DNA of 64,000 bases. It comes from Halorubrum halodurans (GTDB lineage: Archaea; Halobacteriota; Halobacteria; Halobacteriales; Haloferacaceae). Position 1 is the stretch's first letter. Every line of letters begins with the position of its first letter. The notes under the pieces were generated by a model, which was not told the origin of the DNA, ran no database searches, and saw nothing but the letters and a program-made list of their open reading frames with translations. Shown here piece by piece: positions 1-64,000 of the stretch. Location: contig NZ_NHPJ01000114.1 of assembly GCF_002252985.1 (NCBI RefSeq), positions 1 to 64,000 of the forward strand. Reading direction: 5' to 3'. The position numbers were made by a program, and so were the translations under genes.

Positions 1-137
1 TCCGTATCGTCCGCTTGGGCGACCGCCGAGAAGAAGAGCGAACACCACCTCGCGGACGCCATCGTCGACATGGCCCGCGAACGCCAGACGGCTGCGACGG
101 ACGGTGGAGCGACGGTCGCCCAAGCGGACGATACGGA
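1..137. repeat. Perfect 24-bp inverted repeat inside the ATPase gene
   Basis: Bases 1-24 are the exact reverse complement of bases 114-137. The loop between them is 89 bp. The right arm encodes part of a variable linker in the ATPase and the left arm replaces the residues expected before EKKSEH. A real hairpin or a foldback artefact at a contig end would both give this picture. Confidence 0.9.
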
Positions 138-903
138 CGTGGGGCGCAGGTCGGTCCCCGATCCCGACGACTTCGACGTGGTCGCCGGCAAGGGCGTCAT
201 CGCCCATGCCGATGGCCAGGAAGTCGTCGTCGGCAACCGCGCGCTGCTGGACGACCGCGACGTCGATGTCCCCGATCGGGTCGCCGACTACGTCCGCGAG
301 CGTGAGGGGCGCGGCGAGACAGTCGTCCACGTCGTTCGGGACGGGGACATCATCGGCGCGATTGCGATGCGGGACGAGCTCCGGGAGGCCGCTCCTGGGG
401 TCGTCGCGGCGCTCCAAGACGCTGGCATCGAGACGGTGATGCTCACCGGCGACAACGATCGGACGGCCGCTGCCGTTGCCGAGGAGGTCGGTATCGACGA
501 GTACCGTGCCGAACTCCTCCCCGAGGACAAGCAGTCCGTCATCGAGGGCTACCAGGCCGACGGCCACGTCGTCGCGATGGTCGGCGACGGCATCAACGAC
601 GCGCCATCGCTGGCCACTGCCGATGTCGGCATCGCGATGGGTGCTGCGGGAACGGACACCGCTATCGAAACGGCTGACATGGCGTTGATGGCCGACGACC
701 TCGAACGCATCCCGTACGCGGTCAAACTCAGCAAGGCGACGCGCTGGAACGTCCTCGAGAACGTCGGGATCGCGGTGCTGACCGTGACCGTCCTCCTCGC
801 GGGCGTGCTCACCAGCTACGTCACCCTCGCGTCGGGAATGCTGGTCCACGAGGCCAGCGTCCTCCTCGTCATCCTCAACGGGATGCGACTGCTCCGCTAC
901 TGA
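1..903 (+). CDS. Heavy-metal P1B-type ATPase, C-terminal part (cut by window start)
   Basis: The reading frame is open from base 1, so the N-terminus lies outside the window. What is visible is the end of the nucleotide-binding domain, the phosphorylation-domain end and the last membrane segments of a soft-metal exporting P-type ATPase (CopA/ZntA family, inner-membrane efflux driven by ATP). Motifs seen: EKKSEHHL at the position of the family SEHPL motif, then GNRALL, MLTGDN, the hinge VGDGINDAP, and a final hydrophobic pair ending in the MLVHEASVLLVILNGMRLL region. The Pro of the invariant HP pair is His here. The first eight codons do not look like the family and lie in one arm of an inverted repeat with bases 114-137. 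The metal cannot be assigned without the CPx helix. The next gene, 28 bp downstream, is FmdE-like, suggesting co-transcription. Confidence 0.9.
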   Translation, partial: SVSSAWATAEKKSEHHLADAIVDMARERQTAATDGGATVAQADDTDVGRRSVPDPDDFDVVAGKGVIAHADGQEVVVGNRALLDDRDVDVPDRVADYVREREGRGETVVHVVRDGDIIGAIAMRDELREAAPGVVAALQDAGIETVMLTGDNDRTAAAVAEEVGIDEYRAELLPEDKQSVIEGYQADGHVVAMVGDGINDAPSLATADVGIAMGAAGTDTAIETADMALMADDLERIPYAVKLSKATRWNVLENVGIAVLTVTVLLAGVLTSYVTLASGMLVHEASVLLVILNGMRLLRY

Positions 904-931
904 CCACGAGACACGATCACAACCACAACTC

Positions 932-1585
932 ATGACATCGAATTCGACTGCGACTGACACGACCCAGACGAGAACCAATTGGCAGGTCGACTACGACGTC
1001 GAGCCGATCGAAATCCGCGACCCCGTCGCGGAGGCCCTCGACGTCCTCGAACCGGGCGAGCCGTTCGTCATCGCTTATAGAGACGCGGTGAAAGAGGCAG
1101 GACACTCCTGTCCGACTGCCTCGGGCGCCTACCGGATCGTCCAGCTCGGGCTCGACGCCCTGTATCCCGACGACTATCCAGTCCGGAGCGAAATCGAGGT
1201 CCAGACGGCCGGCCCGCAGGAGGATGCTGCGTACGGCGTGATGAGCCGTATCATCTCGTACGTGACTGGCGCGACCGGCGATGACGGATTCAGCGGGCTC
1301 GCCGGCGGCTATGGCGGCCGCCGCGACCTCCTGTGCTTCGACGGGTTCGACCCGGACACGGCGGACCCGACGTTCCGGTTCCGGCGAACCGACACGGACG
1401 AGACCGTCGAAGTGGCCTACCACGTCAGCGACGTTCCTAGCGGTGGACCCGCAATCGGGAACCTCCAGAGGATTCTCGACGGATCGGCAAGCGACCAGCA
1501 ACGGGAGGCCTTCGCTGACGCTTGGCACCGCCGCGTGCAGGCTGTTCTCAGAGACGCCACCCTATTCTCCGTCGAAGGGGTATGA
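932..1585 (+). CDS. FmdE-like metal-binding protein
   Basis: A 217-residue protein with the FmdE signature near residues 56-75: AGHSCPT followed by SGAYRIVQLGLDALY, then a GVMSRIISYVTGATGDDGF-type segment and a VPSGGPA turn near 165. FmdE-domain proteins (formylmethanofuran dehydrogenase subunit E family) bind zinc or another metal through the His-x-Cys motif. Haloarchaea do not make methane, so a dehydrogenase role is unlikely; a metal-handling or molybdopterin-related role is an inference from its position 28 bp behind a metal-exporting ATPase. The ATG at 932 is the first in frame after the ATPase stop. No signal peptide or membrane segment is seen. Confidence 0.8.
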   Translation: MTSNSTATDTTQTRTNWQVDYDVEPIEIRDPVAEALDVLEPGEPFVIAYRDAVKEAGHSCPTASGAYRIVQLGLDALYPDDYPVRSEIEVQTAGPQEDAAYGVMSRIISYVTGATGDDGFSGLAGGYGGRRDLLCFDGFDPDTADPTFRFRRTDTDETVEVAYHVSDVPSGGPAIGNLQRILDGSASDQQREAFADAWHRRVQAVLRDATLFSVEGV

Positions 1586-2069
1586 ACGCGGCGGTGTACC
1601 CCTCACACTCGTAATGAGAGTTACCGCGATATACTGTTGGGCTCCTTGGGTACCTTGGTAGCGCCATCACCTAACTCGCCGACATCGATATGAGAGTACC
1701 CCACGCAAACCATCCCCTCAGAGTTGTCCAAGTATCGAGCTACAACCGCCAACCCAAATACTCAAACAAGAATCTCGCCCATCCCGCGTCAACTGCCATA
1801 TGGAGCAAGGTAATCGTGTTTCCAATGGTCGATATCGATCTCCACAGCCTCTGAAGTCGTTGGAGAACCGACCGTGACCCATCAGTCATAATCTGCGGCA
1901 ACGTCTACGGACACATCTATGCCGTTGTATGAGTCGTCGGAGCGCCCTGTCGGTGCCGTCGATATTGACGGGGTACAAGAGGTCAACTATGATTTATTTC
2001 CAGTTCATTTCGAACTGATTCGAAGGCACGCATCAAATCTATCCTCCGAGGTTGTGATTCTGCGTGAGG
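1586..2069. other. Intergenic stretch without convincing gene
   Basis: About 480 bp lie between the FmdE-like gene and the convergent partition genes. A short open frame at 1919-2137 runs antisense into the next gene and has no family features. I see no RNA gene, repeat or clear promoter here. Confidence 0.5.
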
Positions 2070-2477
2070 TCATTCGTCGCCGAGTTCCGAAAGCCGAGTC
2101 TGGATTTCTTCGGCATCCGCCTCAGAGAGCGCCTTAATACCGAACTGGACGAGTAACGGGTAGAAGTGGCGGTTCTTCTTGAACTCGTTCCGGCCCGCCT
2201 TGCGGAGCTTCAGCTGGGACTCGAGGTAGGTGTCCTCCATCTCGTCGAGGACATCGTCGGGAATGTAGATCGTTCGCCCGTTCCACTCGTCCTTGATGTT
2301 CGTCTTCGTTTTGCTCGTTTCGTTCGTTTCCTTCGTTGAAGTCGATTCGGTCGTTTCGGTCGATGAACTGGTTTCCACCGTTTCACTCACCTCACTCGTT
2401 TCGCTGGAATCAGCCTCGTCGTCCTCCTCTTCGTAGTTGCCCTCGATGCCGGATGCATCGCCCCAACCGTCGGTCAT
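2070..2477 (-). CDS. ParA-associated acidic partition partner (candidate ParB-like/RHH)
   Basis: A 135-residue protein whose ATG overlaps the ParA stop by 4 bp (ATGA), so the two are translated together. Residues about 20-60 are a low-complexity Ser/Thr/Glu region built on SET/TNE units, and the C-terminal 75 residues (IYIPDDVLDEMEDTYL onward, ending LSELGDE) look like a compact helical DNA-binding domain of ribbon-helix-helix or similar type. No ParB nuclease motif is present. In haloarchaeal plasmids a small acidic gene of this kind commonly follows ParA, so a centromere-binding adaptor is inferred. The low-complexity coding DNA is itself made of the same CGTT repeats that fill the region upstream of ParA. 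Confidence 0.7.
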   Translation of the reverse strand: MTDGWGDASGIEGNYEEEDDEADSSETSEVSETVETSSSTETTESTSTKETNETSKTKTNIKDEWNGRTIYIPDDVLDEMEDTYLESQLKLRKAGRNEFKKNRHFYPLLVQFGIKALSEADAEEIQTRLSELGDE

Positions 2478-3292
2478 GCTTCCACCTCCTCAGGTGCGGT
2501 CTTCTCAAACGTCTCGTCGAACAGGTCGGCGATCTCGTTGAACAGGTCGCGTGCATCCTCGACGCGCTGGTTCTCCTTGCCGAAGCCGAAGACGGACACA
2601 CCCTCGCCAATCGACTGAGAGAGGTCGGTCCGCTTCGGGATCTCGAACACTGGGAGGGAGTACGCCGACTTGATCTCCTCGATGGTATCGCGGTGCTCAG
2701 CGTTCTGCTCGACACGGTTACAGACGATGGCGAGCCGGTTGATGTCTCCGTACGCCTGTTCGAGAGAGCTCAGCTGCTTTGCGAAAATCTGGAGGCTGTT
2801 GGCGTTGAGCTTCTCGGGAATGACGGGGATGACGACGTTGCCGGTCGCGACGAGGGCGTTGTCGGTGAGGACGTTCAGGGATGGCGGCGTGTCGACGATG
2901 ATGTAGTCGTAGTCCTTCTCGAGTTCGTCAAGAGTCATCTCCAAACGCTCGCGACTCTTCGGCGCCTCAAGCAACGTCTGGATGTTCTTGTTGTTCGCGA
3001 GCTTCTCGCTGGCGGGAAGAATGTCGAATTCCTCGTGCTCGACGATGATGTCGTTCACCGACTCCATCTGATCGAAGTCGAGGACGTCGAACAGCGTTGT
3101 GCGGTCGGTGTCGTAGTACAGATCATTGTAGCCAAGCGAGCAGGTGAGCCCCCCGTGGTAGTCGATATCGACCAGGAGGACGTCGTGGTCTCGGGCAGCG
3201 AGTGCGCCGCCAGTATGAATGACGTCGGTTGTCTTCCCCGCGCCTCCCTTCTGATTCGCCACGGTGATTCGTGCGGTGTTGGTGTCGGTCAT
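2474..3292 (-). CDS. parA: ParA-family partition ATPase
   Basis: A 272-residue deviant-Walker ATPase. Motifs: KGGAGKTT at residues 13-20, the Walker A' strand LLVDIDYHGG (family usually DxDPQ), and Walker B YIIVDTPPSLNVL. It moves low-copy DNA by ATP-dependent binding to the nucleoid or DNA. The ATG at 3292 (MTDTNTARITVANQKGG) was chosen because the upstream 45 in-frame residues are just translated CGTT repeats (TNRTTKTNGTNTT) with no family counterpart. The gene is the first of a two-gene operon with the small partner downstream. Expression is probably set by the repeat-rich region at 3293-3605. Confidence in ParA is high; which replicon it serves is not shown. Confidence 0.93.
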   Translation of the reverse strand: MTDTNTARITVANQKGGAGKTTDVIHTGGALAARDHDVLLVDIDYHGGLTCSLGYNDLYYDTDRTTLFDVLDFDQMESVNDIIVEHEEFDILPASEKLANNKNIQTLLEAPKSRERLEMTLDELEKDYDYIIVDTPPSLNVLTDNALVATGNVVIPVIPEKLNANSLQIFAKQLSSLEQAYGDINRLAIVCNRVEQNAEHRDTIEEIKSAYSLPVFEIPKRTDLSQSIGEGVSVFGFGKENQRVEDARDLFNEIADLFDETFEKTAPEEVEA

Positions 3293-3605
3293 TTCTTTCG
3301 TTTGCCTCGTTGTGTTCGTTCCGTTCGTTTTGGTCGTTCTGTTCGTTTGGTTCGGTGAGGGTGTTTCACTCGGTGAGAGGAATACTACGATGTTAAAACC
3401 AATTGTTCGTTTCGCTCGTTGAGGCAAATACTATCGTTGCCATCAATGCATTCGTTCTATTCGTTACGTTCGTTTCACTCGTTCTGTTCATCGAGTAGAA
3501 GCCGGCCAGCTCATCCTCAACCAGTTCGTTCCTCAGAATGCGTTCAATCCATTCATTTTTCTCGTTCTGTTCGTTTTGCTCGTTGAATTCGTTATAGTCG
3601 TTCCG
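3293..3605. repeat. CGTT-rich direct repeats upstream of parA (centromere/operator candidate)
   Basis: Three dense clusters of TTCGTT units spaced 5-10 bp occur at about 3294-3360, 3410-3494 and 3555-3605. A fourth cluster lies inside the partner gene at 2305-2400. Reading the + strand the unit is CGTTCGTTT-like. Such unit clusters beside ParA are typical of parS-like sites bound by the small partner. No gene is seen in this stretch. Confidence 0.7.
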
Positions 3606-3714
3606 CGTGTTTTCAGTGGGGATCTGGACTACCTTCGAAACAAGTGGGGAGATCGTGCTTTACGGCCAGTCGAGTAAGACTTTTAATTGTTACCGGGTTA
3701 TTGGTAACCACCAG

Positions 3715-4389
3715 ATGTATGAGGTGCTCGACGACACGGCGGCACAGACTATCCTCGCCATCGAGAGTGGTGACTCCATCCGCCGTGTCGCCCAACACCT
3801 CCACACGCCCTACGAGACGGTGAGACAGGCCGTCAACCGACTCGAAGACGCAGGCTACGTCCGCTATGACGACGGCCTCTCAGTCGTCGACGAGCGCGTG
3901 AGGGACGCAGCACGAGAGCTCGTCGCTGCCAGCGCCGGCGTCAGTCCACCATCCATCGAGGAGGCCTACGTCATCCCGCAGTTCGGTGACTGGCCGTTCG
4001 CATTCACACGGATCGACGCCGTCTACGTGTGGACCCAGGGCGGCTACCAGGTCGGTCGCAAGCCCGACGACTATCCGCTGTTCCTCGCTGTTCGTGAGCA
4101 AGACGTCGACGACTGGGAGGCGTTTTTCGACTCGTTTGACCTCCCCACCGCATTCGAACGACAGCCCCGAGACGAATTGGATGGACCGCTACAGATTGTC
4201 CTCGAGCCACGCCCGTCACTCAGCATCGAATACGTCGAGGGGTACCCGGTGATACCGAGAGCAGAAACGATCGAGTACATGCGCGAGAACTACGCTCAGT
4301 TCCAGTCAGCGCTGGCGATGCTCGACCGGATGTACGAGGGCCTCGACCTCGCCGATACGTATCAAGAGACCGAACGGGCACAGCCATGA
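3715..4389 (+). CDS. HTH regulator of an HTH/nucleotidyltransferase pair (paralogue 1)
   Basis: A 224-residue protein closely related to the proteins at 59883-60557 and, more distantly, at 48485-49171. Residues 1-65 form a winged helix-turn-helix (SIRRVAQHLHTPYETVRQAV), and the rest is a family-specific domain with PSIEEAYVIPQFGDWPFAF and AVYVWTQGGYQV. The ATG at 3715 matches the MYE start of paralogue 3; the longer frame from 3607 adds unrelated residues. Just upstream is GTTACC-8 bp-GGTAAC, an inverted repeat that could be its own operator. Its stop overlaps the ATG of a nucleotidyltransferase that is destroyed here. In the intact copy the pair looks like an AbiEi/AbiEii-type toxin-antitoxin or abortive-infection module; that role is inferred. 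Confidence 0.8.
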   Translation: MYEVLDDTAAQTILAIESGDSIRRVAQHLHTPYETVRQAVNRLEDAGYVRYDDGLSVVDERVRDAARELVAASAGVSPPSIEEAYVIPQFGDWPFAFTRIDAVYVWTQGGYQVGRKPDDYPLFLAVREQDVDDWEAFFDSFDLPTAFERQPRDELDGPLQIVLEPRPSLSIEYVEGYPVIPRAETIEYMRENYAQFQSALAMLDRMYEGLDLADTYQETERAQP

Positions 4390-4514
4390 GCTTCAACAAC
4401 GGAAGTGACGCCCTCATCTAACTGCTTGGAGAACTCACCAAAGAGGGCCACGAGTACGTTCTTGTCGGCGGGTACGCTGTCTCAGCGTTCAATACTAAGA
4501 GCGCGAAATACTAG
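4386..4514 (+). pseudogene. Remnant of AbiEii-like nucleotidyltransferase
   Basis: The ATG overlaps the stop of the HTH gene (ATGA), exactly where a partner gene would start. The frame reads MSFNNGSDALI, a TAA stop at 4419-4421, then LLGELTKEGHEYVLVGGYAVSAFNT before a second stop. VLVGGYAVSAF matches VLVGGWAVSAF of the intact nucleotidyltransferase at 49176-49862. Everything after the first active-site motif is missing. The regulator is therefore kept and the enzyme lost. Confidence 0.85.
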
Positions 4515-4545
4515 GGTCAAACAGTCCTTGGACACAGCGGTTCGG

Positions 4546-4827
4546 TCACCCGTCGTGATCAATATACTCGGCTTCCCATTCAGTCCGCGCTTCGATCTCT
4601 CTAGTGCCACGGCGAGTAGTGCTGTACTCGTTGGTCCGTCGGTCCCGCTGACTTTTTTCGATGAGTCCCTTCTCAACGAGCGTGTCGAGGTTGGGATAGA
4701 GCCGACCATGATGGATTTCCTTTTCGTAGTAGTCCTCGAGCTCGTCTTTGATCGCGAGTCCGTGGGGGTCATCAAGTCCAGCAACTACGTACAGCAGATC
4801 GCGCTGAAAGCCAGTGAGATCGTACAT
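4546..4827 (-). CDS. PadR-family transcriptional regulator
   Basis: A 93-residue winged-helix protein: FQRDLLYVVAGLDDPHGLAI, then KDELEDYYEKEIHHGRLYPN and LVEKGLIEKSQRDRRTNEYS, the three helices and wing of PadR regulators. Haloarchaea carry many such short PadR copies, often on plasmids and proviruses. It is convergent with the preceding pseudogene. The target is unknown; no neighbour in the same direction is close enough to be an obvious operon partner. Confidence 0.85.
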   Translation of the reverse strand: MYDLTGFQRDLLYVVAGLDDPHGLAIKDELEDYYEKEIHHGRLYPNLDTLVEKGLIEKSQRDRRTNEYSTTRRGTREIEARTEWEAEYIDHDG

Positions 4828-4854
4828 GTCGCAATTTTCGCATTCGAGTTTTGA

Positions 4855-5025
4855 AACACTATTGATTGTAATCTGATGTTATAGAGGGATCCGAACACAA
4901 TTCTCAGATATACGCAACACTATATTTAGCCATTCTGTCCACTAAATAGGTAAAATCGCGGTACACAGGTCAGTTATCGGCGCGGACAGTGTTCAGCCGA
5001 GCACGCCGACTAATCAGAGCAACGC
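4855..5025. other. AT-rich intergenic stretch
   Basis: Holds the upstream region of the PadR gene and the end of the GNAT gene. No repeat or RNA gene seen. Confidence 0.4.
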
Positions 5026-5904
5026 TCACAGCCGATCATCGAGTTCTAGGTTGGACCCATCAGCTAGAATTGGATAAATCTCATCTGCTATTGTTCTCGC
5101 GTCATCCGGCATCAACCACCCAATAGAGCTAAAATCACCACTCCCCATCGATTGACTCGTGTAATCGCTTACTACGTCATCTATCTTCGAGATCGCTTCA
5201 GACGTAAGCACATAGGGTGTATATCCACTTCCTTCCTCGTCTCTGTACGGCATCTGGATGTCAATAGCACACTGCTGAGCCACACTTTGATCCTGCCGAA
5301 TTCGAATCTGTACGCCTGACTCTAAACGCTTCTCAGGAACAGATCCCAATTCATCCTGCTTGGCGAATGGAATATCGTGTTTCGGTGAGTTGGAGGCGTC
5401 GATGTCGACTTGTCTTGATTCAGGTGGCCACGGGACCGTGGTCGGGTCCATACCACGATTGTAACTTTGGAGGTAGATCATATCGTACTCGAACCGTTCG
5501 TAGAATGGAACAAGCGCCGTATCGCAGTCGATGACGCACCTGTTCGACTCAACGAAGTCCATATATCCATGAATCAACTCCGTCGCTATCCCTTGTGAGC
5601 GATACTCTTCCCTCACGAACAGTCCAATCGGATGTGGCAGATCCGAATGCGGGTGATCCATACAGTTCCGCCCGTCGACGTCTCCAACAAAAATCCCAGC
5701 TGGGTTTCCGTTTAGTGCTCTCGTCGAGATGAAGTCGTGAGGGTGAGCAAAATACTGTCCATACTCATCTTTGTAGACATCGTGAGTAGTATTCTCGCTA
5801 TAGCGGTCTACGACACTCTGGTCTACTGGGAACCCATCAAAGCCAGTATCGGAGCGGTCGATTAGTATCTGAACCAGCGATTTTTCCGAACTGTCAGTTT
5901 CCAT
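5026..5904 (-). CDS. GNAT-family N-acetyltransferase with C-terminal extension
   Basis: A 292-residue protein. Residues about 60-150 carry a GNAT core: PIGLFVREEYRSQGIATELI is the acetyl-CoA pyrophosphate-binding motif A (R/Q-x-x-G-x-A), followed by a short strand and VPFYERFEYDMI, the typical late motif. The last 130 residues do not look like a known domain. GNAT enzymes move an acetyl group from acetyl-CoA to an amine; the substrate cannot be told. It is followed 41 bp downstream by a GIY-YIG protein gene that lies on the same strand but upstream in transcription order. GC content is lower than in the flanking genes, suggesting transfer. Confidence 0.75.
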   Translation of the reverse strand: METDSSEKSLVQILIDRSDTGFDGFPVDQSVVDRYSENTTHDVYKDEYGQYFAHPHDFISTRALNGNPAGIFVGDVDGRNCMDHPHSDLPHPIGLFVREEYRSQGIATELIHGYMDFVESNRCVIDCDTALVPFYERFEYDMIYLQSYNRGMDPTTVPWPPESRQVDIDASNSPKHDIPFAKQDELGSVPEKRLESGVQIRIRQDQSVAQQCAIDIQMPYRDEEGSGYTPYVLTSEAISKIDDVVSDYTSQSMGSGDFSSIGWLMPDDARTIADEIYPILADGSNLELDDRL

Positions 5905-5945
5905 GGTTTATATCTCGCATTTTGGATTGGACTCCGTCCGGTCGA

Positions 5946-6494
5946 CTATCCCGGCTGAGAGACGTAGACTCCACTGTGCGTCTCTTTTCTGAGGATATCC
6001 GCGGTTAGTTCTTCAGCTCGGTACGCATCTGACTCGTGTTTGAACCACTGAATAGAGAGCAGCCTAGTCGGAGGAAACATCTGCGTGAAATTCGCGCCGG
6101 CTCCCCTTCCAAGAGAGTGTTTCAAGAGACGACTCGGAACATCCGTTGAGACGCCGACATAGACCAACCGCTGGTTTTTCTGAGCCTCTCCGACCCACGA
6201 CACGTCATTCTGTAGACGGAGTTCTTCGCGGACTACTCTCTGAGGGACAGTTTTCCATTGGCACTCAAGGACATACACTGCCTCAGTCTTATCGACCAAA
6301 CCATTTGAGAACTCTTTCACGAGTTCAGCAGTCCTTCTCTGATCGACGTCGTGACACAGGCATTGAGTGGGACAGTCCCGATCAGATTGCTCTTCGAGGG
6401 CACCATTAACTCGGTCAGGAACTACGTTACGGACACGTTGAGCAAGCTCTTGATCGGTCTGAAACCGAGGCTTAGACTTGCCGAGTCCGAACAT
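5946..6494 (-). CDS. GIY-YIG-like nuclease domain protein
   Basis: A 182-residue protein whose second half resembles GIY-YIG nucleases: AVYVLECQW gives the first strand, LVYVGVSTDVPSRLLKH the second strand with the Arg-containing helix, and YRAEELTADILRK the helix carrying the catalytic Glu. The N-terminal part has clustered Cys and His (CPTQCLCHDVDQ), a possible metal site. It is compact and has no added DNA-binding domain, like small haloarchaeal GIY-YIG proteins. Role unknown; repair, restriction or mobility are possible. Confidence 0.7.
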   Translation of the reverse strand: MFGLGKSKPRFQTDQELAQRVRNVVPDRVNGALEEQSDRDCPTQCLCHDVDQRRTAELVKEFSNGLVDKTEAVYVLECQWKTVPQRVVREELRLQNDVSWVGEAQKNQRLVYVGVSTDVPSRLLKHSLGRGAGANFTQMFPPTRLLSIQWFKHESDAYRAEELTADILRKETHSGVYVSQPG

Positions 6495-6525
6495 AATTCA
6501 AATCACATTTGCCGCCACATAGTAC

Positions 6526-6948
6526 CTAACTATCAGCAGTATACGCGATCGCCAAGACTGTCCCGGGATCCTCAGGATTACCGTAAACCTCAAACGGTGT
6601 CTCTATCTCTGTGGCATCTACCTCACGAACATCGATAATTCCCCTCTGACTCAAATGCCTGATTTTCAGATAGAGATCGTTCGTTATACCTGATTCCGAG
6701 ATGACTGTTGGATGGTCTTCATCAGCTGGGTACCTATCATAGAAGTCCTCTGAATCCATCTTCTCCTTATCCTCAAAACGTTCTAATGCGCTGTCCCAGT
6801 CCGCCATATCGGTCTTATTAGCGAGTTCCCGTAGCGTGAATGCCTTATTGGGGTTGTTTCGCAGGAAATCCGTCACAATTTCTTCCGCAGTTGGCGGTTC
6901 AGTCGCGCTCTGCCAAGCATCTGAGCTTGTTTCAATCGGCATATGCAT
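6526..6948 (-). CDS. Hypothetical winged-helix protein
   Basis: A 140-residue acidic protein. The segment IVTDFLRNNPNKAFTLREL followed by ANKT looks like a winged helix-turn-helix, and LRHLSQRGIIDVREV-type residues near 105-118 resemble the wing region. I do not recognise the family. It is transcribed in the same direction as the GIY-YIG and GNAT genes, with a 31-bp gap to the former, so the three may form one transcript. Either ATG (codon 1 or codon 3) could be the start. Confidence 0.6.
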   Translation of the reverse strand: MHMPIETSSDAWQSATEPPTAEEIVTDFLRNNPNKAFTLRELANKTDMADWDSALERFEDKEKMDSEDFYDRYPADEDHPTVISESGITNDLYLKIRHLSQRGIIDVREVDATEIETPFEVYGNPEDPGTVLAIAYTADS

Positions 6949-7071
6949 ATCTAATGACGAGTGGTAAAAAGAGTAGTCAGACCGCGGTGTAAGTGCTCAC
7001 AGGAGCAGACCTTCATAAGTGGTTAGCAGCTAAACCTCCACATCGGTGCGTGGACTGTCTTCGCCGGCGTC

Positions 7072-7362
7072 GTGTGGAGTACAGCGTTCCATATCAATCC
7101 GGTGGTAGGTAAGGTACACGCCACGCTAGGAGCTCTCATCGGCCTCGCTATCGGGCTTGTCTACATCGGCCATGAGATCCCGGACTCTGACGCGCTCAAC
7201 GTCGGTAACCGGCGCGTGGGTTTATATGGAACTCGCAGGCGTCTCTGCGATTGGAGCATGTACATGCTCATCGACGCGTTCATCGGTATGTTTGGACCGC
7301 ACACAGTCTTCGCCGCGCTTGTGATATTCATCATGTGGGTGATACAGTACACGCGCGGCTGA
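7072..7362 (+). CDS. Small membrane protein, possibly N-terminally truncated
   Basis: Two or three hydrophobic helices: one runs into the listed GTG start from upstream in the same frame (IGAWTVFAGVVWS), one is LGALIGLAIGLVYIG and the last is TVFAALVIFIMWVIQY. The hydrophobic reading continues upstream of the only plausible start codon to a stop at 7024, so the gene may be a fragment of a longer one. No family recognised. Confidence 0.4.
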   Translation: MWSTAFHINPVVGKVHATLGALIGLAIGLVYIGHEIPDSDALNVGNRRVGLYGTRRRLCDWSMYMLIDAFIGMFGPHTVFAALVIFIMWVIQYTRG

Positions 7363-7435
7363 GCCACCGCCGGCAAGCGCACCGTTCGTCGCCCTGCCAC
7401 AACATTTTCCGTAAACCACCCTCATCGGCCGATAA

Positions 7436-7654
7436 TCGGTCGGTTACATTGGTGAGACTGACGCAGCTTACACGGCTGATGAAGCCCGTGAGCTAGCGAC
7501 GAGTCTCAAATCCATCTCTGACCAGCGATGGGATGTAGACAACGATGATATCGTGGAGTACCTCCGCGACTTAGCCGACGTGGTTGACAACGAGAAGTCA
7601 GTAAATGAAGTAGAAGAGAAATGGGAAAGTAGAGGGGTAGATATCTCGGTATGA
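7436..7654 (+). pseudogene. Start-less short frame, probable gene fragment
   Basis: The frame encodes an acidic, helix-rich stretch (ADEARELATSLKSI, DDIVEYLRDLADVVDNE, VNEVEEKWESRG) with typical haloarchaeal composition. There is no ATG, GTG or TTG in frame near its beginning; a stop lies directly upstream at 7433. It looks like the 3' end of a lost gene. No family recognised. Confidence 0.4.
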
Positions 7655-7731
7655 TAGAAACATAAACCGTTGAGCCTGCCGTCAGGCAGGTCTACGATCG
7701 CTCGTGTGTCGGAAATTGAGGGGTGGAAGCG

Positions 7732-8553
7732 CTAGCGGTTGTTGATGTCCGTGGCCTCCTCTAATCGCTCGACGCGTTCGCGCAGCTCTTCGAGGTTGGG
7801 ATCCTCGGCACGCGCATCCTGTAGCGGACGGACGTCGGTGAGCGCTTCGTCGACACGGTCGTCTTCAGCTTCGCCGCCGAGGTAAAGGTCGCGCCGATCT
7901 TGGTGGAGACTCCGGAGCGTCGACTCGGCGATGCCGGTGTCGCCGGTGACAGTCGCGAACGACTCACCGCGGTCGACACGGGTGAGGGCCTCCCGGACGT
8001 GTAGGAACTCGGCCGGATCAACACGGAGGTAACCATCCTCGACAACGAACCCCGCAGGCGGTCTCCCAGTCCACTTTCCGGCAGACTGTGCAGCGCGGAC
8101 GCCAGATCGTATCCGCTGGAGTTTTTGCTGGTGTTCTATCTGGGCGAGGTCGCCCATCAACCGAGCAACCATGCTGTATATCGTTTGCTGGAGCTCGCCA
8201 TCGTCGACGTGAATTTTCAGGCCAACGTCGAGGGCCTCGACGCCAGTGTCGTGTTCCAAGCAGTGTTGGATGAACTCGTGAATCTCAGTCGGACCGAGCC
8301 GAGAAAGTCGGCTGATTTCGTGAACGACCACGAGGTCGAACTGTCCCGTCTCGACATCGTCGAGGAGTCGGTTGTACACCTCGCGAGTGTCGGTGTCGGC
8401 GGCGCCGGAGACGATTTCGGGATACTCTTCGATGTCTTTGACATCGAGACGCTCCAGATGTTCGTGGGCTTCGTCGAGTTGCCGAGAGACATCCTGGTCC
8501 GATGTCGAAACTCGGGCGTAGATTGCTGCGTCTGAGGGTCCGTTTTCGCTCAC
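7732..8553 (-). CDS. Serine recombinase (resolvase family)
   Basis: A 273-residue protein with a complete serine-recombinase catalytic domain: AIYARVSTSDQD at residues 10-21 (catalytic Ser in YARVST), DLVVVHEISRLSR near 73-86, and LMGDLAQIEHQQKLQRIRSG, the start of the long E helix. A helix-turn-helix follows (ATVTGDTGIAESTLRSL), and the last 35 residues are a predicted coiled coil (LEELRERVERLEEAT). Such enzymes cut and rejoin DNA through a 5'-phosphoserine bond. It lacks the large C-terminal part of integrases, so resolution of dimers or inversion is likely; no crossover site was found. Confidence 0.9.
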   Translation of the reverse strand: MSENGPSDAAIYARVSTSDQDVSRQLDEAHEHLERLDVKDIEEYPEIVSGAADTDTREVYNRLLDDVETGQFDLVVVHEISRLSRLGPTEIHEFIQHCLEHDTGVEALDVGLKIHVDDGELQQTIYSMVARLMGDLAQIEHQQKLQRIRSGVRAAQSAGKWTGRPPAGFVVEDGYLRVDPAEFLHVREALTRVDRGESFATVTGDTGIAESTLRSLHQDRRDLYLGGEAEDDRVDEALTDVRPLQDARAEDPNLEELRERVERLEEATDINNR

Positions 8554-8960
8554 GTTTTCGAGGACATGCTATTGATTTAAACAAGTGGGGGTTACTGCGG
8601 TTTTGTGTATAGCACTACCTTCTCGATGAATCTTGAGATCAGCTGTCCAGTACAGAGGGATAGTGAAACAGCGGTATGTATTCAGGATTTGGTAGGTCGA
8701 TCAGTGTAAGATACAGAGGGTGAGGCAAGTATTTCCCCCAATTATTTCACGTTTCTACTGATGAATCAGCAGCTCGGTACTTCAACCTTACATACCGCTC
8801 CGCATACTTCTGGGGGTTAGGTAGCAAATATCTTTGTTCTAGGACTGTTTGATAGTAAATAAGCTATGTACCAGTATTCCGGCTTGGGCCAGCAGCAGAA
8901 CTGGTGGCGAGTTCGAATCGGCACCGAGAGGACCAATTGCTGTATCTGTGTGGTCGAATA
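8554..8960. other. Intergenic region between divergent genes
   Basis: About 400 bp separate the recombinase gene from the sensor-regulator on the opposite strand. It must carry both promoters. No gene, repeat or RNA is evident. Confidence 0.5.
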
Positions 8961-11843
8961 ATGATCGCTTCTTCCCCAGTCATCGATTCGTCGACGGTGT
9001 TGCTCGTCGGAACAGACGACTGGCTCACGCGATTCGCCACGACGCTCGAGACACGGACTAACGCGACTGTACATACAGTCGAGGGCAAAACGGAGGCACT
9101 TGACATCGTGGAAAAGGGGACCGCTGACTGTCTCATTAGTGAGTACGCACTCAAAGAGATGACCGGACTCGATCTCCTTAGAGAGATCCGCGAGGAAACG
9201 ACTGCGCTACCAGTACTACTAGGTACTACTGCCGGGAACGAGGCCATTGCCAGCGAGGCGATCGGAGCCGGTGTCACCGATTACATCGCACTCGTGGAAC
9301 CAGTTGAGGAGATGGCCGACGAACTCATCGAGCGAACTGAGTGTGCCCTCCGATCTGCTCAGCGGTCGGCCACACAACTGGAGCGAGCCAGACAGTTTGA
9401 CGCGATATTTAACGATTTGCGGACCGCAACGTGGGTGCTTGACCAGGATGGTATACTCACCCGTGTGAACGAAACCGCACGCGAGATGATCGATACAGAC
9501 GTTGAATCGGTCGTTGGCGAGCCCTTCGAGACACTTCCGTGGTGGTCACAGACCGATACAACGAACACAGATATCCAACAGATCGTGGAGGACGCACTAG
9601 GTAACAAATTTGGCAACGCGGTCGTCACACAGCCGCCACATATCGAGGACCCGCGCGTGATCGATCTCTCTGTGCGCCCAGTCGAGAACGAACGTGGCGA
9701 AGTCGTTTCAATTGTCGTTGAAGGCGTCGACATCACCGAGCGTGTCAACCTCGAACGTAACCTCCGTCGGTCAGAGGAACTCCACCGTGTCACGCTGAAC
9801 AACATGACCGACACGGTTCTCATCACGAACGAAGACGGCGGGTACACCTACGTCTGTCCCAACGTCCACTTCATCTTCGGCTACACGGCCGATGAGATTC
9901 ACGAGCAAGGAACGATCGACGACCTCCTGGGTGAGGATCTCTTCGACCGTGCCGAACTCGCGAAAGACGGTGTTCTCAAGAACATCGAAACCACGGCCAC
10001 GGACAAGGCTGGTCGCGAACACACGCTCTTGGTCAACGTTCGCGAAGTCTCAATTCAGGACGGAAGCCTCCTCTTCAGCTGTCGGGATATCACGAAACGC
10101 AAGCAGCGTGAGGAAGCACTCGCAACGCTCCATGAGACCGCCCGGGATTTCCTCTACGCCGAGACTCACCAAGAGATTGCCCAGCATATCGTCGACGATA
10201 GTCCTGGTGTACTAAACCTGAATGCGAGTGCGGTCTATCTCTTTGATGCCGATACCAACAATCTCCGACCCGCAGCGCACTCGGCCACAATGGAAAAACT
10301 CAACGGGCCGCTCCCCACTGTTCATGCCGACGGAGAAACGCTTCCAAGTTACAGTTTTGTCGAGGACGAAGCATTGTTTTTCGACGATGTACACGAGACT
10401 GACCGACTCGAAAACCGGGCGACTGACCTTCGCAGTACAGCCTACATTCCACTTGGTGATCACGGGGTATTCATCGCTGGTTCAGACCACGTTGGCGTCT
10501 TCGACGACGTAACCCGGGAACTGGCCGATCTACTCGCCGCAACCGCTGAGGCAGCCCTCGACCGCATTACACGAGAGTCCCGACTCCGTGAACAGGATCG
10601 CACACTCCAGCAGCAAAACGAACAGCTCACCGCTCTGAACCGCATCAACGAGACGATTCGTGAGATCGATCAAGCAGTCGTACAAGCCGAAACACGGGAT
10701 GAGATCGATCATACCGTCTGTGAACTGTTGACTGCCGATGACCGGTTCAGATTCGCCTGGATAGGTACGGTTGACCCGACGACCGACACTATCGAGCCAC
10801 GGGCCTGGGCTGGCTCCGAACAGGGATATCTGGATAGTCAGTCATTTGCCGTCGACATAGAAAATACAGAGCCAGCTGGACAAACCGCGGCCACTGGCGA
10901 CGTAACCATGGTGTCGAACGTCGCTGCCGAGCTCCGTGATGAACTATGGCGTAAAGACGCGCTCGCTCGCGACTACCTATCTGTATTGAGCATTCCCCTC
11001 GTGTACAACGACCTTACGCACGGCGTCCTGACGGTCTACGCGCCGACCCAAGATGCGTTCGGCGACACGACGAAAGCCGTCCTGACCGAACTCGGCGAAA
11101 CAATTGCGTCTGCTCTCAGTGCGATTGAGCGGAAAAATGCGCTACTTACGACATCGATGACGCGTGTCGAGTTCACCATCGATGATCCGGTATTCATCCT
11201 CTCACGACTTGCGAAGGACGCTGGGTGTACTCTCTCATACCAAGGAGGAGTCCAGCAATCTAGAGAGGGGAGTTATGTGTTCGTCACCGTTGAAGACGCA
11301 TCGCTGGAAGACGTCGTAGAAGCCGCCTCGCAGTTGGTTGCTATCGGTGATGTTCAGACAATCAGCACCGAGGATGAAGGCGGCGTTCTACGACTCCGGC
11401 TTACACAGCCGTTTCTCGCCTTAGAACTGGCCGATCATGGCGCCGTATTTCGTGAAGCGACGGCTGATCCGATCACGACGACACTCGTCATCGATATCCC
11501 GGACAGTATCGACGTCCGAACGATCACGCAACTCGTTCGCCAGACGTTTTCCACTGTCGAACTCCGTTCCAAACAGACACTCGACCAGACCGCTGCACAC
11601 GATCTCTATTCGAAGTTCCTCGACAAGCTAACCGAGCGACAACTCGAGGTGATCCAAACCGCATACTACAGTGGGTATTTCGAATCGCCACGCGAGAGCA
11701 CCGGAGAAGACGTTGCAGCGACGTTAGGAATTTCTCCGCCCGCATTCTATACACACGCTCGGACCGTCCAGCGCAAACTGTTTGCGACGATCTTTGAAGA
11801 GAACAACCTCCCTATTGCTGCTTCTGTTAAGACGGTTGAATAA
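8961..11843 (+). CDS. Large receiver-PAS-GAF-HTH_10 sensor regulator (Bat family)
   Basis: A 960-residue cytoplasmic sensor-regulator. Domain order: receiver (about 10-135), PAS (150-265), PAS (275-395, ending SLLFSCRDITKRKQ), GAF (400-545), coiled linker, GAF (575-720), a bacterio-opsin-activator domain and a C-terminal HTH_10 (LTERQLEVIQTAYYSGYFES at about 895, with the recognition helix in VAATLGISPPAFYTHA). Proteins of this type sense light, redox or small ligands and activate transcription. The ATG at 8961 is preferred because the receiver begins just after it; the GTG at 8904 adds unrelated residues. The phosphorylated Asp of the receiver is replaced by Glu61 (CLISEYALKEM). The downstream zinc protein and glutamate dehydrogenase are plausible targets. 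Confidence 0.88.
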   Translation: MIASSPVIDSSTVLLVGTDDWLTRFATTLETRTNATVHTVEGKTEALDIVEKGTADCLISEYALKEMTGLDLLREIREETTALPVLLGTTAGNEAIASEAIGAGVTDYIALVEPVEEMADELIERTECALRSAQRSATQLERARQFDAIFNDLRTATWVLDQDGILTRVNETAREMIDTDVESVVGEPFETLPWWSQTDTTNTDIQQIVEDALGNKFGNAVVTQPPHIEDPRVIDLSVRPVENERGEVVSIVVEGVDITERVNLERNLRRSEELHRVTLNNMTDTVLITNEDGGYTYVCPNVHFIFGYTADEIHEQGTIDDLLGEDLFDRAELAKDGVLKNIETTATDKAGREHTLLVNVREVSIQDGSLLFSCRDITKRKQREEALATLHETARDFLYAETHQEIAQHIVDDSPGVLNLNASAVYLFDADTNNLRPAAHSATMEKLNGPLPTVHADGETLPSYSFVEDEALFFDDVHETDRLENRATDLRSTAYIPLGDHGVFIAGSDHVGVFDDVTRELADLLAATAEAALDRITRESRLREQDRTLQQQNEQLTALNRINETIREIDQAVVQAETRDEIDHTVCELLTADDRFRFAWIGTVDPTTDTIEPRAWAGSEQGYLDSQSFAVDIENTEPAGQTAATGDVTMVSNVAAELRDELWRKDALARDYLSVLSIPLVYNDLTHGVLTVYAPTQDAFGDTTKAVLTELGETIASALSAIERKNALLTTSMTRVEFTIDDPVFILSRLAKDAGCTLSYQGGVQQSREGSYVFVTVEDASLEDVVEAASQLVAIGDVQTISTEDEGGVLRLRLTQPFLALELADHGAVFREATADPITTTLVIDIPDSIDVRTITQLVRQTFSTVELRSKQTLDQTAAHDLYSKFLDKLTERQLEVIQTAYYSGYFESPRESTGEDVAATLGISPPAFYTHARTVQRKLFATIFEENNLPIAASVKTVE

Positions 11844-11956
11844 CAAACTATGAATCATTGAGATGGTTTGTTAATCAACATCCCAATATTCCCTTATACA
11901 CTTATTATCCGTATGTAGAGTGCCCTGGTCTGTGTGCTGGCACTCGTGAACTCACT

Positions 11957-12100
11957 ATGAAAGATATCGACCCTGAAACAGACGAAGAAACCATATACGA
12001 GTGCTTCGAGTGTGGAAAAATCATCATCGCAGAGACCAGCCCCGGCCAGTGTCCCGACTGTAGTGGATCGATGCGAAACCGTCAAATGCCGCTCGAATGA
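11957..12100 (+). CDS. Small rubrerythrin-like zinc-ribbon protein
   Basis: A 47-residue protein starting at ATG 11957 with two Cys pairs, YECFECGK and GQCPDCSG, that form one zinc ribbon. Haloarchaea have many of these small rubrerythrin-like proteins. Its stop overlaps the ATG of glutamate dehydrogenase by 4 bp (ATGA), so the two are translated as a unit. The longer in-frame version from 11858 has no similar features. Confidence 0.8.
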
Positions 12101-13404
12101 CTATGGCCTCCAAAGCCGATACTACCCGCGACGAGTCAGGCGACGAGGCGGAATCATCGATCGAGTCGGAATCTGCGCTCGAAACGGCCCGTCGCCAGCT
12201 GTACCAAGCTGCCGATCACCTCGACATTGATCCGAACGTCGTTGAGCGTCTCAAACATCCGAAAAAGGTTCACGAGGTGACGATCCCCATCGAGCGGGAC
12301 GACGGAACTGTCGAAGTGTTCACGGGGTATCGAGCCCAACATGACAGCGTCAGAGGTCCGTACAAGGGTGGGCTTCGGTACCACCCGCACGTCACCCGAG
12401 ACGAGTGTGTCGGACTCGGTATGTGGATGACTTGGAAGTGTGCCGTTATGGACCTGCCCTTCGGCGGGGCCAAAGGCGGCATCGCTGTCAATCCAAAGGA
12501 CCTGAGTTCGGACGAAAAGGAGCGGCTCACTCGTCGGTTCGCGCAGGAACTTCGTGACGCCATCGGCCCCAATCAGGATATTCCCGCGCCTGATATGGGA
12601 ACGGATCCACAAACTATGGCGTGGTTGATGGACGCGTACTCGATGCAGGAAGGTGAGACAACACCGGGTGTTGTCACCGGCAAACCGCCGATCGTTGGCG
12701 GCAGTAAAGGGCGTGAAGAAGCCCCTGGTCGAAGTGTCGCGATCATTACGCAGTTAGTCTGCGAGTACTACGACCGGGAACTCACAGACACAACTGTCGC
12801 AGTCCAGGGCTACGGGAGCGTCGGGGCGAATGCCGCACGATTGCTCGACGAGTGGGGCGCGACCGTCGTCGCGATCAGCGACGTGAACGGGGCGATGTAC
12901 GATCCTGAGGGGATCGATACAGCTTCTGTCCCGTCGCACGATGAGGAACCGGAAGCCGTCACCACGTATGCGGACACCGTAATCTCGAACGACGAATTGC
13001 TCACACTCGACGTCGACGTACTCATTCCAGCGGCACTGGGGAATGTGATCACCGAAGAGAATGCGGAGGCGATCGCTACAGACATCGTCGTCGAAGGCGC
13101 TAATGGCCCGACGACCTCGACGGCCGATTCGATCCTCGCAGAGCGAGATATCGCGGTGATTCCCGATATTCTCGCCAATGCGGGCGGCGTTACGGTGAGC
13201 TATTTCGAGTGGCTCCAGGACATTAATCGACGGTCTTGGTCGCTCGAACGGGTGAACGACGAACTGGAAACGGAGATGCAGGCCGCTTGGCAGGCCGTCC
13301 AGACAGAGTTCGAACACCGAGACGTCACCTGGCGAGATGCAGCCTACATCGTGGCACTCACACGTATTGCTGAGGCCCACGAGGCGCGAGGCCTCTGGCC
13401 CTAA
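12097..13404 (+). CDS. gdhB: Glutamate dehydrogenase (Glu/Leu/Phe/Val dehydrogenase family)
   Basis: A 435-residue enzyme of normal length. N-terminal dimerisation part with [10 protein letters not shown] and the catalytic-Lys motif [13 protein letters not shown] (about residues 123-135); C-terminal Rossmann domain with [16 protein letters not shown] near 230 and [19 protein letters not shown] near 355. It interconverts glutamate and 2-oxoglutarate plus ammonium using NAD(P). Coenzyme choice cannot be read safely. The first 30 residues are an acidic haloarchaeal extension. It forms an operon with the small zinc protein and lies behind the large sensor-regulator. Confidence 0.95.
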
Positions 13405-13809
13405 TTCAATTCAAATATGACTGACACAGACAGTCAGTGCTGTATGAGACCTCTATACTGACCGATTCTCCCAGCTACAATTGGTTGAATCTTCGTGACC
13501 GATATGCGCCCTACATCTTGCACGCCAACCCATCACAATATCACTAGGCCAACAGCTGTTTCACCAGATGAAATAGTAGGTTCTCAACAACTCGATGAGT
13601 GGGCCTGATAGCCGCTGACTTTGGAGCGATAACCGCGTCGGTCGTCGGCGTATATTACTGAACTCGTGTTGGACGATCGGTAGTAGTGCCGGATTTCGGG
13701 CTTGCGGCCCCTATCACGACATGTAGTCCGCCCAAACACGTGAATCCCCACAATCAGTTGAGTCGCTATCTCATATCGAGACGATCCGTGTCACGCTCCG
13801 TCGCTTTCG
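13405..13809. other. Intergenic stretch between convergent genes
   Basis: About 400 bp between glutamate dehydrogenase and the UDG-like gene. I see no gene or repeat. Confidence 0.5.
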
Positions 13810-14622
13810 CTACTGGCGTTCGAGAAGTTCAAGCGCCTCGCTAAGTCGTGAGATGTACTCGTCAGGTGGGAACCGCCACCAGACCTGTCCACTCATGTGA
13901 GCCAGCGGGAGGACGTGAGTATTGACTGGTTCGGAGATTCGGTGGAGTGTCCCATGGATGGACATAATGCTCTCCGGGTCGGCGTCGGTATCCACGACGG
14001 GTTCGGGTGTAGTCGAGCGTTGGAGTGCCGGCCACGCGTTTCCGCCGAAGGTGATCACAAGCTCCGGATTCAACGCTCGGAGTTCCCGTTCAAGGAGGTG
14101 TTGATACGAGGCGCGCTCGTCGGCAACTCCGAAACCGTCGACGCGGTACTTCACGACGTCGCCGAGGTAGAAGTCTCGATAGAACTGCCCGGAGTCGACG
14201 TACTGGTGCCAGCCGTTTGGGAGCGAAATAAGATCATGACGGGCGAGCGTCTCGAAAAAACGCTCCGAGAAGTCGGCGTTTCGACCGGTCAGCCAGCTCT
14301 TGGCAAACTCGCGGTAGACGCCGATCTGATCGCGAGCCGAACATTCGCCGGCGAGTGGATTCTGCGGACGCAGTTCCGACAGGTGACGTTCATGGAGGTT
14401 CCCTGGATCCTGAACGAGGAGGACGATGTCCGGATCGTCAGTCTCCCAGTCGTAGTAGTACGTGTATGAGAGCCGCCGGCTGACCTCCTCTCGGATAGGG
14501 AACCCAGCGTCCGAAAGGACCGTCTCGACGCTTCCGATCGCCGTCTCCTGTAGCTCTTGAAGCGTTGGCTCTGTCGGCTTGTCGATCTCCGAGAGGAGCT
14601 TGCGAGCGGTCGTTTCGTCCAT
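13810..14622 (-). CDS. Uracil-DNA-glycosylase-like protein (copy 1)
   Basis: A 270-residue protein with the fold markers of the uracil-DNA-glycosylase superfamily: DIVLLVQDPGN near residue 65 (equivalent to the GxxPGxxE water-activating loop), ELRALNPELVITFGGNAWPAL near 185, and VLPLAHMSGQVWW near 240 in place of the HPS leucine-loop motif. Because both motifs differ from classic enzymes, base excision of uracil is not certain. A related but divergent protein is encoded at 15808-16623. Confidence 0.75.
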   Translation of the reverse strand: MDETTARKLLSEIDKPTEPTLQELQETAIGSVETVLSDAGFPIREEVSRRLSYTYYYDWETDDPDIVLLVQDPGNLHERHLSELRPQNPLAGECSARDQIGVYREFAKSWLTGRNADFSERFFETLARHDLISLPNGWHQYVDSGQFYRDFYLGDVVKYRVDGFGVADERASYQHLLERELRALNPELVITFGGNAWPALQRSTTPEPVVDTDADPESIMSIHGTLHRISEPVNTHVLPLAHMSGQVWWRFPPDEYISRLSEALELLERQ

Positions 14623-14820
14623 CGTCTCTGTGTGGTATCTAGCGGGCTAATTGATAGTTCGGGTTGTCCAATTAGAATAAATCTGGCTCCGTTGAAATCC
14701 TTAAGAACTGATGAGTTCAGCGTGCGAGATACAGAAGAGAGATTCAGTACCTCCCTTACGTTCTGAGGCGATGTATTCACCTCAACAAGTGTTAATTACC
14801 ATTCATACCAACAAGCAGGT

Positions 14821-15150
14821 ATGGATTACGTAAGTGGAGATGATGTTACAGATAATACGCACCTTGCAGAGGCGATAGATATGACACGTGAAGGGAGCGC
14901 TCAACCCGGATCGACCGGCTACGATGAGCCGGATAGTGCGGGTCAAGGAGTGACGCTCCGCGATTCGTGTTTTTACGTTGCGATTGAGGAACTGGAAAAG
15001 ATTCAGTCCGCACCAGAAGAGAGTCAACAAGAGATCGACCGTGTGTTGCGAATGCTCCGAGAAGCACAGCATGCCGATAATGAACGCCGCGCCCAGGTTA
15101 TGGCAGAGGCGCACAAAATCCTACAGGATGTGTGGGTACCTCCGGCGTAG
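14821..15150 (+). CDS. Hypothetical acidic protein
   Basis: A 109-residue protein. The first 40 residues are disordered and acidic; residues 45-105 are helical (FYVAIEELEKIQSAPEE, then VLRMLREAQHADNERR), possibly a short coiled coil. No family recognised. A single-gene unit, followed by a truncated gene in the same direction. Confidence 0.5.
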   Translation: MDYVSGDDVTDNTHLAEAIDMTREGSAQPGSTGYDEPDSAGQGVTLRDSCFYVAIEELEKIQSAPEESQQEIDRVLRMLREAQHADNERRAQVMAEAHKILQDVWVPPA

Positions 15151-15222
15151 AGGTATACGGCACTGATATGCGACTGATTCGCGCTCTGTATTCAGCACGT
15201 CTCCAAGAACAGATCACCTACT

Positions 15223-15717
15223 GAGGATTTCAACAGAGCCGCCTACAACAAACAGAGCGAGAAGTACGTCTTCCCCCACGGCGCGTACCAGGAGTTCGCC
15301 GAAGTGGTCAACATGCTTCTCCAAAACGTCAGTTGCGAGGATCTCATCACCGAGTCAGCGTCGAGCGAGTCCGACGACGTCGACGACTACACTGGTACGA
15401 CGCTCTCGGCGATCAAGATCCTCGGTGAGGCGCGCGATGTTGACAGCTGGGGGGACGCGCTGACGGCGGCCGTCGTCGCGCTCCTTCGTAATGTAGAGGA
15501 TCCCGAGCGTATCACCGACATCGACGGCCGGACGCGGAGTTACTTCGTGGAAGAGGAGCGACAGTCCGAGGTTGTCGCGCCCCACAAGATACCGGACACC
15601 GATCTATACCTCGAAGCCAACTTTTCCGCAAATACGGTTGTTCGGGTCATTGAACGGGTTCCGGACACATACGAGTACGACAGGGCCGAACTGGGGATAT
15701 TTACTGAAGAGAGCTGA
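15223..15717 (+). pseudogene. 5'-truncated gene of unknown family
   Basis: The frame is protein-like from about 15226 (DFNRAAYNKQSEKYVFPHGA) but there is no start codon until GTG 15304 or ATG 15313, and a stop lies at 15175. The C-terminal part reads like an ordinary acidic haloarchaeal protein ending FTEES. Probably a gene that lost its 5' end; translation from 15304 would give 137 residues. Family unknown. Confidence 0.45.
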
Positions 15718-15807
15718 CTGGGTTGTCGGCTACGTGAGTGTCCCCAGACTGATCCTTTCTTGAAATTAAGCCTACATATTCATTATGATAGGCTAATATC
15801 AACTCGC

Positions 15808-16623
15808 ATGGGATCAAGTGAAGCGACACTTGAATTTTGTAACCGGCTCTGGGACAATTGGGCACCAAGAGACGGAGATAATCAGTGTGAAGACTGTCCA
15901 GCACACTGGTCAAATCGATCTGACTTTCCGGGAGATCGCGACACGCGACAAAGCTCTCACGGTCACCGCCCTTGGTACGGCGATGGAGATCTTGACGACG
16001 TTGAGATTGTGATTCTTGGTCATGAACCCGGTAGAGGTAGTATCGGGGACGAAGGGGACAACGAAACGAACCATACAAAAAACTCATTCGAGGATGTTCG
16101 GAATCCCAAGATAAGCGAAGTCCCAGATAACGCGGGAAGCCTATCTCTGACCAAGCCTCTGTTCGAGCGAATTGATTCCGAGTTATCGGCTTACTGGACT
16201 CAAGCTAAGAAATGTAATGAACTGGTACAGAATAACAGTTCAGCAGAGAGACAGTGTGCGGGAATAGGAGATAACCACGAGGGGTATCTTGCTGATGAAC
16301 TCTCTGCGGTAAATCCGGGTTACGTAGTTGGACTTGGAGCAGATGTCTATCGTATCTTCTCCGATGTATTTGATATCGACTCACTAGGAGGCGAATTTAA
16401 TAGACCGATCGCGACAGGTAACTCAGAATCCGGCCTTAGAGTGCTCGATGTTGACGGCTACAGTTTCAAATACATCCCAACTGCACACCCGTCTCGGGGC
16501 GTCCGGCCAGAAACGAAGGAAGAAATCGATCTGAGTGGCCTGAGTGGAAAGAACGATTCCGAGCGCTATTACAAATTATTCGCGGATGACCTAGTTTCTC
16601 AAATACAGAGTGGTGAAATCTGA
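15808..16623 (+). CDS. Uracil-DNA-glycosylase-like protein (copy 2)
   Basis: A 271-residue protein from ATG 15808. VEIVILGHEPGRGS near residue 73 matches the GxxPGxxE loop, LADELSAVNPGYVVGLGADV near 170 the central strand, and IPTAHPSRGV near 230 the HPS motif. The N-terminus has C-x2-C spacing (CEDCPAHW), a possible metal site. It resembles copy 1 in fold only. The AT-rich codon use compared with glutamate dehydrogenase suggests horizontal origin. Two such proteins next to a defence cassette may be anti-mobile-element effectors, but that is inference. Confidence 0.65.
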   Translation: MGSSEATLEFCNRLWDNWAPRDGDNQCEDCPAHWSNRSDFPGDRDTRQSSHGHRPWYGDGDLDDVEIVILGHEPGRGSIGDEGDNETNHTKNSFEDVRNPKISEVPDNAGSLSLTKPLFERIDSELSAYWTQAKKCNELVQNNSSAERQCAGIGDNHEGYLADELSAVNPGYVVGLGADVYRIFSDVFDIDSLGGEFNRPIATGNSESGLRVLDVDGYSFKYIPTAHPSRGVRPETKEEIDLSGLSGKNDSERYYKLFADDLVSQIQSGEI

Positions 16624-16716
16624 TCCGGACTAACAGCCGGTCGGGCCGCACCATCGCGACCGAGGTCAACGATCCGGACACGTCAGTCGTTGTAGAGTCC
16701 GGATGGGAGTAGTGAG

Positions 16717-16854
16717 GTGACAGTCGCGTTCTTTACTGACTTCGAAGAAATTGACGTGCTTCCCATGGGACTAGCGGACTACTGTGCGGATAACGGCATA
16801 AAGTGCTACACGTACGAACACCCGGAAATTGAGTTCTCCGTAGAAGAGAACTGA
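16717..16854 (+). CDS. Possible 45-residue small protein
   Basis: GTG-started frame (MTVAFFTDFEEIDVLP ... ending FSVEEN) with acidic composition and two Cys residues (DYCADNGIKCY). A second short protein-like frame ending VVVESGWE precedes it. These may be leftovers of lost genes. Weak support. Confidence 0.3.
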   Translation: MTVAFFTDFEEIDVLPMGLADYCADNGIKCYTYEHPEIEFSVEEN

Positions 16855-16893
16855 GCCCGCCGACGCCGGCGACGGCCAGATTGCTATCTCTTC

Positions 16894-19800
16894 CTACTGT
16901 GAGGTCGTTTTCTCATAGTTTTCCTGAAATTCAGTAAACCACGAATCGATAAGGTCTATGTCGAGATCTTCAATAACTTCACCGTCGCTGCTCACTCGTC
17001 CGATTTTCTCGTTACGCGTCCACCCACAGACAGTGGGGCGTTCCGTGACTGTCTCTCTGAATTCAGCCTGCCGCACTAACCGCCTTGGCTCATCGCTTGT
17101 CTCACGGAGCGTCTCAATCAATTCACGGAGGAGAGGGTTCCCTGGCGCGAAGTGATGTATCGATGGGAATTCGTCGGCGCAATCTGACGAAAACGTCACA
17201 GCAACCGAATCCTCGCTTGGGGCAATAAACTGGGCAAACGTCTGCTCGCCGTCTGGCTCCGGTAGTTCCATACCGTTCCATCTCAGACAGTAGGTCGTTT
17301 CTTCGTGTTCGAACTCGCCCCCATATTCGCTGTTTGTAATGTCGATATCAATCTCAGTGACCGGAGTGAAAGTCACCCCAGTGTCAGCAAGCGTCTCATT
17401 CTCGACGAGAACAGCTTCCAGACTTGATTTTTGATACGGTGCTGGATATCGATAATCCTCTTCTCGTGTTTCCCCGATGTCCGGATGGCTGTACGACTGC
17501 CACGCGTCGAGTCTCGCCTCGTCGATAACGTCCTGTGCGACCAATGGCTCCACCGTCTCAAGGGACTCCCCTACATCCACACGGTCGCTCTGATCTTGGT
17601 TCTCTATCTGTTCGGAAAACTCACGGTCAGCTTCCGCGACTGCCTCGTGGCTCTCATCTCTATCCTTTTCCAGAGTCGCTGTTCGAATCTGTTTGCTCAC
17701 TCCAGAGAGGACAGGCTGCATCTCACCAACGACGTTCTCGAAGAGATCGATCCGGTCGTCAAGGCGCTCGTAAATGTCTGTCTCGACAGTGTCCTTGTAG
17801 CTGTAATTGAGGATTTCGACCTCATCGTATCGCTGTCCGATGCGGTCAATGCGTCCAATACGCTGCTCAACACGCATCGGATTCCACGGAAGATCGTAGT
17901 TGATGAGGGCCCCACACTCCTGAAGATTGAGGCCTTCACTGGCTGAGTCCGTACAGACGAGAATGTCCACTTGACCTTCATCGGTAGCGAATTCGCGTTT
18001 GACCCGCTCTTTCCCGACCGTTCTCCACGACTCTTCATCCGCGTCGTACATCTCTCCTCCACGGCCAGAGTAGGTAGCGACGGTTTCACCGTGTATCGAG
18101 ACGAGACTGCTGCGAATGAAATCCATCGTGTCCGTATACTGGGTGAAGATGATGACTCGGTTGTGGCCCTCGCGATCAAGTTCACCGAGGTCGTCAATCA
18201 GCTGATCGACTTTCGGATCACGATCGATCTGCCGCAGATCACTGACGAAGGATTCGAGCTCCTCGATCTCCTGTTCAAGTAGATCCACCCCTGCCTCTGT
18301 GACATTCGGAATTATCTCGGTGAGGTCTATATCCTCAAATCCACCGTCAATATCGTCCAAGCTATCGAAGTCTGTGAGGTCTTGCTCCGACAAGGAGTCC
18401 AGTAACACTTGACCGGTGTTCGAATCTGAGCCAAACGTCGGTCCTCTTGCTTGTTTCACAGCCTGCTGTTTCTGTTCGAGAACCGCTTGTTGTGTACGAA
18501 GTTTTTCAAGGCGGTGCTGGAGGCTCTGTGAAATCGCGTAGATGCTGCTAGTCAGTCGCTGCCGATACGTCGTCATTACGAACCCGATCGCCCGATTTTC
18601 GACCTCGTCAGACTGCTGCGCGAGTTTGTAGAACTTCCGTGTGTAGTCGTCGATCCGGTCGTATACGCGACGCGTCTCGTCGGTCAGCTCAATCTGGCGC
18701 TGTTCAGGGTCCCGGTTCGGGACCGTCTCGTCGAGTAGCCCAACCTGTTCGTACTTCCGGAGCGTGTCTCGTGTGTTCCGGTGGATAAGCGCGTCGACAG
18801 GCGTGGATCCGGCGAGAACATCCTGAACAACCCTCCAACCAGATTCGGAGAGATCATCGAGGGCGTTCAACCGGTCGTTCCGCCCATAGGTGAGCCATTC
18901 GTCGTCCGCTTTCCACTCCGGATACAGGAGATATTTGAGCTTCTCGTCTTCTTTCGCCTCGAACGGGTCGATGTCATGCTCATCGAGAGCCGTCTCGAAG
19001 ACCTCGATGTATCCGTCGAAGTGTTCACCGTACCCTGCGGCAAGCGTACATGCCTTTAGCACGCGTTCCTTCGCGATAGAACGTGCCTGGCTCCCATCTG
19101 CTTTGATTTCGAGTAGTCCCGCCACTTCATCGAAGATGTCGTCGGAGAGGGTTCGTTCGGCGGGCAGTCGGTCTTGATATCGGTTCTCGTCAAGCGTCGC
19201 TTGCGCTGACCAGGAGGAGGTGTCCGATTCAGATCCATCCGTATCGACGACCGTATGGATCGCCTGAGAGAGCGCCTGTCGAGTTTCGAAGAAATCGACG
19301 AACCGGTCCTCGTTGTCCCACTGTTCTGGGAGGTCGAGAAGAGCCATCAGATCGTAGAGCTCGCCAGCGTGCAGTTGCATCGGCGTCGCAGTAAGGAAGT
19401 AGTAGCACTGCGTGTGGTCCCGGAGCCGGTCGAGCATACCGTAGAAACTGCTGCCCTTCCGAGCGTTGTGGGCCTCGTCGACGATCACGGCATCCCAGAC
19501 GCCCTCACGATTGTTCGGGCCCCGTCCGCGTCCACTCGCAGGGACACTATCTCGGGTTCGGACTCGGCCGCTGTCACGAGGCGCAACTTGATCCCAACGG
19601 TCCTCGAGTCGCGCCGTGTGCCACGACATGATGACAATCGTCGGCGTCTGAGACACGGACTCTGAGTCCGTGGTCGCAGACTGTCGATTGATGAACCGCC
19701 ATATCGGACTCTCAACCCACGCGCGCTCTCGCTCCTCATCAGAGATGTTCAGTTCCGACGGAGACGGCGGCGCGTGTTCCTGCCCGAAGGCGTCGATGAA

Positions 19801-20862
19801 GGCGTACTCGTTGGTGCTGCCACGTTCGAACCGGTAGGCGTTGATATTGAATTTCTCCCATAGCTCTTCCTGCCACTGCTGTCGGAGGCTTGCCGGGACG
19901 AGGAGGAGACCGGTTTCGAGTTCGTCCGTGAGCCCAAGCCGGGAGAGCGTGAGACCGGCTTCGATGGTCTTCCCGAGGCCGACCTCGTCACAGAGGAGGA
20001 AGCTGTTCGGGTAGGTGTTCACGAGCGTGTCGGAGACGACGCGTTGGTGAGGCCAGGGGGTGATCGTACAGGCCTCTTCCGCGAGTGCGAGGCCACCGGG
20101 CGTGAGCGGACCGTCGGCGATGATGTTCGCTTTGTCCAGTTCGGTTGCTGGTGCCTCTCCTCTCGCGATCTGAATCGCTTCCTTGATCTCAGATTCCGAA
20201 TCGGGATCCTTCCAGTCGATCAGCTCTCTCTCGATGGCTTCCGGCAGGTCGTACACCTCGACGAAGGGGTGCTCGTTCGACCAGAGCTGTTCGAACGTAT
20301 CGACGTCGGCATCGACGTAGGCGTCCTCGCCATCCTCCCACGACCGATGGACTTTGAATCGCTCGTAGTTTCGCTTCCAGCCCCCGATGGTCTCGTTGAC
20401 ACTCCCTTCGAAGGAGAGCGCGTTATCATCGTCATCACGGAAGATGCCCATCTTCGGGTGGAATATCTGCCAGCTCCCTTCTCGGGGAACGGCGACCTTG
20501 ATGTGGAGTCGCTCCTCCCGGAGAAGCCGGGCGAGAAGTTGAAGATGGGCATCGAGCTGTTCGTCGTCAAGCTCTTCGAGGGAATCCCGAAGTTCGTCGC
20601 TTAGTCGTTCGAGGACCGGTTTGTCAGATTTGTACAGGTCGGTTCCGACGACGAGTCGCATCTCGCCGCCGTGTTCGAGGAGGGCATCGATTCCTTGGGA
20701 AGCAACAGCGAGGGCTGTACTCGAAAAGTATCCGGCAATACGGTCGTACTGGACGCTCCGTTCAAGCGCCGGAACGTAGAACTCGTCGACAAGATATGTC
20801 CCGCGACTGTTGGGCCTGCTTTCGTAAATCGGGGACCATGACCGATCGTTGAGATGCTGCAT
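16894..20862 (-). CDS. PLD-like/SNF2 superfamily 2 helicase of an Hma-type defence cassette
   Basis: A protein of about 1322 residues starting at ATG 20862 (a GTG at 20889 is in frame). N-terminal phospholipase-D-like part: RIAGYFSSTALAVASQGIDAL and FHPKMGIFRDDDDNALSFEG with the H-x-K core. Then a Swi2/Snf2 helicase: LCDEVGLGKTIEAG (Walker A), VIVDEAHNARKG (DEAH), FLTATPMQ, and the C-terminal lobe NLQECGALINYDLPWNP with RIGRIDRIGQ. Long coiled segments lie between the lobes. Helicases of this kind are the A component of helicase-methylase-ATPase phage-defence loci. It is transcribed last, after the DUF499, small and methylase genes, but a DUF3800 gene on the opposite strand separates it from them. 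The nuclease activity of the PLD part is inferred. Confidence 0.9.
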   Translation of the reverse strand: MQHLNDRSWSPIYESRPNSRGTYLVDEFYVPALERSVQYDRIAGYFSSTALAVASQGIDALLEHGGEMRLVVGTDLYKSDKPVLERLSDELRDSLEELDDEQLDAHLQLLARLLREERLHIKVAVPREGSWQIFHPKMGIFRDDDDNALSFEGSVNETIGGWKRNYERFKVHRSWEDGEDAYVDADVDTFEQLWSNEHPFVEVYDLPEAIERELIDWKDPDSESEIKEAIQIARGEAPATELDKANIIADGPLTPGGLALAEEACTITPWPHQRVVSDTLVNTYPNSFLLCDEVGLGKTIEAGLTLSRLGLTDELETGLLLVPASLRQQWQEELWEKFNINAYRFERGSTNEYAFIDAFGQEHAPPSPSELNISDEERERAWVESPIWRFINRQSATTDSESVSQTPTIVIMSWHTARLEDRWDQVAPRDSGRVRTRDSVPASGRGRGPNNREGVWDAVIVDEAHNARKGSSFYGMLDRLRDHTQCYYFLTATPMQLHAGELYDLMALLDLPEQWDNEDRFVDFFETRQALSQAIHTVVDTDGSESDTSSWSAQATLDENRYQDRLPAERTLSDDIFDEVAGLLEIKADGSQARSIAKERVLKACTLAAGYGEHFDGYIEVFETALDEHDIDPFEAKEDEKLKYLLYPEWKADDEWLTYGRNDRLNALDDLSESGWRVVQDVLAGSTPVDALIHRNTRDTLRKYEQVGLLDETVPNRDPEQRQIELTDETRRVYDRIDDYTRKFYKLAQQSDEVENRAIGFVMTTYRQRLTSSIYAISQSLQHRLEKLRTQQAVLEQKQQAVKQARGPTFGSDSNTGQVLLDSLSEQDLTDFDSLDDIDGGFEDIDLTEIIPNVTEAGVDLLEQEIEELESFVSDLRQIDRDPKVDQLIDDLGELDREGHNRVIIFTQYTDTMDFIRSSLVSIHGETVATYSGRGGEMYDADEESWRTVGKERVKREFATDEGQVDILVCTDSASEGLNLQECGALINYDLPWNPMRVEQRIGRIDRIGQRYDEVEILNYSYKDTVETDIYERLDDRIDLFENVVGEMQPVLSGVSKQIRTATLEKDRDESHEAVAEADREFSEQIENQDQSDRVDVGESLETVEPLVAQDVIDEARLDAWQSYSHPDIGETREEDYRYPAPYQKSSLEAVLVENETLADTGVTFTPVTEIDIDITNSEYGGEFEHEETTYCLRWNGMELPEPDGEQTFAQFIAPSEDSVAVTFSSDCADEFPSIHHFAPGNPLLRELIETLRETSDEPRRLVRQAEFRETVTERPTVCGWTRNEKIGRVSSDGEVIEDLDIDLIDSWFTEFQENYEKTTSQ

Positions 20863-21056
20863 TCTGTGAGTCGTGTATTGACTCGACACCGTTCCCCCTT
20901 AATCTTGCTCGTCACTAACAAGGTACGTCATCAGTTATTCTCGGCACTCTACAATAACAGACCCCGTATGGATACTAAATCGCGCTCCTTCCCGGATTTA
21001 CACAATAATTATATTAGTCAATACATATCTTCGAACAAGAGGCTAACCGGCCTGTA

Positions 21057-21737
21057 ATGACACACAGATCTCTCTATATTTGTGTCGACGAAAGCGGATC
21101 TGAGTCGACAGATGAGTACTTTACCGTCGCAGCGTGTTGGTTTGTCTCGTCAAATGGGCCGCGCGCTGCACTCAATGAGACACAGACTACTCTCAGGAGT
21201 CTGCTCATAGATTGTGAGGAGCTACCGAGTGGTGTTGACGAGCTAAAGGGGAAGAACCTACAGCCGACGGGAACGGACCTCCTGTTCCGGAGCTTTCAGC
21301 AGACGGTTCGAGGGGACAATACTATCGAACAGAGTATTTTGCCGTGGTCGGGATTCCCGGTTCGGTATCGAACCGTCGAATTAGACGTCTCCGTCGGCCG
21401 AAACGCACTGAGGGATCTTCACGGAGACATTCCGGTAGAAATGTCGATGCGAACACTGCTGTTGCTCTCTGTTCTCAATCCTATCCTGTACAACTCCGGA
21501 TTTACGACCGAAACTTACGATGACGTTCGAATCGTTTTGGACGGCGATATCTGGTCTCAGCCGAAGGAATCGCTCGAGGCAACGGACCGAGCCGGTGAAT
21601 TCGACTTTTCGATCAAAGATAGCAAGAAGGTACCAGGTATCCAGTTCGCGGACGTCGCAGCGAACCTTCGATTCACTGCTCGACGTGGATCCGACTTCGA
21701 TAACGCGCTCGATACGCTATCCAGTCTGGAGTTTTAG
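21057..21737 (+). CDS. DUF3800 protein (RNase H-like fold)
   Basis: A 226-residue protein with the DUF3800 markers: YICVDESGSESTDEYFTVA at the N-terminus, ELKGKNL near 62, IVLDGDIWSQ near 159 and IQFADVAANLRF near 200. The spread acidic residues fit an RNase H-like metal site, so a nuclease role is likely by family but unproven. It is the only gene of the cassette on the + strand, wedged between the helicase and the methylase, and it is divergent from the helicase. Seven bases after its stop begin two tandem 59-nt hairpins, so the hairpins would be in its 3' transcript. Confidence 0.85.
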   Translation: MTHRSLYICVDESGSESTDEYFTVAACWFVSSNGPRAALNETQTTLRSLLIDCEELPSGVDELKGKNLQPTGTDLLFRSFQQTVRGDNTIEQSILPWSGFPVRYRTVELDVSVGRNALRDLHGDIPVEMSMRTLLLLSVLNPILYNSGFTTETYDDVRIVLDGDIWSQPKESLEATDRAGEFDFSIKDSKKVPGIQFADVAANLRFTARRGSDFDNALDTLSSLEF

Positions 21738-21744
21738 AAAACTT

Positions 21745-21862
21745 CAGCGGTGCGGGAAGACTCATACCCCGTCTAGCGGAATCATCGTCTTCCGTACCCG
21801 CTGAAGCGGTGCCGAAGGCCTCATGCCCCGTCTAGCGGAATCATTGGCCTTCTTACCCGCTT
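21745..21862 (+). repeat. Two tandem 59-nt hairpin units with covarying stems (candidate structured RNA)
   Basis: Unit 1 is 21745-21803 and unit 2 is 21804-21862, with no gap. Each folds into a long imperfect hairpin: outer arm of 6 bp (AGCGG core), internal loop, inner arm of about 7 bp, then a 25-nt loop that is identical in both units except its edge bases and includes CCG-TCTAG-CGG. The units differ at 12 positions; eight of them form four compensatory pairs (unit positions 1/59, 12/48, 14/46, 16/44). That pattern supports selection for structure. It lies between the convergent DUF3800 and methylase genes. Confidence 0.9.
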
Positions 21863-21958
21863 ACACCCATACATCTATCCTATACGTGTATAAGCTTTTC
21901 CAAGAAACACCACCGACAGCGAAAAACGTAGATAGACGGCCGAAATCCCCCGCCTGCG

Positions 21959-24823
21959 TCAGAACTCTTCGAGACTCTGCTGTGACGTATCCTTGCGATC
22001 GTCCGCGAAGATGTTTGGACCGAAGTCGAGGTCGAGCACGTCACTCGTCCGACCGACAGCCAGATCGCGAGCGAGTTCCCAGTCCTCGTGGTTCTTCGGT
22101 AGTACCTGAAGCAGCGCCTTCAGCGTAGCCTTGAACTGACTGTCTGTGTCGTAGTTTCGTTCCCGGAGCCACTCGATGGTCACCGTTTCGCCCTTTTTGT
22201 CGTAGACGTGCATCGCGGCGTGGACGGCGTCCAGCGAACGGGGGAACGAGAGGTCGTCCGGGTCGATTGGCAGCCGACTCGACCGGTCTTCGGGCTTCTC
22301 GTTGATGTTCTGGACGCGACCGTCGTGCCCGCGGAGACTGATGTCGCCGCGGCTCTTACGCCAGGTCTTCGTCGAGCGCTTGATCTCGTCGATGTCGACA
22401 CCGATGCCGAGGCCGAGCTGGCGGCCGTCGTCGTAGGAGAACGTCTCGGACTCGTGGACGAGCCAGCAGAGGACGTACCACTCGGTGACGTCGTCGAGGG
22501 TGTCGACGTCCATCCCCTCCAGGTACTCGTCGACGAGGATTTGGGTCACGGCCTCGCGTGCCGTTTCAAGGGCCTTCCGCGGGGGAACTTCCTCGTCTTC
22601 GTCGTCGACAACGGGGTAGGCATCGGCGAAGACCCGGAGCGTTGGCCCGAACGCCGAGATGATGACGTCGGTCTTCGTCAGGGAGATTCCGGATTCAAGC
22701 AGGTCCCGGGCGGCCTCCTTCGCGGCCGCTCGCGTGTCGGCCTCGACGTCGCTCCAGAGGGTAGGAACCACGTTGTCGGGGTCCTTTTCTTCGTGAGGTT
22801 TGCGGCCCGTGAGGAGGAGAGTGGAATCGGCGGAGGCGCTATTCTTCATTCCTGCCCGTTGTGGCATTTCACTTGTTATTGGGTGAGTAGATGTGATTAT
22901 GAACCCGGAGTTGATTAGCGACATAGTCAGCGTATCCCAGGCATCTGTTTCCTTATGAGTGAACATTACTGTCATAACCCCACCCGGCTCAAGCACGCGA
23001 TAAAGTTCTGAAAATATCTCACTCATCTTCTGCTCATAATCCTGATTTGCCAACTCTCGCTTTGAGGTTCCTTCACCAGCAACGTCGGTAAATCGGTCCG
23101 GGTTGGCCACAGCTTCTGCGTCCTTATCCGTGAGAGATCTCGAAAATACATCCGGGAACACACCTTGGAGACACTCTCTCATCCAGACATAGAACACGTC
23201 AGATAACTCTGCGTACTGAATACTACTGTAATACGGTGGATCAGCTACAACTGCGGAGATACTATTGTTCTCTTGGGGTAAAGAACGAGCGTCACCTACA
23301 GAAAGGAATGCCGACTGTGATTCCTGAGGGAGGTAGTCAACCAGCTCAGAGTATGAGCCGTAGATTTTCTCTACACTTGATAGGAAATCAAGGCCTCCCA
23401 CAGAGATGTTATTCTCTACAAAGACACGCTTGAAAGCAAAATTCTTCCCTTTAAACATAGGATTGGGGTACCCCTTTGTGGTATCCCAATCTGCTAGCCG
23501 GATGTTTCGGTCAATAAGCTTCGTAAAGGCAAGTACAAGTAGTGTAACAATTGACTCAGCAGTCTGATCATCGTATTCCTCGCGGATAGATGGCTCAACC
23601 TCGTTGATTACTCTAACGTACTCGTAGTTACAGACTAATTGCCGAGGTGAAAAGAGGTCTCGCCACTCCTCCATTCCATAGTTTTTCGGTTCCGAGGTTT
23701 TGTTCCCATCTGGTATCGGATCAGTGAGAAAAGTAGAGAGCTCAAAGTCTGAGTTGATTCTGTCTTCAGCAGCTTCAAACGCTGCCTCATCCTCCTCAGT
23801 TGGGGATCGGAAGCCGTGACTTCCATCTTCGGTAACGTACCGAACACAGTATACCTCGTATTCAAAATCACCAGTTTGGAAGCACGCGCGCACTTGGTCA
23901 TCCTCTGTGACAACACCGCAATTTATACATTCTGCATCGCCACCGCGGGAAACAGGCCCTTCACTAGGATCAAACTCTTCTAGATCCCCTTCACTAGGAT
24001 CCACAATAACTTCATAGGTGATCGATCCATCTTCTTCAATTATTGGCTTGGAAACCACATCTATTCCATCGCTTCTTGTTCGTATCCACCACTTTGGGAC
24101 GAGTGGAATACTGGTTCCACAAGAATTACATTGGACGCTGTATGTACAGACGTAATTATCCGGTGTTTGTCCCCTCGCGTCACTTGGGAAGTAATCTTCA
24201 ATCTTGCTAGCTGCTCTACTATTGACCTCTTCCGCCCACTTGGTAACCTCTGATTCAATATCCCCAACCTCGGGTGCGTACTCGAGCATCACTTTGAGGA
24301 TCAAGGAGGGGACTGGATTGAGTTCATTAGCGTGTGTTGGAAGCCCGTAACGAAGTGACTCGTAAGGGATCACACCACCGCCCGCTGTTGGATCAAGAAC
24401 TGATGGGATTTCTCCGTCCCAATGTTGCCTCAGCGTTTCGTGTAATTCCTCCCGTTGGGCCTTAGTAGGAGAGCGAGTGAACGGCCGAGGATATTGATAG
24501 TGACTCTCTAGATTGCCACTTCGTTCATTTTCTGTGGCTTTCTTCCTTTCCACAAAACTTGCAATATCCTCATTAATCCCTTCTTTGGGCCCGATTTGCA
24601 TCCAGTCTAGTAGATCATCTGATTTCACACCTTTGGGTAGCACTGACGCCAATATAGCCAATCTGGAGGCAGGAGTCGGACGCCGTGCGAACCACGGATG
24701 GAGATAGCGATGTGGAGGAAGATACTGGGGATTTGCTTCTCGTAGATTCTCAATACCCACCGCCTTTAGTGGGAGCTTCCCTTCAATGGCGAGCGGCTTC
24801 AGGTCATCGTTGTGGTCTGTCAT
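21959..24823 (-). CDS. DUF1156 adenine/cytosine-type DNA methyltransferase (Hma-type cassette)
   Basis: A 954-residue protein. It begins with the DUF1156 signature (LPLKAVGIENLREANPQ and HPWFARRPTPASR), then VLDPTAGGGVIPYESLRYG (SAM-binding motif), ELNPVPSLILKVML, two zinc-knuckle segments (VQCNSCGTS and ECINCGVV) and the catalytic DPPYYSSIQYAELSD near residue 525, followed by LYRVLEPGGVMTVMFTH. DPPY indicates an N6-adenine or N4-cytosine methylase. In helicase-methylase-ATPase systems it probably marks host DNA as self. Its ATG overlaps the next gene upstream (24820), so it is in one operon with the small protein and DUF499. Codon use changes from GC-rich to AT-rich around 22900-24500, a mosaic feature. 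Confidence 0.92.
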   Translation of the reverse strand: MTDHNDDLKPLAIEGKLPLKAVGIENLREANPQYLPPHRYLHPWFARRPTPASRLAILASVLPKGVKSDDLLDWMQIGPKEGINEDIASFVERKKATENERSGNLESHYQYPRPFTRSPTKAQREELHETLRQHWDGEIPSVLDPTAGGGVIPYESLRYGLPTHANELNPVPSLILKVMLEYAPEVGDIESEVTKWAEEVNSRAASKIEDYFPSDARGQTPDNYVCTYSVQCNSCGTSIPLVPKWWIRTRSDGIDVVSKPIIEEDGSITYEVIVDPSEGDLEEFDPSEGPVSRGGDAECINCGVVTEDDQVRACFQTGDFEYEVYCVRYVTEDGSHGFRSPTEEDEAAFEAAEDRINSDFELSTFLTDPIPDGNKTSEPKNYGMEEWRDLFSPRQLVCNYEYVRVINEVEPSIREEYDDQTAESIVTLLVLAFTKLIDRNIRLADWDTTKGYPNPMFKGKNFAFKRVFVENNISVGGLDFLSSVEKIYGSYSELVDYLPQESQSAFLSVGDARSLPQENNSISAVVADPPYYSSIQYAELSDVFYVWMRECLQGVFPDVFSRSLTDKDAEAVANPDRFTDVAGEGTSKRELANQDYEQKMSEIFSELYRVLEPGGVMTVMFTHKETDAWDTLTMSLINSGFIITSTHPITSEMPQRAGMKNSASADSTLLLTGRKPHEEKDPDNVVPTLWSDVEADTRAAAKEAARDLLESGISLTKTDVIISAFGPTLRVFADAYPVVDDEDEEVPPRKALETAREAVTQILVDEYLEGMDVDTLDDVTEWYVLCWLVHESETFSYDDGRQLGLGIGVDIDEIKRSTKTWRKSRGDISLRGHDGRVQNINEKPEDRSSRLPIDPDDLSFPRSLDAVHAAMHVYDKKGETVTIEWLRERNYDTDSQFKATLKALLQVLPKNHEDWELARDLAVGRTSDVLDLDFGPNIFADDRKDTSQQSLEEF

Positions 24824-25440
24824 AAGTGGTCAGTCAGCAGTGTCCGCAGGGCTTTTTCGCCGTTCGGACTGGACGGGGACCGACACTTCGCATGCCAGTA
24901 GTAACACTCCTCGTCGCCCATGTGAGCGACGCCGCGACAGAGGGCACGCATCCTATCGACGCGCTGGAGCGGCTTGATGCCGCGGAACGCGAGTGCCAGC
25001 CGGACGCCGACAGTCTCCGGGAGGAAGAGGTCGCCGACACCGCTGGTGGTCACGGCTGACGGATCGAGTTCCGCGCCGTCGACGGTCTCCTCGATGAGCG
25101 GGGAGAGCGCTCGGAAGCGTCCGCCGTCGATACGCGCGACCTTCACCGCAGTCCACCCGTCCCAGTCCCAACGTGTCGCCTCCTCGGTCGTGGAGTCCTC
25201 GAAGACCGCTTCGAAGGATTCGACGCTGAGCGAGCGCCCACGGCGTTCGAGCCGGACGCGACGCGCGGCCGCCTGATCCTCGGGAAGGAGTTCGTACAGC
25301 GTCACCTCGCCGCCGTTCGAGCCTTCGCAGCGTACCATCGCGAACGTCGGCCGTCCGCCGTAGACGCTGCTCCCGAACGAGGACACGGGAGCGTCCTCGG
25401 TCGGCGTCCCGGCGTGCGGCGAATCGAATTCGGTAGTCAT
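24820..25440 (-). CDS. Small conserved component of the Hma-type cassette
   Basis: A 206-residue protein overlapping both neighbours by 4 bp, so tightly coupled to DUF499 upstream and the methylase downstream. Recognisable pieces: FAMVRCEGSNGGEVTLYEL, a central RWDWDGWTAVKVARIDGGRF segment, and a C-terminal helix pair LALAFRGIKPLQRVDRMRAL followed by MGDEECYYWHAKC. Short proteins occur at this place in DUF499/DUF1156 loci (DUF3780 or related families); I cannot assign it to one. No catalytic motif seen. Probably a structural or adaptor subunit. Confidence 0.7.
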   Translation of the reverse strand: MTTEFDSPHAGTPTEDAPVSSFGSSVYGGRPTFAMVRCEGSNGGEVTLYELLPEDQAAARRVRLERRGRSLSVESFEAVFEDSTTEEATRWDWDGWTAVKVARIDGGRFRALSPLIEETVDGAELDPSAVTTSGVGDLFLPETVGVRLALAFRGIKPLQRVDRMRALCRGVAHMGDEECYYWHAKCRSPSSPNGEKALRTLLTDHL

Positions 25441-28400
25441 TGAGTGGCCTCGGGGGGTACTTCGACCGGTCCTCTGGCTTGAACCTTCACGTCGATGTTG
25501 GTCTGGCCGAGCCCCGCCTGTAACTCTGCGAGCACGTCGTCCTCGTCGTCGGTTATGGCTTCGGGTTCGTCGAGATCGACGCGGAACTTCAGCGTGACGT
25601 TGATCGACTCGCCGAACGGGTCGGGCTGGTTCGTCACGCGGGAGAAGTCGTCGAGTCCGCCTTGGTAGCTCGCGCTGTAGCTCGTCCCAGTCGACGTCTT
25701 CACGTCGTAACTCATCCGAACCGAGACCGCGTCCGCACGGTCGGTGAATGCGTCGCGCTGAGCGATGAACGACCCCTTCGAGAGTCGGTCCTCGCCCATT
25801 ACTTCGACAGTGACCTGCGAGACACCAGGTGTTCCGTCTGAAGGCGCTTTCGAGAGTGCGTGGGTTCGCACTTCGTTGAACGCGCGGGAGGCGGCCATCT
25901 GACTGGTCGCGGTGTCCCAGCCCGACGGTCGCGCGCAGTCGGGACAGATACCCTGGGCGTTGAGCTCGCTCTCGGCGTACTCCTTGCCGCAGCTCTGACA
26001 GCGAGCTTTCTCGATAGTCTTTTTGTGGTCCTCGCAGTACGCCGGCCCGTCGCCGGAGGGCTCAACCATCGTCGTACAACCGTCTTCGGCGCACTGGACT
26101 TTTTCCGCTTCGGGCGGCCGAATCGAGTCGTGGTGAACGTCGAGAAGGGACTCGATACCCGTGTAGACCACGTACTCGTTCCCGATCTTCACGTCGGTGT
26201 CCCTGATCGACGTCCGAACGTCCGGCGACTCCGCAAGGGGGCTTCGCTTCCGCCAGTTCTCGGGATGATCGTCGGCGTCGGCGTCCCAGTACACGGTTTC
26301 GGACTCCGCGTCCCAGTAGGTGTATCCACCGTCGTCGACCATCTTCGCGACGGTCTTCCGGAGGGGCTTCGTGCTCAGGAGGTAGGGGAGCCCCGGCTTC
26401 TTCGCGAACTGCTCGACGAGCTGCTGGGTCGTCATCGAGTCCTGGGTCTGCTGCCAGAGCTTCTGTTTGAAGAACGCGATGCCCTTGGGTCCGGCGTCAG
26501 CCCGAATCAGCCGGTCGTCGAGCGTCTCTTCGACAGCGTTGACGAGCGACGTCCCTCCGTTGGCCTCGGTCGCGTTGATAGTGATGTGCGTGAGGCCGTC
26601 GCGGTCAACGTAGTAGAGGTGGCGGTACACCCCGCGGACGAGCTCGCCGAGTAGGCCGTACTTCGTCTTCCGACGCTCCTTCAGGTCTTCAATCTGGTCG
26701 GGAGAAAGATCGGCGGTCTGTTGGCTGTCGTCGAGCAGCGCCTCGATGGCCTCGAGGTGGCGGGCCTCGTCGACCGCACTCTTCACACGTTCGTCGTCGG
26801 GTGCGAGAAATAGGACGTAGTTTTTGTAAACGCGACTTTGGACGTCCCCGCCCTGTTTCGACGCCGACTTCTGATAAAGTGACTGGACCTTCTCCGGGAC
26901 CGCCTGCGGGTTTGAATCGTCGTTGAGCAGCTCTTCGGTGACCGGAGCCGTATCCATGTGCATAACCGCGAGCTGAGGCGTCGACGCCTTGTCCGGAAGG
27001 TCGGCCGGCGACTCCGGATGCGACACCGGCTCGAACGCTCCGGTCCCTGTCTCGCTGTCGAGCCGAGCTTCGAACCGAGAGCGCGCCTGCGCGTCGGGGG
27101 TGTTGTCGACCCGCTGGTCGATGATACGAATGAGGTTCGGGTCAGACTTGAACCGGACGCGCTCCTCGTCGTAGAGGTAGTAACACGCGACGCCCATGTC
27201 GCCTCCGGCCAGCGCGTCCAGTGCGGAGTCGTAGTTGTCGAAGCGGATGTCGGGATGACCGAGCGCCGCGTTCATTTCCGCACGTGTGAGTCCGGTTGCC
27301 TGCTCGCCGTACGCGAGACTATGCCAGAGAACGGTTGTCGTCAGGTGGCTTCCGAGCGGTGGAATCCCTTTCTCCGTCCACTTACGGTCCTCGAGTTGTG
27401 CGTGGGCGTTCTCGTCCTCACTGTAGATGTCAGCAGTGACGGCAGAGCTGAGATCGACGAACTCGAACAGCGTCTCTCGGAGGGTCCCATCGATGCTGCC
27501 GCCCGGAGCATCGTCTGCCGGCGTCAGATCGTACAGCCGGATCCAGTGTCGGTCGTAGTTGGCCGGCTGGTGGTTCCAAAGGTAGAATACGGCCCGAGCG
27601 AGGAGCTTCAGTGCGCCACGGGTGCGCTGGAACTTCGGGATCGTGTCGATCTTCTCGGTGAGGGTATCGATGATCGTCGGATGGAACGGGTACTCTCGTT
27701 CAAGCCGGTCGACGAAGCTCGCGTCAGTAGCTTCCTGTGGGAACTGGCGGTCTCCACCGGTGTAGAACTGAAAGTATGACTCTGCGACAGACTGAGCTTG
27801 GTCATGGTCAATCTCCTCGAAGAGCCTGTGCTGAAGGACTTGTCCCACCTCCGTTTCGGAAGTAGGCGTGACCGTCTTGTGTTGTCGACGGCCGATTTGA
27901 TTGAGTTCGTCAACGAGCGTTCGGATCTCGTCAGCCTCCTCTTCGAAGGCCGTGTCAGCGATACTGTACACGACGGTAACGTCGTCCGTCTCCGACGCCG
28001 TCTCAAGGAGTGATAGAACGAAGCTCAGCGTCTGGCTTGCTAGCGTTGCGTTTCCGACTTCGACGGCGGACGCTGCTTCGAGATACGCCGCAATTTCGTC
28101 GATGAGGACGAGCGACGCCCCGTCGCCGATCTCGAACAGTCCTTTCAGCGTATTTCCGCCCGGGGCGTTTCGGTCTTGATCGTACTCTTTGATGTACTCG
28201 TACCCCTCCAACCCGTAGAGCTGATAAGCGATCTCCCCCCACATGGTCCGGGTGTTCGGGGCGTCCGGATCCGTGCGGTCACTACGTGTGTTTCGGCCGT
28301 CGACGTGCCCGCCGACGAAGACCGCAGTGTCGACGTCAAGCTCCCCGGCGACGGCAGCATCATGGTAGGACGAAGCGAGTCCCTCATCGCCGTCGTTGAG

Positions 28401-28769
28401 ATGATCTTCGAGATTCTCTATGTCACCCGGATGGGTAGCAAGGTGATACGAAGCGATCAAGTCGTGTGTCTTACCCCCTCCGAACCGGGTGTCAAGACAG
28501 AGAATGCTGTTCGAATACCCCCCACTATCATGTCCACCACTAGCAAGAAATCGCCCGGTAAGGTTGCTGAGAAGCGTCTGTAACCCGTCGGTTGGGTAAG
28601 TCATATCGAAGAAGAGGTCCCCATTGCGATATACTGGAGCGGCCTCGTCAGGAGAGTGTGCGACCGTAGCTAGACTAGCTGCAAATTGGTCTTCCTGAAG
28701 CGTTCCGTCGAGGACATCATTTCGCGGTGTACAATTGTCGAATAGCGTTGGAAATTCTGCGTTACTCAT
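25437..28769 (-). CDS. DUF499 ATPase (Hma-type cassette)
   Basis: A 1110-residue ATPase, first gene of the operon. Walker A is LDTRFGGGKTHDL near residue 113, Walker B is LVLIDEIAAYLEA near 218, followed by a TVVYSIADTAFEEEADEI sensor region, all typical of DUF499. A zinc-binding part lies at about 900-960 with several Cys pairs (CAEDGC, YCEDH, CQSCGKEY, CPDC). The last 100 residues form a separate domain. DUF499 proteins accompany DUF1156 methylases and large helicases in archaeal and bacterial defence islands. The promoter must lie in 28770-28900. ATP-driven remodelling of the methylase or helicase complex is an inference. Confidence 0.92.
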   Translation of the reverse strand: MSNAEFPTLFDNCTPRNDVLDGTLQEDQFAASLATVAHSPDEAAPVYRNGDLFFDMTYPTDGLQTLLSNLTGRFLASGGHDSGGYSNSILCLDTRFGGGKTHDLIASYHLATHPGDIENLEDHLNDGDEGLASSYHDAAVAGELDVDTAVFVGGHVDGRNTRSDRTDPDAPNTRTMWGEIAYQLYGLEGYEYIKEYDQDRNAPGGNTLKGLFEIGDGASLVLIDEIAAYLEAASAVEVGNATLASQTLSFVLSLLETASETDDVTVVYSIADTAFEEEADEIRTLVDELNQIGRRQHKTVTPTSETEVGQVLQHRLFEEIDHDQAQSVAESYFQFYTGGDRQFPQEATDASFVDRLEREYPFHPTIIDTLTEKIDTIPKFQRTRGALKLLARAVFYLWNHQPANYDRHWIRLYDLTPADDAPGGSIDGTLRETLFEFVDLSSAVTADIYSEDENAHAQLEDRKWTEKGIPPLGSHLTTTVLWHSLAYGEQATGLTRAEMNAALGHPDIRFDNYDSALDALAGGDMGVACYYLYDEERVRFKSDPNLIRIIDQRVDNTPDAQARSRFEARLDSETGTGAFEPVSHPESPADLPDKASTPQLAVMHMDTAPVTEELLNDDSNPQAVPEKVQSLYQKSASKQGGDVQSRVYKNYVLFLAPDDERVKSAVDEARHLEAIEALLDDSQQTADLSPDQIEDLKERRKTKYGLLGELVRGVYRHLYYVDRDGLTHITINATEANGGTSLVNAVEETLDDRLIRADAGPKGIAFFKQKLWQQTQDSMTTQQLVEQFAKKPGLPYLLSTKPLRKTVAKMVDDGGYTYWDAESETVYWDADADDHPENWRKRSPLAESPDVRTSIRDTDVKIGNEYVVYTGIESLLDVHHDSIRPPEAEKVQCAEDGCTTMVEPSGDGPAYCEDHKKTIEKARCQSCGKEYAESELNAQGICPDCARPSGWDTATSQMAASRAFNEVRTHALSKAPSDGTPGVSQVTVEVMGEDRLSKGSFIAQRDAFTDRADAVSVRMSYDVKTSTGTSYSASYQGGLDDFSRVTNQPDPFGESINVTLKFRVDLDEPEAITDDEDDVLAELQAGLGQTNIDVKVQARGPVEVPPEATQ

Positions 28770-29055
28770 TCTGACCTCGCCGTTTTCGATTCTGCTGGTC
28801 TCGATGCGGTAACGAATCCGTTTTGTTTCTTTTCAACATTCGGGTAGGCGATATTCGGCGTCTCCACAGCATCAACTTAGTCCCGTCCTCGGCTTCCGTA
28901 TCTCGTTTGTTAATCACAGGACTGGATAAACTTGCCCGTCTGAAGCTTCCTGTGTGGTTCGTGATTCGCTTCCGAATCATTCAGATGATTCTATCACTTT
29001 CACAAGATGTTATAACTGTTGCCGAGTCTAGTAGTGGTCTGAAACTTAACATCTG
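28770..29055. other. Upstream region of the DUF499 operon
   Basis: About 280 bp with no convincing gene; it should carry the promoter of the defence operon. Confidence 0.45.
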
Positions 29056-29191
29056 ATCGACGAGAGGGATCGTCTGCGAGCTGTACAAGCTCACTAACGG
29101 GGAGATCGAGATCGTGGAAGAAGCGATTACCGATCAAGTAGCTTCTTGTGGTCGTGATTATTGCGCTAATTCCTCCCACTCGATATCATAG
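29056..29191 (+). pseudogene. Frameshifted C-terminal remnant of a DNA methylase (Eco57I/TaqI-like)
   Basis: One frame reads IDERDRL, and after a shift of one base another reads CELYKLTNGEIEIVEEAI. The composite resembles the ELYxLTxEEIxIVEE tail typical of large N6-adenine methylases of type I/IIG systems. The rest of the gene is absent. It is probably the scar of a restriction-modification gene removed from this island. Confidence 0.55.
29156..29185 (+). repeat. Imperfect direct repeat, left copy
   Basis: GATTATTGCGCT, AATT, CCCACTCG pattern. About 25 of 28 aligned bases match a second copy at 30737-30764. The two copies bracket the deoxyhypusine synthase and wHTH genes. Confidence 0.6.
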
Positions 29192-29217
29192 CAGGCCCGA
29201 AACCGGTGTGTGAGTGG

Positions 29218-30192
29218 TTATTGTTTGAACGCTTTCGCCACAAGCAGTGGGAAAACAAGTGTGGCCTCTGCTTCCACTTGTGTGTAGTTCGTCTGGTTTT
29301 CTTTGATCTTCCCCCAAGAAACCGCCTCGTTCGGCGGTGCACCCGATAATGACCCATCACCCTCCATCCCCGTTGAGATATACACCACGTAATCCGCTCC
29401 TCCTCGAAAGAGGTTCGTCATGATTGCATGGTGTTTCGGTACTCCACCCCCCACCGCGATGAGCCCCGTCGAGTCCGCGAGCAGCCCATCTTCAATTAGC
29501 GAGTCATAGTCGTCCAAAACCTCAATACCCACTTCTGAATCGTACCCTTGACGGTAATAGTAGAGGAAGTTCCCGACCTCGGAGTCCGTCAACGCTGGAC
29601 AGTACACCGGTACGTCGTTGTCCGCGGCCTGCTTCAGAACCGAATCCTCATCCTCAAGAGTTTCACCTAACTCGCGTGCGAACGACGTCGGTGTTCTCAC
29701 TTTCTCCTCTGCGAAAAAGTCCTCAAAGAAATCATACAGATACTCTTCCAACCACACATACCGGTCAGAAGGAACGAAGAGATTCCCGAGCCGATTGATC
29801 CCACGCTCACGGAGCGATGCCTCGTCTGCGTCCCATTTTCCCATCTTGAATGGCTTTGCCGTCTTGATCACGTCCTCGGTCAGCGATCCAGACGTCGTAA
29901 TAACTACGTCCACATACCCCTCTCGAACGAGATACGCGACGGTCTCGCGCAGCCCCGACGAGATGATGTTTGACGTGAACGTGAGGTAGACAGTGGCGTC
30001 CGCCTCCTGCATACGTTCGGCGATGTCGATTGCCTCTGCGAGCTGCGTCGCCTGGAACCCTGTTGTCCCATAGGCGTCGAGCATCTCGCCAAAATCAAAT
30101 TCTCCACGAAAGTCGTAGCCACGAACATCCGGCGTGTCAGGTTCCTCATCACTCCCAGGAACGACGTCGCTGTGAGAGTCATCTTTGTCCAT
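29218..30192 (-). CDS. Deoxyhypusine synthase family protein
   Basis: A 324-residue protein with the whole deoxyhypusine synthase fold: YLTFTSNIISSGLRETVAYL near 75, DVVITTSGSLTEDVIK near 98, and the active-site region AVGGGVPKHHAIMTNLF with Lys, then SGAPPNEAVSWGKI. The enzyme moves an aminobutyl group from spermidine to a Lys of aIF5A. In Archaea some homologues act on agmatine or other amines instead. Its place beside a defence cassette, between imperfect direct repeats, raises the question whether this is the only copy or a mobile second copy. It is preceded by a wHTH gene on the same strand. Confidence 0.9.
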   Translation of the reverse strand: MDKDDSHSDVVPGSDEEPDTPDVRGYDFRGEFDFGEMLDAYGTTGFQATQLAEAIDIAERMQEADATVYLTFTSNIISSGLRETVAYLVREGYVDVVITTSGSLTEDVIKTAKPFKMGKWDADEASLRERGINRLGNLFVPSDRYVWLEEYLYDFFEDFFAEEKVRTPTSFARELGETLEDEDSVLKQAADNDVPVYCPALTDSEVGNFLYYYRQGYDSEVGIEVLDDYDSLIEDGLLADSTGLIAVGGGVPKHHAIMTNLFRGGADYVVYISTGMEGDGSLSGAPPNEAVSWGKIKENQTNYTQVEAEATLVFPLLVAKAFKQ

Positions 30193-30311
30193 ACTACTGG
30201 ATAATCTGACGCCGGTTTGAAGAACTCGGAATCGGTCTCCAAGCCGTTGATGAAACCCTCAACAATTGAGAGTTGGTGACTAAGAGCCGTCAGAAGCCCT
30301 TGAGAACAGAG

Positions 30312-30665
30312 TCACTCTTTCTCGTACGCGAGGTTCATCAGCCACTGGGAGAAGGCGTCTGACTGCGGATCGACATCTTCCTCACCGATGAATGGCGAGA
30401 GCATATCACCCGCCATCAGCAATGAAAAGTCAAGCTCAGATGCTGTTGGTTCGAGATAGTAGGTCCGTTGACCTTCGTACACCGTTTCCTCACGCTCGAT
30501 CAGCTCGGCACTCTCAAGCGCTTCGACTAGTCGGCTTCCCTTTCGCGAAGAGACATCCAGCTCTTTCCAAAAGTCGCTCTGGTGAATCCCACCCGTCTCG
30601 CGGACCAGTTCAAGACCCGCACGCTCGTCCGCTGATAGATCGGCTTCACCCTGTGACGCACTCAT
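30312..30665 (-). CDS. Winged-helix regulator
   Basis: A 117-residue protein with a MarR/TrmB-like winged helix: AGLELVRETGGIHQSDFWKE, then VSSRKGSRLVEALESAELIE and a wing with TVYEGQRTYYLEP. The C-terminus ends LMNLAYEKE. It lies 119 bp upstream of the deoxyhypusine synthase gene in the same direction, so it could control that gene or itself. No other feature recognised. Confidence 0.75.
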   Translation of the reverse strand: MSASQGEADLSADERAGLELVRETGGIHQSDFWKELDVSSRKGSRLVEALESAELIEREETVYEGQRTYYLEPTASELDFSLLMAGDMLSPFIGEEDVDPQSDAFSQWLMNLAYEKE

Positions 30666-31079
30666 ATTCCAACAGCTAACGTGTATCCATTATAATCGTT
30701 CTTTCTGTCGCTAACACTCGTTATGAGATTGGCCGAGATTATTGTGCTGATTTCCCACTCGGTAGCACGACAAACCCGCAACGGGCGTTTTTCGGGTTTA
30801 TCCAACCGATATTGTAAATCAATGCCTTATGTAGAAATCCGGTGAATAGGGGGCGGTAAATGTTACATGAGGCGGCAGGCATCGCTGACAAGTGAATGCT
30901 GAGCCCACGCCACAGTCGACACCGACCGTGGCCTGTCTGTCCATCTCGTCACGTCGCCAGTTGTAGCGCGGTACGGCTTATCCAGAGCTGAAATCAGCTT
31001 AAGAAGCCGTTTCACTCTCTGAGACTTCCGGAGACAAATTTATAACGATCGAATATGTATTTTTTGATAGGTGGTATGT
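30666..31079. other. Intergenic stretch with right copy of direct repeat
   Basis: Contains the second imperfect repeat at 30737-30764. No gene is seen. A TATA-like AT-rich stretch lies at 31040-31070 in front of the small membrane protein. Confidence 0.45.
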
Positions 31080-31349
31080 ATGGCCACACCAAGCTATGCG
31101 GGGGCAGAGTCGCACCACCACCCAGATAGAGACATTGAAACAGGTGAAACTGCAGTCTGGCCACTCGTTGAGTGCCTCGGTGGGAGCGTGGGGGCTGGAA
31201 TTATCTTCCTCCTCTCTCTCCCAGTGTTAGCCGATCTTATGAGTCCGCTTGGAGCCCTGTCTCCAACTGGGCTCCTCGTCGTGTTTCTGTTCGCGTGGCT
31301 GTTCTTGTGGCTACTCATCGCTGTGACTCGCGAACGAGTCACCGACTGA
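31080..31349 (+). CDS. Small two-helix membrane protein
   Basis: A 89-residue protein from ATG 31080. The first 30 residues are polar with a His run (ESHHHPDRD); two hydrophobic helices follow, SVGAGIIFLLSLPVLADL and LLVVFLFAWLFLWLLIAV, with a short charged tail. No family recognised. Confidence 0.6.
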   Translation: MATPSYAGAESHHHPDRDIETGETAVWPLVECLGGSVGAGIIFLLSLPVLADLMSPLGALSPTGLLVVFLFAWLFLWLLIAVTRERVTD

Positions 31350-31379
31350 GTAGTCACAATAACAGTGTATACCCTATCT

Positions 31380-31658
31380 TCAGTCGAACACGTCACTAAA
31401 GTCCTGAAGAATATCGTGTGACGACTTTCCATCAGCACGAGATGGAATTGGATCTTCCCAGCATTCAATCTCAAGTGTTTGTGCATCCGATAGCTGATGC
31501 GGATCAGTCCTTACATTGAGAATTGCTGTATGGTAGATAGCAAGGAGTCGGTGGTCATGGACACTCACGTGATCGATGCCAGCCCGGTTCAGAACTGCTG
31601 GGATATCCGTGCGACCAGAGAGAGATACCGAGACGGTTGGAGAGTCCGGGTCACCCAT
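31380..31658 (-). CDS. Hypothetical protein
   Basis: A 92-residue acidic protein (GDPDSPTVSVSLSGRTDIPA, then LAIYHTAILNVRTDP). ATG at 31658; a GTG at 31673 is also in frame just after a stop. Composition fits haloarchaeal proteins but the family is unknown. It converges with the small membrane protein gene. Confidence 0.45.
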   Translation of the reverse strand: MGDPDSPTVSVSLSGRTDIPAVLNRAGIDHVSVHDHRLLAIYHTAILNVRTDPHQLSDAQTLEIECWEDPIPSRADGKSSHDILQDFSDVFD

Positions 31659-32041
31659 AACAGCAATTCTCACATCAGACGGATAAACTACCCTGTCCTG
31701 GAGAGCCTCGAGGGACTCGCGTCGACCGTTGAAAAGTACTCAGGTTAAGACTGACGTCGGTCGTAACGTGTCTCTCCCCAGTGCGTGAAGCAGAGATTCA
31801 CCTATTCGGGCTTTCCCGGATGCCGCGGACGCGGCATCTGGGCTGTAGCGCCCATGGCTCGGCTTCTTTCGCACACGGACCAGTCAACAAAACGTGCTCT
31901 GTGGCACGAAATCCAGGTCGGTCTCTTGCGCCCCATATCTTGTTTCACGCTCTCCTAGGGTAGCAGCGTGTCCATCGAGTCAACAGAGTCAATGAAGTTG
32001 TAGCCAATTATTTTCCTCCCACCGATGATTTCCACTCAAGC
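31659..32041. other. Intergenic stretch with a strong GC hairpin
   Basis: An 8-bp perfect stem, GATGCCGC (31819-31826) with GCGGCATC (31831-31838), and a 4-base loop. It is not followed by a T-run. Nothing else is recognised here. Confidence 0.45.
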
Positions 32042-32197
32042 ATGACCGGAATCGTGATCCTCCCCGCTGGTCGCGACGACGCGTTTGAGGACTACAAACA
32101 GTTCATCCGAGATGGGCACCCAATTGTGGATATTGAGTCATATCTCAATGACGAGGGCCTCGAACTATTTCGCACTACATCTGAAACAGCCGGTTGA
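32042..32197 (+). CDS. Short acidic protein, possibly truncated
   Basis: A 51-residue frame from ATG 32042 (MTGIVILPAGRDDAFEDYKQ ... ending TTSETAG). It looks like the beginning of a longer protein; another frame continues with protein-like residues (LKQPVDKEYELAMW), so a frameshift is likely. Family unknown. Confidence 0.35.
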   Translation: MTGIVILPAGRDDAFEDYKQFIRDGHPIVDIESYLNDEGLELFRTTSETAG

Positions 32198-32231
32198 TAA
32201 AGAGTACGAACTGGCTATGTGGACCGGACTA

Positions 32232-33590
32232 CTAATCCCGCAACCGTCTTTTCACGACCTCTACAAGTTCTTTCGCAGGAATCTCTTGGAGTCGCTCGTC
32301 TTCGCTCAATGTATCTAGAACAGCCCCAACGGGCTCGGTGAACTTGAAAACCAAGTGAACACCCGATTTGAATCCACCACTGACCCGTTCGCTTTCCAGA
32401 ACACCGTACGTTCCGGCCTTATTGATGTGGCTGTTGACTGTTTCTTGTGTGTAGATTTCCATGTCGCTTCCCTCACAGAGAATTTTGTAGATGTCGTACA
32501 CCACAGGGCTCGGAGCCGCTCCTTCATTCTCTTTCGCGACAAGTGCGGCAGCGTACAGAGACAGCTTCTTTTGGACAGACATCCCGCCAACGATCTCAAG
32601 GACCCGATTCTTTACCACAGAGTCGTTTGCCGATCTGACGTGGTCCTGCGTTACCACCGTATCGCCTGCCCGGTTCGCGATCTCTCCAGCATCTCGTAGC
32701 AGGTCGATCGCGCGACGCGCGTCACCTTCGTTTTGAGCACCATACGCAGCCACGATCTCGATTACTCCGTCTTCGAGGGCGTCTTGTTTAAACGCATCTC
32801 GACGTCGTTCGAGAATTTCGATGAGTTCGTTGGCGTCGTAATCCGAGAAGTGAATTCCGTTCGGATTGTAGGAGCTGTCAGTCCGGCTGTCCAGGTTCTC
32901 GCGGAACTTCGGGTAGTTAGTGACAACCACCGTTGACAGCTGCGTATCAACATGCTGTTCAGACATGACTCGGCTCAAACTATAGAGTAGTCGAGAGTAC
33001 GCCGGTTCGTCTGCGCCCGTACTGCCGGTCAGCGCGTCGATCTCGTCGAGGATGAACACGAGTGAGTCGAAGTGATCGTCGACGATTTCGTAGAGCCGGG
33101 TGTATTTCATATCGGTCGAGACGCCTGACCGAGGGACATCCCAAACCACGCCCGCTTTCCGCGCCGTCTGGTGGCCTAGCTTCCACACAGCGCGGTCAAG
33201 CGTGTGAGACTCCATCGTTTTGAAATTGACTGCCACAAAGTCAAACTCAATACCGCTCTCCTGAGCTCGTTCTTTGACTTTGTTCGCGACGGCTTTCACT
33301 GTCAGCGTCTTGCCTGTGCCACTAGGACCGTACAAAAGCAGATCCGGCGGTCGCTCACCATCGAGAGTGTCCCGAAACGCCCGAGCTTCGGCAGCGAGTT
33401 GCTCGTCCCGGCCGTAGATCCGATCCTGATCGACAATCGTACTCGAGTCTACGAGGTCCTTGTTTTCGAAAACAGTCTGTACGTCGCCATCGAGGATGCT
33501 ATCCACGACAGATGATCCGGATTCTTGTGACCCACCAGACTCGGTATCTGGCTGCCCCGAGTCGGGTTCGTCGCCTTGCATAACGGTCAT
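32232..33590 (-). CDS. orc1: Orc1/Cdc6 replication initiator (origin 1)
   Basis: A 452-residue archaeal initiator. AAA+ domain: LLLYGPSGTGKTLTVKAV (Walker A, about residue 85), VFILDEIDALTG (Walker B), then the initiator-specific part with IHFSDYDANELIEILERR, and a C-terminal winged helix from about 345 (KKLSLYAAALVAKENEG ... YDIYKIL). It binds origin boxes and recruits the MCM helicase. The first 50 residues are an acidic Ser/Gly-rich tail. The upstream 500 bp hold an iteron array, so gene and origin are adjacent, as usual for haloarchaeal replicons. It differs clearly from the initiators at 57098 and 42625. Confidence 0.95.
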   Translation of the reverse strand: MTVMQGDEPDSGQPDTESGGSQESGSSVVDSILDGDVQTVFENKDLVDSSTIVDQDRIYGRDEQLAAEARAFRDTLDGERPPDLLLYGPSGTGKTLTVKAVANKVKERAQESGIEFDFVAVNFKTMESHTLDRAVWKLGHQTARKAGVVWDVPRSGVSTDMKYTRLYEIVDDHFDSLVFILDEIDALTGSTGADEPAYSRLLYSLSRVMSEQHVDTQLSTVVVTNYPKFRENLDSRTDSSYNPNGIHFSDYDANELIEILERRRDAFKQDALEDGVIEIVAAYGAQNEGDARRAIDLLRDAGEIANRAGDTVVTQDHVRSANDSVVKNRVLEIVGGMSVQKKLSLYAAALVAKENEGAAPSPVVYDIYKILCEGSDMEIYTQETVNSHINKAGTYGVLESERVSGGFKSGVHLVFKFTEPVGAVLDTLSEDERLQEIPAKELVEVVKRRLRD

Positions 33591-33610
33591 TGTGATCTAA
33601 CCGCTAATAA

Positions 33611-34140
33611 CCTTTGTCGAAATGAAGAGGGTAGAGTCGAAATGAAGTGGGTGTTGTCGATATGAACACCCCTCCGTCGAAATGAATTTCCTGCCTCTTT
33701 CATATCATTACACACCAACTTCGAAGTGAAGACCCCGCCATCGATATGAAATCTCAGACAGCAAGACAGACACCCCTTCTTCGAAATGAAATCCCACCTC
33801 AGAGTCCTGTCCGCAGTAGATCTTCTTCGAAGTGAGCACCCCTCCGCCGATATGAAATCATTTAGCCCGGAAATTGTCCCCGTCCACACACCCCGTCATC
33901 GAAATGAAATACAAAAACACTGTGTCCGAACCCGTCCACGAGATTTCATCGTGAGGAATGGCAGCAGGTTCTTCGAGATGAAATGCTCGAGCAAAACACT
34001 AATACTGCCGTATTAGACCGTACAAATTAGATTTAGAGCAATTTTCGCTGTGGAAGAACCAATTTCATATCGAAGACGGTGTGTGAGAGTCATCTAACTA
34101 CTACGTCAATCTTCGATTTCATATCGAATATGGGGTGTGA
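33611..34140. other. Replication origin 1: 20-bp-phased iterons and inverted ORB boxes
   Basis: The unit TCGAAATGAA or TCGATATGAA occurs as direct repeats at 33617, 33637, 33657, 33677, 33721, 33741, 33781, 33827 (TCGAAGTGAG), 33847 (CCGATATGAA), 33899 and 33973 (TCGAGATGAA). Several are exactly 20 bp apart. Many have a C-rich flank (CACCCCTCCG), so they are origin-recognition-box-like. Two inverted copies (TTCATATCGA followed by GGTGTGTGAG or GGGGTGTGAG) are at 34064 and 34118. AT-rich DNA lies between them at about 33985-34060, a candidate unwinding element. Confidence 0.85.
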
Positions 34141-34381
34141 GAGCTACCGATATTATCTCCCGTAGTCCGCTCATAGTAGATACGCCGTTTATTTTCACAT
34201 CATACATTCTCTTCACAAACTCAGTTCACTGTATGACTCAATTAATATCTCTCGATAATGTCGTCGACATGGTTGTGGCACACGAACCAGTAATTCACTC
34301 TCGCTCACATTTCCGATACATATATCACGAAAGTTTGCTAATAGATACCAGGCCACGTCCAACGATGTGGCGATTAAAATC

Positions 34382-35137
34382 ATGAACGGGATACAGGACG
34401 GAGTCGCGGTCGTCACTGGCGGTGGATCGGGAATTGGTCGACAGTCCTCACTTCGGTTCGCTGAGGAGGGGGCGAGAGTCGTCGTCGCCGATGTCGACGA
34501 GGACGGCGGTCACGAAACGACCGAGATGATTGAGAGTGACGGCGGCGAAGCGACGTTCGTCAGGACAGACGTCACCGACTCCGACGACGTCGCCGCGATG
34601 GTACAGACGGCGCTCGACGAGTATGGTGGGCTTGACTTCGCCCACAACAACGCCGGCATCGCGGACGAGGGGACCCGCCTCGCGGAGTACGACGAGGCGG
34701 AGTGGGACCAAATGATCGACGTGAACTTGAAAGGAGTCTGGCGGTGTCTGAAAGCCGAGATCCCGGAGATGATCGAACGGGGCGGCGGAGCCGTCGTGAA
34801 CACCTCTTCGGTCGCCGGCGTGAGCGCGAACGGGAGCGCACACTACGCCGCCAGCAAACACGGCGTTATCGGACTGACTCGACGGGCGACGGTTGATTAT
34901 GCTGACGACGGCATCCGCTTCAACGCGGTCTGTCCCGGCGTCATCGACACGCCGATGGTCCAACAGGCGGGCGAGGACAACTCTGAGGAGTTGGACCGCA
35001 TCACTGCGGGTATCCCCGCAGGCCGTCTCGGTGATCCCCGAGAGATAGCTGATACCGTCGTCTGGCTGTGTTCCGAGGATGCGTCCTACGTGATGGGACA
35101 GCCGATCATTGTCGACGGCGGCTTACTCGCCCAGTAG
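34382..35137 (+). CDS. Short-chain dehydrogenase/reductase
   Basis: A 251-residue classical SDR from ATG 34382: VAVVTGGGSGIGRQSSLRFA (TGxxxGxG), DFAHNNAGIA (NNAG), a Ser in VNTSSVAGVSA, the catalytic YAASK, and the late RFNAVCPGVIDTPM. It oxidises or reduces a hydroxyl or keto group using NAD(P); Asp at VVVADVDED suggests NAD preference. The substrate is unknown. It stands alone, with the origin upstream. GC content is higher than in the DNA on its left, so it may be recruited cargo. Confidence 0.93.
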   Translation: MNGIQDGVAVVTGGGSGIGRQSSLRFAEEGARVVVADVDEDGGHETTEMIESDGGEATFVRTDVTDSDDVAAMVQTALDEYGGLDFAHNNAGIADEGTRLAEYDEAEWDQMIDVNLKGVWRCLKAEIPEMIERGGGAVVNTSSVAGVSANGSAHYAASKHGVIGLTRRATVDYADDGIRFNAVCPGVIDTPMVQQAGEDNSEELDRITAGIPAGRLGDPREIADTVVWLCSEDASYVMGQPIIVDGGLLAQ

Positions 35138-35173
35138 CAAGAGTGATTGATCGGTGTAATAATCGCTCCAAGA

Positions 35174-36421
35174 TTAGCTTTGAGAGCTCCCGCTCTTGAT
35201 AGCATACTCTAACCGCCACGTGTTGCTCAACACAGCGTCCTTGTCGTCTGTGCCACCAGTAGTGAGGATGCCAAGGTGGTAGAGCTGATACTTGAATTGG
35301 AAGTGGATGCCAGATTTATACACGGTAGGGTCAGCAAGCTCTGATTCAGCAATCTCTCCGTCAGCGGTGAGGACAGCATCACGACGATGTTGTGTGAAGA
35401 ACACCTCAACGGCGAGTGGCTGATTAATACGCGTAGCTTCCAGAGCGACATCGGCAAGCGTCGGCTCAGAGACCCCGTTTTCGTGAAGCCGTTCGAGTGC
35501 GGTGATGATGAGTCGCGTCGGCTCGTACTGGATAGCGACAGAGCGTGCGAGCTGTGCCCATCGCGGAGCGAGCTCAGTGAACCGTGTTCGACTACCAGTC
35601 CACGTGTCGAACTCGGCGAGCGCAGCCGTGACACTACCGTGTTGATTGCGGGCGAAGCGCACAACTTCTGCGCCAAGGTGTGTGAGTGAGTCCCCGTTGG
35701 GCTGATCGTCGACGAGGTTCAACAGAATCGCCCCACGTCGCCCACCAGAAATGGCGTTGATGACATTGTTGGCGTAGACAGCGTCAGTATCGCCATCAGC
35801 AGCAAGCGCGAGCGCGTACCCCAGATAGTTTTTCGGGTGATTTACCGGAAAACTCCCGTCGGTGAGTCGATGTGTAGTTGCTTGGAGTCGCACCGCATCG
35901 ATCGTGGTTGAGAACTCACCAGCCCCAGTAACACGGGCGGGCTCGACGACGCGGGTCGTTTCCATGTCGTCGACGGCGATGATACCAACGTTGAGATTCC
36001 TCGCTTGTGCCCGCGCCGTATCGGTGACACTGGGAGCCGGCGCAGCGACGTATCCAAGGTTGACCTCGGGAAGGTGAGCGTGTGCCTGGGTGATACCGCG
36101 AGCGACGTCTGCGGCGGCCGGGTCAGAATTATGCCCTTTCGCTTCGATCACCGTGACTGGTTTCGTCGCCGCATCACCGTTCAGCACCTCGGTGGCTGGC
36201 ATCCCGACGCCGAGTAAGTCAGGTTCGCCGGCAGCAAGCCGGATCGTGTTGTACGGTGCAAGCCGGTCTCGAAGCGCCTGCGGAATAGTCCAGCCGCCCC
36301 ATGTGGATTGCGTGAACTGCGTCTCCGTGACCGCGTACTGATCCGGGCTCGTGTCGATAGCAGGATACAGCGTGTCTTTCGCGGCAGCAAGCACCGATGG
36401 CTCAGCGAGTGTGACTGCCAT
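35174..36421 (-). CDS. Haloarchaeal protein with possible PD-(D/E)XK nuclease core
   Basis: A 415-residue protein from ATG 36421. Near residue 70 it has EPDLLGV, then about 20 residues later TVIEAKGHNSDP, fitting the D-xn-ExK core of restriction-like nucleases or of DNA-repair enzymes. The remainder is mostly helical with a C-terminal part rich in aromatic residues (KSGIHFQFKYQLYHLG). I do not recognise the family. Activity is a prediction from the motif only. No operon partner. Confidence 0.55.
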   Translation of the reverse strand: MAVTLAEPSVLAAAKDTLYPAIDTSPDQYAVTETQFTQSTWGGWTIPQALRDRLAPYNTIRLAAGEPDLLGVGMPATEVLNGDAATKPVTVIEAKGHNSDPAAADVARGITQAHAHLPEVNLGYVAAPAPSVTDTARAQARNLNVGIIAVDDMETTRVVEPARVTGAGEFSTTIDAVRLQATTHRLTDGSFPVNHPKNYLGYALALAADGDTDAVYANNVINAISGGRRGAILLNLVDDQPNGDSLTHLGAEVVRFARNQHGSVTAALAEFDTWTGSRTRFTELAPRWAQLARSVAIQYEPTRLIITALERLHENGVSEPTLADVALEATRINQPLAVEVFFTQHRRDAVLTADGEIAESELADPTVYKSGIHFQFKYQLYHLGILTTGGTDDKDAVLSNTWRLEYAIKSGSSQS

Positions 36422-36541
36422 TATCCTGTTCACTGACGGTTAGATGATATAGTTGGGGGGATCGAGACACTCGGAACTTACAGCGTACTCGCAGGCATCT
36501 CATCAAATACGATTATAGGATCGACAACACAACCGCCCCGT

Positions 36542-36967
36542 ATGGAAGTCGGACTCATCAGCTGTACAAAGAGTAAGCGTGAGGAGGCGGCGAAACCGAA
36601 GAATCTGTATCTTGAGTCGGCGTTTTTCAGGAAGGCACAGCAGTACGTCGAGGCAAATCACGATACGTGGTATATCCTCTCCGCGAAACACCATCTGCTC
36701 GATCCGGACGGAGACCCGATCGAACCGTATGATGAGACGCTGAGTGGTGCGTCTGTGGATACGAAGCGAGAGTGGGCAGAAACCGTGTTTGAGCAGTTAC
36801 GCAAAGAAGGCCTGCTTGGTGACAGGAATCGGCTCGTCTTCCACGCTGGACGAGATTACCACGAGGAACTCACACCGTTGCTTTCCGAGACGAGTGTTGA
36901 ATTCACAGTCCCGATCGACGGGTTACAGTTCGGTGAAACCCTCGCGTGGTACAACGATCGCATTTGA
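36542..36967 (+). CDS. DUF6884-like protein
   Basis: A 141-residue protein: VGLISCTKSKREEAAKPKNL at the start, LESAFFRKAQQYVE, then TWYILSAKHHLLDPDGDPIE with YDETL, and FHAGRDYHEELTPLL near 103. This pattern (CxKxK, SxKHxLL, YDxTL) is that of DUF6884 proteins, found in many bacteria and Archaea and often near mobile or defence genes. Function unknown; its conserved residues suggest an enzyme acting on nucleic acid or a nucleotide. Confidence 0.7.
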   Translation: MEVGLISCTKSKREEAAKPKNLYLESAFFRKAQQYVEANHDTWYILSAKHHLLDPDGDPIEPYDETLSGASVDTKREWAETVFEQLRKEGLLGDRNRLVFHAGRDYHEELTPLLSETSVEFTVPIDGLQFGETLAWYNDRI

Positions 36968-37015
36968 ACACGTCGCCGTCATAACAGCTAACAACTATTA
37001 GACATATTTGCCAAT

Positions 37016-37813
37016 ATGCCAACGGAATCGGTCAACGGGGCTGAGTTGTACTACGAATCAGATGGCGACGGAGTACCGGTTGTTTTCCTCCACGGGGTGT
37101 TGATGAGTAGTCGATTCTTCAGCGAACAGAAATCGCTCAGCGACGAGTATCAGGTTATCACCCTCGATTTCAGAGGCCACGGTCGCTCCGAGAAAACCGA
37201 AACCGGACATACGCTGCCACAGTATGCTCGTGACCTGGAAGCGTTCCTTGACGCACAGGATCTTTCTGATGTTGTCCTTGTCGGGTGGTCGATGGGATCG
37301 CTTGTGGCATGGGAGTACGTCCGCCAGTTTGGGACAGACCGGTTCCGGGGCTTCGTGAGTGTTGAACAACAGCCACTCGATCTTGAACAAGAGGATTACG
37401 AGCACGGTGTATTCGGCTTTGATGAACTTCGCGGACTCATGGAGCTCGCACAATCCAGCCCACACGAGCTGGCGTGGTCCCTCATTGACGAGATGCTCGT
37501 GGATGAATCAGATGCTGTCGAACAGATGCTCTTCGATGAGATCACACGAGTCCCACCACCGATCACGAGCGCAATTCTCTTCGACCAATCAGTACGCGAC
37601 TATCGGGAAGTGGTCCCCGATGTGGATGTTCCCACCCTCGTGTGTCTTGGTGAAGACGAAACGATGCTAGAGAACGGTGGTGTCGAATACGTTGCCGACA
37701 ATACACCTGACGCTCAGCTTGAACGTTTCTCCAATAGTGGTCACTGTCCGTTCCTTGAAGAGCCTGAGCAGTTCAACCACGTCCTTTCGTCGTTCATCAC
37801 AGCACGCTGCTAG
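37016..37813 (+). CDS. Alpha/beta hydrolase
   Basis: A 265-residue alpha/beta-hydrolase: VVFLHGVLMSSRFF (oxyanion HG), LDFRGHGRSEKTE, nucleophile elbow VGWSMGSLVAWEY with Ser near 92, and the late NSGHCPFLEEPEQF with catalytic His. This is the esterase/haloperoxidase-like group. Substrate unknown. Its stop codon touches the right end of an IS1341-type element, so the true C-terminus may have been trimmed slightly by the insertion. Confidence 0.9.
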   Translation: MPTESVNGAELYYESDGDGVPVVFLHGVLMSSRFFSEQKSLSDEYQVITLDFRGHGRSEKTETGHTLPQYARDLEAFLDAQDLSDVVLVGWSMGSLVAWEYVRQFGTDRFRGFVSVEQQPLDLEQEDYEHGVFGFDELRGLMELAQSSPHELAWSLIDEMLVDESDAVEQMLFDEITRVPPPITSAILFDQSVRDYREVVPDVDVPTLVCLGEDETMLENGGVEYVADNTPDAQLERFSNSGHCPFLEEPEQFNHVLSSFITARC

Positions 37814-39250
37814 TGACATCCTCCTCGCCGTAAACGGCGAGGCTTCCCGTACCGCAGGTGGGATATTTGCCGGTCTACGACACGACCTGTTCTCTCGTAT
37901 GAAACGTCCCGCTCTCGCGGTCGAACAAGTGTGTCGATGGCTGTGCCACACAGCCGTTACTCCTATCCTCGCCGTGAGGACTCGGAGTTATCTTCTGACG
38001 CATATTCTCTGCCCCGTTACAATCCGCGTTAGCTACTAACTCACACGACGAGCAGACGTACAGGCCACGTTCGACACGGTTCGATTTCGTGTCGTCTCCA
38101 CATCGTGAACACGTTTTTGAAGTGTTCCACTCGTTCTCTTTCAGTACCTCAACACCCCGCATCTCGCCTTTGTATTCGAGGTACTGGTAGATGCGGTCGA
38201 ATGCCCACGAGTGTAACTTCTTGTTGCCGGTTTTACCCCAGTCTGACGCTCGCACGTCTTCAGGCCAACTCACCGCGAGCGTACCGACACCGCGTTCGAC
38301 ACACTCCGTGATGATGGCGTCCGTCAGCGTGTGGTAGAAGTGTGTCTCACGTTCGGAGAGTTTCCGACGCGCCCACATCGACTTCTCTGACGGGCCGTTC
38401 TCTCCCTCGGTGTCGTACTCAGCTCTAGTAAAGTATTGTTTGTCTTCTTTGAGCGAGTTGCCGGGGTACAACACGTATTCGTCGGGGAACGCGACCGTGG
38501 CGATGTTGGTGATGCCAAGGTCGATCCCTGCGACATCGTCGCCAGCCGCATCCGCTGTTTCGAGCTCGACTTTACAGACGAAGTGGAGTTCCCAACTCTC
38601 ACCAGTCCAGACGGCACGAATGTTCTGTACGCTGTTGACTTCTGAGAGATTAACGTCTGGTCGAGTCTGGTACTCACAGAGCAGGAAATCCGAGAAGTGT
38701 TCTTTCAGATTAGAGCCTTTCGAGAGCCGGACCCGGTTGTTCTCAGGGTCGTGTTTGAACCCGTCTTCTTTGAACGTCACCGTGCTCTTTGGTCGAGTGT
38801 CGCCGTGTTTGCGGTAGCCGGGCGGATTCGCCTCACTGGAGTTGTGTCGCAAGTCGAACCACGACTGGAAAGCGTCAGAAAGTTCTTCGATGACTTTCTG
38901 ACTGGATTGTGCGTTCAAATCTTTCCAGCACGACTGGTTTTTCATGTACGATTTCAGCACACTACCGTTTGGTATCTCGCCGGTTGCGTCCCAGATACGG
39001 TCGGCTGTCCATCGTGCGACGTTCCAGATTTTCGAGGCAGAGTCTCCGAGCGAATCAAGACCATCACAGACCTGTTGGTGGTTCTGGATGGAACCAACGT
39101 AGGTGCGTGTGGCCTTAATCGCCATACATAGACTATGTAGACAAACTAACTTAATGGTGTGGATGTGCGTGGAATATCCAACCTGCCGTTCGTGATGGAT
39201 TGGGTCAGCGTTGTCGGATTCACTCCCGGAGTAAACGCCGGGGTTCTCTC
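37813..39250 (-). mobile_element. IS1341-type element (tnpB only)
   Basis: Contains one tnpB and no tnpA. The right end, read on the minus strand, is a hairpin CTCGCCG-TTTA-CGGCGAG ending in GAGGATGTCA at about 37814; the same end occurs on the element at 60645-62252. The left end has a hairpin (CCCGG/CCGGG) around 39224-39243 next to GTGAATC, also shared with that element. Boundaries are estimates within a few bases. Confidence 0.75.
37875..39125 (-). CDS. tnpB: TnpB RNA-guided nuclease (IS1341 type)
   Basis: A 416-residue TnpB. The RuvC-like parts are GIDLGITNIATVAF (first Asp), SWPEDVRASDWG (Glu) and ANADCNGAENMR (last Asp); the zinc ribbon is TCSRCGDD ... YVCSSCELV. The N-terminus is MAIKATRTYVGSIQNHQQV, so the ATG at 39125 was chosen over longer frames. 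TnpB cuts DNA using an RNA from the element's right end as guide. Here that guide would start just past 37814, in the 3' end of the hydrolase gene. No tnpA is nearby, so movement needs a transposase in trans. Confidence 0.92.
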   Translation of the reverse strand: MAIKATRTYVGSIQNHQQVCDGLDSLGDSASKIWNVARWTADRIWDATGEIPNGSVLKSYMKNQSCWKDLNAQSSQKVIEELSDAFQSWFDLRHNSSEANPPGYRKHGDTRPKSTVTFKEDGFKHDPENNRVRLSKGSNLKEHFSDFLLCEYQTRPDVNLSEVNSVQNIRAVWTGESWELHFVCKVELETADAAGDDVAGIDLGITNIATVAFPDEYVLYPGNSLKEDKQYFTRAEYDTEGENGPSEKSMWARRKLSERETHFYHTLTDAIITECVERGVGTLAVSWPEDVRASDWGKTGNKKLHSWAFDRIYQYLEYKGEMRGVEVLKENEWNTSKTCSRCGDDTKSNRVERGLYVCSSCELVANADCNGAENMRQKITPSPHGEDRSNGCVAQPSTHLFDRESGTFHTREQVVS

Positions 39251-39474
39251 CTCGTAGAAAGATAGAGTGTCCAGTCACACGGGTCAGCGTCTCATCTACC
39301 AGGCTCATTGATTCGCACTGAGTGAGAGCCCGAACCACTCATTCGTCGAGTTTGCCGACACCTGACCGTGGACTTAGCGACACACAGGAGTGTCCAAAAC
39401 ACCGCAGAGGATGACTACCATAGAGCACACCACACTACCCACACTTTTCCACAAAAGCCGTGGTTGATCTTCGT

Positions 39475-40386
39475 ATGAATTCAAATCGAGCCCGTGGGAT
39501 CCTCTTAGGGTTGGCGTGTGGGGATGCGCTTGGCCGACCGGTTGAGTTCTCGTCAGCATCCTCAATTGCGGCCGAGCACGGCCAACTCGACGAGATGATT
39601 GGCCATGGGACGTGGAATCAGCCAGCAGGAACGATTACAGACGATACCGAACAGGCCCTCTGTATTGCCCGCAGCCTTGTTGAGCAGCAAGCGTTCGATC
39701 CAGCAGATATCGCGTCTCGATTTGTCGATTGGTACGACAGTAATCCATTCGATATCGGCCGGATGACCATGAAGTCGTTGAGTCGACTCAAACACGGCGA
39801 TGACTGGAACGAGGCTGGCCAGCACGTCTGGGAGACTAGTCCTGAAGGCCAAAACGCAGGCAATGGGAGTGTGATGCGGTGTCCACCGCTCGCGATACCA
39901 TACGCAACCGACTGGGAGCGACTTGTCACAGTGAGTCGACAATCTTCACAGATCACGCACGCAGATCCACGGTGTACCTACGGTTGCGCCGTTTTGAATC
40001 TCACACTTGCTGGCCTTCTTAACGATGTCGACAACCCGTTACGGAACGCTCTTGATTACGTCGACGCAAGCGCCCCGGATGAACTGACTGCCGCGCTTAG
40101 GCCACTGGCACGTGGCGATCAACCCGATCTGCTGGAGACATCGGGTTACGTGATCCACTCACTCCAGACAGCACTCCACGATGGGCTACATACCACAGAC
40201 GCCGAGGAAGCAATTGTGACAGCCGTCAACCGAGGTGGAGACACCGATACGATCGGCGCAATCACAGGTGCCATCGCAGGTGCCCGATTTGGCGCGTCTC
40301 AGCTCCCGGACCAGTGGTTAGCAGTGATTGATGAAGTAGACGAACTCGAAGCACTAGCGATGGAGCTCGAAGGACCAGAGGAATAA
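39475..40386 (+). CDS. ADP-ribosylglycohydrolase (DraG-like)
   Basis: A 303-residue protein from ATG 39475. RARGILLGLACGDALGRPVE is the family start, TITDDTEQALCIARSL carries the first Asp cluster for the two Mg ions, QNAGNGSVMRCPPLAIPYA the middle motif, and VNRGGDTDTIGAITGAIAGARFG the second Asp cluster. The enzyme removes ADP-ribose from proteins or nucleic acids. It could reverse a host or toxin ADP-ribosylation, but no partner transferase is visible. It lies between two IS elements. Confidence 0.92.
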   Translation: MNSNRARGILLGLACGDALGRPVEFSSASSIAAEHGQLDEMIGHGTWNQPAGTITDDTEQALCIARSLVEQQAFDPADIASRFVDWYDSNPFDIGRMTMKSLSRLKHGDDWNEAGQHVWETSPEGQNAGNGSVMRCPPLAIPYATDWERLVTVSRQSSQITHADPRCTYGCAVLNLTLAGLLNDVDNPLRNALDYVDASAPDELTAALRPLARGDQPDLLETSGYVIHSLQTALHDGLHTTDAEEAIVTAVNRGGDTDTIGAITGAIAGARFGASQLPDQWLAVIDEVDELEALAMELEGPEE

Positions 40387-40473
40387 ACTAAACCACCCGA
40401 CTTGACCTCCTCCCGCGCCTAAAGTCGCGGGAATCCCACCATGGGATTTCAGGCCGAGCACGGCCTTAAGGTT

Positions 40474-41712
40474 TCAAGACGCATACGTTCCACGCGTCTC
40501 TTGCTGGGTCTCAGCATCGGCGTGGCTGTCTTGTGGGGCGGTCAAACGCCCCCCATCCTCAGCCGAGTCATCGCCATTCGTGTGTTCTCTTGAATGGCTC
40601 TCTCCGCTGAGGTAGCGGTCTGTAATGTTTATCGCGCCGTTCACGTCCGCTTGGTACTCGCCCATCCAGCAAGCGTCGTTCGTACACTTGAACGTCGCCT
40701 GTCGCGGGCGGTATCCTACCTCACCGCAAACGTGACACTCCTTCGACGTGTTACGCGGGTTCACCGTCTCGATGGGGATGCTCTTCTCGACGGCCTTGTA
40801 GCGTATCTGTGCGTGGAGTTTGGCGAATCCCCATCCGTGGAGACGCCGATTCATGTACTCGCCGTAGTCCATCGACTCCCGGATGTAAGTCAGGTCTTCG
40901 AGAACGAGAACAGGATTCTCGACGGACTCAGCGTACTCCACGACTTCGCGGGTGACCCGGTGGAACACGTCGTCGATCTGGTTCCACAGGTCGTCACCGA
41001 ACGACTCCGCGATACGTTCGCTTCCGCGCGTCTGGAGTCGGCGCTTGGCGGTGAAGTAGGTCTTACGGAGCCGGCGGACCGTTTTGCCCTCGTCGGCCCA
41101 CAGTTCGGGCGCGGTCGGAGAATCGTGATCGTCGCGGTGACACACCGTGACGAGTGACGCTTCCCCGATGTCTACTCCGATGGGCGTCCGTTCTTCGGCG
41201 GATACCTCGGAAGGTTCCTCTACGTCGCGAGTGGCGGTGACGTGGAGATACCACGTCCCGCCCCGCTCGAACAGCCGACTCTCGCCCATCTTTGCGTCGC
41301 CAGCATTCAACGCTTCGAGCCAGTCCCGCTGTTCGGGGTTCGGCTGGGCTGGCATCCAGAGGTGGTAGTCCTCGTGGTGCGGGATTTTGACGTACCACTC
41401 GATTGCGTTCTCGGGCTTGTGGTCGAGCCGGAGCCCCTCGTTCGTGAAGCGGACAGGGTGGTCGTCGTGAAGTTCGCCCGCGTTGTACGTCGTCGTGAGT
41501 TGTGGGACGTACTTTTTGAGCGCGTTCTTCGCGTACCCGCTCAGGTCGTAGTTGACCACCACATCGTTCGCCTCGGTCTGCGTGGTACATCGGGCGTCGA
41601 AGGCGTCTTGGAGGGCGTGCTGGTAGGCATCTCGCGTTTCTCGGAGTTTCCGCCGCTTGTGGGCGTTCGGATCCACAAGCTTGAGTTCGAGCGTCTTCGT
41701 GAGTTTGGTCAC
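40474..41712 (-). CDS. tnpB: TnpB RNA-guided nuclease (IS605 type)
   Basis: A 412-residue TnpB beginning at GTG 41712 (MTKLTKTLELKLVDPN), whose start overlaps the tnpA stop (GTGA). RuvC motifs: PIGVDIGEASLVTV, VLVLEDLTYIRES and YQADVNGAINI; zinc ribbon KECHVCGE ... FKCTNDAC. The acidic tail of about 40 residues after the last motif is haloarchaeal in style. The gene end overlaps the region giving the guide RNA, whose guide part would begin outside 40401. It is related to the TnpB at 60891-62198 (shared LTYIRE, YxNRRLHxWxFAxL). Confidence 0.93.
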   Translation of the reverse strand: MTKLTKTLELKLVDPNAHKRRKLRETRDAYQHALQDAFDARCTTQTEANDVVVNYDLSGYAKNALKKYVPQLTTTYNAGELHDDHPVRFTNEGLRLDHKPENAIEWYVKIPHHEDYHLWMPAQPNPEQRDWLEALNAGDAKMGESRLFERGGTWYLHVTATRDVEEPSEVSAEERTPIGVDIGEASLVTVCHRDDHDSPTAPELWADEGKTVRRLRKTYFTAKRRLQTRGSERIAESFGDDLWNQIDDVFHRVTREVVEYAESVENPVLVLEDLTYIRESMDYGEYMNRRLHGWGFAKLHAQIRYKAVEKSIPIETVNPRNTSKECHVCGEVGYRPRQATFKCTNDACWMGEYQADVNGAINITDRYLSGESHSREHTNGDDSAEDGGRLTAPQDSHADAETQQETRGTYAS

Positions 41713-42098
41713 GAACCGCCCTCCTGGTGTTGCTGGACGTAGTTCTCGACAGTCTCGCTCGAAACGTGCCCGGCGGTCGCTGCGTAGTAGCCTCGCACCC
41801 ATCCGATTTTCTCGCCGTCGTGGTCGGCGTATTGGTGGTTGTACTTGCGCGAGGAGATGCCCTTGAACCAGTTGGCGAGGAGCGCCGGTTCGTTCTTGGG
41901 TGGACTACTGACGAACAGGTGAACGTGATCGGGCTGAACAATGAGGTCAAGAATTTCGACGCCTTTGCTGTCGGCTATTTCGTGGAGGATGGTTTTCACA
42001 CGGCTGGCGACCTCGTTGACGAGTACCGATTGACGGTACTTCGGCAACCACACTATGTGGTAGTTGAGGTTGTAGCTCGCGTGCCGTGTGGTCTTCAT
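41709..42098 (-). CDS. tnpA: TnpA Y1 HUH transposase (IS200 type)
   Basis: A 129-residue single-strand transposase: YHIVWLPKYRQSVL at the start, the HUH motif QPDHVHLFVSSPP near 60, and the catalytic Tyr in SSETVENYVQQHQ near the end. It cuts hairpin ends as single-stranded DNA and needs no target repeat. Length and motifs are complete, so the element is probably active, and it could mobilise the tnp-less derivative at 52412 as well. Confidence 0.95.
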   Translation of the reverse strand: MKTTRHASYNLNYHIVWLPKYRQSVLVNEVASRVKTILHEIADSKGVEILDLIVQPDHVHLFVSSPPKNEPALLANWFKGISSRKYNHQYADHDGEKIGWVRGYYAATAGHVSSETVENYVQQHQEGGS

Positions 42099-42253
42099 CC
42101 GTGTTACACACTGTAGTCAAACAGGGAGTTAATACTGCCCATGAAACTGTTGGAAATCCGGCCGTGGCGTCGTCGATGGTGGTGTAGGCTATTGTCCGCT
42201 TAACCCCCGCCTAAAGACGGGGGTATGCGCTCGTGTCTGTATAACTATCGACC

Positions 42254-42469
42254 ATGAGTGAGGCTGAGGTCGACATCGCCGAGACAATCGATCGACTTGA
42301 AGAGATTGCCGAGACACTCGAAGATGGAGAGGTTGATCTCACCACCGCGAAAGAGCTCCGCGAGGAGGCAGACGAACATCTCGAGAAGCTTCATGACGCG
42401 CTGGACGTCGGCGACGGTGATATCATCGAGATCGACGGTGAGGACGCCGAACTAGAGCGCGCCGAGTGA
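42254..42469 (+). CDS. XseB-like small protein
   Basis: A 71-residue acidic helical protein: IDRLEEIAETLEDGEVDLTT, then KELREEADEHLEKLHDAL. This matches the two-helix coiled-coil plan of the exonuclease VII small subunit. The large subunit is not in the window. In haloarchaea such a small protein may work alone or be encoded apart from its partner. Starts with ATG right after the IS left end, so its promoter may have been affected by the insertion. Confidence 0.65.
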   Translation: MSEAEVDIAETIDRLEEIAETLEDGEVDLTTAKELREEADEHLEKLHDALDVGDGDIIEIDGEDAELERAE

Positions 42470-42624
42470 GTTTTCGGACGTTTCCGGAAACAGAGCGTTT
42501 CCACAATCAAAATCGGGAGACGTCGACACTATAGAAGAAGCACTTCAACAGCGATGAGGAGCTTTCTGGAACTTACCCGGTGAAGTTTTTATAACCTGAC
42601 CGGAAATTACTCTGGCAGAAACAA

Positions 42625-43653
42625 ATGATCCGTGATGCTCGCGTCCTCCGCGCCGGGTTCGTCCCTCGAGAAGTCGAGCATCGCGACGCCGAAGTCAACC
42701 ACCTCTCGAGCGTTCTCGAACCGATCACGAACGGCGAGCCGGCTGACACGGCCATCGTCACCGGCCCGAGCGGTGTCGGTAAAACCTGTGTCTCAAAGTT
42801 TGTTACCGAACGGCTCCGCGAGGAAGTGCTCGACGTCGAGGCCACCTACGTGAATTGCTGGCGAAACTACAGCCGCTTCCGAACGCTGTACCAGATCCTC
42901 GACGACATCGGCGCGACGATAGACATCCATCGCCAGTCGACACCTCACGACGAGCTCATTGATCGCCTCCAACAGTACGACGGTCCTCGAACCGTCGTCA
43001 TCCTCGACGAGGTCGACCAACTCGAAGACCCGAGTCTCATCTACGACCTCCACAGTATGGAGCAGTTCGCGGTGATCTGTATCGCGAACAAAGAAGAAGA
43101 ACTGTTCAGCCGCGTCGACGACCGCCTTGTGAGCCGGCTGCGCTCCAGCGAACACGTCCGGATGGACAAGTACCACAACGAGCAACTCTACGACATTCTG
43201 AGTGCTCGAACGAAGTGGGGCCTTGAAAATGGCGTTATCACCGACGAGCAACTCTATCAGATCGCTGATGCCGCCGCTGGCGACGCTCGTCTTGCGATCG
43301 GAATGCTTCGCAGCGCAGCCAGCACGGCTGACCGCGAAAATCACGAGGAGGTCACTAACGACATCCTCCGAGACGCTGCTGAAGATGCTCGGGCCCAAAT
43401 TAAGCAGAAGAGCCTCGACTCGCTCACGCCGCATCAGCGAGTCGTCTACGATATTATTCGCGACCACGGCCCGCTTGGACCCAGCGAGATTCACGACCGC
43501 TATACTGAGGCGGTCGACGATCCGCGGACGAAGCGCACCGTCCGGACCTACCTTTCGAAGATGGCACAGTACAACCTCCTCGAAGCAGAAGGCACGAGTC
43601 GAGATCGTGAGTACTCACTCGTCGATTCAGCAGCTGCGTCGCCGGTTTCGTAA
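42625..43653 (+). CDS. Orc1/Cdc6-like AAA+ protein (third initiator)
   Basis: A 342-residue AAA+ protein of the Orc1/Cdc6 superfamily: IVTGPSGVGKTCVSKFV (Walker A), TVVILDEVDQLEDP (Walker B), VSRLRSSEHVRMDKY (sensor/arginine region), ADAAAGDARLAIGMLR, and a C-terminal winged helix (LTPHQRVVYDIIRDHGPLG). It is shorter than the two initiators at 32232 and 57098 and lacks their N-terminal tails. No ORB-like repeats are seen nearby, so it may not act at an adjacent origin. A TTTTTATAACC promoter-like stretch lies about 35 bp upstream. The Orc tail VDSAAASPVS also appears in the scar at 48181. Confidence 0.88.
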   Translation: MIRDARVLRAGFVPREVEHRDAEVNHLSSVLEPITNGEPADTAIVTGPSGVGKTCVSKFVTERLREEVLDVEATYVNCWRNYSRFRTLYQILDDIGATIDIHRQSTPHDELIDRLQQYDGPRTVVILDEVDQLEDPSLIYDLHSMEQFAVICIANKEEELFSRVDDRLVSRLRSSEHVRMDKYHNEQLYDILSARTKWGLENGVITDEQLYQIADAAAGDARLAIGMLRSAASTADRENHEEVTNDILRDAAEDARAQIKQKSLDSLTPHQRVVYDIIRDHGPLGPSEIHDRYTEAVDDPRTKRTVRTYLSKMAQYNLLEAEGTSRDREYSLVDSAAASPVS

Positions 43654-43804
43654 TTTGGCCGGTTCACCACCAGAGTTTTCACACTGTTTCCTAATAGGAA
43701 TCATATTCCTAATGAGAAAGAGTAAGTCTGTTGAAATTCATAGTAGATGATATGTTTTTGGAGCTGTGCTGAATACAGCGCGCGAGTCGTTCATAGAGAG
43801 GTTC

Positions 43805-44563
43805 CTACCCCGTAATCCATTCTTTTCCACGCGGATGTACGTAGAGGATTTCAACTCCTTCGGTTGCCTCACGTTGCATCCATTCGCGTGCTGCTTTCCC
43901 CATCCGATGATATAGGTCTCCGTATCGATAATCGCCTGATTCGCGGGCTGTCGGATTCTGATAGAGATAATTATTATTCGAGAAGAGCAAGAGATACCGC
44001 TGGTTCACGTCCTCCAGTCGATTGAGTTCCTGAATGTCGGCTCTTATTTTGTTCTCATCGAAGTCGAGTATCGGCTCGTCAGAATCTGGCTGCTGTAACA
44101 GCGTTTCTACTGATGGGTTTTGTGATGCTAATTCACCAACAGGAAAACCGGATTGCTTCGGAAAGGAAGTCTTGTTCTTAACGAATTTTAGCTCAAAGGC
44201 ACATTCAATATCTGCTGTATTGAATCGTTTTGACCCTCCAGAAACCCATTTGATTGGCTTTGTCAACTCGGAGTTGAACACCACGACATCAATGCGCTCC
44301 CCCTTCTCGACACTCACCTCAGTGTGTACTCGATTCAATTGGCCAGTCGACATGAGTTGTTCCTGAGCGGTCCGCCAATACTCTCGCTTGAATGACCCAT
44401 TGCTACCCCCTTCTAACGTGATGTTAGTCGCCGCTGCCTTGACAGGTGACAAACGTGTACGAAGTGCCTCAACGAGGGCGACTTGTAGGTCAGCTTCGGC
44501 GACGAAATCAAGCGGATTCCGTTCAAACGAATCTGCTATCTGTTCAGCGGCGGCGCGAAACAT
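43805..44563 (-). CDS. Predicted PD-(D/E)XK-type nuclease
   Basis: A 252-residue protein from ATG 44563 (MFRAAAEQIADSF). The nuclease core is GERIDVVVFNSEL near residue 88 followed by IECAFELKFVKN near 115, i.e. D...ExK on adjacent strands. The N-terminus has an acidic helix (FVAEADLQVALVEALRTRL), common in small restriction-like proteins. Substrate and partner unknown. Base composition is more AT-rich than in the neighbours, so it is likely imported. Confidence 0.65.
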   Translation of the reverse strand: MFRAAAEQIADSFERNPLDFVAEADLQVALVEALRTRLSPVKAAATNITLEGGSNGSFKREYWRTAQEQLMSTGQLNRVHTEVSVEKGERIDVVVFNSELTKPIKWVSGGSKRFNTADIECAFELKFVKNKTSFPKQSGFPVGELASQNPSVETLLQQPDSDEPILDFDENKIRADIQELNRLEDVNQRYLLLFSNNNYLYQNPTARESGDYRYGDLYHRMGKAAREWMQREATEGVEILYVHPRGKEWITG

Positions 44564-44871
44564 TTTATATCCGCACGAAAGGGTAGTTGGACACTTAGAC
44601 CCCCGGAACCTGCCAGGACTCCCTATCAATATCTCATGAGGCTTATATCACTCTCTTATTTTCTAACGGTTTCATATGGCGTTCTGTAGGATCGTAACCC
44701 GGTTCTATCGAGGCTTACTCCGCTGAATTCATCCTCTGTATCTCGCACACCGATCCTATCAGTTCCAAATATTCTCAACAGAGCCGTTGACGACGGATTT
44801 CTGGGAGCCCGCATCAAACCCCCACTCTCGGGGCGAGCCCCATTTGTGCCGAGGGAGTTGGGTGAGGCGGT
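44564..44871. other. Intergenic stretch
   Basis: Holds the upstream region of the nuclease gene and the end of the membrane protein gene. No gene or repeat recognised. Confidence 0.45.
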
Positions 44872-45714
44872 TCACACGAAGGCCGGGGCGACGCCGATGG
44901 CGGCGGTCGTCAAAAGGACCGCGACGTATCCGGTAGCGACGAGGAATACCACGCGTCGCGGATGGTCGACGAGGCCCCGGCGGTGTCCAACTGCCGCGAG
45001 GTAGCCAGTCAGCGGCAACAGCTGGAGGGCGTGGAGGCCGACGAAGTGCGCTAGGCGGAAGTCTCCGACGAGTTGCCAGCCGACGACCGGGACCGTCGGC
45101 TCCGCCGTCTCGACGACCCGAGACTGGATCGCGATCATCGCCGCTCCTTCGAACGCGCCAACGACGAACCACCCGATGCCGAGAAGAATGCCCGCGGCGA
45201 ACGCTGGGTGGACATCGAACTCGTTGTAGCGCGCTCGAACCGCCAACGCGCCGATCGCGACGGTGACGACGACAATTGTAACACCCATGACGCCCCCGAT
45301 CGCCCCGTCGAGGACCGTCGCCCGATTAAAGTGAGACCCAACACCGCGCGCGGCTTGTCCGCCGATAAGGACTATTTCAATGAGGAGACCGACGCTGACG
45401 ATCCGGGAGACACGGCGGCGAAAGTCCGGGTCAACCGGGAGGCGGACACTGAGCCAGCCGAGCGTCGCGCACACGAGCGCGATCGAGCCGGCGAACTTCG
45501 CTGGCTTGAGCCACGCCGGCTCCCCGTTGACGACCATTGGATCCAAGACGATTCCGACGGCAAAGGCACCGAACAGGACAGCGTTGATCGCGGCCACGGC
45601 GGACAGAACCGGATCGCGGCGCCGCAGCTCTCCGATCGACATAGCGATCGTTTGCGCGATTGTCCGCAGCGTCGTCCGTCCGCTCGTGGCCGCAGCGACC
45701 GACTCGGGGTTCAT
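44872..45714 (-). CDS. Multi-pass membrane protein
   Basis: A 280-residue protein with about seven hydrophobic helices, among them VAAINAVLFGAFAVGIVL, AKFAGSIALVCATLGWLSV, MGVTIVVVTVAIGALAV and FLVATGYVAVLLTTAAIGV. Between helices 5 and 6 is RLAHFVGLHALQLLPLTGYL, a pattern seen in uncharacterised bacterial and archaeal membrane proteins. It is divergent from the HTH_10 regulator at 45790, which may control it. No transport or enzyme motif recognised. Confidence 0.75.
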   Translation of the reverse strand: MNPESVAAATSGRTTLRTIAQTIAMSIGELRRRDPVLSAVAAINAVLFGAFAVGIVLDPMVVNGEPAWLKPAKFAGSIALVCATLGWLSVRLPVDPDFRRRVSRIVSVGLLIEIVLIGGQAARGVGSHFNRATVLDGAIGGVMGVTIVVVTVAIGALAVRARYNEFDVHPAFAAGILLGIGWFVVGAFEGAAMIAIQSRVVETAEPTVPVVGWQLVGDFRLAHFVGLHALQLLPLTGYLAAVGHRRGLVDHPRRVVFLVATGYVAVLLTTAAIGVAPAFV

Positions 45715-45789
45715 ACCGTAGTGTTACCGGGCGATTCATGTGTGCGTGACCCCAACATGTTGGTATCTGTCGAAGCGGCAGTAACCAGC

Positions 45790-46425
45790 ATGATTGACGC
45801 TCGATTCCGCATTCGCCTCCCCCCAGACCTGTACATCACTGACCTGTCGGAGGCATTTCCTGATGCGACCTTTCGCCTGCTATCCGGCGTCCGCAGCGGC
45901 GCCACCGCAAAAGAACTCGGTGAGGTGCTGGCTCGAACTCCTGGGTCGGTCGCAACAGCGTTTCGTGAGCACGATGCGATCGACGCGTACGAGGTGTTGG
46001 AACGTACCGATGACCGGCTCCTCGCGACGTACGAGACGACCGACGTCGACCTCTACGCATTCGTCGAGTCCGGAGGGTTCCCGCCTGAGTTTCCGATCGA
46101 AGTTCGGAACGGGTTCTACGAGTTCGACCTGACCGGTACTCGCGAGGAGTTCGACCAGCTCCGGAAGGCGCTAGAATCGAGCGGGACCGAGTACGAACTC
46201 CTCTCAAAGGTAAACAAGAAGCAGGCAGACCGACTCCTCACACGCCGACAAGAGGAACTCCTCGCCGCCGGCCTCAGAGAGGGGTACTTTGAGGTCCCGC
46301 GAGAGTGTACGCTGGCGGATCTCGCCGACGCGGTCGGTGTGGACAAGTCGACCGCGAGCGGGATCGTCCGCCGGGCACAGGCTCGGCTTATTGCGTGGTA
46401 TCTGACCGACGTGAAGGCCGAGTGA
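45790..46425 (+). CDS. HTH_10 (Bat-type) transcription regulator
   Basis: A 211-residue protein: N-terminal regulatory part (RFRIRLPPDLYITDLSEA) and C-terminal HTH_10 with LLTRRQEELLAAGLREGYFE and the recognition helix in LADAVGVDKSTASGIVRR. Start chosen at ATG 45790 since family members begin two to four residues before the first strand; ATG 45757 in the same frame adds eleven residues. It is divergent from the membrane protein gene, with 75 bp between starts, so shared control is likely. Confidence 0.85.
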   Translation: MIDARFRIRLPPDLYITDLSEAFPDATFRLLSGVRSGATAKELGEVLARTPGSVATAFREHDAIDAYEVLERTDDRLLATYETTDVDLYAFVESGGFPPEFPIEVRNGFYEFDLTGTREEFDQLRKALESSGTEYELLSKVNKKQADRLLTRRQEELLAAGLREGYFEVPRECTLADLADAVGVDKSTASGIVRRAQARLIAWYLTDVKAE

Positions 46426-46497
46426 CGAGCGGGTAGGTTCGTCACAATTCTTTGCGCTGATCTGCCTGCCGAATCCACAGAATGCGTCTGGATCGCA

Positions 46498-47889
46498 TCA
46501 CTCTCCAAGCGCGGCGACGACGTCGTCGATCGTATAGAGACGAACATCGTCGCGCTTACGGGCGGCGTCGCGGATACTGTCGGTAAATCCACTCCGGGAG
46601 AACAGCGCGTATTCGACGGTTCGCGAGCCACCGCCCGACGGCTGCCACCGGAGTTCCTCGACGTGCGTCTCCAGCGATGCCAGCGCGCCGTAGTCGAGTG
46701 GTGATTCCTGATACTTACACTCGCCGACGACGAGCGTGTCTTCGTCAGTGAGCCCGACGACGTCGATCTCGTGGTCCTGATACCACCACTGCCCAACATC
46801 GACGATCGGCGTTCCGTCGTACAGGGTCCACAGGGCCTCACAGCACAGTTGCTCGAAAGCAGGAGCGACGAAATCGGCCAGCTCGGGGTCGACGAGTCGG
46901 TCATAGGCCTCCTCACCGAACTGGTCGTAACGATCCGCACTCCCGTACAAGAATCGGAACCAGAATCGGAACAGGGGATCCCGAAGTCGGTACTGACTCC
47001 GCTTGGATCGTTCAGGTTTCTCAGTCACCGGCACATGCCGTTCAATGAGTCGGAGCCGAGAGAGCCGATCCAGATACGTCGACAGCTGGTTGTAGTCGAT
47101 ACCTGTCACGCCAGCAATCTCGTTGCGGCCTGTCGCTCCGCCAGCGATCGCTTCGAGGATCGAGAAGTAGCGCGTCGGCTCCGTTAGTTCCATCCGGAGA
47201 ACGTACTCCGGCTCGTTACGGAGCGATCCGTGGCGAGTTAACACCGTCTGCTGGATGTTCTCGCCGAGAGACCGATCCGCGTCGAGTTCCTCAAGGTAGT
47301 AGGGAACACCACCGAACACGCTCCACGTACGCACGGCCTCGTCCGCCGTCGTATCATCCGGGAAAAACTCCGTCGCGGCGTCAAACGAGAGTTCACGGAT
47401 GTCGAGTGTCAAGGATGTCCGCCCGTATAGCGGACTGTCTCCGAGCAGCGTCGCTTCCTCCATCATGCTGATCGACGACCCGACAAGCACGAACGTCGTC
47501 TCCGACTCGTCGAACTCGTGGTCGAACAGGGCCTGTAACACCGACGGGAGGCTCTCGTCCTGTTCAATCAGGTACGGAAACTCGTCAAGGACGACGATCG
47601 CATTCCGGTCGGCCAGATACCGGAACAGGCGCTCCCAATCAGGACGGATATCTTCGATACCAGGAACAGTGTCGGCCGCAGCCTCGACAAACTGTTCCAG
47701 TTGGAGCTCCCGCGTCTTCTGTCGTGCCTGATAGAAGACCGCGTTCTCTCGTCCCTCAAGCGCCTTCTTGACGAGTCTCGTCTTTCCCAGCCGCCGCCGC
47801 CCGTACACGACAGCGAGATCCGCGGTCTCCGAGTCAAACAGGCCGTGAAGCCGATCTAACTCCTCCGAGCGGTTCACGAAGTCTGTCAT
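46498..47889 (-). CDS. Archaeal AAA ATPase with C-terminal DUF234
   Basis: A 463-residue protein. ATPase: VVYGRRRLGKTRLVKKAL (Walker A), AIVVLDEFPYLIEQD (Walker B), FVLVGSSISMME (sensor). Middle winged helix with TGIDYNQLSTYLDRLSRL. C-terminal DUF234: FRFWFRFLYG and the nuclease-like VVGECKYQESP. Such ATPases are numerous in Archaea, often associated with mobile elements; a few act as toxins or defence effectors. It is preceded by an AT-rich region and stands alone. Confidence 0.9.
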   Translation of the reverse strand: MTDFVNRSEELDRLHGLFDSETADLAVVYGRRRLGKTRLVKKALEGRENAVFYQARQKTRELQLEQFVEAAADTVPGIEDIRPDWERLFRYLADRNAIVVLDEFPYLIEQDESLPSVLQALFDHEFDESETTFVLVGSSISMMEEATLLGDSPLYGRTSLTLDIRELSFDAATEFFPDDTTADEAVRTWSVFGGVPYYLEELDADRSLGENIQQTVLTRHGSLRNEPEYVLRMELTEPTRYFSILEAIAGGATGRNEIAGVTGIDYNQLSTYLDRLSRLRLIERHVPVTEKPERSKRSQYRLRDPLFRFWFRFLYGSADRYDQFGEEAYDRLVDPELADFVAPAFEQLCCEALWTLYDGTPIVDVGQWWYQDHEIDVVGLTDEDTLVVGECKYQESPLDYGALASLETHVEELRWQPSGGGSRTVEYALFSRSGFTDSIRDAARKRDDVRLYTIDDVVAALGE

Positions 47890-47994
47890 GGCGCTGAATT
47901 AGTGGGTGTATGATAAAAATATTCTGAATAATCATATTCTGGAATATCATATCTAGGGATATTATCGACGGGCTCGGAACAATGAGGATACTAA

Positions 47995-48037
47995 ATTAAC
48001 CAACAATCTGCCGGGACATACCGAAATGTTGGTTAAT
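47995..48037. promoter_or_regulatory. Operator A: TTAACCAACA palindrome
   Basis: Arms ATTAACCAACA (47995-48005) and TGTTGGTTAAT (48027-48037), spacer 21 bp. The next gene downstream is the truncated RecA-like copy at 48181. Identical arms recur at 49867, 54105 and 59694. The arm centres are about three helical turns apart, as expected for a dimer or tetramer operator. Confidence 0.85.
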
Positions 48038-48180
48038 TCGGCGATCAAAGGCGACGGCCACCTCGGAAAGAGTCTTGGAAACAGTCTACCACTCCTCAAG
48101 ATCCGGTGACAGAGTTCGAATTGGCGTCTGGTACATTCTTTTCTGGAAGTCCGGAAGCGCCGCGCCGCCGCTTATGGAGT

Positions 48181-48357
48181 ATGGGAGACCACCCACCATC
48201 GAATCGAATGGCGGCTGACAAGCCGACACGGGGCGCTGACCGCAATCTAGGCTTGACAGATCAAGCCGATCCAGCCACGGACGAGATGCTGCTGCCGTCA
48301 CTCGACGACGTCCTGAGCGACGAGGTCGTCGACTCGGCAGCTACGTCGCCGATGTAG
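48181..48357 (+). pseudogene. Fusion scar: 5' end of RecA-like gene joined to an Orc-like 3' end
   Basis: A 58-residue frame. The first 43 residues repeat the start of the RecA-fold protein (PTRGADRN, DQADP, TDEMLLPSL). After SLDDV the match stops and the last residues, VVDSAATSP, match the end of the Orc-like protein at 42625 (LVDSAAASP), with the DNA agreeing at about 24 of 28 bases. The leader DNA also matches the one of the intact gene, including operator and a GGAAGCGCC block. It marks a deletion between an ancient RecA-like gene and an Orc gene. Confidence 0.75.
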
Positions 48358-48484
48358 TGACCGGAAAGGGTCGCGTACGTGCGTCCCGCAGGTAGCCGAT
48401 TTAGGCGGAAGTTCTATGTATTGGTATCTCTTTAGAGATAGCTAGAAGCAAAAACGACAGCACGAGCAGGAGGTGATTTCAATA

Positions 48485-49171
48485 ATGAACGAGTTAATGG
48501 ATGCCACCGCTGCGAAAATTGTTTTAGCGGTCCAGCGTGGCGATTCTATCAATCGTATCGCGAGCAAGATCGACGTCTCGTACTCGTGGGTATACGACTG
48601 GATTGAGCGATTAGATGACGCAAAAATTATCGCTAATACCGATAATGGAATCCAGATCGTCGATCATGAGATGCGCCAGCAGTACGCCGAGATGATGGCT
48701 GCGTTGTACAGCCGGGATACCATCTCTCAGGAAGATGCGTACGTCATTCCACACTTCGCCGGAATGGAGTTCGCGTACACAGAAATTGACGCGGCATACG
48801 TCTGGACACACGGCGGCTTCCAGATCGCGCGGAGCCACGACGACTATCCGGTGTTCATCGAAGTACACGATCGTGACGTCGAACGATGGATTGCGTTCTT
48901 CCAGCAGTTTGGCGTCGATACAACGATCAACGAGCGCCCGGACGCCAGCGACGTCGATGGGAACGTCCACTACGTGTTGTTCCCCAAGACCGGCGATATC
49001 GACGCCGAGTGGGTCGACGGCAACCCCGTCATCCGGTTGGACGATACCGTCAGCCAGATGATGGAGAATCGGCCAGCGTATGAGCCCGCCTTGGAGATCA
49101 TCGCCGACGAGTACGACAGGGACATCGATGCGTCACATCACAGTGCCATGAGTGCGAACGAACAGAGATGA
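48485..49171 (+). CDS. HTH regulator of an HTH/nucleotidyltransferase pair (paralogue 2)
   Basis: A 228-residue protein. Winged helix in ATAAKIVLAVQRGDSINRIA, then DVSYSWVYDWIERLDDAKI, followed by the family domain EDAYVIPHFAGMEFAY, DAAYVWTHGGFQIA. The paralogues at 3715 and 59883 share DSIxxxA, EAYVxPxF and AVYVWTxGGxQ. ATG 48485 is preferred: a strong Shine-Dalgarno (AGGAGGTGA, 48468-48476) lies 8 nt upstream, unusual for haloarchaea where many messages are leaderless. A TATTGGTA element at 48419 resembles the one before the other paralogues. Its partner gene begins 4 bp after the stop. Antitoxin or repressor role is inferred from the pairing. Confidence 0.8.
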   Translation: MNELMDATAAKIVLAVQRGDSINRIASKIDVSYSWVYDWIERLDDAKIIANTDNGIQIVDHEMRQQYAEMMAALYSRDTISQEDAYVIPHFAGMEFAYTEIDAAYVWTHGGFQIARSHDDYPVFIEVHDRDVERWIAFFQQFGVDTTINERPDASDVDGNVHYVLFPKTGDIDAEWVDGNPVIRLDDTVSQMMENRPAYEPALEIIADEYDRDIDASHHSAMSANEQR

Positions 49172-49175
49172 TGGA

Positions 49176-49862
49176 ATGAGTCTTCCCGAGCGACAATCCG
49201 AACTTATCAACACCCACCGCGCGGTACAGGATGCCGATCTGCCGTACGTTCTCGTTGGCGGTTGGGCAGTGTCCGCATTCCAAACACGGTTCACGACCGA
49301 TATCGACACCGTAATTCCAGATACTGCACTCGACGACTACGATACGCTTCTTCGTGACCTCGGATACGAGAAACAGTTCGAGCAGGATGTCTCGAACGAG
49401 TACGACGGCCGAATGATCCAGTACACGAAGCATGTCGGAGAAAACAAAATCAAGTTCGAGGCACTCGTAGATGCGATGGGGTGTCGACAGACGGACGCAG
49501 AGTGGTCATATCGCTATCTTCACGAACACAGTACGATTGAATCACTTGACGTCGCCGAAGACCTCGACGGGCGAATCCCGGAACCGGCCCTTCTGTTCGC
49601 GATGAAACTCCACAGCGGGCGAAAGGCTGATACCCGTGACCTCGTCGTGATTAGCTTGCGTGCGGATTTTGACCGCATCGAGCGACACGTCCATCGGGGC
49701 GACCCAGAGAAGCTCGATAGACAGATCGAGATGGTCTTGGATCAACTCGAAGAGGATGGGTTCGAAGACTCGTTCAAGGGAGTCTTCCAACAAGAGGAAC
49801 TGCCAGTAGATGCGGTTAACGATCTCGTTTCCTTTCTGTCCAAGCAGCGAGATCAACTGTGA
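49176..49862 (+). CDS. Nucleotidyltransferase, AbiEii/MNT-like (intact partner)
   Basis: A 228-residue protein from ATG 49176. LPYVLVGGWAVSAFQTRFTT followed by DIDTVIP is the nucleotidyltransferase core (GG, then D-x-D), and the later part has FEALVDAMGC and PEPALLFAMKLHSGRKADTR DL, typical of AbiEii/AbiGii and DUF6036-type enzymes. These transfer a nucleotide to tRNA or another target and act as toxins in type IV-like pairs. It follows its HTH partner by 4 bp. Two other copies of the pair in this window have lost this gene. A toxin role is likely by family, not shown. Confidence 0.85.
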   Translation: MSLPERQSELINTHRAVQDADLPYVLVGGWAVSAFQTRFTTDIDTVIPDTALDDYDTLLRDLGYEKQFEQDVSNEYDGRMIQYTKHVGENKIKFEALVDAMGCRQTDAEWSYRYLHEHSTIESLDVAEDLDGRIPEPALLFAMKLHSGRKADTRDLVVISLRADFDRIERHVHRGDPEKLDRQIEMVLDQLEEDGFEDSFKGVFQQEELPVDAVNDLVSFLSKQRDQL

Positions 49863-49866
49863 GAGA

Positions 49867-49906
49867 TTAACCAACAGACTACACGGAACACCATTTTGTT
49901 GGTTAA
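49867..49906. promoter_or_regulatory. Operator B: TTAACCAACA palindrome upstream of RecA-like operon
   Basis: Arms at 49867-49876 and 49897-49906, spacer 20 bp. It lies 166 bp before the RecA-like start. Downstream, a conserved leader with CGGAAGCGCC and GCTTAT (50020-50045) matches the one before the truncated copy and, weakly, the one before the polymerase. Confidence 0.85.
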
Positions 49907-50071
49907 GTATTTGCCGCCGGGTGAATTCGGTCGCTGGAAACGTTCTCGGAAACAGTCAATCGCCCACAGAGATACGACGACTGAGGGCAGGCTACCATCT
50001 GTCTCGGCCCTTCCCTGAAACACGGAAGCGCCACGCCGCGGCTTATCGGGAATATAGACAATTAGTCGAGT

Positions 50072-51010
50072 ATGGAAGAACACTCAACGTCGAATCGGTT
50101 GGCAGTGGACCAGCCAACTCGGGGCGCAGACCGCAATCGGCCCCTTGCTGACCAGGCCGATCCGGGTACGGACGAGATGTTGTTGCCATCACTCAACGAC
50201 GGCATCACGCTGCTCGACGTCGAGGGAGGCCGCGGCGTCCCGATCCTCCAGTCGCTCGTGCTCGACCATCTCCTCCTACACGACGGGCCCGCCTTCTGGG
50301 TTGATGCGAACGGCCACGCGACAACGACAACGTTGGCTCAGATCACACCGAGCCAGCGGTTGCTCGACCGGATCCACGTCGCACGCGGATTTACCGCGTA
50401 CCAGCACTACGGCGCTGTCGACGATCTCCCGACGACAGTAAACCAGAGCATCCAGAAATCGACCGCTGTCACCGACACATCCGGTCGACAGTCAACGGTA
50501 CAAAACGAAAACTCGTCTCCACACACCCCGTCGCTCATCGTCGCACCGGCTGTCGACGCCCAGTATCGCAGCGATGACACACTCAGGGAACAGCACGCGG
50601 AAACACTCCAAGCGAGAACCCTTGCCCGACTAGCGACGTACGCCGACGGCTACGACATCCCGGTACTCGTGACTCGGAGTACAATCGATGAGTTCACAGC
50701 ACCGGTCGCGACGGCCGCTAATCATCATCTTGAGTGTGAGCAAACCCGGATGGGGCCGCGACTCGTCGGTGACGAGTTCGAGACACTCGTCTATCCCGTT
50801 GATGACGGTGCGTACTACCAGACCACGTTCGCCTACTGGCGACAGCTGCTCGCTACGCGGGCGACACAGGTCGGGCTCGAACCGGCGACACCCCCGTCGT
50901 CGACGTCGAGTCCGCCAGGTGTCGGAACAGGCGTGACCACTGACGGCGAGACGACGTCGCTCACCGCAAGTCCGCTCCTCGATGCGTGGACAGCATCTGG
51001 GGGGCGCTAA
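50072..51010 (+). CDS. RecA/RadA-fold protein with eroded Walker A
   Basis: A 312-residue protein. The layout is that of RadA/RecA: LDVEGGRGVPILQSLVLDHL at the Walker A position (no GKT), AFWVDANGHATTTTLAQI, LLDRIHVARGFTAYQHYGAV, SLIVAPAVDAQYRS for Walker B, and LATYADGYDIPVLVTRSTID, then HHLECEQTRMG. The Lys-Thr of Walker A is missing, so ATP use is doubtful. Bacterial ImuA is a RecA-fold protein without recombinase function that serves translesion synthesis. It starts a three-gene operon (gap 2 bp to the next gene, then an overlap). Function as scaffold for the polymerase is an inference. Confidence 0.7.
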   Translation: MEEHSTSNRLAVDQPTRGADRNRPLADQADPGTDEMLLPSLNDGITLLDVEGGRGVPILQSLVLDHLLLHDGPAFWVDANGHATTTTLAQITPSQRLLDRIHVARGFTAYQHYGAVDDLPTTVNQSIQKSTAVTDTSGRQSTVQNENSSPHTPSLIVAPAVDAQYRSDDTLREQHAETLQARTLARLATYADGYDIPVLVTRSTIDEFTAPVATAANHHLECEQTRMGPRLVGDEFETLVYPVDDGAYYQTTFAYWRQLLATRATQVGLEPATPPSSTSSPPGVGTGVTTDGETTSLTASPLLDAWTASGGR

Positions 51011-51012
51011 CA

Positions 51013-51330
51013 ATGGGACGCACGAACCTGACATATCGGGATGCACTGCGGGCTATCGAAGAGCGCTGGGCGGAGTTCCGTCGGGCACTCCGTCGTCACG
51101 ACCAACCACGCTTCGACCGGCTGTTCGAGTACGCCCGCGAGCACGCCGACGCGAGCGGGCTGTTGAACCACCAGAACCCGCTGGTGCCGGCGCTGTTCAG
51201 TATCGATCTCGAACAGGAGGCCACATTGGAAGACCACGAGGAACGCCTCAAAGCGCTCGAACACCGGCTCGACGAACAGCGCACCGATACACAAGTATCC
51301 GATGAAGAAACCAGCGAGGAACCCCAGTGA
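51013..51330 (+). CDS. Small coiled-coil protein of the RecA-like operon
   Basis: A 105-residue protein from ATG 51013: a basic helical part (RDALRAIEERWAEFRRALRR) followed by LFEYAREHADASGLLNHQN and a C-terminal coiled coil (EDHEERLKALEHRLDEQ) with an acidic tail. The stop overlaps the next start (GTGA). No family recognised; it may join the RecA-like and exonuclease proteins or bind DNA. Confidence 0.7.
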   Translation: MGRTNLTYRDALRAIEERWAEFRRALRRHDQPRFDRLFEYAREHADASGLLNHQNPLVPALFSIDLEQEATLEDHEERLKALEHRLDEQRTDTQVSDEETSEEPQ

Positions 51331-51983
51331 GTACACTCGCGACGATCGCATTCGACATCGAGACAACGGGGTTTTCGACAACGGACCAGCTGACCGTCGT
51401 CGGCTTCGACGCCGAGGTCGGCTCGCGAGTGTTCCTCAATACAGCCGGGAGTGCGTGTGCTTCAGATATCGAAGAACGCGTGAACGACCATCTCACTACG
51501 CCAGTGACGCTCTCTGTTCATGACGATGAGGGCGCGCTGTTGGACGCCGTCAAGACGTTCGTCGATACCACGATCGCACAGCGAGATGTCAAACTCGTAG
51601 CGTATAATGGGGAAACCTGGAAGGGCGGATTCGATCTGCCATTTCTTCGAACGCGGTTAAGTCATCATGAACGCGAGTGGCCGTTCACCGAGCTGCCGTA
51701 CATCGACGTGATGGAGGTCTTCTCCTCACGATTCAACACGAGCGAGAACAGCCTCACTGGAGTGTATGACGAGCTCGTGGCTTCCGGCCACGGTACTGTC
51801 GATCCATTTGAAGAAAGTAGCGAAGCGGTCAACGCGTGGGAGACTGGTGATTTCGAAGCGGTCGTACTCCACAACGTCGCCGATATACGGCGCACTCGAG
51901 CGCTGATGGACGTTGCGGAGCGGTACTGTTCGAAATCAGATTTTTCGATGAAGTCACTTGAACCGGTGATGAGTGGCTGGTAA
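51327..51983 (+). CDS. DEDD 3'-5' exonuclease, YprB/RNase H-like
   Basis: A 218-residue protein starting with GTG 51327. TIAFDIETTGFSTTDQLTVV gives Exo I (D and E), VKLVAYNGETWKGGFDLPFL gives Exo II (Asp after N-x-G), and VVLHNVADIRRTRAL gives Exo III. All four acidic residues are present. Such proteins remove nucleotides from 3' ends. The family-B polymerase of this island, under a copy of the same operator, has lost its own exonuclease motifs, so this gene may supply that function in trans. Confidence 0.8.
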   Translation: MSTLATIAFDIETTGFSTTDQLTVVGFDAEVGSRVFLNTAGSACASDIEERVNDHLTTPVTLSVHDDEGALLDAVKTFVDTTIAQRDVKLVAYNGETWKGGFDLPFLRTRLSHHEREWPFTELPYIDVMEVFSSRFNTSENSLTGVYDELVASGHGTVDPFEESSEAVNAWETGDFEAVVLHNVADIRRTRALMDVAERYCSKSDFSMKSLEPVMSGW

Positions 51984-52411
51984 CTTGAAATACTCTAGAT
52001 TTGATATTTTATCTTCAATCGCTCAGTACAGGGAAATTACATACTACAGCCAGTCTACTCCTTTCCCAATTCTGTTAGGAACGCCTTGCGAGATACAGAG
52101 CGTACAGTCAGCGCAGCGGCTTCGTTTCTTTCAGCTACTTTCAGCTGAATCAGCTTCTCAGTGTGGCTGCGAATTCAGCTATAGGCCATACTAACAGGAC
52201 CTAGCAGCTGGCCATCATCCAAGTGTACTATCCTCTGCTTCACTACAACAAGCCCCGTCTGAAACTGCTGTAATTGTAACGAACCCCGTGTCAATACACT
52301 ACTGACCAGAGTGCGAAATATGTACCCTGTACTGAGCGATCACTATCTCCCGAAAATTAACCTCGGTTCGCACTACATACACACCATGTAGTCTCTAAAC
52401 AGCGAGGAAGA
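51984..52411. other. Intergenic stretch before MITE
   Basis: About 430 bp with no gene recognised. AT-rich. No operator copy is seen here. Confidence 0.45.
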
Positions 52412-52755
52412 TTTGACCTCCTCCACGCCCTGAAAGACGTGGAATCCGTCCACCGGATTCGGGCTGTCGATGCCTTTTGGTTCCAACCCGCACTCAAGGG
52501 GAACCCGCAAACATACGGGCGAAACTCTCGTTTTCTCCCCTTTATAGGGCTGTGGCGCGGTCAACAACGCCCCATCGGAATCCGTGTCATTGCCGGGTGA
52601 ACCACCGCAGTTCACCGCCCCTTGTGGTTCGGGTCGGCATCTCACCGATTCCGTACTACTTACTATAACGTACATCACCGTAATAAAATTACGGAGAAAA
52701 CAAATCCGAGTGTCGCTTGACCTCCGCCTAAAGACAGAGGTATGCGCTTGTATCT
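52412..52755 (-). mobile_element. Non-autonomous IS605 derivative (MITE-like)
   Basis: About 344 bp with both ends of the element at 40401-42238: right end with a hairpin CCACG-CCCTGAAAGA-CGTGG and TTGACCTCC, and left end CCTCCGCCTAAAGACAGAGG then TATGCGCTTGT. The interior still resembles the tnpB 3' region (GGCGCGGTCAA and GTCATTGCC match GGGCGGTCAA and GTCATCGCC) but has no open frame. It probably moves by TnpA in trans. Confidence 0.8.
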
Positions 52756-52758
52756 CTA

Positions 52759-53241
52759 TCATGGCGGATTTTCTGCGTCATTGAGTCCCTCGAATGTTCC
52801 ATTGGTGTAGGCGTATCGCCACCGCTGGAGAATCGCTCGTGTCACGAGGCTTGTCTCGGACACAGATATACAGGACGGGTCAACGGGGCGGCTTGGCGCA
52901 TCGGGAGGTGAATGGAAGTGTCGGCGCGGCGCGTCGGGTTTCGGATGGCAGTCGAACCGAAAATTTCGGTCTCGGGCATCTGTGTAGTGTGCGGCGTAGT
53001 TTCCGGTGAGACTCCACCGGACGTCTATCCGGGCGGTTGCCGCCGCTCCGACGCCGTCAGATAGTTCAACCGAAAGTGTTTGTGGATTCAGCGGGTCGTC
53101 CAATGACGCGGTCTGGACCAGCGGCTCGAGGTCCGCAAACAGGTCTCGTATTTCCCGTAATGCCCCAGCGTCGATAGGACCAAATACCTCAGACTGCTCG
53201 TCTGGCTGAATATGGTGAGCGGGGTCTCCGTCGTCAGTCAT
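52759..53241 (-). CDS. DUF7718-like protein (partner of HTH gene)
   Basis: A 160-residue protein: GALREIRDLFADLEPLVQTA, then a strand-rich segment ARIDVRWSLTGNYAAHYTDA, FRFDCHPKPDAPRRHFHSPP, and LVTRAILQRWRYAYTNG near the end. It starts with an ATG that overlaps the stop of the HTH gene at 53238 (ATGA). Haloarchaea have many such two-gene pairs, which look like toxin-antitoxin modules; a DUF number is my recollection and is uncertain. The MITE sits directly downstream. Confidence 0.65.
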   Translation of the reverse strand: MTDDGDPAHHIQPDEQSEVFGPIDAGALREIRDLFADLEPLVQTASLDDPLNPQTLSVELSDGVGAAATARIDVRWSLTGNYAAHYTDARDRNFRFDCHPKPDAPRRHFHSPPDAPSRPVDPSCISVSETSLVTRAILQRWRYAYTNGTFEGLNDAENPP

Positions 53242-53849
53242 ACGACGATGGATGTATCGCCATTACCATCGTCATCTGTGTCCGTCCCGGTAAGGTGACC
53301 AGTTTGACTCACTTCACCGATCGCGAGTGTTGCCTGTGCGAGCGCGAGGTTGCGTCGCGTCGTTTGCCATTCTGTGAGGAGCGCCCCGTGGTCACCGTCG
53401 GCGTCGCGGATATCCAGTTCTCGGGCGAATTCCTCGGGCGAGTCGACACCGTATTCCTCGCGCCACGCCTGTATTTGCGCCTTCATATCAGCGATACCGG
53501 ACGCGATCTCTTCGGGCGTCCGTTCCGCGAGGATCGACTGGGCGTGTTCGGTGACGATAGCGGTTTCCGACCGTCGGTAGTGCGTCGTCTGACCATCCTG
53601 TGACGTCGTTACCTCACCAGCGCTCTCGAGCGTTCGCAGGTGCTTTCGCGCCGTGGTCGGTGAGACGCGGGCACGCTCGGCGATCTGTGCTGCAGACAGC
53701 GGATCGTACACACGAGAGATGACTTCGTACACTCGTTCAAAGGGCGTCGTCTCCTCGATCCATTCCTCTTCGACGACATCGTTCACGTCACGGTGTTCAG
53801 TGCCGCCATCCGGGCTCATTCGGTGGGGCGGGGACGGCTCCTCGGACAT
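53238..53849 (-). CDS. ArsR-like HTH regulator (DUF7342-type)
   Basis: A 203-residue protein from ATG 53849. Winged helix: FERVYEVISRVYDPLSAAQI, then AERARVSPTTARKHLRTLES and a wing with TTSQDGQTTHYRRSE. C-terminal helical part, with IADMKAQIQAWREEYGVDSP, is typical of haloarchaeal DUF7342 proteins. The partner at 52759 overlaps its stop. Likely an autoregulator of the pair. Confidence 0.75.
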   Translation of the reverse strand: MSEEPSPPHRMSPDGGTEHRDVNDVVEEEWIEETTPFERVYEVISRVYDPLSAAQIAERARVSPTTARKHLRTLESAGEVTTSQDGQTTHYRRSETAIVTEHAQSILAERTPEEIASGIADMKAQIQAWREEYGVDSPEEFARELDIRDADGDHGALLTEWQTTRRNLALAQATLAIGEVSQTGHLTGTDTDDDGNGDTSIVV

Positions 53850-53915
53850 TATGTGCCAACCAACGGGAGAGCGGTATAATAATCTGTGGGGTAGTATATT
53901 GATCACCAAATCCAA

Positions 53916-54328
53916 GAGATGAAGGACTATCCACAGCAGTCTCGCTCTTGTGTAGAGCTGCGGAAAACGATCGATCGCCGATGAGAGTTATGTGTTTGAG
54001 GAGCTGTTTGACGGCCGGTCTCGACAGAATTCACTTTGCCGAGAAAGCACACTAACAGCCGCTCTACTGCGTCTTTCCGCGTTTCTACATAAGAGCGAGC
54101 AGTCTTAACCAACAAACATCTGTGAAACGGCCGATCTGTTGGTTAACGCGCTACCGGATGTTCAGCTAACAAACTCGGAAACTATTCTGGAAGTAGGGTT
54201 AACAGAGCGAATCCGCGAGAGTCCGCTGTTCTTGTCGATACAATCTCCATTTCCCGAAATCCGGAACAGACACGCCCGCGATTATGCGAGATTTCGGTGT
54301 ATAGAATGGTAGGTGGGTGACTTACGAA
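53916..54328. other. Regulatory region before the polymerase
   Basis: Contains operator C at 54105-54146 and the conserved leader. No gene. It also carries the divergent promoter of the HTH pair on the minus strand. Confidence 0.6.
54105..54146. promoter_or_regulatory. Operator C: TTAACCAACA palindrome upstream of polymerase
   Basis: Arms at 54105-54114 and 54137-54146, spacer 22 bp. It lies about 180 bp before the polymerase start. Between them is a leader with GGAAACTATT and a CGGAACAGACACGCCCGCGATTAT-like block cut in parts (CGGAACAG at 54257, GATTATG at 54280) similar to the RecA-like leader. Confidence 0.85.
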
Positions 54329-56476
54329 ATGCCGTTCACAATTGATTTCCTTGACGATGGTCGCGTCCTCGAGTGGGAGGCGACCAACGACGGCGCGACC
54401 GCGACCGAACGCGACGACTACACGCCCCGGTTTTACGTCGCAGCACGTGACCCTGACACCGACATCGATCCCACACAACTTCGTACACAATATGAACGAC
54501 ATCCGGATGTCGTCGCAACCGAGATCGTATCCCTCCGGCCCGGCTTTCGACGGGACGAGGAGGCCGTTCTCGCGGTCGACGTTGCCCACATCGACCGCGT
54601 CACCCCACTCGCCCGGCAAGCGCGCCAGCTGTCGGCCTATCCAGTCGGGGATCTTGCCTGCTTCAACGTCGATTTCTCACGGGAGTTTCGCTACTGTCTG
54701 GAGACGAATCGCGATCCAACGCCGACGGCGGAACTGTCGACGCTCCGGCTCGGTATTCCTGTAACCGAGACAGGCCAAGACACGTACAGCGAGCTCACAA
54801 TTTCCGGCGAGACTGTAACCGGGTCAGCAGGAGACATCCTCACCACCGTTCAAGCGGCGATCGAGACACACGACCCAGACATCCTCGTCTGCTCGACGAG
54901 CGAGATCGTCCCGACGCTGTACGAGATGGCGACGGCTGCCGGCGTCGACGACTTCTCGCTGAGTCGGTGGCCGGACGTCGACTACCAGCAGCTCGCGAGC
55001 CGGTCGACGTACTCGAGCTACGGCCGCGTCGGCCACTCGCCGGCGCGGTACAACGTGCCCGGCCGCGCGATCATCGTCGAGTCAAACACGTTCTTCTACG
55101 GGGAGACAAACCTCGACGGCGTCCTCGACCTTGTGTCGCGCTCAAACAAGCCCGTCCAGGAGCTCGCGTGGGCGTCGATCGGGAACGTCCTCACTGCGAT
55201 CCAGATCTGCGAGGCCCACGACCGCGGTGTCCTCGTCCCGTGGAACTCCTGGCGACACGAGTTCTACAAGCCGATGGGGACGCTCCACGACGCCGACCGT
55301 GGCGGCTTCATCTTCGCGCCCGAGGTCGGCCTCCACGAGAACGTCCACGAACTCGACTTCTCCTCATTGTATCCGAATATCATCTGTACGCGAAACGTCT
55401 CACCGGACGTCATTCGGTGTGACTGCCACAGCGACCGCGACGACGTCCCCGGCCTCGGGTACTCAATTTGTGACGACCAAGGCTACCTCGTCGACGTCCT
55501 CCAGCCGATCATCGACGCTCGCGACGAGATCAAGGCGGCCATCCGTCGCGAGAAGGCTCGGGATGACCCCGACGAGGATCGCCTAGCGGAACTTGAGGGG
55601 CGGTCGGGCGCGCTAAAGTGGATCCTGGTCGCCTGCTTTGGCTACCAGGGGTTCAGCAACGCGAAGTTCGGCCGCATTGAGTGCCACGAAGCAATCAACG
55701 CGTTCGCTCGTGAGATCCTACTAACGGCGAAACAGCAGCTGGAGGACGGCGGCTGGCGTGTCGTCCACGGCATCGTCGACTCTATCTGGGTGACCCCGGA
55801 TCCCGACGTCGACGACGAGGGTCGCGAGGACCTCGAGACGCTCGCGACGGCAATCACGGAAGAGGTCGAAATCCGGCTCGAACACGAAGCCCACTACGAC
55901 TGGGTGGCGTTCGTGCCGCAGCGCGAGAGCGACGCCGGGGCGTTGACGAAGTACTTCGGGAAGGTCGCCGGCGACGACGAGTTCAAGATCAGGGGCATCG
56001 AAGCCCGGCAGCGCTCGACCCCGCCGTTCATCGAGGCCGTCCAGCGGGACTGTCTCGACCGGCTCGATGCCACACGGTCACCGGACGCCGTACTCGACTG
56101 TCTCCAAGACGCAATCAAGCGGCTCCACGCTGGAACGGTACCGGTCGAGCAGCTCGTCGAACGGAATCGGGTCTCCAAGCCGCTGGAAGGCTACTCACAG
56201 AATACCCAAAACGTGGCCGCGTTGAAACGGGCTCGCGAGCAGGACCTCGCTATTCACCCCGGTCAGGACATCGAGTACGTGGTCGTCGACGACGAGAAAA
56301 GCTCGCGAGAGCGAGTCGCGTTAGCCCACGAGGAGATAGCGTCGTACGATGCGTCGTACTACGAGACGGAACTCGTCAGAGCTGTCGAGAGTGTGCTGGC
56401 ACCGCTTGGCTGGGATCGGACGGAGATTCAACAAGAGCTTGCAGGGACACGTGAGCCAGAGCTAACCGATTTCTAG
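54329..56476 (+). CDS. polB: Family-B DNA polymerase (plasmid type, altered active site)
   Basis: A 715-residue polymerase from ATG 54329; a Shine-Dalgarno-like AGGTGGGTGA lies just upstream, and GTG 54317 is in frame. Motif A: HELDFSSLYPNIICTRN. Motif B: ALKWILVACFGYQGFSNAKF (Lys kept, the Asn of K-x3-N-S-x-YG not). Motif C: VVHGIVDSIWV, where the family has YGDTDS, so the first Asp is Ile and the second Asp is kept. KxRG: FKIRGIEARQRSTPPF. The exonuclease part lacks Exo I (D-x-E) and Exo II, e.g. ILVCSTSEIVPTLYEM. Archaeal PolB2 proteins are known for changed active-site residues; whether this one polymerises is open. It is preceded by operator C. Confidence 0.9.
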   Translation: MPFTIDFLDDGRVLEWEATNDGATATERDDYTPRFYVAARDPDTDIDPTQLRTQYERHPDVVATEIVSLRPGFRRDEEAVLAVDVAHIDRVTPLARQARQLSAYPVGDLACFNVDFSREFRYCLETNRDPTPTAELSTLRLGIPVTETGQDTYSELTISGETVTGSAGDILTTVQAAIETHDPDILVCSTSEIVPTLYEMATAAGVDDFSLSRWPDVDYQQLASRSTYSSYGRVGHSPARYNVPGRAIIVESNTFFYGETNLDGVLDLVSRSNKPVQELAWASIGNVLTAIQICEAHDRGVLVPWNSWRHEFYKPMGTLHDADRGGFIFAPEVGLHENVHELDFSSLYPNIICTRNVSPDVIRCDCHSDRDDVPGLGYSICDDQGYLVDVLQPIIDARDEIKAAIRREKARDDPDEDRLAELEGRSGALKWILVACFGYQGFSNAKFGRIECHEAINAFAREILLTAKQQLEDGGWRVVHGIVDSIWVTPDPDVDDEGREDLETLATAITEEVEIRLEHEAHYDWVAFVPQRESDAGALTKYFGKVAGDDEFKIRGIEARQRSTPPFIEAVQRDCLDRLDATRSPDAVLDCLQDAIKRLHAGTVPVEQLVERNRVSKPLEGYSQNTQNVAALKRAREQDLAIHPGQDIEYVVVDDEKSSRERVALAHEEIASYDASYYETELVRAVESVLAPLGWDRTEIQQELAGTREPELTDF

Positions 56477-57097
56477 TGACCGATCAGCGAATAGTTTCTA
56501 ACAGAGAACCACGGTCACACTCCCTCCCCCCGTCATCGATGTGTAAAACCATGAGAGGAGGGAGGGGGGTGACGAGCGGAGAACGGCGAAAACCGGCGAT
56601 GAGACCACAAACACGAAGCAGGACGCCTCAGCGGTCGAATCTATATTCTCGTAAGCAATGCATATTGTCTGACGAAGTTTTATATATAGTGCGTTATAAC
56701 CGGACCCGTACTGGAATTAAATGTGAAGGTTAGGAGAAGTGAAACTTCGACTAACCGAACACGGATGGCTCCACCACGCCTCTCGTCTTCATACACGATC
56801 TCTCTTGTTTTCAACCGTCTCGTGGTGTCAAACCCGACTTTCATGATTTGCTCCACGTTAGTTCCCCCTTCCACCCCCTTCTGTTTACACATCGATGATG
56901 GGGGGTGGGGGTCAAGAGACTTCGTGGCTTGATCTCATTTCCAGTCCGTTAGGAGGATCCGGTGTGGAAGCGGCTGGTTCATGTTCTCTGACTCACCGAT
57001 CACAGTTCAGGACTCTCTCGAATTCTGTCCCGCTCCTATCTCGACTTTACACATCGAACACGGGGGGTGTGTTCTCCATCGGATGCTCGACCGGACC
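56477..57097. repeat. Downstream ORB-type repeats of origin 2
   Basis: Between the polymerase and the second Orc gene. CCCCCGTCATCGATGTGTAA type boxes: one at about 56526-56546 (+), and inverted TTTACACATCGATGATGGGG at 56884, TTTACACATCGAACACGGGG at 57046. No convincing gene; the small frames here read through the repeats. The same boxes occur on the other side of the Orc gene. Confidence 0.8.
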
Positions 57098-58552
57098 TCA
57101 CTCCTCGTGAAATTCTTTCAGTTGAGCATTCACGACTGAACTCAGGAGTTCTCCCTGCTGGGCTATTCCTTCCAGGCGTGTATCATCGACGATCCGGGTC
57201 ATCATCGCTTCAGGATCGCCCGTGAATGTGAACTCCATATACATCCCGCCACCTCGTCCGCGGCTTTTCCGGGATGTTGAAATCAACCCGTACGTCGAGA
57301 GTTCTTTGACATATTTGACGTACGTCTCACGAGTCATCTGATCTGCATCGAGCTCGTTCGTCACCCACTGATAGACTTTGAATCCAACCGGGCTTGGGAC
57401 GGAGCTTCCCGTCCGGCTCGAGTGATACGCAACGGCTGCAGTTGCGTACAGTGAAATCTTCTTTTGTGTCGTAAGCCCCTCAACGAGCTTCAGCGACCGG
57501 TCTTTGTCAATCTCCTCCTGAGATTCTCGGACGTGGTCCTCCGTGACCACTTCATCTCCCCGTTCGTCTGCGAGGTCACCAGCCCCGCGGAACAGGTCGA
57601 TCGCCTTCCGTGCGTCACCGTGACTTTGTGCAGCGAACGCCGCCACGAGTGGAATCACGTCGTCCTCGAGAGCATGTTGACGGAACGCATCGCGTCGATT
57701 TTCGAGAATTTCGCGCAGCTGGTTTGCGTCGTAGTCAGGGAAATAGATGTCACGTGGATTGAATGAACTCTCGGCACGCCCGTCGATATCTTCCATGAAT
57801 TTTGGATCGTTCGTCAGCGCTGCGACGGACACGCGACCTTCGATTTCGTTCGTGTTGCTCGCACGCGATAGCTGATAGAGAAGCTTCGAGTATGCGGGTT
57901 CGTCGTTTTCGCGTCGACCGACCAAGAGATCGATTTCGTCGAGAATGAAGATAACCGAATCGTAGTACTCGTTGATGAGTTCGTACAGACGTCGGTACTT
58001 ACGCTTCGTCGATACGCCGGTCTCTGGAACTCCGACTTCAGTACCAACGTCCTGGGCGACAGTTTGGACGAGTTCGTAGACGGCCTGATCGAGCGTATTG
58101 ATTGGTTGGCAGTTGATATCGACAACGCCGAAACGTTCGCCTTTGGATTGACAGAGCTCGATGATCTGTTGCGTGACGGCCCCGATGATGAGTGACTTAC
58201 CTGTCCCTGCGGGACCGTACAGCAGCATATTCGGTGGTCGATTTCCTTGGAGAGTCGGCTTCAGAAATGAGACGACGGACTCGAGCTGGTCGTCACGGCC
58301 GACGATTCGCTCCTCATCGATAATCGTGTCAGGCTCAACGAGGTCCCGGTTGACAAACACCGATGCCTCCCCTTCATCATCGAGCATATCACGGATCGAC
58401 CGCTGAGCGGTCTCTTCGGTCGATCCCTGATTTTGGCTTGCGTCTCCGGCAGCATCCTCACGGGCGGATTCTAACTGCTGTCCATCCGATGTAGAACTAG
58501 TTTCTTCATCAAGGGTGGATTGGTCCGCCCCTTCTTGATCACTACCGGCCAT
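57098..58552 (-). CDS. orc1: Orc1/Cdc6 replication initiator (origin 2)
   Basis: A 484-residue initiator. Walker A is MLLYGPAGTGKSLIIGAV near 109, Walker B VIFILDEIDLLVG near 205, then IYFPDYDANQLREILENR, and a winged helix near the C-terminus (KKISLYATAAVAYHSSRTG ... GFKVYQWV). The first 75 residues are an acidic, Ser/Gln/Glu-rich tail. It has ORB-type repeats on both sides (56526-57071 and 58692-59315), a different family from the iterons of origin 1. It is related to the 32232 initiator (both with a long tail and the same order of motifs) but not identical. Confidence 0.95.
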   Translation of the reverse strand: MAGSDQEGADQSTLDEETSSTSDGQQLESAREDAAGDASQNQGSTEETAQRSIRDMLDDEGEASVFVNRDLVEPDTIIDEERIVGRDDQLESVVSFLKPTLQGNRPPNMLLYGPAGTGKSLIIGAVTQQIIELCQSKGERFGVVDINCQPINTLDQAVYELVQTVAQDVGTEVGVPETGVSTKRKYRRLYELINEYYDSVIFILDEIDLLVGRRENDEPAYSKLLYQLSRASNTNEIEGRVSVAALTNDPKFMEDIDGRAESSFNPRDIYFPDYDANQLREILENRRDAFRQHALEDDVIPLVAAFAAQSHGDARKAIDLFRGAGDLADERGDEVVTEDHVRESQEEIDKDRSLKLVEGLTTQKKISLYATAAVAYHSSRTGSSVPSPVGFKVYQWVTNELDADQMTRETYVKYVKELSTYGLISTSRKSRGRGGGMYMEFTFTGDPEAMMTRIVDDTRLEGIAQQGELLSSVVNAQLKEFHEE

Positions 58553-58679
58553 ATGCCTGCTGTACGCCGGAGCATTAAAAAGATTAACCTCCGTCGATGT
58601 TTATTCGTCCGCTGTATCGAATATTTCGCCTGAATTCGGCGTTTTCCCGGCTCGTTAGTTACAACCGACACCGAAGTAC

Positions 58680-59320
58680 ATCCGGTGGGAGACCCCCCGT
58701 CATCGATGTGTAACGCAAAATCGGCGGCCCTCATGTGAATTTGCGCATCTGTGATTGGACTTAGTTGTTCCACCCCCATCATCGAAGTGCAAGCCGCACG
58801 TCTGACACCCCCCGTCATCGAAGTGTAAACGCAGGGTCGACCATCCCCCCGTCATCGAAGTGAAAATCGGTTCAGTCTCCGACTCTCTTGATGTTCACCG
58901 TTCGGATTTCATTTTGCACACAGGGTGTTCCCGCTCGACTTGTTACTCAATTCATCTCTTACACGGAGTCCAGTACGTCTGTGTCATCCCACCGATTGTA
59001 GGCTATATTCAATATACAAAACCAGCCTAATAACTCTCTACCGTCGGAATACGGCACATTTACACTTTGCACACGGGGTGTGTGATGAGAACCTATCAGT
59101 GGATACACTCGTGATCAGGGGTGTGGTCTGTCTCAAATAGAAAAACCATGCTTCAACTGTGGAACCCTGTTCGACTGTTCGTGCCTGAAAACGGCTCTAT
59201 CGACTATTAACGGCTTAATCTAATCTCAAATTCTTTCTCGTTCCTACTGTTTTCACTCTGGACGAGGGGTGTGTAGTCACCACTTTTCCAAGTGCACCAA
59301 AATCAAATAGCACACGGGGT
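58680..59320. other. Replication origin 2: ORB repeats upstream of orc1
   Basis: Boxes with a C-run, CATCGA and a GTGTAA/GTGAAA end: 58694 (CCCCCCGTCATCGATGTGTA), 58772 (CACCCCCATCATCGAAGTGC), 58807 (ACCCCCCGTCATCGAAGTGT) and 58844 (CCCCCCGTCATCGAAGTGAA). Inverted ORB-like boxes with a G-run follow: TTTTGCACACAGGGTGT near 58912, TTTACACTTTGCACACGGGG at 59060, GACGAGGGGTGTG near 59260 and GCACACGGGGTGTGAG near 59311. The AT-rich stretch between about 58935 and 59055 could be the unwinding site. Confidence 0.85.
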
Positions 59321-59353
59321 GTGAGAAATCGATAATCGGATGTATTGACCCCC

Positions 59354-59677
59354 TCATTCGTCCGGATTGACTGGCCGTTTATATTTGGACGTGACCTTGT
59401 CCCCCTCTCTCCACTGCCAGTAGTAGTAGCGGTTGTCGTTAATCTCCTTGATCGTGATCGTGGCCTTCGCCGGGACGTCGTCCGGCAGATCGTCGGGACG
59501 TTCTTCGATTTCGCTTTCATCTGAGTCCTCTTCGAGACGGGCCTCGCGAGCTTTGTGCTCAGCTAGCTCTTCAGCGTAGCGGGCAACGTGCTGGAGCTGC
59601 TCAGAAGAGGACTCGTTGAGCGTATTGACGAGGTCTGTCGGGAGTTCCGCCGGCGGCGTCGGTGGCTCGTAGGACAT
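59354..59677 (-). CDS. DUF6788-like small protein
   Basis: A 107-residue protein from ATG 59677 (MSYEPPTPPAELPTDLVNTL). A helical, charged middle (VARYAEELAEHKAREARLEE) leads to a C-terminal part KEINDNRYYYWQWREGDKV with SKYKRPV, which resembles the DUF6788 pattern. The function is unknown. Operator D lies 17 bp upstream of the start, so it is closer to this gene than the other three copies are to theirs. Confidence 0.7.
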   Translation of the reverse strand: MSYEPPTPPAELPTDLVNTLNESSSEQLQHVARYAEELAEHKAREARLEEDSDESEIEERPDDLPDDVPAKATITIKEINDNRYYYWQWREGDKVTSKYKRPVNPDE

Positions 59678-59693
59678 CAGCGGTCGCCTCGTG

Positions 59694-59734
59694 TTAACCA
59701 ACAAAGACCGTATCGGCATAGATTTGTTGGTTAA
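59694..59734. promoter_or_regulatory. Operator D: TTAACCAACA palindrome upstream of DUF6788-like gene
   Basis: Arms at 59694-59703 and 59725-59734, spacer 21 bp. It sits directly before ATG 59677, so it probably covers the promoter or leader of this gene. Confidence 0.85.
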
Positions 59735-59832
59735 TAAGATATCGCCCCGTCACGGGCTGAAGAGTATGAATAGCAAACTATTCACAAATAGCAACCCGGG
59801 AACGCTGTCGATGTCAAACCAACAGCGATCAA

Positions 59833-59886
59833 TTAAACCTCACCGTGGAGGAGGTCGATAATTCAATTGCTGCTGAGAAAACTCAC
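59833..59886 (-). pseudogene. Remnant start of a nucleotidyltransferase
   Basis: A GTG overlaps the stop of the HTH gene (GTGA). The frame reads MSFLSSN, then a stop, then IIDLLHGEV and another stop, the same beginning as the remnant behind the first paralogue (MSFNNGSDALI, stop, LLGEL). Only the first 18 codons can be traced. Confidence 0.55.
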
Positions 59887-60557
59887 GAGCATTCTCTTTC
59901 TGACTCACGGTAGGAAACGTCGAGATCGAGATCGTCGTACATACGATTGAGCATAGCAAGTGCCGACTGAAACGTCGCATAATGCTCCCGCATGAACGCT
60001 AACGTCTCGCGCCGAGAGATGACTGGATATCCTTCGACGTGGTCGGGGTCGAGCACGGAACGCTCGTCGAGGACGACTTGGAGAGGGCCTTCAAACGAGT
60101 CCTCCGGTCGACGCTCAAATCCTGTCGGGATTCCAAATCGTTCGAAAAAACGCTGCCAAGCGTCGATGTCCTTCTCAAGGACGGCAAGAAAGAGCGGGTA
60201 GTCTCCGGGCTCGCGACCAACCTGATAGCCGCCCTGGGTCCACACGTAGACGGCGTCCACCTGTGTAAAGGCGAAGGGCCAGTCACCGAACTGTGGGAGT
60301 ACGTACGCCTCTTCGATGGACGGTGGATTCACGGCGGCACTCGTGGCCAGCAGGTCTCGTGCCGCCTTACGGACGCGATCGTCGGTCACGAACAGTCCAT
60401 CACCATATCGAAGATACCCTGCATCCTCTAGTTGATTGACTGCTTGTCGAACCGTTTCGTAGGGGGTGTGGAGATGTTGGGCTACCGTTCGGATCGAATC
60501 TCCAGGATTGACCGCGAGCAACACTCTAACAGCCGTCCCATCAAACGGTTCGTACAT
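59883..60557 (-). CDS. HTH regulator of an HTH/nucleotidyltransferase pair (paralogue 3)
   Basis: A 224-residue protein very close to paralogue 1: DSIRTVAQHLHTPYETVRQA and PSIEEAYVLPQFGDWPFAF are nearly identical, while the middle and end differ. The ATG at 60557 gives the same MYE start. Upstream on its strand is ATATTGGTAATTATT, related to the TTATTGGTAACC element before paralogue 1. The partner gene is missing except for a short remnant. It may still act as a DNA-binding regulator on the sites of the other copies. Confidence 0.8.
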   Translation of the reverse strand: MYEPFDGTAVRVLLAVNPGDSIRTVAQHLHTPYETVRQAVNQLEDAGYLRYGDGLFVTDDRVRKAARDLLATSAAVNPPSIEEAYVLPQFGDWPFAFTQVDAVYVWTQGGYQVGREPGDYPLFLAVLEKDIDAWQRFFERFGIPTGFERRPEDSFEGPLQVVLDERSVLDPDHVEGYPVISRRETLAFMREHYATFQSALAMLNRMYDDLDLDVSYRESERECS

Positions 60558-60781
60558 CTAATAATTACCAATATTCTGGGAACAGTCAAATAGATTACTA
60601 CACTTTCGGCTATGCCGTTCTGAACGGCCTATCTTTGAACAGCGAGAGGATCCCACCGTTCACGGCGGGCGTGAATCGCGTCACTTGACTACGCAACCCA
60701 CAGACTCAACCAGTCCGAATACCAGACGGAATCTATTAGTTCCAAGAAAACGTACAAAGAATTGTGCGAACTGAAATCGAT

Positions 60782-60907
60782 ATGGAACGAGGGAGCGATC
60801 TCCACGAACGGGTGAAAGACTACGCCCGCGACAATGGCATCCGACATCCTCGTGCCTACGCTGAACTAATCGAGAAAGGATTAGACGCCAGTGACGACGA
60901 TAACTAA
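60782..60907 (+). CDS. Small protein encoded before tnpB
   Basis: A 41-residue protein (MERGSDLHERVKDYARDNGI, then RHPRAYAELIEKGLD); a GTG at 60764 would add six residues (MRTEID). Its end overlaps the tnpB start. A helical, RHH-like protein of this kind often precedes tnpB in haloarchaeal elements. Possible antagonist or regulator of TnpB. Confidence 0.6.
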   Translation: MERGSDLHERVKDYARDNGIRHPRAYAELIEKGLDASDDDN

Positions 60908-62198
60908 GACGCTTCAAGCAACGTTCGCGCCACCGACTGCGCACAAGCAGTCGAAACTCAACGACCTGCTCGACACGTACCGTGACGGTCTGCAAGAGGC
61001 GTTCGACGCCGGGGCGAGTACCATGTCGGCGGTGAGTGACATCGTGACGCCCTACGACCTGCCATATCAGGCCAAAGCCGCTCTCTGCAACTACGTCCCG
61101 AAACTCCGCAAGACATACGACGCCAAGGAGGTGGACGACGACCACCCGATACGGCTCACGAACCAAGCCGCGAAGTTTGACCACTCCGACGAACGCGACT
61201 ACGAGTTCACGTGGTGGGTTCCGCGTCTCGGTCGGGGAACGAACTTCTGGATACCGCTCCGTATCAACCCCGAACAGGAAGACCTCTGGCACGACCTCGT
61301 ATCTGAGGATGCGAAGGCGGGAGAGATACGGCTTCAACAGCATCGGAAGAACTGGGTACTGCACGTCACCGTCGAGTACCCGGTCGAAGAACCAGCGACG
61401 GACGGTGACGCCACACACATCGGCTTAGACATCGGAGAAACCGCCCTCATCACGGGCTGTGCCCTCAAGGGCGGTTCTCCGACTGACCCGTTCGTGAGTA
61501 GCGGAAGCAGAGCGAAGCATCTCCGCAAAGAGATGCACACGACCCTGAAACGACTCCAAGAGCGTGACGCATCCGTGTGGCGGATTGACGACCGATTCAG
61601 CCACTACCAGAACGCGCTCACCGACATCGTGGAGAAGACGTCTCGGCAAGCCGTTGAGTACGCCACACAGTTCGAGAACCCCGTGTTGGTGATGGAGGAC
61701 TTGACGTACATCCGTGAGCGTCTCGACTACGGGAAATACATAAATCGTCGCCTTCACTCGTGGGCGTTCGCCCGACTCCAAGGGCGCATCGAGGACAAGG
61801 CGACGGAAGAAGGCGTCCCGGTCGAGTACGTGAATCCGGCGTACACCTCGCAGACGTGCCACTCGTGCCACCGAATCGGTCAGCGGGACTCCCAAGCCGA
61901 GTTTCGGTGTCCGAACGACGACTGCCACGTTTCAACGTTTCAGGCCGACATCAACGCTTCCGCGAATATCGCACGACGGGTTGACCCGTGGGGAGAGAGC
62001 GTCCCGCTTGACAAGGCGGGACGCGATGACTCGCCTCGGGATGGGCGCGGTTGTGACACCGCCACGACTCACCGTGAGAAGAGCGTACCAGCGCAGATGA
62101 CGCTCACAGCCTACGAAGAGTCGGAACCCTCTGCCAGCGTTCACGAGACGCAGTCTCGTGAACCAACCAGAACCGGAGGTTCTGGTGACGACGACTGA
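60891..62198 (+). CDS. tnpB: TnpB RNA-guided nuclease
   Basis: A 435-residue TnpB, GTG start at 60891. RuvC motifs: HIGLDIGETALITGC, VLVMEDLTYIRERLD and FQADINASANIARR; zinc ribbon QTCHSCHRIG ... FRCPNDDC. The 70-residue tail after the last motif has no known function. It resembles the TnpB at 40474 more than the one at 37875. The guide RNA would come from its 3' end, with a guide part past 62252 that matches the end of the next gene. Confidence 0.92.
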   Translation: MTTITKTLQATFAPPTAHKQSKLNDLLDTYRDGLQEAFDAGASTMSAVSDIVTPYDLPYQAKAALCNYVPKLRKTYDAKEVDDDHPIRLTNQAAKFDHSDERDYEFTWWVPRLGRGTNFWIPLRINPEQEDLWHDLVSEDAKAGEIRLQQHRKNWVLHVTVEYPVEEPATDGDATHIGLDIGETALITGCALKGGSPTDPFVSSGSRAKHLRKEMHTTLKRLQERDASVWRIDDRFSHYQNALTDIVEKTSRQAVEYATQFENPVLVMEDLTYIRERLDYGKYINRRLHSWAFARLQGRIEDKATEEGVPVEYVNPAYTSQTCHSCHRIGQRDSQAEFRCPNDDCHVSTFQADINASANIARRVDPWGESVPLDKAGRDDSPRDGRGCDTATTHREKSVPAQMTLTAYEESEPSASVHETQSREPTRTGGSGDDD

Positions 62199-62248
62199 CT
62201 GGTATTCCCCATGCGTGGGAAGCCTCGCCGTTTACCGCGAGGAGGATG

Positions 62249-62542
62249 TCACGCAATCCGTCTGACTGACTCAAGTCCCGAGACACCAGCCAGTCTGTCT
62301 CTGACTTCCTCCTCGCCAATCGCCGTAGCCCACCGGACCGTAATTTCGACGGTAATGAGTGTTGCCGACAGCTGTGGCTCGATACTATCCAGTTCGTCAA
62401 TCGTGACGTCATCGATAGTTTCGGGCCGCGAGAGACGCTTCTCAGCGTCAGTGACGAGGTCCCCATCCGTGCCGCAGGGGATTCGAATCGTCACGACTGC
62501 AATTGTCGTCGATTCTGGGTCGGTGGTATTGGATACTGCCAT
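62249..62542 (-). CDS. Hypothetical protein, C-terminus set by an IS end
   Basis: A 97-residue protein: TTIAVVTIRIPCGTDGDLVT, then SIEPQLSATLITVEITVRWA. Family unknown. Its stop codon (TGA, 62249-62251) lies in the right end of the tnpB element, so the original protein may have been longer. It is 59 bp downstream of the tRNA-like gene on the same strand, in line with the Ro60 gene. Confidence 0.55.
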   Translation of the reverse strand: MAVSNTTDPESTTIAVVTIRIPCGTDGDLVTDAEKRLSRPETIDDVTIDELDSIEPQLSATLITVEITVRWATAIGEEEVRDRLAGVSGLESVRRIA

Positions 62543-62601
62543 ACTATCATCTCCGTTGAGACGCGTCTCACGGGCCAGATGTTCGACAACTGTACTCCGA
62601 G

Positions 62602-62674
62602 TGCGCGAGGGACGATTCGAACGCCCGTCTCAGTCGTGGCACGACCGCGTGTTTCCGAACTCCACCACTCGCGC
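62602..62674 (-). tRNA. tRNA-Gly (GCC) or tRNA-like RNA
   Basis: On the minus strand: 7-bp acceptor stem GCGCGAG/CTCGCGC, discriminator A, D-arm GTG...CAC with A14, G18-G19 and A21, anticodon stem CGGTC/GACTG, loop GTGCCAC with anticodon GCC, and T-arm GGGCG-TTCGAAT-CGTCC. 73 nt, no CCA encoded. Position 32 is G and pairs with C38, so the anticodon loop could close to five bases, which is unusual. It lies 27 bp downstream of the Ro60 gene on the same strand, where bacterial rsr loci keep a tRNA-like Y RNA. Confidence 0.8.
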
Positions 62675-62701
62675 ATCCTCAAAGAAAAGATACAGACAGG
62701 G

Positions 62702-64000
62702 CTAGGTCGGCTCGAACGCCTCGATCTCATCGATGATCTGCTTCGGATCCTCGGCGTGTTCGATGAACGAGAGGACGTTCTCCGACCATCCCGAGATGTT
62801 GTAGACGTTCTCGTAGCCTTCTGGCGTCACCAGGTCGCCGTAGGCCGCGAGGTCGACGAGATACAGCGTGGTGTCAGCAGACACCTCGTCCCGATACGCA
62901 TCGAACGCGTCTTTGACCGTCTGGGAATCGCGGGCCGTGAACGGCGTGTTGTCCCAGATCTGCATATCGGTGAAGACGACGATGCGTTCGACGGGCTCAC
63001 CTCGCTCGCGGAGGTAATCGATTGCCTTCCAGCCGTTCGTCGAGTTCCCGATGTCTTTGTCGATCGCCAACACCGCCGCTTGGCGCTGCAGGACTGGCGT
63101 GTCGACGTGCATCGGAACGGTCTGGAAGTCGTCGCCGAACCCGCCGATGTCAGCACCCTGGTCGGCCAGGATCGCACCGAACAACGCACCGATCTCCTTC
63201 AGTCGGAGCGTGCTGTTCGCGGACAGCGGCTGATCCATCGACCCCGACAGGTCGACCGCGACAAAGGTATCGCCGAATCCGCCAGGCACCGTCTCGACCG
63301 CGACATCAATTGCGTCTTCGAGCCACTGCTCGACCGTCGGTGCCTGGACAGCCGCGTCTTGCAGCGCGGTGTAGGCCTGGTAGTACCGGAACGGGTACAG
63401 CGGCGCGTGCCGGACTGCCTCCAGGTCGAGGTGATCCACGACGGTGTCCTCCGGCACGCCGGCTTCGAGCATGTTCCGGAGGTTCCGGATCGACGCGAAG
63501 ATGGGCAGCGTGTACTCGTCGTCCTCGATGAGCAGTTCCCAGGCGGCTTGGGTGTTGCCGCGCTCGGAGATAACCGTCTCCCACGTGTTCGGCGCCGGCA
63601 ACGGGTCGACGTCGGGATAATCGTCGAGGCCACCACGCATGAACCGCTCGAAGAGCGCTTCCTGCTCAGCGTCGACGGGCGTGGGGTGGACGCGGTTGAA
63701 GACGTCGTGCAGCGTCACCTCGCGCCGCGACAGCTCGTACTTGCCCAGCGTGTAGGCGTCGGCCATCTCCACCAGCGCATCCTCGATCCCGCGTCGAAGC
63801 GGCCACGGGGCAGTCCCGCCGAACAGCTGGTCGTGGACAGCGAGGGCGGTCGCCGTCTCGTCCATCCGCTGGATGATCGCTGGTGCCCATTCGCGGATGA
63901 GCGACTCAGGGGAGTCGTCCTTGAACCGGTCGTCGTTGGCTGCCAGCACGAGCAGGACCTGGGGGATGTCCCGCAGGTAGAGTTCCTGACGCGCGTACGC
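62702..64000 (-). CDS. Ro60/TROVE RNA-binding protein (5' end outside window)
   Basis: The frame runs through 64000, so the N-terminus is missing. TROVE part: RQELYLRDIPQVLLVLAAND near the window edge, NTWETVISERGNTQAAWELL and LPIFASIRNLRNMLEAGVPE, typical of Ro60/Rsr HEAT-like repeats. C-terminal von Willebrand A domain: FVAVDLSGSMDQPL (MIDAS DxSxS) and IVVFTDMQIWDN. Ro60 proteins bind Y RNAs and misfolded RNAs and help in RNA quality control. At least 433 residues are visible. Followed by a tRNA-like gene, which suggests a Y-RNA-like partner. Confidence 0.88.
   Translation of the reverse strand, partial: AYARQELYLRDIPQVLLVLAANDDRFKDDSPESLIREWAPAIIQRMDETATALAVHDQLFGGTAPWPLRRGIEDALVEMADAYTLGKYELSRREVTLHDVFNRVHPTPVDAEQEALFERFMRGGLDDYPDVDPLPAPNTWETVISERGNTQAAWELLIEDDEYTLPIFASIRNLRNMLEAGVPEDTVVDHLDLEAVRHAPLYPFRYYQAYTALQDAAVQAPTVEQWLEDAIDVAVETVPGGFGDTFVAVDLSGSMDQPLSANSTLRLKEIGALFGAILADQGADIGGFGDDFQTVPMHVDTPVLQRQAAVLAIDKDIGNSTNGWKAIDYLRERGEPVERIVVFTDMQIWDNTPFTARDSQTVKDAFDAYRDEVSADTTLYLVDLAAYGDLVTPEGYENVYNISGWSENVLSFIEHAEDPKQIIDEIEAFEPT

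Follow-up and report, generated by a model that had tools for sequence, protein, structure and literature searches.

A predicted small RNA gene with a conserved hairpin core converges on a DUF3800 nuclease-like gene in Halobacteriales

In the stretch of Halorubrum halodurans DNA analysed here (64,000 nt of contig NZ_NHPJ01000114.1, hereafter the window), two tandem hairpins immediately downstream of a DUF3800 gene are predicted to constitute a small RNA gene on the minus strand, which converges with the DUF3800 gene and ends at its stop codon. Read directly from the letters of the window, the hairpins are two adjacent 59-nt units (21745-21803 and 21804-21862) differing at 12 of the 59 positions (1, 10, 12, 14, 16, 22, 42, 44, 46, 48, 50 and 59), with compensated changes at the pairs 1/59, 12/48, 14/46 and 16/44, exactly as the first-pass annotation had described them. 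The inner CCG-TCTAG-CGG mini-hairpin that it reported is present, and its near-invariant 25-nt loop likewise stands, containing one or two differences depending on the limits chosen. A repeat search of the units returned 82% identity with a period of 59 nt, and the two-unit array occurs a single time in its own genome. Folded singly, the units have z-scores of -5.95 and -4.12, and folded together -5.55, with none of 200 shuffles being as stable.

Haloarchaeal genomes, searched with the DUF3800 protein and with a covariance model, the latter a check proposed in the first-pass annotation, gave homologous units in which the arm changes are paired; 37 units from 27 haloarchaeal loci, some directly following DUF3800 and others located elsewhere, could be aligned. 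Across the 37 units, a structure of 21 base pairs has 82.6% paired cells versus a shuffle mean of 71.0%, 16 pairs with two-sided changes versus a mean of 11.9, and 106 two-sided pair-keeping cells versus a mean of 36.3. None of 500 shuffles reached any of the three scores, a count that overstates significance because the shuffles ignore the kinship of the related sequences, so that more weight is carried by the slid controls, which scored far lower. The structure is strongly selected, which bears out the initial claim of selection on a fold. The family consists of a lower helix, an upper helix, a purine-rich 4x4 internal loop (RAUG/AUGA) and an apical CCC(U/G)..(A/C)GGG hairpin, with the consensus core C-RAUG-A-UCCC(U/G)-CNNUGA-(A/C)GGGG-N-AUGA-G. 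The last pair of the apical hairpin switches between U-A and G-C, and the 4x4 internal loop below it is nearly invariant. In the window, the cores (alignment A3) are C-AAUG-A-UUCCG-CUAGA-CGGGG-C-AUGA-G for unit 1 (21820..21846, minus strand) and C-GAUG-A-UUCCG-CUAGA-CGGGG-U-AUGA-G for unit 2 (21761..21787, minus strand).

The core and the arms evolve differently at loci with tandem units. The core distance is 2.5% within a locus versus 17.5% between loci, whereas the arms are nearly as distant within a tandem locus (50%) as between loci (56%); in 7 of 10 tandems both units have the same apical loop, versus 12% of random pairs. Since the cores of one locus stay matched in sequence and the arms need only remain paired, a cognate factor reading the core is suggested by these sequence comparisons. 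RNA and protein distances correlate as well (Mantel r 0.42-0.50), but the correlation extends to the arms as well as to the core and thus reflects co-inheritance and is no proof of contact. We rejected a guide-RNA reading, given that the variable arms are self-complementary and leave no variable unpaired guide. An archaeal box C/D RNA was likewise rejected: its core contains RAUGAUCCC and NAUGAG, which do not supply the two boxes that form a k-turn (C, RUGAUGA; D, CUGA). A match to sR39 reached 11.3 bits, far under the gathering score.

The assignment to the minus strand is favoured by four lines of evidence, namely fold stability, asymmetry of G.U pairs, the position of a TATA-like box and a U-tract. 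Of 34 units, 31 fold more stably on the minus strand (means of -30.3 kcal/mol on the minus and -25.5 kcal/mol on the plus strand), and the consensus energy of one and the same alignment is -14.29 kcal/mol on the minus strand versus -2.54 kcal/mol on the plus strand. When registers are set by Watson-Crick pairing alone, the lower helix contains 24 G.U versus 9 A.C cells as read on the minus strand, and a U.G pair of the inner helix, which would read A.C on the other strand, is nearly invariant (35 of 37 units). A TATA-like box lies 39-50 nt before the core at 13 of 19 DUF3800-linked loci, whereas six other 11-nt intervals contain it at none of the 19; a start site 25-30 nt past this box, as expected, would fall at the base of the first hairpin. 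A TTT or U-rich stretch follows soon after the last unit at 14 of 19 linked loci and at 3 of 8 orphans. The first-pass annotation had placed the RNA on the DUF3800-sense strand, a placement that these results do not support, and the initial model R1 with its alignment A1, built on that strand, was replaced by the minus-strand model R2 and alignment A3. Of the two possibilities named in that annotation, an RNA or a folded DNA, the strand-asymmetric G.U pairs and the promoter-like box back the RNA. In the window, the predicted gene of ~127 nt (21738..21864, minus strand) would start near 21864, 27 nt past a TATA-like box (CTTATAC, 21888..21894, minus strand) preceded just upstream by a purine-rich BRE-like GAAAAG (21895-21900, minus strand). 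It would comprise a promoter-proximal first unit (21803..21863, minus strand; R2 match of 54.0 bits, E 6e-12) and a second unit (21744..21804, minus strand; 58.2 bits, E 3.2e-13), and end in a likely terminator, UUUU (21738..21741, minus strand), which abuts the DUF3800 stop codon. For the family as a whole, RNA lengths of ~60 nt (one unit) or ~125 nt (two units) are predicted.

The DUF3800 protein of the window (21057..21737, plus strand; 226 aa; Pfam PF12686, E 2.5e-7) is a predicted RNase HII-like nuclease. Its AlphaFold2 model has a mean pLDDT of 93.2, and the top Foldseek matches are RNases H2/HII (E 2.9e-6, probability 1.00, TM about 0.5); a PDB sequence search with the DUF3800 profile gave no match. 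D11, E12, E62, K64, D162 and D199 are invariant in 21 aligned DUF3800 sequences, and the model has a type 2 RNase H fold with an Asp-Glu-Asp-Asp set of carboxylates (D11, E12, D162 and D199) assigned by sequence conservation. RNase HII/RNase H2A is thus the best fold match, sharing the adjacent Asp-Glu in the first strand and the later Asp residues, but the resemblance is moderate (TM about 0.5, 11-15% identity), and the DUF3800 protein differs in its conserved ELKG and QxADxxA motifs and in being linked to an RNA of its own. Nuclease activity is plausible on the strength of this model. The literature treats DUF3800 as an accessory nuclease with an RNase H fold at some CRISPR loci, where it accompanies Cas12a2 and type VI-F/V-A2 loci with a suggested role in interference or in crRNA biogenesis or decay (PMC10910872, PMC12669027), and has previously been found alongside putative ncRNAs (PMC10910872).

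A search for the DUF3800 protein over 392 Halobacteriales genomes yielded 22 loci in 21 genomes, two pieces of one broken gene being counted as one locus. At 20 of the 22 homologues, one or two homologous units lie immediately 3' of the stop codon (one cut by a contig end), and the position relative to DUF3800 is the same in all linked loci; the RNA is closely linked to one DUF3800 clade. The nearest relative, G251, has 45% protein identity and two units at the same 59-nt spacing. The remaining two homologues have no R2 match, and both carry another hairpin and an AT-rich promoter-like sequence at that place. In a different DUF3800 clade, the sequence past the stop codon is conserved between loci L096 and L097 (TGATTGGCCTYCCACCC...CTCACGGCGTTATCGGT); it folds when read from the opposite strand (z of -3.4 and -2.1) and is perhaps another DUF3800-linked RNA. 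In G183 (L114), DUF3800 is apparently split over two frames, and in G121 (L020/L113), the matched DUF3800 stretch contains one in-frame TAG, yet the RNA is intact in both. Plasmid NZ_CP146629.1 of Halobacterium salinarum carries DUF3800 together with the RNA (76 bits). In a phylum-wide sample of 295 genomes, matches were confined to haloarchaea, and among the genomes searched here the family was found in Halobacteriales only. A DNA pattern scan gave mostly chance hits among the matches listed, but recovered Halorussus halobius and a Salinibaculum plasmid. Back-translated patterns of the protein, too specific for this purpose, matched no relative in GTDB contigs. Weaker matches, with E above 0.003, were left out, and R1 matches in G141 and G241 were dropped as chance, being located inside coding sequence.

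In the window, the DUF3800-RNA module is flanked by the helicase gene and the methylase gene of a defence operon of the Hma-like type, which is encoded on the minus strand and includes a HmaA/DrmD-like PLD-helicase (16894..20889), a HmaB-like DNA methylase with DUF1156 (21959..24823), a DUF7680 protein (24820..25440) and a HmaC-like ATPase with DUF499 (25437..28769). In six relatives with the same methylase, the helicase gene follows directly (G033, G069, G066, G126, G142 and G044), and in G004 and G115 the methylase-helicase junction holds an unrelated gene of 312-323 aa. As the junction is empty or otherwise filled in relatives, the module is one occupant of a variable slot in the defence operon; it lies inside an Hma-like operon, yet is an exchangeable insert, with other copies of the module located elsewhere. 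The 312-323-aa gene that fills this slot at loci L313 and L316 carries the sequence MRAFGDLTAVHLALWE... Elsewhere in the window, positions 37822-37993 on the minus strand match the Rfam family sot0042 (sense overlapping transcript RNA) with 93.6 bits.

That the units always sit behind DUF3800, as the first-pass annotation had envisaged, holds for most homologues but is too strong as a rule: the RNA occurs without DUF3800 at no fewer than eight chromosomal loci found by the covariance-model search and at four virus/plasmid-type loci. Three of the DUF3800-less loci adjoin ahcY, and other genomes hold DUF3800 together with the units beside ahcY; furthermore, G299 has one unit where G251 has the full module. 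These cases fit a history in which the protein gene was lost while its RNA stayed in place. Two unlinked copies, L088 and L091, have decayed cores, and some unlinked copies are located near recombinase genes. The virus/plasmid-type copies lie in two IMG/VR contigs (L237 and L248), in a stretch of a Salinibaculum megaplasmid (L164) and in a duplicated 10-kb stretch of G469 (L303 and L304). The viral nature of L237 and L248 is based on the collection and on genes for terminase, clamp loader and homing endonuclease, and a viral nature is suggested for L164 and L303. At all four loci, a tRNA gene lies on the same strand as the RNA, at a distance of 4 nt (L237), 76 nt (L164), 197 nt (L303) and 337 nt (L248), and the cores match a DUF3800-linked core of a chromosome except at 0 to 3 positions. 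The phage and viral collections searched yielded no relative of DUF3800. Just upstream of the RNA, a further conserved sequence (GTCAGAAAAAGCTYGCAAGG...) is common to L237 (720-798, plus strand) and L248 (the stretch before 3018, minus strand); it contains what looks like a helix with compensated changes, GCTATG/CATAGC versus GTTGAG/CTCAAC. The L303 and L304 copies in G469 share at least 9,990 identical bases at two places 72 kb apart, and the duplicated stretch includes the RNA and a tRNA gene that seemingly contains an intron.

Comparison of the window units, on both strands, with a set of 4227 Rfam models, including whichever of the motifs DUF3800-I to -XI the set contains, gave no match at the gathering threshold. 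Searches with looser limits (E up to 10, 3 and 1) in the surroundings of these units and of those at 21 related loci gave none either. The initial statement that no RNA family has this shape therefore stands for Rfam, but RNAs beside DUF3800 genes had already been described: DUF3800-I (RF02969), DUF3800-IX (RF02968) and their sister motifs are likewise structured RNAs next to DUF3800, of unknown function. With a structured RNA next to the DUF3800 gene at 20 of the 22 homologues, the archaeal RNA belongs to this wider, unexplained kind, and as an archaeal variant it is new, with no match among the Rfam families tested. It differs from the Rfam DUF3800 motifs in its restriction here to Halobacteriales, its single or tandem units, its convergent promoter and its virus-type copies. 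In pairing a predicted nuclease with a neighbouring small RNA that is structured and at times tandemly repeated, the module also recalls type III toxin-antitoxin systems (ToxIN, AbiQ, CptIN and TenpIN). However, in type III systems the RNA lies upstream in one operon with a terminator in between, whereas here the genes converge from separate promoters; the predicted fold is RNase HII-like instead of that of ToxN/AbiQ or CptN/TenpN; and the RNA consists of one or two hairpins of 59-62 nt instead of pseudoknot repeats of 34-36 nt. Because gene order and fold differ, the module is not a member of type III. The viral copies nevertheless parallel the pseudo-ToxI repeats carried by phage TE (PMC3475682, PMC5086642).

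The reading we favour, with a probability of about 0.47, is a convergent RNA-nuclease module that works in a type III-like manner, the RNA core binding and restraining the DUF3800 nuclease and the viral copies acting as decoys. The RNA would be transcribed by itself from the minus strand and fold, and its conserved core, which partner recognition is suggested to target, would be bound by the cognate DUF3800 nuclease. By analogy with the restraint of ToxN by ToxI, the bound RNA would keep the nuclease inactive, so that the RNA may be the antidote half of a toxin-antitoxin-like pair; if the RNA were lost, as might happen when a virus shuts down transcription in its host, the nuclease would be released, and viral or plasmid RNA copies without DUF3800 would keep it blocked. 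Inhibition is favoured because the RNA is often found alone and the nuclease rarely without a hairpin RNA, and because of the defence setting and the phage TE parallel. The converging genes and the moderate fold match speak against a type III-like reading, the results are compatible with an inhibitor, a cofactor or a substrate, and the viral copies could have another purpose. The complete scenario, in which an RNase HII-like DUF3800 nuclease is checked by the convergent RNA through its core and haloviruses counter with copies carrying a host-like core in their tRNA clusters, is rather unlikely when taken as a whole.

The main rival makes the RNA a functional component of a ribonucleoprotein effector: DUF3800 would require it as a cofactor, as a scaffold or as a substrate to be processed, for instance in the recognition of foreign nucleic acid. 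The core and the protein travel together, and DUF3800 accompanies Cas12a2 and type VI-F/V-A2 CRISPR loci (PMC10910872, PMC12669027), but an antidote or decoy explains more easily why the RNA often persists without DUF3800, and the self-complementary arms offer no variable guide, which leaves an effector unlikely. Antisense pairing with the 3' untranslated region of the DUF3800 mRNA, lowering expression in a type I-like manner, would suit an RNA that directly adjoins the stop codon and is complementary over its whole length to any mRNA that reads through. Such pairing would need neither the conserved internal loop nor the compensatory arm changes, the arms of tandem units diverge while the core is kept, viral copies could pair via the core only, and a 226-aa nuclease-like protein is unlike type I toxins, which are usually small hydrophobic peptides; we regard this explanation as quite unlikely. 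Copies without DUF3800, as well as the four virus/plasmid-type loci within ~340 nt of a same-strand tRNA gene, could indicate a primarily regulatory or tRNA-linked RNA of host or virus with its own function, which DUF3800 processes or degrades as an accessory. Most intact chromosomal copies found are, however, DUF3800-linked, and the decay of at least two unlinked copies (the core of L088, and L091) suggests that the constraint depends on DUF3800, making this very unlikely. Finally, palindromic hairpins between convergent genes and near U-tracts, some of whose unlinked copies are near recombinase genes, might be merely a bidirectional terminator, an mRNA-end stabiliser or a mobile palindrome (REP-like or a transposon end). 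The near-invariant unpaired core, the strand-asymmetric G.U pairs, the positioned promoter, the occurrence at one place in the genome and the constant placement with respect to DUF3800 at every linked locus render this highly improbable; strand asymmetry and the promoter led us to reject the transposon-end variant.

The RNAs recorded so far next to DUF3800 genes lack an assigned function, and for one of them the strand, likely ends and core are now predicted, while its DUF3800 partner protein gains a specific enzymatic hypothesis. The RNA copies in viral contigs hint at the purpose of the RNA-DUF3800 pair, and, the module consisting of small parts, laboratory strains of haloarchaea allow a direct test. 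Should the type III-like reading be true, archaea would also have RNA-controlled toxin systems, in a form whose fold and gene order are new; an RNA-checked nuclease with viral counter-copies would, if true, represent a new class of archaeal defence and provide a function for DUF3800-linked RNAs in general.

Follow-up and report, generated by a model that had tools for sequence, protein, structure and literature searches.

A probable plasmid-borne PolB2 mutasome module in Halorubrum halodurans, with an optional exonuclease gene and two recurrent cis elements

Analysis of a 64,000-nucleotide stretch of Halorubrum halodurans DNA (hereafter the window) revealed a locus that is probably a plasmid-borne haloarchaeal PolB2 mutasome module, made up of iRadA, PPB2 and PolB2 together with an extra exonuclease gene (Table 1). 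All four proteins were present where an earlier note on this DNA had placed them, and its four parts (a RecA-fold protein without Walker A, a small protein, an intact DEDD exonuclease and a family B polymerase with an eroded exonuclease) were real; the small protein, which it had described as coiled-coil, was identified as PPB2, a small helical member of the arCOG07300 family. The term "mutasome-like" was correct in kind, but the module is neither new nor a relative of ImuA/ImuB/DnaE2. What is new here is the optional exonuclease gene, a module-specific promoter element and a far-upstream palindrome family. The parts are a co-inherited set with common promoters, and most likely function as a multisubunit translesion polymerase.

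Table 1 Features of the PolB2 locus and its surroundings (positions within the window)
Feature	Position	Strand	Remarks
Palindrome copy A	47996..48036		TTAACCAACA-N21-TGTTGGTTAA; upstream of the truncated iRadA duplicate
Truncated duplicate of iRadA 5′ end	48181..48357	+	Preceded by a further copy of the promoter element, with GGAA at 48153
Palindrome copy B	49867..49906		Ahead of iRadA; its end lies 119 bp from the proximal-element GGAA
Proximal promoter element of iRadA	50011..50046	+	TTCCCTGAAACACGGAAGCGCCACGCCGCGGCTTAT; TTCC..GGAA dyad, then BRE/TATA-like CTTAT
iRadA	50072..51010	+	Rad51/RadA fold; lacks Walker A and the N-terminal (helical) domain of RadA
PPB2 (arCOG07300 family)	51013..51330	+	Small helical partner, N-terminal MGRT motif
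DEDD exonuclease (RNase_H_2, PF13482)	51327..51983	+	D10/E12/D103/D186 intact; start overlaps PPB2 stop
TumE-like protein (weak match)	52759..53241	-	Insert between exonuclease and PolB2; outside core module
DUF7342 winged-helix (wHTH) protein	53238..53849	-	Insert; partner of the TumE-like gene
Palindrome copy C	54105..54146		Ahead of PolB2; its end lies 118 bp from the proximal-element GGAA
Proximal element, second copy	54250..54285	+	TTTCCCGAAATCCGGAACAGACACGCCCGCGATTAT; in front of PolB2
PolB2 family B polymerase	54329..56476	+	PolC motif HGIVD, exonuclease motifs lost
Orc1/Cdc6 replication initiator	57098..58552	-	Adjoins PolB2; frequent polB2 neighbour
CL0, 107-aa protein	59354..59677	-	Predicted helical hairpin and three-stranded sheet; start 16-19 bp from palindrome D
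Palindrome copy D	59694..59734		Directly upstream of CL0, overlaps its likely core promoter

The polymerase matched NF004418 with 1420 bits. Its start was assigned to the ATG at 54329, which opens a conserved MPF, and a GTG at 54317 is also possible. The PolC motif, YGDTDS in both further PolBs of H. halodurans, read HGIVDS here, so that the first PolC Asp is lost; HGIVD fits the HxxxD form (a changed YxDTD) that, together with lost Exo motifs, is the signature of PolB2 (PMC8764526). The DIE of Exo I was gone and the Asp of motif A was kept. A DR dipeptide ahead of motif A (HDADRGG), judged by eye only, may correspond to the D(K/R) loop that contacts PPB2. A profile of the 34-member iRadA family matched RadA/Rad51 in the PDB (4a6p, E=7.8e-11); the alignment began past the Walker A region, where iRadA had GGRGVPILQSL and no GKT/S (GGRGVP instead of GxGKT). 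No iRadA was confirmed in viral contigs. The N-terminus of PPB2 was MGRTNLTYRDAL, and the diagnostic MGRT was read in MGRTNLTYRDALRAIEERW; (M/V/L)GRT was found in nearly all intact PPB2 homologues. Remnant pieces of PPB2 were seen in loci L073 and L084.

The iRadA, PPB2 and exonuclease genes were tightly coupled, with a gap of 2 bp followed by an overlap of 4 bp. PolB2 was not contiguous with them: it stood apart, behind a minus-strand pair (52759-53849) and with its own promoter. The order and strand of iRadA-PPB2-PolB2 were kept; the three genes are contiguous in most relatives and were split here by the exonuclease and the two-gene insert. Among 41 haloarchaeal PolB2 loci, iRadA was present in 37 and PPB2 in 39, and orc1/cdc6 usually adjoined the loci. 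Co-occurrence of the four genes, the check proposed in the earlier note, was thus seen for iRadA and PPB2 and mostly failed for the exonuclease (7/41).

The exonuclease matched PF13482 (RNase_H_2) at E=6.9e-9, and D10, E12, D103 and D186 were invariant across seven homologues, the third motif having the form HxxxD. A search of the PDB with its profile gave no match at E<=1. It was an optional third gene, located directly after PPB2 every time it occurred and missing from 34 of the 41 loci. Among the 15 plasmid homologues closest to it, at least 13 lay approximately 320-450 bp downstream of iRadA, which is the PPB2 slot, and a 14th followed a 105-aa gene with a 4 bp overlap, like PPB2. Three remote homologues that were inspected (43-46%) were located elsewhere. 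As it occurred in so few loci and these remote homologues lay elsewhere, the exonuclease was rejected as a core subunit. One remote homologue sits behind a gene that by eye resembles a CRISPR RAMP protein.

Both transcription units were preceded by the same two elements, and the claim that they are co-regulated is therefore well supported at the level of sequence. The proximal element was a TTCC-N8-9-GGAA dyad immediately upstream of the BRE/TATA. In the 41 loci, 29 of its 32 matches were at iRadA or PolB2 starts, and 23 loci had it at one or both genes; the whole H. halodurans genome contained only three matches, at the iRadA duplicate, iRadA and PolB2. The element thus appears nearly private to the PolB2 module, which suggests that the module has its own control, and the module promoters were strongly conserved among loci.

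The second element was a palindrome with perfect arms, TTAACCAACA-N20-23-TGTTGGTTAA (N20 to N22 in the copies ahead of both module units), located about 90-119 bp upstream of the proximal element, with distances clustering at 110 and 118 bp. It occurred nine times in the H. halodurans genome, and the reversed control gave no matches. The module promoter carried it in 14 of the 41 PolB2 loci; a random 390-bp window holds one 3.2% of the time. Of 293 haloarchaeal genomes, 180 contained it, and it was also found in virus contigs, including 50 stretches in IMG/VR. Exact copies recurred in most haloarchaeal genomes, and the arms were almost invariant (102 exact versus 10 with one mismatch). Distances to the gene were kept to a few bp: mostly 15-19 bp for CL0, mostly 84-89 bp for HTH genes, 57 bp for SRAP, 54-55 bp for SWIM-like genes and mostly 191-201 bp for iRadA. 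The start of SRAP had a palindrome in five loci, at 57-68 bp in four of them. The genes preceded by the palindrome included SRAP, toxin-antitoxin, HTH, unknown plasmid and virus genes and were not mainly repair genes, so the palindrome is not specific to repair; it is a plasmid and virus element and no private damage box. A literature search with its sequence returned irrelevant matches only, among the matches listed, and no mention of the haloarchaeal cis elements of this locus was found in PMC4104785 or PMC11791011.

CL0 is a suggestive candidate for the regulator, or a target, of the palindrome. Among the 180 palindrome-bearing genomes, 141 had an orthologue (E<1e-30), compared with one of the 113 genomes that lack the palindrome. 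However, CL0 itself bears a palindrome, which weakens the regulator reading, and three genomes (G020, G091 and G241) had 13-16 palindrome sites yet merely a remote CL0; on both grounds CL0 was not accepted as an established regulator. Its predicted structure (mean pLDDT 74) had no significant fold match.

In the mechanism that we propose, PolB2, without proofreading of its own, would extend primer ends beyond lesions or mismatches. The inactive Rad51-like iRadA would dock PolB2 to DNA or the fork within a complex, and a PPB2 trimer would insert its MGRT arm into the PolB2-iRadA cleft. The DEDD exonuclease, a protein of its own whose translation is coupled to that of PPB2, may trim or edit ends in trans, which is the least certain step. 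The iRadA-PPB2-exonuclease and PolB2 parts would have become separate transcription units that each retained the same promoter, and as both units keep the same dyad and palindrome, a common factor could switch both on together; the palindrome would be a wider plasmid and virus operator beyond the module. Activity of the polymerase, formation of the complex and induction by damage are proposed for the haloarchaeal module from Sulfolobus work and published models, while the role of the exonuclease and co-induction via a common factor are what we infer ourselves. The finding that polB2 of H. volcanii can be deleted (PMC7776575) counts against this explanation, as do the 34 loci that lack the exonuclease, the three remote exonuclease homologues located elsewhere and the range of palindrome neighbours, which are not chiefly repair genes.

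The iRadA-PPB2-PolB2 operon was described in 2014 (Makarova, PMC4104785), and a "PolB2 mutasome" was modelled in 2025 (Timinskas, PMC11791011; 40 heteropentamer models), with the mutasome analogy drawn for the same three proteins; the comparison made in the literature was to Pol V and eukaryotic Pol zeta. The H. halodurans locus shares the three components, the signature motifs, the gene order and a nearby orc1/cdc6 (in relatives also SRAP), but differs in the exonuclease behind PPB2, the detached PolB2 with a second promoter copy, the plasmid location and the haloarchaeal cis elements. Dpo2 of Sulfolobus islandicus is likewise a PolB2 with the HxxxD PolC motif and no proofreading (PMC7390963, PMC8764526); it is induced by DNA damage and accounts for targeted mutagenesis (PMC7390963), and Sulfolobus PolB2/Dpo2, with the same PolC loss, is an active extender polymerase in translesion synthesis (PMC8764526). 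E. coli Pol V (UmuD'2C-RecA) and Pol zeta, the latter also a proofreading-dead family B extender, follow the same multisubunit translesion logic, but their partner protein families differ and the E. coli enzyme is under LexA control. Damage-responsive control in Sulfolobus acts through Orc1-2 at an ANTTTC element (PMC9738581), and a short promoter motif, TTTCACTTTCA, was proposed for UV-induced genes of Halobacterium (radA1, top6B, vng17, vng280; PMC2556686), a different sequence at different genes. By inspection, neither motif was present in the two element types of the window, although orc1/cdc6 is nearby. No SOS-like response was seen in H. salinarum NRC-1 (PMC1224876, PMC2556686). This too counts against the proposed mechanism, although the plasmid copy of the module in this strain is damaged (broken copies in pNRC200).

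The parallel to ImuA-ImuB-DnaE2 had been offered as pointing to an independent archaeal counterpart; the PolB2 mutasome was already published and the families are unrelated. The two systems are indeed alike in combining three parts, a RecA-fold protein, a small partner and an error-prone polymerase, under a common operator, but the polymerase matched PF00136 (family B) only and the small helical PPB2 matched no polymerase, which leaves neither a Y-family ImuB-like subunit nor a C-family DnaE2. The regulator is also unrelated: none of ten genes scanned in the neighbourhood reached the cut-off of the LexA model, and the module operators (TTAACCAACA/TGTTGGTTAA and TTCC-N8-9-GGAA) are not the LexA operator. 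Homology was rejected at the family level, leaving a loose functional analogy, and direct membership of or correspondence to the bacterial system is highly improbable. Scarcely more probable is that plasmids carry PolB2 and iRadA as inactive remnants in decay. Lost residues (catalytic Asp, Walker A, Exo motifs), the truncated iRadA duplicate (48181-48357), the broken pNRC200 copies and the PPB2 pieces in L073 and L084 would fit decay, but long intact frames persist in many families, the motif A Asp, the PPB2 GRT and the DEDD residues are retained, the promoters are strongly kept, and Sulfolobus PolB2 is active despite the same PolC loss (PMC8764526).

It is more plausible, although doubtful, that the module serves the establishment and replication of plasmids and viruses and not a cellular damage response, the palindrome marking a mobile-element regulon used at DNA entry or re-initiation and PolB2 helping to copy or gap-fill incoming or plasmid DNA with the neighbouring Orc1/Cdc6. 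Many palindrome sites, among the matches listed, were on plasmid-sized contigs, and to these can be added the IMG/VR stretches, the usual adjacency of orc1/cdc6 to PolB2 loci and palindrome neighbours that include Orc1/Cdc6, ArdC-like, AbiEi, DUF6610, SWIM-like and ParA-like proteins. Against this, SRAP (SOS-response-associated, abasic-site protection) starts bear the palindrome in five loci, the proximal element gives the module a control nearly confined to it, and palindrome-free PolB2 operons occur on chromosome-sized contigs (e.g. L097, L103 and L104). The near-invariance of the arms, the palindromes on both sides of the operon or of PolB2 in L078, L081, L083 and L089, and those between convergent genes could instead point to recombination or cassette-boundary sites brought close to the module by shuffling, not control. 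This is unlikely: distances to gene families are kept to a few bp, spacers are alike among orthologous promoters, the CL0 palindrome is immediately upstream of CL0, and the arm centres lie 31-32 bp apart, about three helical turns, which fits a same-face binder.

A PolB2 mutasome module thus remains the preferred reading, and the locus offers two concrete cis elements, one near-private to the module and one common to many plasmid and virus genes. As haloarchaea reportedly lack an SOS-like response, these elements matter for the question of how PolB2 is controlled. The exonuclease points to a form of PolB2 in which a separate enzyme may restore editing. More tentatively, one regulator may read the palindrome in haloarchaeal plasmids and viruses and thereby coordinate the response of PolB2 mutasome, SRAP, exonuclease, replication and toxin-antitoxin genes to stress or DNA entry. 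Mobile elements would then carry an SOS-like regulon, the first in haloarchaea. If the palindrome serves haloarchaeal mobile elements as a global operator, one circuit would link mutagenesis to the spread of plasmids and the control of toxin-antitoxin genes.

The window lies on C43, a contig in the draft genome of a haloarchaeon, with Halorubrum as its nearest plasmid relatives, and carries iRadA (a RadA/Rad51 relative without Walker A), PPB2 (a small helical partner, arCOG07300), a DEDD exonuclease and the family-B polymerase PolB2. The inserted DUF7342 winged-helix and TumE-like proteins are a toxin-antitoxin-like pair, and in relatives without this insert the gene order was plain iRadA-PPB2-PolB2. 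The slot between exonuclease and PolB2 is occupied in Haloplanus rubicundus (L331) by genes annotated as DUF6516 and a transcriptional regulator. The truncated iRadA duplicate, which has its own promoter element and palindrome, is followed by an HTH and nucleotidyltransferase-like pair. The CCCCGTCATCGATGTGTAA-type repeats on either side of orc1/cdc6 are possibly the origin boxes of the plasmid.

Features of the PolB2 locus in the window
Feature	Position	Strand	Remark
Palindrome copy	47996-48036		before iRadA duplicate
Truncated iRadA duplicate	48181-48357		5′ end of iRadA
Palindrome copy	49867-49906		before iRadA
iRadA	50072-51010		first of three head-to-tail genes
PPB2	51013-51330		2-bp gap after iRadA
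DEDD exonuclease	51327-51983		4-bp overlap with PPB2
DUF7342 winged-helix and TumE-like pair	52759-53849	minus	insert between exonuclease and PolB2
Palindrome copy	54105-54146		before PolB2
PolB2	54329-56476		downstream of exonuclease
CCCCGTCATCGATGTGTAA-type repeats	about 56530-57080		
orc1/cdc6	57098-58552		
CCCCGTCATCGATGTGTAA-type repeats	about 58690-58860		
CL0	59354-59677	minus	107 aa
Palindrome copy	59694-59734		before CL0

A profile of 34 iRadA sequences matched RadA/Rad51 structures (best E = 7.8e-11); the alignment began only after the Walker A position, at which the plasmid branch has GxRGVPxLQSL. The N-terminus of PPB2 is MGRT, which published models put into the PolB2-iRadA cleft (PMC11791011). 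PolB2 scored 1420 bits against NF004418; alignment with the genome's two other PolB proteins revealed HGIVDS instead of YGDTDS, a missing Exo I DIE and a retained motif A Asp (ELDFSSLYPN). HxxxD is the PolC form reported for PolB2 (PMC8764526). The exonuclease belongs to the RNase_H_2 family and all four of its acidic residues were invariant. Besides the PolB on C68, the genome encodes a third family-B polymerase (L002, G000:C85:12201-13247) with YGDTDS and an intact Exo I motif.

Of 117 genomes sampled from the order, 61 encoded PolB2 above the NF004418 cut-off. The earlier note had grouped all four genes in one module; across 41 PolB2 loci (40 fetched plus the window) this held for iRadA (37) and PPB2 (39) but not for the exonuclease, which was found in seven, each time directly behind PPB2. 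As the loci overlap in ancestry, these counts are not independent events, and start positions in the relatives are approximate because their genes were called by a simple codon-usage script. By coordinates, at least 13 of 15 plasmid exonuclease homologues with >60% identity sit about 320-450 bp behind iRadA, and a 14th is preceded by a 105-aa gene with a 4-bp overlap, as with PPB2. The three remoter homologues inspected (43-46%) were located elsewhere. The exonuclease is therefore an accessory of one branch and not a core subunit. In halophilic archaeon DL31 (L328:2979-4672) a remote homologue lies directly behind a gene resembling, by eye, a CRISPR RAMP protein (Halar_0239/0240).

The iRadA promoters carry a proximal element in which a TTCC-N8-9-GGAA dyad runs into an extended BRE/TATA-like sequence (consensus TTYCCTGAAAYNCGGAAGNGACACGCCGCGGCTTATCGGG), and detached PolB2 genes have a copy of their own. 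All three matches in the source genome were within the PolB2 module; among the loci, 29 of 32 matches lay where iRadA or PolB2 begins, and 23 of the 41 loci had such a match. When 117 genomes were scanned with up to one mismatch, most matches were, compared by position, at PolB2 loci. Distances from palindrome to proximal element formed two main groups, about 110 and 118 bp, some entries being the same site in overlapping loci. The palindromic co-control suggested previously thus finds a sequence counterpart, palindrome and proximal element preceding both iRadA and PolB2. That two separate promoters have kept the same architecture argues strongly for co-regulation of the two units, although part of the likeness comes from the promoters' shared ancestry.

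Makarova et al. (2014) described the operon of PolB2, arCOG07300 and inactivated RadA, haloarchaeal cases included, and suggested a damage-repair role (PMC4104785). Timinskas et al. (2025) gave PPB2 and iRadA their names and built models of a heteropentamer, termed the PolB2 mutasome (PMC11791011), and Feng et al. showed S. islandicus Dpo2 to be damage-inducible, responsible for targeted mutagenesis (PMC7390963) and an extender polymerase (PMC8764526). The mutasome analogy of the earlier note is therefore sound in kind, but one was already in print, and there the yardstick was Pol V, not ImuABC. Going by the Sulfolobus biochemistry and published models, PolB2, positioned by iRadA and PPB2, would most likely extend primer ends that are mismatched or lesion-blocked. 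We further propose that the exonuclease may edit or trim ends in trans; both transcription units would be turned on together because their promoters are shared.

The palindrome is a perfect 10-bp inverted repeat, present in the window as TTAACCAACA-N20..22-TGTTGGTTAA. Nine copies were found in the source genome (none of the reversed control), and 180 of 293 genomes of the order had up to 32 copies, the control matching in two genomes only. Exact copies turned up in at least 118 public genome stretches and in 50 stretches from viral contigs. One-mismatch versions were scarce, with 10 against 102 exact sites in the first set of fetched DNA. Arm conservation stops sharply, nearly all spacers are 20-23 bp and the arm spacing is about three helical turns. 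Only five of 291 unique sites overlapped predicted genes, and those were in viral contigs. No description was found in the literature searched, coverage of which was partial, so the palindrome may be described already.

CL0, the 107-aa protein next to one palindrome copy, is widespread on haloarchaeal plasmids, with copies that mostly share 70-97% identity; it has no family in Pfam or NCBIfam and is predicted to form a helical hairpin and three-stranded sheet. It is a candidate regulator of the palindrome, occurring in 141 of 180 genomes with the palindrome versus 1 of 113 without, a comparison confounded because CL0 carries its own palindrome along. On pNRC200 of H. salinarum NRC-1 (L321) the CL0/HTH palindrome is apparently interrupted by an insertion, with AAACT as the target duplication, no iRadA is annotated by polB2 and the exonuclease is reduced to a fragment. 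With this palindrome apparently split and the PolB2 module broken, the negative UV array results for Halobacterium NRC-1 (PMC1224876, PMC2556686) are not decisive.

Gene families starting near the palindrome were varied and included CL0 (mostly 15-19 bp away, 35 cases), a SWIM-like protein (54-55 bp), SRAP (57-68 bp), an AbiEi-type antitoxin (71 bp), DUF6610 (75-272 bp), HVO_2833-type and DUF7342 HTH proteins (mostly 84-109 bp), PolB2 (142-189 bp) and iRadA (191-272 bp). Orc1/Cdc6, ArdC-like, RNase H_2 and virus genes likewise adjoin it, and in some plasmids the PolB2 operon is preceded by genes for SRAP and another RNase H_2 protein. Given these varied families, the palindrome is more readily understood as an operator of general use in haloarchaeal mobile elements, with the mutasome module among its subscribers.
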